From: Candidatus Mcinerneyibacteriota bacterium
Lineage (GTDB): Bacteria > AUK180 > JAQVHJ01
Reading direction: 5' to 3'
Assembly: GCA_030630935.1 (NCBI GenBank)
Contig: DAOVMD010000051.1
Span: 1 to 11,618 of the forward strand
DNA length: 11,618 bases
Below the pieces are notes generated by a model that saw only the letters and a list, made by a program, of their open reading frames with translations, ran no database searches and had not been told where the DNA came from. The position numbers and the translations under genes were made by a program. Shown piece after piece: positions 1-11,618 of this stretch (positions within the stretch are counted from its first letter, which is position 1; each line of letters starts with the position of its first letter).

Positions 1-110
1 ACATCAAAAGTTCTTTCGCTATTTGCATCAGCCAGATGATCATCTTTGTAAACCAAAGGTTCGTTGGTACCCGGCATAGATAAATAATTTGCAATTTTTT
101 CCCAATTCAT
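1..110 (-). CDS. N-terminal part of an unidentified protein, divergent from the ABC-F gene
   Basis: The reading frame starts at an ATG at 110-108 on the minus strand, preceded by an AAGGA ribosome binding site, and runs open off the left edge of the window. Only 36 codons are visible. The peptide begins MNWEKIANYLSMPGTNE and continues with a charged stretch ending near RTFDV. It has no signal peptide or transmembrane segment, so a cytoplasmic protein is likely. I do not recognise the family. Its promoter and 84-nt leader are a near copy of those in front of the divergent ABC-F gene, which implies the two are expressed under the same conditions. Confidence 0.7.
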   Translation of the reverse strand, partial: MNWEKIANYLSMPGTNEPLVYKDDHLADANSERTFD

Positions 111-160
111 AATTTTCCTTAAAATTTAAAGTCATGGCTGTCTTTAAATAATAGATAGGC

Positions 161-175
161 TTAATTAATCTCCAT
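161..175 (-). CDS. Leader mini-ORF Met-Glu-Ile-Asn-stop (left copy)
   Basis: ATG at 175-173 opens a four-codon frame reading M-E-I-N and closing with TAA. AGAAGG lies 7 nt upstream, at proper Shine-Dalgarno distance. The same peptide and ribosome binding site occur in the right arm at 668-682, where the stop is TAG instead of TAA. Both genes downstream start well after it, so it would act as an upstream ORF. Translation is inferred, not shown. Confidence 0.4.
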   Translation of the reverse strand: MEIN

Positions 176-200
176 GTTACTGCCTTCTTTTCTTAGGATT

Positions 201-229
201 ATTATATAACTTTTTTTGGTCATTGTCAA
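201..229 (-). promoter_or_regulatory. Sigma70-type promoter of the left divergent gene
   Basis: On the minus strand TTGACA (229-224) is followed after exactly 17 bp by TATAAT (206-201). The predicted start of transcription is close to position 194, giving a leader of about 84 nt. Both hexamers match the sigma70 consensus perfectly and are identical to those of the ABC-F promoter. Confidence 0.85.
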
Positions 230-254
230 GGCAAATTTACCTCAGGACACTGAG

Positions 255-266
255 CTCGCTTCGCTC
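255..266 (-). repeat. GAGCGAAGCGAG motif (copy 1)
   Basis: The 12-mer reads GAGCGAAGCGAG on the minus strand. Identical copies occur at 523-534 and 9578-9589 on the plus strand, and a degenerate one sits near 8688-8730. It contains GCGAAGC, known to form a very stable DNA mini-hairpin. A small CTCAG/CTGAG stem (241-245 with 250-254) adjoins it. Confidence 0.6.
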
Positions 267-327
267 TGCATGTAAAAAGGATGAATGCTGCGTCCATAAG
301 ATTTTAAAGGAAGTCAGTCGGAAGTTT

Positions 328-345
328 ACCCCGTTTTTTCGGGGT
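328..345 (+). repeat. Hairpin ACCCCG-T6-CGGGGT, dispersed copy 1
   Basis: A perfect 6-bp stem (328-333 with 340-345) encloses a T6 loop. A related copy is at 2717-2734, and both lie near a CTGCGTCC and a GGTGR-AAA flank. It lacks a downstream T run on the plus strand, so it is not a clear terminator. It looks like part of a dispersed element. Confidence 0.6.
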
Positions 346-355
346 GGTGGAAAAA

Positions 356-450
356 GCATTCTTTAGTTCCTTCAAGCAACAATTGTTTTAAATAAACCTA
401 AACAATATTAGTAAGCTATTTATAAGTCTCTTTGTCGTCCCTGTTAATTT
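356..450 (+). repeat. ~95-bp dispersed repeat, copy 1
   Basis: This begins GCATTC, then GTTCCTTCAAGCA, then AAATAAACCTAAACAATATT, then TATAAGTCTCTT, and ends CCCTGTTAATTTT. The same order of blocks is found at 2583-2680 and 9659-9757 in the same orientation, always between genes. The tail carries the CCCTGTTAA terminus also seen in the iteron arrays. It has no coding capacity. A MITE-like or REP-like element is an inference. Confidence 0.75.
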
Positions 451-478
451 TTTTTTGTTTTCTTTCTTTGTTTTTTAA

Positions 479-510
479 GTTCTCGTTAGTTCTCGTCAGT
501 TCCCTGTAAA
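479..510 (+). repeat. Three-unit 10-bp iteron array (GTTCTCGTNN type)
   Basis: The units are GTTCTCGTTA, GTTCTCGTCA and GTTCCCTGTA, followed by AA. The period is one helical turn, with a divergent last unit ending CCTGTNAA. The architecture is the same at 9616-9647 and, as 9-bp units, in the terminal repeats of the GxxExxY cassette. Confidence 0.7.
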
Positions 511-522
511 TAAAAAAAGTTT

Positions 523-534
523 GAGCGAAGCGAG
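523..534 (+). repeat. GAGCGAAGCGAG motif (copy 2)
   Basis: This lies in the context AAAAGTTTGAGCGAAGCGAG, which recurs at 9570-9589 and in a broken form at 8682-8706. It follows a CCTGTNAA iteron end by 13 bp. Association with iteron arrays is repeated at the other sites. Confidence 0.6.
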
Positions 535-546
535 TTGTTGTTTTTC

Positions 547-567
547 ATCTCGTCCAGCCCTGTTAAA
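547..567 (+). repeat. Short iteron array ending CCCTGTTAA
   Basis: ATCTCGTCC is followed by AGCCCTGTTAAA, a two-unit version of the iteron arrays, then by a T-rich tract. It lies 36 bp after the array at 479-510 in the same orientation. Confidence 0.5.
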
Positions 568-613
568 TGTTTTTTTTTCTTTCGTTCTGAAATTCAACGA
601 AGTTGAATTTTTC

Positions 614-642
614 TTGACATTAACCGGAAAACGTTATATAAT
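614..642 (+). promoter_or_regulatory. Sigma70-type promoter of the ABC-F gene
   Basis: TTGACA (614-619), a 17-bp spacer and TATAAT (637-642) match the consensus fully. Transcription should start near 649, giving a leader of about 92 nt before the ATG at 741. The hexamers are identical to the divergent promoter at 201-229, while the spacers differ. Confidence 0.88.
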
Positions 643-667
643 ACCACTAAGAAAAGAAGGCAGTAAC

Positions 668-682
668 ATGGAGATTAATTAG
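668..682 (+). CDS. Leader mini-ORF Met-Glu-Ile-Asn-stop (right copy)
   Basis: ATG at 668 is preceded by AGAAGG with 7-nt spacing and encodes M-E-I-N followed by TAG. It lies about 20 nt after the predicted transcription start and 58 nt before the ABC-F start codon. Inducible antibiotic-resistance ABC-F genes are known to be controlled by upstream leader ORFs and attenuation. No convincing terminator hairpin is seen in this leader, so translational coupling or start/stop-codon pausing is more likely than transcription attenuation. The function is inferred. Confidence 0.42.
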   Translation: MEIN

Positions 683-740
683 ACCTACCTATTATTTAAA
701 ACACAAATTCAAACATTAAAAACTGCATAAGGATTAATAT

Positions 741-2333
741 ATGTTGAGTGTTAAGAGATTAAATTTTAAAACCCCTGACGGGGATATCTTAAGAGATATA
801 AGTTTTAATTTAAACCCAGGTAAGGTTTTAGCTGTGCTTGGTCCGAACGGAAGTGGGAAGACGACTTTATTAAAATGTATTCTTGGAGAGATATATTCAT
901 ATTCCGGAACCATCTCAATTGATAAAGGCCTCCGGATATCGTATCTTCCGCAAGCACCTGAGTTTGATGAGATGCCTGTTATGGAATTTTTATTATCAGG
1001 AGAGATGGTCTTACATAAACTTTTCAAAATTCTAAATACTTATCCTGAAGACTCTGCAGAATATTCAGACGCGGTCTCCGAATACTTGGATGCAGGAGGA
1101 TTTGATAAGGAGTACGAGATAAAAAAAATCATCTCTAACTTTAGATTTTCTGAAACTGATCTCGACCGGGATCTGTTAACTTTCTCAGAAGGAGAGAAAC
1201 AGATCTGGGGTCTGATAAAAATCCTATTAACAGGTTCGGAAATTGTTCTTATGGATGAACCCTTGAACCATCTCGATATTTCAATGAGGATATATATTGA
1301 AAGATTCATCACGAAACAAAAGAGATCCGGGACTTCATTTATAATTGTTACACATGACAGGACCTTCACAGACCGTGTGGCAGACCAGTCCCTCTATATT
1401 AAACTTGGGGATTCAATCGTAGTCGATGGTGGTTTTACAAAGATGGAGCATCACTTGGAATCAGAGTTTAATAGCCAGCTAGAAATAGCAGACGAGATCA
1501 GGAAAAAGATCAATAAACTGGAAAAGGAAATCACCCGAAAAAAAACCTGGTCACTCAGAAAGGAGAAGGAAAAAATTGGTGCAGCTGATAAAGGGCATAT
1601 TGGTGCCGTCGCTGCAAAATTAATGAAGAAATCCATTGCAGCCCGGAATAGAAAAGATAAAGCTCTTAAGAAACTGAAAGAAGAAATGCCTATAATTGAA
1701 AAGAAAATTAATTTAAAATTCGAAGAATATTCCGTTCCAAATCGGCATATGATATCTGCAGAAAACATTTCAAAAACCTTCAAAGAAAAAAATATCTTCA
1801 GTGATATTGATCTACATTTTAATACAGACTCAAGGTTAAGCATTATCGGTCCGAACGGTTCAGGGAAGACAACATTTTTACAGGTTTTATTAGGTGAGCT
1901 TGAACCTGATTCCGGGGAACTTTACAGGAACGACAATGTTTCATGGTTATATATTCCGCAGGATATTAAGAAATTCTTTTCTGAAGATAGATTAATTGAT
2001 AATTTTCCAATGGAATCTTTAGGTCAGACAATCATTAGAAAGTATCTCGGGTCAGCAAAGATAAAAGGTGAGATGGTATTTCAGTCAATTGAAACATTAA
2101 GCTATGGTGAACTCATGCGTGCTGCAATCGTGATGGCAATCCTTGAAAAGAAAGAGTTTCTGTTTCTTGACGAACCGACTAACCACCTCGATATTGAATC
2201 TCTGAAAATCCTCGATGTTTTGCTCACAAACTTCCCAGGTGGTTTACTTTTTATCAGTCATGACAGACAATTCATCGTAACACATTCAGAGAAAATCTAC
2301 TCCCTCGAGAATGGACAGCTTGCGCTCTTTTAA
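741..2333 (+). CDS. ABC-F family ATPase (ribosome-associated, two ATPase domains)
   Basis: A 530-residue protein with two ABC ATPase domains and no membrane segment, the layout of ABC-F factors. These bind the ribosomal E site and either help translation or protect against antibiotics. Domain 1 has Walker A GPNGSGKTT (34-42), signature FSEGE (148-152), Walker B/catalytic Glu in LMDEP (E173) and an H-loop His at 205. A charged, helical linker spans about 235-330. Domain 2 has Walker A at 370-378, signature LSYGE (453-457), FLDEP (E478) and His 507. Both catalytic Glu residues are present. Both signatures deviate from LSGGE. The start is supported by AAGGA 7 nt upstream. No downstream gene is close enough to form an operon. 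Family membership is secure. Whether it gives resistance (Vga/Lsa/Msr-like) or is a housekeeping Uup/EttA-like factor is not, although the long leader favours an inducible role. Confidence 0.93.
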   Translation: MLSVKRLNFKTPDGDILRDISFNLNPGKVLAVLGPNGSGKTTLLKCILGEIYSYSGTISIDKGLRISYLPQAPEFDEMPVMEFLLSGEMVLHKLFKILNTYPEDSAEYSDAVSEYLDAGGFDKEYEIKKIISNFRFSETDLDRDLLTFSEGEKQIWGLIKILLTGSEIVLMDEPLNHLDISMRIYIERFITKQKRSGTSFIIVTHDRTFTDRVADQSLYIKLGDSIVVDGGFTKMEHHLESEFNSQLEIADEIRKKINKLEKEITRKKTWSLRKEKEKIGAADKGHIGAVAAKLMKKSIAARNRKDKALKKLKEEMPIIEKKINLKFEEYSVPNRHMISAENISKTFKEKNIFSDIDLHFNTDSRLSIIGPNGSGKTTFLQVLLGELEPDSGELYRNDNVSWLYIPQDIKKFFSEDRLIDNFPMESLGQTIIRKYLGSAKIKGEMVFQSIETLSYGELMRAAIVMAILEKKEFLFLDEPTNHLDIESLKILDVLLTNFPGGLLFISHDRQFIVTHSEKIYSLENGQLALF

Positions 2334-2379
2334 CAGGGATAAAAAGGAAAAGTAAAAAAACATAACAAAAGAAAACAAA

Positions 2380-2415
2380 AATTAACAGGGACTTTTACGA
2401 GACTTGTAATGAATA
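2380..2415 (-). repeat. Partial inverted copy of the 95-bp dispersed repeat
   Basis: On the minus strand this reads CATTACAAGTCTCGTAAAAG followed by TCCCTGTTAATTTTT. That matches the tail of the copy at 9659-9757 (CATTACAAGTCTCTTTCAAG) and the CCCTGTTAA end of the other copies. The 5' half is missing. Confidence 0.55.
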
Positions 2416-2582
2416 ATTAAAAAAACGATTGACAAAACCTATCGAGGAATGAAATGACGCGGCAATCTCATTAAAGCAAGGACCATTGACGGTACATAGA
2501 AAATAAAAAAAATAAAAATTTTTAACTCTTTAGCAAGTCGACGACCTAAGGGAGGAAGTCCCGTACCTCTGGGGTTAGAATT

Positions 2583-2680
2583 GCATTCGGATGTTCCTTT
2601 AAGCACCAAAATAGCTAAACAAATCTAAACAATATTAATAAGTTACTTATAAGTCTCTTCCAGTCCCTGTTAATTTTTCT
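2583..2680 (+). repeat. ~95-bp dispersed repeat, copy 2
   Basis: The blocks GCATTC, GTTCCTTTAAGCA, CTAAACAATATTAATAAG, TTATAAGTCTCTT and CCCTGTTAATTTT appear in the same order as in copy 1. Differences are mostly substitutions. It is followed by a T-rich tract and then the T6-loop hairpin, which in copy 1 lies on the other side, so the two elements are separable modules. Confidence 0.75.
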
Positions 2681-2716
2681 CTTTCTTTTTTTTGTTTTTC
2701 TCTGCGTCCGGAGTTT

Positions 2717-2734
2717 ATCCCGTTTTTTCGGGGC
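2717..2734 (+). repeat. Hairpin CCCG-T6-CGGG, dispersed copy 2
   Basis: The stem CCCG (2719-2722) pairs with CGGG (2729-2732) around a T6 loop, plus a T-G wobble outside. Context GGAGTTTATCCCG resembles GGAAGTTTACCCCG at copy 1 (320-333). Confidence 0.5.
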
Positions 2735-2803
2735 GGTGAAAATTTTTTCTTCTTTTGTTTTATATTTTTTTTTATCGAATGGGTGTTTTATTTCTTATGG
2801 TCA

Positions 2804-2823
2804 GGGCACCCGGCCGGTCGCCC
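2804..2823. repeat. GC-rich 20-bp palindrome
   Basis: GGGC-AC-CCGG-CCGG-TC-GCCC is symmetric except for two central-flank mismatches on each half. It is a GC island in very AT-rich DNA, of the kind found in REP-like elements. An AT-rich hairpin with stem TGCATT/AATGCA (2828-2848) follows at once. Confidence 0.55.
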
Positions 2824-2857
2824 CTACTGCATTGTTATAAATAATGCACAAACATTC

Positions 2858-2892
2858 TTCACTATTCATTGTTCATTATTCATTCTTAATTG
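2858..2892 (+). repeat. Five tandem 7-bp units (TTCATTN type)
   Basis: The units are TTCACTA, TTCATTG, TTCATTA, TTCATTC and TTAATTG, with the outer two degenerate. They lie 32 bp upstream of the -35 box of the 2969 gene. This could be a binding-site array or an inert short tandem repeat. Confidence 0.55.
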
Positions 2893-2923
2893 CTGAGCAA
2901 TAGTGAAGCTGTTATATTTCAAT

Positions 2924-2952
2924 TTGACAAACCATAAATAAGGTGTTATAAT
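2924..2952 (+). promoter_or_regulatory. Sigma70-type promoter of the 2969 gene
   Basis: TTGACA (2924-2929), a 17-bp spacer and TATAAT (2947-2952) form a perfect consensus. Transcription is predicted near 2959, so the mRNA would begin at about the AGGAG ribosome binding site (2958-2962), with a leader of only about 10 nt. Confidence 0.85.
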
Positions 2953-2968
2953 TAATCAGGAGTTTGTA

Positions 2969-3301
2969 ATGGAAAAGGAAGAGATAGAAAAGGTCATCAT
3001 TGATTATATGCATCAGGAGACAGGGTTCGGACCGAAACTTAGAGATCATTGTGAATTTGAAGAGTTGCACATTAACGATTTAACTACACAGAAAGACGGA
3101 ATAGTAATTATTGAGTTCAGGTATGATTTTGATGCAGACGGGTTCTCTCAATATGACAAGACCATTCTCTTTTCAGGTCGTGTAAAAATATTTCCGGATA
3201 AAACAATTGAAGAAATCCACCTATACATAATTCATCAGGGTGTTGCTTCACACGGTCCGCGCTCTAAAAGAAAATTTGAATTCAGAGAAGATTTGTTCTG
3301 A
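2969..3301 (+). CDS. Small protein of unknown function
   Basis: A 110-residue acidic protein, start fixed by AGGAG 6 nt upstream. It has no signal peptide or transmembrane segment and is probably cytoplasmic. The N-terminus (about 1-16) is predicted to be helical. The rest alternates short beta-like stretches (IVIIEFRYDFDADG, TILFSGRVKIFPD, EIHLYIIHQG) with a basic segment SHGPRSKRK near the end. I do not recognise the family. It has its own consensus promoter and is monocistronic in appearance: the next gene starts 100 bp downstream with a separate strong ribosome binding site. An alpha/beta sandwich is the most that can be inferred. Confidence 0.75.
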   Translation: MEKEEIEKVIIDYMHQETGFGPKLRDHCEFEELHINDLTTQKDGIVIIEFRYDFDADGFSQYDKTILFSGRVKIFPDKTIEEIHLYIIHQGVASHGPRSKRKFEFREDLF

Positions 3302-3401
3302 GAAGCAGATAGCAGAGAACAGAGAGCTGTCGTTTAATAGTGGTTATTTTAATTTGATTTTTTGGATTGTTTACTATTTTAAATCCTAAAGGAGAGGAAA
3401 A

Positions 3402-5819
3402 ATGAAAAGGAAGTTTATCTTGTTAATTGTACTTAGTATGTTTATATTATGTTTGAAGAATTATTCTGTGACTTTTTCTCTTGAAGAATTAAGCAAGTTT
3501 TATTTAGGAACACCATATGATGTTAAGGTCGTTGGGAATTATGCTTATTGTGTAGGAGGTGGGATTTTTTCAATTATAAATATATCAAATAGTTCAAACC
3601 CTCAACTTAGTGGAATTTTTGTAATTAATGGTTCAGCAAAAAACCTAAGTATTTCCGGAAATTATGCATTTATTGATGCGGGGTATTCAGGGTTGTATAT
3701 CCTGGATATCTCCGATCCCTCAAATCCAACTCAAACATTTCAGTATGAAGTCGCAGATAATGAAACAGGTCGGAATATCTTTGCTGATGGTAATTACGCT
3801 TACTTCCTTGTTGGAAGGAGAACATCTACATCCGGAAGATTAGAGATCTTAGATGTTTCTGATCCAGCAAACCCAACTAAGATAGGAGAATGTTCAACAG
3901 AAGCAAAGGAATTACACGTAAAAGAAAATTATGCTTATGTAATTTCAGGGGATCTTTTCTCTAGTAAATTCTATGTAATCGATGTAAGTTCTCCGGCAAG
4001 TCCAGTAACTTATCCTAGCAATAGTGTTTCTTTAGGAGGAACTTGGACTTTTCATTTTCATATTGATGGAAATTATGCATATGCTCAGGCAGAGCATGGT
4101 TTGCAGATTATTGATATTACAGATCCAATGTTAATGGTAAAAAAAGCTTTTATAACAATTGGTACGAGCGATGATCAATCAGATGTCTTTGCAGTAGGTG
4201 ATATCGTTTATTTCCTAGTTGAATCAGAAGGGTTATTTATTGTTGACACTTCAAATAAGGATAATCCTCAAATTCTTGGTAATTGTGATACTCAAGGTTT
4301 AGCCAAAGGAGTATTTACTTTGGGGAGTTATACGTATATTGCTGATTCAGGTGCTGGCTTGAGAATAATTGATGTTTCAAATAATTTATCGCCATTTGAA
4401 CAGGGTCATATTGAAGGTGTAGGAAAACCTTATCACTTATTTTGGAGAGATAATTATTTGTATGTACCAGATGATGAGTTCGGATTGAAAATATTAGATA
4501 TCTCAAATTTGACAAATCCAAATATTTATGCAAAACTTACTTTTAGGGATAGAGTTAGAAGAATAGATATTTCCGGGAATTATGCTTACCTTTCAACAGA
4601 TTATGATGTCAACTTTGATGCATTATATGTGGTTGATATTTCTAATCCAAATACTCCTTTACAGGTGGGGAAATATACTAATCATTTTGGCGCTTGTGAT
4701 GTTAAAGTTATAGGTGATTATGCTTATCTAACTGATGGCTTTTCTAGTTTTGCTGTATTAAATATTTCTGATCCGTCAAATCCTACAGTAATTTGGGAAC
4801 ATGATGGTGAGCCCTATATAAATTCACGTAATATTACTATCAAGGATAAATATGCATACTTAAACGATTTTGTGTATGGAATGGCAGTGTTTGATTTATT
4901 AATTCCTCAAACCCCCGTCTTTACTTATGGATATAAGGAAGATGACTGGTCAGAGGATATTGTATCTGCGGATAAATATGTTTATCTCCTATATCGAAAC
5001 ACATTAGATATTTTTGAAATAACTTCTTCAGAAACCCCTAAATTAATCAATATTATAGATTTAGAATCATACAATAATAAAGTTATTTATGCAGAATATC
5101 CTTTCGTTTTTATCGGGGATACGAGTAGAACATTAAAGATCTTTGATGTTCGGGACCCTCTAAGTCCTATTCAGGTTGGGAATTTTGCAACATCAGGGAA
5201 TCTAATTTCAATTCTGTATCAAAATGGATATCTCTTTTTAGGTGAATCAAATGTGGGTATTTCAATATACTCTACGTCTGAGTTATTTAATATATCGGGA
5301 ACGATTACTTCAAAAGACGGAACTCCATTAGAAGGAATGATTGTCTCTATTTCCGGAGATACAACAGGGAGAGTGGTAACTGATTCAATGGGTTATTATT
5401 GTTTTGAAAATATTTTGGAAAACTCAAATTGTACAATAACTCCGGGAATAGGGAGGGAGGATTATAAATTTACACCAAGTGATAGGGAAATAAATAATTT
5501 AAGCCAAAATGCTATCGTTAATTTTATTTGGAAAAAACGTTTTAAAGAAACTCTGGGTGACCTTATTGTTTATCCTAATCCATGGAAAAAGAATACCGGA
5601 GTAGAGGAGATTACTTTTCATAATTTAACAAAAAATTGTAGAATTCAAATATATACAATTTCAGGTGAATTAATTTTTGAAGAAGATATTAATAAGTTAA
5701 GCTATACATGGGATCTTAAAAATAAAAACAAGAAAAAAATCTCCTCTGGAATATATGTTTATATTGTTTCAAATAATTTGGGACACAAAAGAAAAGGGAA
5801 AATTGCTATAATTAAATAA
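3402..5819 (+). CDS. Secreted LVIVP-repeat beta-propeller protein with C-terminal YPNP sorting/FlgD-like domain
   Basis: An 805-residue protein beginning with a Sec signal peptide (about 1-26). Residues ~27-628 hold about 14 repeats of 35-50 residues. Each has a GNYAY-like strand and an I-x-D-I-S-D/N-P-x-N-P turn, the LVIVP pattern, expected to fold as beta-propeller blades. Next comes a carboxypeptidase-regulatory-like (transthyretin-type) module, about 629-715 (SGTITSKDGTPLEGMIVSI, YCFENIL). The C-terminus, about 719-805, begins GDLIVYPNPW and ends with SGIYVYIV and GKIAIIK, resembling type IX sorting or FlgD-like Ig domains. A cell-surface or secreted adhesion/scaffold role is inferred. 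AAAGGAGAGG just upstream fixes the start. No consensus promoter is visible in the 100-bp gap. The type IX machinery cannot be checked here. Confidence 0.88.
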   Translation: MKRKFILLIVLSMFILCLKNYSVTFSLEELSKFYLGTPYDVKVVGNYAYCVGGGIFSIINISNSSNPQLSGIFVINGSAKNLSISGNYAFIDAGYSGLYILDISDPSNPTQTFQYEVADNETGRNIFADGNYAYFLVGRRTSTSGRLEILDVSDPANPTKIGECSTEAKELHVKENYAYVISGDLFSSKFYVIDVSSPASPVTYPSNSVSLGGTWTFHFHIDGNYAYAQAEHGLQIIDITDPMLMVKKAFITIGTSDDQSDVFAVGDIVYFLVESEGLFIVDTSNKDNPQILGNCDTQGLAKGVFTLGSYTYIADSGAGLRIIDVSNNLSPFEQGHIEGVGKPYHLFWRDNYLYVPDDEFGLKILDISNLTNPNIYAKLTFRDRVRRIDISGNYAYLSTDYDVNFDALYVVDISNPNTPLQVGKYTNHFGACDVKVIGDYAYLTDGFSSFAVLNISDPSNPTVIWEHDGEPYINSRNITIKDKYAYLNDFVYGMAVFDLLIPQTPVFTYGYKEDDWSEDIVSADKYVYLLYRNTLDIFEITSSETPKLINIIDLESYNNKVIYAEYPFVFIGDTSRTLKIFDVRDPLSPIQVGNFATSGNLISILYQNGYLFLGESNVGISIYSTSELFNISGTITSKDGTPLEGMIVSISGDTTGRVVTDSMGYYCFENILENSNCTITPGIGREDYKFTPSDREINNLSQNAIVNFIWKKRFKETLGDLIVYPNPWKKNTGVEEITFHNLTKNCRIQIYTISGELIFEEDINKLSYTWDLKNKNKKKISSGIYVYIVSNNLGHKRKGKIAIIK

Positions 5820-5832
5820 TAACTTTAGTTAC

Positions 5833-5861
5833 TTGATTTCTTTGTACGGAAATGTTATAAT
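5833..5861 (+). promoter_or_regulatory. Promoter of the pseudopilin-like/WG-repeat operon
   Basis: TTGATT (5833-5838), a 17-bp spacer and TATAAT (5856-5861). The -35 has two mismatches to consensus. Predicted transcription start near 5868, giving a leader of about 15 nt. Confidence 0.75.
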
Positions 5862-5882
5862 ATTGTAAAATCAGGGATAATG

Positions 5883-6335
5883 ATGAATGATACGAGAGAA
5901 GAGGAAAAGACAAAAAGTAAAAAGAAATTTAACTGGGAAAGACTTTGGTTTTGGATTATATCTATTATTGTTATTGTAATTTTCATTACTATGTTATTTC
6001 CGGGGCTAATTAGATTCGATAAAGGCGCAAGGCTATTGTATTCTTGTACAGGTAATCTTCGTAATATAGGGCTTATTATTACAAATTATTCAACAGACCA
6101 TAAAGGTCATTACCCGCAAAATCTTGAGATATTAGTTGAACAGAAATATTTTAGTGAGTTACCCGTTTGTCCTGTAACCGGAGAGCCATACCTTTACGAT
6201 ATAGCCGCTTGGAATGCGGTAGATTTTGCAGTCCGGTGCCCTAATCCCGACAAACATGAAATGCCTGGCAAAAGAAAAGATAAAAACAAATATTTATGTT
6301 ATAAATCAGTAATCGGTATAAAAGGCTATTATTAA
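5883..6335 (+). CDS. Membrane-anchored protein with a type II pseudopilin-like periplasmic head
   Basis: A 150-residue protein. ATG at 5880 is also in frame, but AGGGA at 5873-5877 is better spaced to 5883. An acidic/basic cytoplasmic tail (1-20) precedes one transmembrane helix (about 21-43). The exported part reads CTGNLRNIG (55-63), YSTDHKGHYPQNLE (69-82) and LPVCPVTGEPY (93-103), the pattern of GspG/PilA-like pseudopilin heads. Cys 55, 96, 119 and 139 could form disulfides or bind metal. Unlike true pilins it lacks the G-F-T-L-I-E-L prepilin peptidase site, so it is probably a fixed anchor rather than a filament subunit. The WG-repeat gene starts 21 bp after the stop, so the two look like an operon. 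The exact role is unknown. Confidence 0.8.
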   Translation: MNDTREEEKTKSKKKFNWERLWFWIISIIVIVIFITMLFPGLIRFDKGARLLYSCTGNLRNIGLIITNYSTDHKGHYPQNLEILVEQKYFSELPVCPVTGEPYLYDIAAWNAVDFAVRCPNPDKHEMPGKRKDKNKYLCYKSVIGIKGYY

Positions 6336-6356
6336 ATGACTTATAAAGGATTAACA

Positions 6357-8024
6357 ATGAAAAAACTCATCTTAACATTTTTATTAATTCTACTTATGCT
6401 TCCTGTTGTATATTGTGAGACGAATAATGATTACCTGCCAGACCTGATTCCCTATCGGAAGGGAGATAAGTGGGGTTTCTGTGACAAAGACAAAAACATC
6501 GTGATTAAGTGTCAATATGATAAGGTTGGAATGTTTTATAAAAATTTTGCAAAGGTATATGTAAATAATAAGATAGGGTGTGTAATTAATAAAGATGGCG
6601 TAAAAATTACTCCTGTTAAATATGAGGAAATATCTTATTTCGCTGAAGGAATGAGTGCAGTTAAATTCGAAGAAAAATGGGGGTATATAGATGAATCAGG
6701 AATTGAAGTTATCCCGGTAAGATATGATAGAGTTTATAATTTTTCAAAAGGTTTTGGCAAAGTAGAATTAAATAATAAGTGGGGGTTTGTTAACAAACAA
6801 GGCGAAGAAATTATTCCTTTAATTTATGATGATATTGAGTATTTTTCAGATGGACTTGCATCAGTAAAAAGAGACAATAAATATGGCTATATTGATAAAC
6901 AAGGGAAGCAAGTAATTCCACTTATATATAATAGAGCCCTTGATTTTAAAAAAGGTATTGCAAGAGTAGAGAAAGACAACAAATGGGGACTTATAGATAC
7001 TAAAGGTAATGAAATATTAAAATGCAATTATGATTTTGTTGGGGGATTAGATGACAACTATATATGGGTTGAACAAAACAAAAAATACGGATATATTACT
7101 AAAGAAGGTAAAGAAGTAATTCCTGTAAAATATGATAACATTAGATATTTTGGTAGTGGACTTTTTAGGGTTACACTTAATGATAAATATGGTTTGGTAA
7201 ACAATAAAAACGAGGAAATCATTCCAATCAAATATGATAAAATTATGCCTTGTCAGACGGCGTGTATTGTTACAGTTATGTTAAGATCTCCTTGTAGCAA
7301 TGAAGAAAATCAACCAATTCAAGATATTGAAAAAATCGAGACTGAAAAAAAATTAAATAAGATATTAATCCCTGTTTGCTTAGATAAAAAATACGGGTTC
7401 TTAAATATTAAAGGTGAAGAAGTTATTCCAATTAAATATGATGATGTTAAATCATTTTCACATTCTGATTGTAAACATACAAAGGTTATGTTAAATAAAA
7501 AAATTGGTTATATTAATAGAGAAGGAGTAGAAATCATTCCAATCAAATTTGATGAAATTGCTGACATCGGCTCTTATAGTGAATTAATCCCAGTGCGAAT
7601 AGGGAAGAAATGGGGCTTTGTGAATGAGAACGGTAAACAGATAATAAAACCAAAATATGAACATGTGGGAAGTTGGGGAGGAAAAGTGCCACATTGGGAT
7701 GAAAGAGTGAGATATTGGGAAGGATACGAGGGAAGAATTCCTGTTAAATATAAAGGGAAGTTTGGAATTATTAACAAGCGAGGGAAAAAATTAACAAAGT
7801 TTAAATATGACAAGATAGACCATAGGACGAATGAAAAATTGATTATGGTCGGTCTAAATGGGAAAATAGGATTTGTGGATCTAAATGGAAAAGTTGTTAT
7901 TCCCATTAAATATGATAGATTTTACGGTTATTTACCATTATTTGAAGATGGATTATTAAAAATAAAGTATAACGGTAAATGTGGTTACATAGACAAGAAC
8001 GGAACAGAATATTGGGAAGACTAA
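6357..8024 (+). CDS. Secreted WG-repeat protein
   Basis: The better start is ATG 6357, with AAGGA 6 nt upstream and a signal peptide directly after it. The frame is also open from 6336. The 555-residue product starts with a hydrophobic signal (1-19, ending PVVYC). A lipobox is not convincing because Tyr precedes Cys 20. The rest is about 14 WG repeats with the pattern (K)WGF/YGY-x3-G-x-E-I/V-I-P-(x)-K-Y-D-x-I. WG repeats form beta-rich scaffolds of poorly known function, often at the cell surface. The repeat around nt 7250-7370 carries a longer insertion (CQTACIV to KLNKILIP), and the stretch near nt 7670-7740 is Trp-rich. It is translated after the pseudopilin-like gene from a shared promoter. 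Its 5' end has a decayed duplicate just downstream. Confidence 0.9.
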   Translation: MKKLILTFLLILLMLPVVYCETNNDYLPDLIPYRKGDKWGFCDKDKNIVIKCQYDKVGMFYKNFAKVYVNNKIGCVINKDGVKITPVKYEEISYFAEGMSAVKFEEKWGYIDESGIEVIPVRYDRVYNFSKGFGKVELNNKWGFVNKQGEEIIPLIYDDIEYFSDGLASVKRDNKYGYIDKQGKQVIPLIYNRALDFKKGIARVEKDNKWGLIDTKGNEILKCNYDFVGGLDDNYIWVEQNKKYGYITKEGKEVIPVKYDNIRYFGSGLFRVTLNDKYGLVNNKNEEIIPIKYDKIMPCQTACIVTVMLRSPCSNEENQPIQDIEKIETEKKLNKILIPVCLDKKYGFLNIKGEEVIPIKYDDVKSFSHSDCKHTKVMLNKKIGYINREGVEIIPIKFDEIADIGSYSELIPVRIGKKWGFVNENGKQIIKPKYEHVGSWGGKVPHWDERVRYWEGYEGRIPVKYKGKFGIINKRGKKLTKFKYDKIDHRTNEKLIMVGLNGKIGFVDLNGKVVIPIKYDRFYGYLPLFEDGLLKIKYNGKCGYIDKNGTEYWED

Positions 8025-8029
8025 AATAA

Positions 8030-8086
8030 ATAAAAAAACTCATCTTAATATTTTTATTAATTATACTCATCTTTCCTGTGGTGTAG
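8030..8086 (+). pseudogene. Decayed copy of the WG gene's signal-peptide region
   Basis: ATA-AAA-AAA-CTC-ATC-TTA and onward encodes KKLILIFLLIILIFPVV and then TAG. It matches the first 18 codons of the WG gene (KKLILTFLLILLMLPVV) and, less closely, those of the 8952 gene. The initiation ATG has become ATA. An apparent 4-bp deletion around the VYC codons creates the TAG; beyond it GAGAACAA still resembles the WG gene's GAGACGAA. About 30 bp further on, the sequence runs into the left terminal repeat of the GxxExxY cassette. I infer a third gene of this operon, destroyed or truncated, perhaps by that insertion. Confidence 0.65.
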
Positions 8087-8116
8087 AGAACAACCAAAAG
8101 AAAAAAAACAAAAAGC

Positions 8117-8147
8117 TTTTAACAGGGATGTACGGGATGTACGGGAT
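8117..8147 (+). repeat. Left terminal repeat of the GxxExxY cassette
   Basis: ACAGGGATG is followed by two perfect copies of TACGGGATG (8131-8139 and 8140-8148). The outermost TTAACAGGG mirrors the CCCTGTTAA at the right end and at the solo arrays. Confidence 0.8.
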
Positions 8148-8205
8148 GAAAAAAAAGCAAAAGCAAAAAAGAAAGATATTTAACTCGAGTCATATATAAT
8201 TTAAA

Positions 8206-8610
8206 TTATAATCCTTGTTTTATTATTTCATAGAAGTTATCTATTCTTTTAAATATAACTTTATTTTCTGCAAAGTTAACTAATAGCCCCACTAGAATTT
8301 TTGATGCTCTTAGCTGGGAAATTATTTGAGCTTTATGATTATCATTTAATTCAGTGACAGCTTTAACCTCAATTATTATAGAGTCTTCTACAACAACATC
8401 AGGAATATAATAAATTAATACTTCATCATCATAATAGACTGGCATTTGTTTTTCACTTTCAACATTATTAAACTTTTTTCTTAACTCTTTTAATACGGCT
8501 AAATGATAAGCTTTTTCACTAAAACCAGGTCCAAGCTTATTATGAACAATAAAAAAGATTTCAATTATTTTTTCTGTAATTACCCCATATTTTGTATCAT
8601 CCCATTTCAT
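8206..8610 (-). CDS. GxxExxY (PDDEXK_3) family nuclease-fold protein
   Basis: A 134-residue protein of typical full length for this family. The name-giving motif is G29-F-S-E32-K-A-Y35. The PD-(D/E)xK core is P70-D71, then E81-V-K83, with E32 as a possible extra acidic ligand. HKAQIISQLRAS and LLVNFAENKVIFKRI complete the fold. The family's biochemical role is not established. An endonuclease-like activity on DNA is suggested by the fold. The start has a perfect AAGGAGGT site 5 nt upstream, the strongest in the window. It is the only gene between two iteron-built inverted repeats and runs opposite to all flanking genes, which suggests it arrived as a cassette. No clear promoter is seen on the minus strand. 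Confidence 0.93.
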   Translation of the reverse strand: MKWDDTKYGVITEKIIEIFFIVHNKLGPGFSEKAYHLAVLKELRKKFNNVESEKQMPVYYDDEVLIYYIPDVVVEDSIIIEVKAVTELNDNHKAQIISQLRASKILVGLLVNFAENKVIFKRIDNFYEIIKQGL

Positions 8611-8645
8611 CTCAACCTCCTTAATATTATTTTTTTTAAGTTTTT

Positions 8646-8676
8646 ATCCCGTCCATCCCGTCCATCCCTGTTAAAA
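8646..8676 (-). repeat. Right terminal repeat of the GxxExxY cassette
   Basis: On the plus strand two copies of ATCCCGTCC (8646-8654, 8655-8663) are followed by ATCCCTGTTAAAA. This is the same iteron logic as the left end, in inverted orientation, with CCCTGTTAA outermost. Confidence 0.8.
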
Positions 8677-8890
8677 TAGAAAAGTTTGAGCGCATCGCAG
8701 CGAAGCAAGATCTAGCTTGCGTCAAGCGAGTCAAATTATAATTAACTTTCTGTTTATTGAAGAATCTTTAGATTTCCCTCAATCCATTTGATTAATTCAT
8801 CCTGTTGATGAATATTTTCATAGACATGTTATAACATATACAGAGGCTTTTGTCCAGCATTTTTACAGAATAATTTATAATATTGTTTTT
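8677..8890. other. Intergenic stretch with degenerate GAGCGAAGCGAG element and hairpins
   Basis: GTTTGAGCGCATCGCAGCG at 8684-8702 is an altered GAGCGAAGCGAG context interrupted by GCAAG-ATCTAG-CTTGC, itself a hairpin (8705-8720). Further right are a 7-bp stem ATTCATC/GATGAAT (8795-8801 with 8807-8813) and a perfect 12-bp palindrome ATGTTATAACAT (8826-8837), about 60 bp upstream of the next -35 box. The palindrome could be an operator. No gene is seen. Confidence 0.45.
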
Positions 8891-8895
8891 TCAAT

Positions 8896-8924
8896 TTGAC
8901 AAACATTAGCATTTATAGTATAAT
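8896..8924 (+). promoter_or_regulatory. Sigma70-type promoter of the 8952 gene
   Basis: TTGACA (8896-8901), 17 bp, TATAAT (8919-8924). It sits in AATTTGACAAA and TTATAGTATAATAATA contexts that recur almost exactly at 9904-9937. Predicted start near 8931. Confidence 0.87.
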
Positions 8925-8951
8925 AATATTGTGAATATAAGTGAGACAGGC

Positions 8952-9461
8952 ATGAGAAAATTAATTATATTAATGTTTTTATTTCTATTTCTTTTCCCTG
9001 TGGTATATTGTGTGTCATCGGATAATGCTGAGTATTGGGCTAAGGGAGAGTGTGAGATTTATAGTTATGATACATTACTTTCAAATAAGGTGTTAATCGA
9101 ATTCATTGTTAAACATGTAGATGGTAATGCTCCGATAACGGGATATAGGGTTAAGTTCAGGGTAGAATATGTTAATGGTGAGATTTCTTATCATGAATAT
9201 AAAAGTAAAGACGCTGTATCGAGTTTAATCAAACCAGGAAGGAAGCGGTTAAAAACATTTAAATTCAAGCCGGTAAATAAAGAGATTAAAGACATTACTG
9301 TTGACAGCATTGAAGTTGAAACATCCAAAGAAACCGAGAAGAGATATAAAAAAGAAAAAATATTTAACTATATCAGCAGTCCAATAATAATATCCGTAGT
9401 AATATATTTATTATTTGTTTTTCATAGTATCTTCTTTCCTCCTGTTTCTGATCCGTATTAG
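8952..9461 (+). CDS. Small exported protein with signal peptide and C-terminal membrane helix
   Basis: A GTG at 8931 is in frame but coincides with the predicted transcription start, so ATG 8952 is preferred, giving 169 residues. It begins with a hydrophobic signal (1-19, ending FPVVYC) closely related to that of the WG-repeat protein. The middle (about 25-130) is a beta-rich region, LIEFIVKHVDGNAPITGYRV and KTFKFKPVNKEIKDITVD, resembling Ig-like/FxLYD-type domains without a firm match. A transmembrane segment lies at about 143-162, followed by FFPPVSDPY. Topology is therefore periplasmic or extracellular with a C-terminal anchor. No function is recognised. It has its own consensus promoter, shared in sequence with that of the zinc-ribbon gene, which suggests joint expression. 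Confidence 0.75.
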   Translation: MRKLIILMFLFLFLFPVVYCVSSDNAEYWAKGECEIYSYDTLLSNKVLIEFIVKHVDGNAPITGYRVKFRVEYVNGEISYHEYKSKDAVSSLIKPGRKRLKTFKFKPVNKEIKDITVDSIEVETSKETEKRYKKEKIFNYISSPIIISVVIYLLFVFHSIFFPPVSDPY

Positions 9462-9577
9462 GAGCATTTAGAGAAGGCATACAGCTTCGCTGTTGAGAGT
9501 AGAGAACAGCGAACCGATCCATGAATGTTAAAGTTTTTCTCTTTTTTGTTTTTCCTCTGCGGTTAAATAAAAAGTTT

Positions 9578-9589
9578 GAGCGAAGCGAG
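9578..9589 (+). repeat. GAGCGAAGCGAG motif (copy 3)
   Basis: Same 12-mer and same AAAAGTTT lead-in as at 523-534. An iteron array begins 27 bp downstream. Confidence 0.6.
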
Positions 9590-9615
9590 TTAAGTTTATT
9601 TTGTTTTGTTTTTTA

Positions 9616-9647
9616 GTTCTCGTCCGTTCTCTTAAGTTCCCTGTCAA
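9616..9647 (+). repeat. Three-unit 10-bp iteron array, second GTTCTCGTNN type
   Basis: The units GTTCTCGTCC, GTTCTCTTAA and GTTCCCTGTC, then AA, parallel the array at 479-510 unit by unit. Confidence 0.68.
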
Positions 9648-9658
9648 TTTATTTTTTT

Positions 9659-9757
9659 GCATTCAATTGAACCTTCAAGCAAAAAATGGCTCTAAATAAA
9701 CCTAAACTACATAAGTAAGTCCATTACAAGTCTCTTTCAAGTCCATGTTGAAATTCT
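9659..9757 (+). repeat. ~95-bp dispersed repeat, copy 3
   Basis: GCATTC, ACCTTCAAGCA, TCTAAATAAACCTAAAC, TAAGTCCATTACAAGTCTCTT and TCCATGTTGAAATT follow the block order of copies 1 and 2. It is the most diverged at its CCCTGTTAA-like end. Confidence 0.7.
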
Positions 9758-9905
9758 TTCTTTTTTTTTCTTTTGTTTTTGTAGCTTTTTATTCTTGTTT
9801 TCTTTTTGTTTGGAAAAATTGTTTCTTTGAAAAAAAAAGAATGTTTTATTAATAATGTTATTTATCCTATTTACAGGATGTCCCATGTTTTGTTATTATT
9901 TTAAT

Positions 9906-9934
9906 TTGACAAATTTAATTGATTATAGTATAAT
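9906..9934 (+). promoter_or_regulatory. Sigma70-type promoter of the zinc-ribbon gene
   Basis: TTGACA (9906-9911), 17 bp, TATAAT (9929-9934). Predicted start near 9941. Its position inside the longer open frame (open from 9855) shows that the gene starts downstream, at 9954. Confidence 0.87.
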
Positions 9935-9953
9935 AATAAAAAATGTGGAATTT

Positions 9954-10928
9954 ATGAAATGTAAAAATTGCGGATATGAAAATAACGACGGAGACCTTAC
10001 CTGTTCAATGTGCGGTTTTGTACTAAAAAGAATTCAAAAAGCAGGGCCGATTAAAACCGAACCGGAAATATTTATTAAACAAGAAAAGAAAACCAATCGC
10101 CTTTTAATTTGGATTATATTAGGTATTATTATCATCATAAGTTTTCTTATTTTTAAAGATCATTTATTTAAAGAGACTGCTCCATTAGATCTTAAGGGGT
10201 ATAAAATGGATTTAGAGGAGTTTGCAGATGTGGAAACTTCGTTTGAAATCGATTTAATTTCCCCTATTGATGGGATGAGCCTTGATGAGATTGTGGAATT
10301 TAGAAAAAAGAAAGTTGATGAGAATAGTTATTTAAATATTTATCCGAAGAATTATGAGCCCTTAAATATTCCACATAAAGTAATATATTGTAAAATTACA
10401 CCATTTGAAAATTGGACCGAGTTAGCAGAGTTTTATCTTCGAAATCCATACCTTCTAATTATTATTGCAAGACAAGCCTCAACAATGCCATTGAGATATT
10501 ATTGTGAGAGTGTAGATATTAAGTATTCATTCAGGAAGATTGAAGAAACAATCTCGGGAACTGATGCAAAGATTTGGTTTGACGAATTATATAAAAAAGA
10601 TCAGTCGGGAGTAATGAGAGTTTGGATGATAAATGCTCATGATGCAGGATTCCTTTATATTGGAATTGATAAAGAGAAATCAAAGAATATAGACTATAAC
10701 TATTTTAATCAAAAGACCAATATCGTAAATTCCCCGTATGCCAATACAAGTTTTTATCATGTTGGTCAATATGGTGAGAATAACCTTAGCCGTGCAGACC
10801 CGAATGGCAGGATTAAATTAATTTCGAAGAATACTCATACAAAAATATATGTGAAATTATGGCGTGATAAACCTAAAAACTATAACGACAAAGAAGATTT
10901 TGCATATATTATTAATGTAATTCCGTAA
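9954..10928 (+). CDS. Zinc-ribbon membrane protein of unknown function
   Basis: The frame is open from 9855, but the consensus promoter lies inside that extension. The ATG at 9954 directly precedes the zinc ribbon, so a 324-residue product is called. The N-terminus holds a C-x2-C-x10-C-x2-C zinc ribbon (Cys 3, 6, 17, 20: KCKNCGYE and CSMCGFVL). A linker and a single transmembrane helix (about 50-67) follow. The remaining ~255 residues are presumably outside the membrane, with a mixed alpha/beta pattern and no motif I recognise. Zinc-ribbon plus one TM plus unknown exported domain is a common layout in bacteria. The ribosome binding site is weak (GTGGA, 4-5 nt away). Promoter sequence is shared with the 8952 gene. 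Confidence 0.8.
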   Translation: MKCKNCGYENNDGDLTCSMCGFVLKRIQKAGPIKTEPEIFIKQEKKTNRLLIWIILGIIIIISFLIFKDHLFKETAPLDLKGYKMDLEEFADVETSFEIDLISPIDGMSLDEIVEFRKKKVDENSYLNIYPKNYEPLNIPHKVIYCKITPFENWTELAEFYLRNPYLLIIIARQASTMPLRYYCESVDIKYSFRKIEETISGTDAKIWFDELYKKDQSGVMRVWMINAHDAGFLYIGIDKEKSKNIDYNYFNQKTNIVNSPYANTSFYHVGQYGENNLSRADPNGRIKLISKNTHTKIYVKLWRDKPKNYNDKEDFAYIINVIP

Positions 10929-11234
10929 TTTGGGATTTTGGGAGAGCAGAAAAGAGTTTATCTGATTATTCAGTAAGAATAAGAGTATGAGTAAGAGACG
11001 TTTGAGATAAAAAACTCCCCGATAAATGGAGCACCCATGAACCACTATTTCGGGTTCAGGGCTAAAGAACTCAAACTCTTATGCCCAAAATCCTACGTGG
11101 TTTTGGGGATTACTCGAACTGAAGTTTCTGAGAGGAAACTTAGGGGGGACGGAGGTTGCATTTTGTTGCACTTTATGTTGTAAGTATCAGAATGTTGGGC
11201 GACTCGTTTTTTTGTTTTTATACTAGCCATAATA

Positions 11235-11246
11235 GGACTGAAGTCC
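11235..11246 (+). repeat. TGAA-loop hairpin, GGAC/GTCC
   Basis: Perfect 4-bp stem around a TGAA loop. It is one of a local series with 11270-11289 and 11301-11314; a weaker AAC-TGAA-GTT lies at 11117-11126. Confidence 0.5.
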
Positions 11247-11269
11247 CAGAGTGTTTTCTCAATCTTTAT

Positions 11270-11289
11270 CCCCGGATTGAAATCCGGGG
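11270..11289 (+). repeat. TGAA-loop hairpin, 8-bp GC-rich stem
   Basis: CCCCGGAT-TGAA-ATCCGGGG is a perfect 8-bp stem with TGAA loop. The shape resembles REP elements mobilised by REP-associated tyrosine transposases (RAYT), as known from other bacteria. It has no T run after it, so it is not a standard terminator. Confidence 0.65.
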
Positions 11290-11300
11290 CTCTTCGCATT

Positions 11301-11314
11301 AGAGCTGAAGCTCT
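11301..11314 (+). repeat. TGAA-loop hairpin, AGAGC/GCTCT
   Basis: Perfect 5-bp stem with TGAA loop, 28 bp after the loop of the previous one and in the same orientation. Confidence 0.55.
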
Positions 11315-11330
11315 TTCTACTTAAAAAGGT

Positions 11331-11383
11331 GAGGATTAAGTTCAATTGGTTAGGGCGTGTTTGGTTAACTCTGTTAACCAAAC
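11331..11383 (+). pseudogene. Broken tRNA-Asn(GTT)-like 5' half
   Basis: AGTTCAATTGGTTAGGGC (11339-11356) differs in two bases from the common tRNA D-arm AGCTCAATTGGTTAGAGC. It is followed by GTTTGG, then TTAACT, then CTGTTAA, then CCAAAC. Removing the six extra bases TTAACT leaves a normal anticodon arm with loop CTGTTAA and anticodon GTT (Asn). With them the region is an 11-bp perfect inverted repeat with loop TCT (11359-11383). The acceptor side is poor and no T-arm or 3' half follows, so it cannot be a working tRNA. Confidence 0.45.
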
Positions 11384-11485
11384 CGAGAGCAGAGAACTGA
11401 GAACAGTTGTTTTTTAGATAAATGCATTGGAATCAATAACGCAAAATCATTCTTCAAACTTTAAACATCATTGTCTTCAATCATG

Positions 11486-11508
11486 GTCAAGGTCAAAATG
11501 ACCTTGAC
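11486..11508. repeat. 10-bp perfect inverted repeat
   Basis: GTCAAGGTCA, loop AAA, TGACCTTGAC. An outer CTTCA (11475-11479) can pair with TGAAG (11509-11513) across a bulge. The stem is AT/GC mixed, with no T run, so it is not clearly a terminator. Confidence 0.55.
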
Positions 11509-11569
11509 TGAAGGGTAGTTCTTTGAAAAGTATTATTATTAGGCATAACAATGGAGTTTCACCCCCTTA

Positions 11570-11595
11570 TTATTCCAGATCTAGATCTAGAATAA
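11570..11595. repeat. 26-bp near-perfect palindrome
   Basis: TTATTCC-AGATCTAGATCT-AGAATAA is symmetric except for one mismatch pair. Its core AGATCTAGATCT is perfect. GCATAACAAT (11543-11552) and ATTGTTAGC (11598-11606) can form an outer stem with one bulge, making a ~64-bp structure that may extend past the window. Confidence 0.55.
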
Positions 11596-11618
11596 GTATT
11601 GTTAGCATTTAATACAGT

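Follow-up and report, generated by a model that had tools for sequence, protein, structure and literature searches.

The window analysed here, which is the whole 11,618-nucleotide stretch taken from the genome of a Candidatus Mcinerneyibacteriota bacterium, holds a cassette of 560 bp in total, in which one GxxExxY gene lies between two inverted arrays of short direct repeats (iterons). Its features are the following:

8117..8152, plus strand: left terminal arm, TTTTAACAGGGATGTACGGGATGTACGGGATGAAAA; three GGGAT words in 9-bp units, reading inward
8206..8610, minus strand: GxxExxY gene, 134 aa; PD-(D/E)XK fold, Cas4/lambda-exonuclease-like predicted structure
8206..8246, minus strand: C-terminal tail, from R122 onward; the homologous tail predicts word base 2 in relatives
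8362..8403, minus strand: codons of residues 70–83, with PD (70–71) and ExK (81–83); intact predicted catalytic motif
8572..8592, minus strand: codons of residues 7–13, start of helix 1; homologous positions predict word bases 4 and 5 in relatives
8615..8622, minus strand: Shine-Dalgarno sequence AAGGAGGT, upstream of the GxxExxY ATG
8641..8676, minus strand: right terminal arm, inverted; TTTTAACAGGGATGGACGGGATGGACGGGATAAAAA on the minus strand

The two arms of 36 nt are 488 nt apart and complementary at 33 of 36 positions (92%); an earlier note on this DNA had counted 29 of 31 agreeing bases, which describes this pairing over 31 nt only. The other elements that it listed are all present, namely the iteron units (GGGATGTAC / GGGATGGAC) with a repeat length of 9 bp, the outer ends TTTTAACAGGG / CCCTGTTAAAA, the Shine-Dalgarno sequence and a gene transcribed against its neighbours. 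Its statement that no transposase is present also holds, the GxxExxY gene being the only open reading frame (ORF) of at least 80 aa between the arms, and no known transposase or recombinase was found among the window ORFs scanned. Positions 7900–8900 gave no Rfam match, hence no known RNA element. Directly left of the cassette, 6336–8024 encode a WG-repeat protein with about 11 repeats, and the right arm is adjoined by a second interspersed repeat (GAGCGCATCGCAGCGAAGCAAGATCTAGCTTGCGTCAAGCGAGTC..., 8687–8735) with more than 10 other copies in the genome.

The assignment of the protein to the GxxExxY family was confirmed by its matches to TIGR04256 (E 4.7e-34, 117.2 bits; curated cut-off 35) and PF13366 (E 1.1e-32, 113.2 bits; curated cut-off 22). 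No relative was found in the PDB by sequence. The best structural match of its model (pLDDT 93, pTM 0.86) is Cas4 SSO0001 (PDB 4ic1; Z 10.0, E 7.5e-5), other near folds being restriction-endonuclease-like folds and lambda-type exonucleases. With PD at residues 70–71, EVK at 81–83 and a model that matches Cas4, the protein has the predicted PD-(D/E)XK fold and is a putative nuclease. The catalytic D, E, and K are invariant across 28 aligned proteins, and D-n-ExK is intact in 131 of 141 flanked genes. The QxxxY motif, typical of the RecB/Cas4 group, occurs in 129 of 141 relatives; the window protein has QIISQ instead. Cas4 proteins contain Fe-S cysteines; the window protein is cysteine-free, and there is no cas gene among the window ORFs scanned, so that its likeness to Cas4 appears, from the model, to be one of fold only. 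One study reports a GxxExxY match where another program calls cas4 (PMC8934634).

The source genome encodes six GxxExxY genes. By reading their flanks, we found inverted or partial iteron arrays beside five of them and a weaker instance at C351; four of the six pass the automatic flank score. Each gene has its own word: GGGATGTAC in the window, ACGAGACTT at C42, GAGAACTNAC at C69, CACAGAG at C28, and CACGAAG at C208. The array pattern of the window has 15 perfect copies in this genome (reversed control pattern, 0), of which the 13 outside the cassette are solo arrays of the same word that have no GxxExxY gene within 1.5 kb. Elsewhere in the genome (G000:C85, locus L015, 1501–1681), three arrays with different words stand side by side, each starting with TTAACAGGGA.

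The earlier note had proposed that the flanks of GxxExxY genes in related genomes be inspected. We did so at 200 loci, drawn from the relatives of the window, one densely positive phylum, and named genomes from Chloroflexota, Acidobacteria, Cyanobacteria, Planctomycetota, Verrucomicrobiota, Bacteroidota, several proteobacterial classes, Ignavibacteria, the archaeon Methanothrix, and others; for the scan of genome contigs, one clade was used instead of A1, which was too diverse. Inverted iteron arms with a score of at least 30 flank 70.5% of the 200 loci; among 103 held-out loci the share is 78.6%, and among the 53 of these that come from another phylum it is 92.5%. Equally frequent inverted repeats around unrelated genes, which the earlier note had named as adverse, are not what the controls show: only 1.3% of 618 displaced windows, taken from comparable loci, reach the same score, and so do 6.3% of flank pairs that were mismatched and 1% of shuffles. 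The flanks of the window's GxxExxY gene score 57; the maximum among the displaced windows is 48. In the common plan, an arm has TT[AC]ACC at its outer end, followed gene-ward by usually three 7-base words, mostly CRCNRAK, spaced by 8–9 bp if the last base is G and by 9–10 bp if it is T. The gene is multi-copy in many genomes, and a single genome may hold up to 22 GxxExxY matches, some with internal stop codons.

About a fifth to a third of the GxxExxY genes have no detectable arms, some of them in operons, and both the arm-less share and the operon-embedded genes count against the cassette reading. Orthologs in operons without iterons, which the earlier note had set as grounds for refutation, do exist, as a minority. 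In plasmid records from Sphingomonas and Bacteroides (L262, L259), GxxExxY genes lie in operons (fabD-fabG; downstream of radA), and the Sphingomonas gene leaves no room for iterons; these two are possibly domesticated copies. Plasmids gave seven distant GxxExxY matches, some operon-embedded, and phages gave no relative with a CACAGAG-clade protein as the query.

Comparisons between genomes bear on the mobility of these cassettes. In the phylum of G053, GxxExxY genes that are 90–97% identical occur in different genomes with unrelated distant flanks, and in several pairs the similarity stops about 25 bp or less from the outer ends of the arms, cleanly so in L451/L464, L464/L469, and at the right end of L452/L453; in less clean pairs, some similarity blocks run further or stop near the gene. 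We located orthologous sites in sister species by a query made of the joined flanks. At a site flanked by two apparent efflux-pump subunit genes, the cassette is complete in two species, G138 keeps both arms and the first part of the gene, and other species have no cassette; at another orthologous site, the cassette is present in G133 and absent in its sister species G134. As to the empty sites that the earlier note had suggested looking for, sister species gave sites that lack the cassette; no precise empty site was found within a species, and the intergenic regions that were compared have diverged. Likewise, no target-site duplication of 3–9 bp rose above the control, the end positions being uncertain by a few bases. 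In the relatives, then, the unit is found at unrelated sites and is absent at orthologous ones, as is expected of a mobile element in general, and the mobility of GxxExxY cassettes is well supported there by sequence comparison. Two further observations concern these sites: in two sister species (G139 and G140; L354, L356), the efflux site holds a different inverted-repeat mini element, of the GACAGAAAAATG type, and the site of the G088 cassette (L217) is occupied in G089 (L365) by some 680 bp of unrelated inserted DNA.

The iteron word varies with the protein. Arm-word similarity between nearest protein neighbours in other genomes is 0.364, against 0.117 when permuted; when words were permuted within genomes only, 1 of 5000 permutations reached the observed value, which indicates that the word follows the protein and not the genome. 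Single positions account for this link. Base 5 depends on the residues at −17 and −16, numbered relative to the G of GxxExxY: it is G with T, or with S combined with E, G, or D, and A with S combined with N, Y, H, K, A, S, or T, or with A or V. This rule, fixed on 103 loci, was correct at all 45 callable held-out loci (25 G, 20 A) and at 130 of 135 overall. Among 56 disjoint closest pairs that differ at base 5, 48 were callable, with 43 right on both members and none reversed, and the tree shows no fewer than 21 changes of this base. For base 4, residues −20 to −22 are predictive (34 of 37 correct among held-out loci), by a rule that is weaker overall, as 18 A-word loci were predicted G. Base 2 is A in 35 of 35 proteins that end about three residues past a conserved R and G in 37 of 38 with L or F at R+5, counts that refer to the pooled set, on which the tail-length and R+4/R+5 predictors were identified afterwards. 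A rule that used residue +99 for base 2 failed to beat the base rate on held-out loci, and a single-residue rule for base 7 was weak there (39 of 52).

In cross-validation that left out whole clades, the balanced accuracy was 0.83–0.84 for base 2 from the C-terminal tail, and 0.72–0.74 for base 4 and 0.81–0.88 for base 5 from the N-terminal tail; the core body alone gave 0.35–0.52 for these three bases and 0.97 for base 7. Because base 7 tracks the whole core body and changed only five times, shared ancestry could explain it. Overlap of arrays with ORFs was rejected as the cause of the link between tails and words, since only 8 of 143 overlap and the accuracy was unchanged without them. Residues 7–13 of the window protein, at the start of helix 1 in the model, correspond to positions −22 to −16, and its T12-E13 together with a word ending in GGAT agrees with the base-5 rule. 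The window word departs from the CRCNRAK form, including the CRC at base 2, and the residue-base rules consequently apply only to its GAT part. The simplest reading is that the predictive residues would contact the predicted bases directly. Word and protein change together, and do so module by module; the GxxExxY protein therefore very probably recognizes the iterons at its own ends, and direct binding is very likely; the link is about as strong as sequence data alone permit.

Covariation would follow from binding alone, and the arm upstream of the gene lies at a median of 45 nt from the core start. Both points suit a scenario in which the iterons are operators, where binding at the two ends would serve solely to regulate the protein's own gene, and movement would have another cause. 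However, operators would need neither an inverted copy behind the gene nor solo copies elsewhere, and the catalytic residues are conserved, so that we regard this scenario as very improbable. The reading that we favour, and consider fairly probable, is that of a minimal mobile element that lacks a transposase and is driven by a PD-(D/E)XK nuclease that reads DNA sequence. In the data, it draws on the association of gene and arrays, their inverted layout, the covariation of word and protein, the relocated copies, and presence or absence between species. According to this model, the 560-bp segment would be one GxxExxY gene between two inverted arrays of a word recognized by its own protein. We infer that several protein copies would bind the arm words, one per word and about one helical turn apart, in an arrangement that would be mirror-image at the two ends. 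The outer ends would then be cut or trimmed by the PD-(D/E)XK center, after which a copy would reach a new site through repair or recombination by the host, with no fixed target duplication; nuclease activity is thus a good candidate for the driver of the movement. The absence of a target-site duplication and of a precise within-species empty site counts against this model, as do the departure of the window word from CRCNRAK and the non-nuclease four-helix-bundle genes described below. The cassette layout and the nuclease-iteron link put forward by the earlier note are well supported by the inverted iterons at 70–79% of the loci, the word that follows the protein and the unrelated sites; the spread may be homing-like or recombination-based, as that note proposed, or transposition-like.

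Arrays also occur without the gene. Of 19 genomes with a GxxExxY gene, 15 contain a strict array pattern, versus 3 of 41 without the gene (Fisher p 5e-8), and the pattern is very frequent in one phylum, with a single match for the reversed control. Genomes contain up to about 150 arrays but few GxxExxY genes. Many gene-less arrays are solo, and others form convergent pairs about 12–50 bp apart, like miniature cassettes; an internal deletion of a cassette was seen at one site. These pairs and solo arrays may be non-autonomous derivatives or leftovers of cassettes. One genome (G014) has 31 arrays and no GxxExxY match, which again counts against the favoured model. Its arrays are partly convergent pairs 12–14 bp apart (e.g., L271, 1501–1675). 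One solo array among those examined (L301) lies within a reading frame that resembles, by eye, a methylase gene.

These arrays could alternatively be the targets of homing-like spread, in which the nuclease cuts solo arrays or mini-cassettes and the gene is copied in during repair, the arms serving as homology. Gene-less arrays are indeed numerous in the same genomes, and the efflux site has the full cassette in two species and arms without the full gene in a third. Yet the gene fragment that remains between the G138 arms points to a deletion product rather than a target, solo arrays have a single orientation whereas cassette arms are inverted, so that a solo array is not a split target, and the G133 cassette occupies a site without arms in G134; we therefore find homing unlikely. 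Rather less likely still is a division of labour as between REP sequences and RAYT, in which the arrays spread and may serve the host while GxxExxY is a resident factor. The large excess of arrays over genes (up to about 150 per genome) and the solo arrays of the window word, which have no such gene within 1.5 kb, fit this idea, but the gene has relocated together with its arms and reaches 22 matches per genome, some broken.

The transposase-less element favoured here resembles several known systems in part. Insertion sequences with MITE derivatives have terminal inverted repeats, internally deleted non-autonomous copies, unrelated sites, and decay, all of which GxxExxY cassettes share; unlike insertion sequences, the cassettes have short-iteron arms, no known transposase or recombinase, and no detected target duplication. 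A homing endonuclease gene is a small selfish gene for a sequence-specific nuclease, as is proposed for GxxExxY, which, in contrast, lies outside one long target and is itself bounded by its recognition words, in inverted orientation. In some casposons, Cas4-like nucleases are encoded between terminal inverted repeats. The predicted GxxExxY fold is closest to that of Cas4 SSO0001, but the cassette has neither Cas1 nor a polymerase and consists, in about 0.5 kb, of the nuclease alone (for casposons and Cas4, see PMC4046053; PDB 4ic1). REP sequences and their RAYT or TnpA-REP transposase (REPtron; e.g., PMC2817692, PMC8266576, PMC3116915) likewise combine one gene between inverted short repeats, gene-less solo or paired copies elsewhere, and a repeat recognized by the protein, as is very likely for GxxExxY. 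Two papers describe RAYT as a tyrosine (HuH-type) enzyme and REPs as palindromes (PMC6006769, PMC3733652). GxxExxY differs by its PD-(D/E)XK, Cas4-like fold, its direct-repeat iteron arms, and its widely relocated gene; among ORFs of at least 80 aa, there is no HuH (Y1) transposase between the window arms, which are direct iterons with their inverted partner 488 nt away.

In the literature searched, which lay outside subscription papers and preprints, where a description is possible, we found no account of the GxxExxY-iteron system. Its mentions of GxxExxY do not appear to concern function, and PF13366 and iteron strings appear in unrelated contexts only. Our data suggest that GxxExxY cassettes are an undescribed kind of jumping gene. 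A family annotated widely without function would gain a testable one, the recognition of its own iteron ends, and a large group of bacterial short interspersed repeats (CACAGAG, CGCAGAG, CACGAAG, CACGGAT, and similar words) would be explained. A type of mobile element with a PD-(D/E)XK enzyme and no transposase would be added to those known. The very small protein, whose DNA specificity is apparently set by few residues, offers hundreds of natural protein-word pairs and may shed light on the origin of the partnership between Cas4-like nucleases and mobile DNA.

A parallel case is found in the same genomes, where four-helix-bundle genes (TIGR02436; L229–L258) have inverted 7-bp iteron arms at 15 of 27 loci. 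Like the GxxExxY cassettes, they are small single genes between inverted iteron arms; they differ in their unrelated protein, 7-bp period, and other words. Such likewise flanked genes would be expected if iteron arrays were coincidental hot spots that attract small genes of any kind. We give this explanation almost no credence, as the iteron period is family-specific (8–10 vs. 7 bp) and the GxxExxY word is predictable from few residues, a covariation that already contradicts it. Since four-helix-bundle proteins are not nucleases, nuclease chemistry may be dispensable for such cassettes, and family-specific iteron cassettes may form a broader class. We lean slightly towards a wider statement of the favoured model, a separate and very widespread class of transposase-less mobile elements with a Cas4-like nuclease of about 125 residues and a modular residue-to-base code (N-terminal residues to bases 4 and 5, C-terminal tail to base 2), accompanied by a parallel four-helix-bundle heptad class. 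The arms of the TIGR02436 genes have an autocorrelation of 0.69 at lag 7 and 0.65 at lag 14, and the word differs in most loci.
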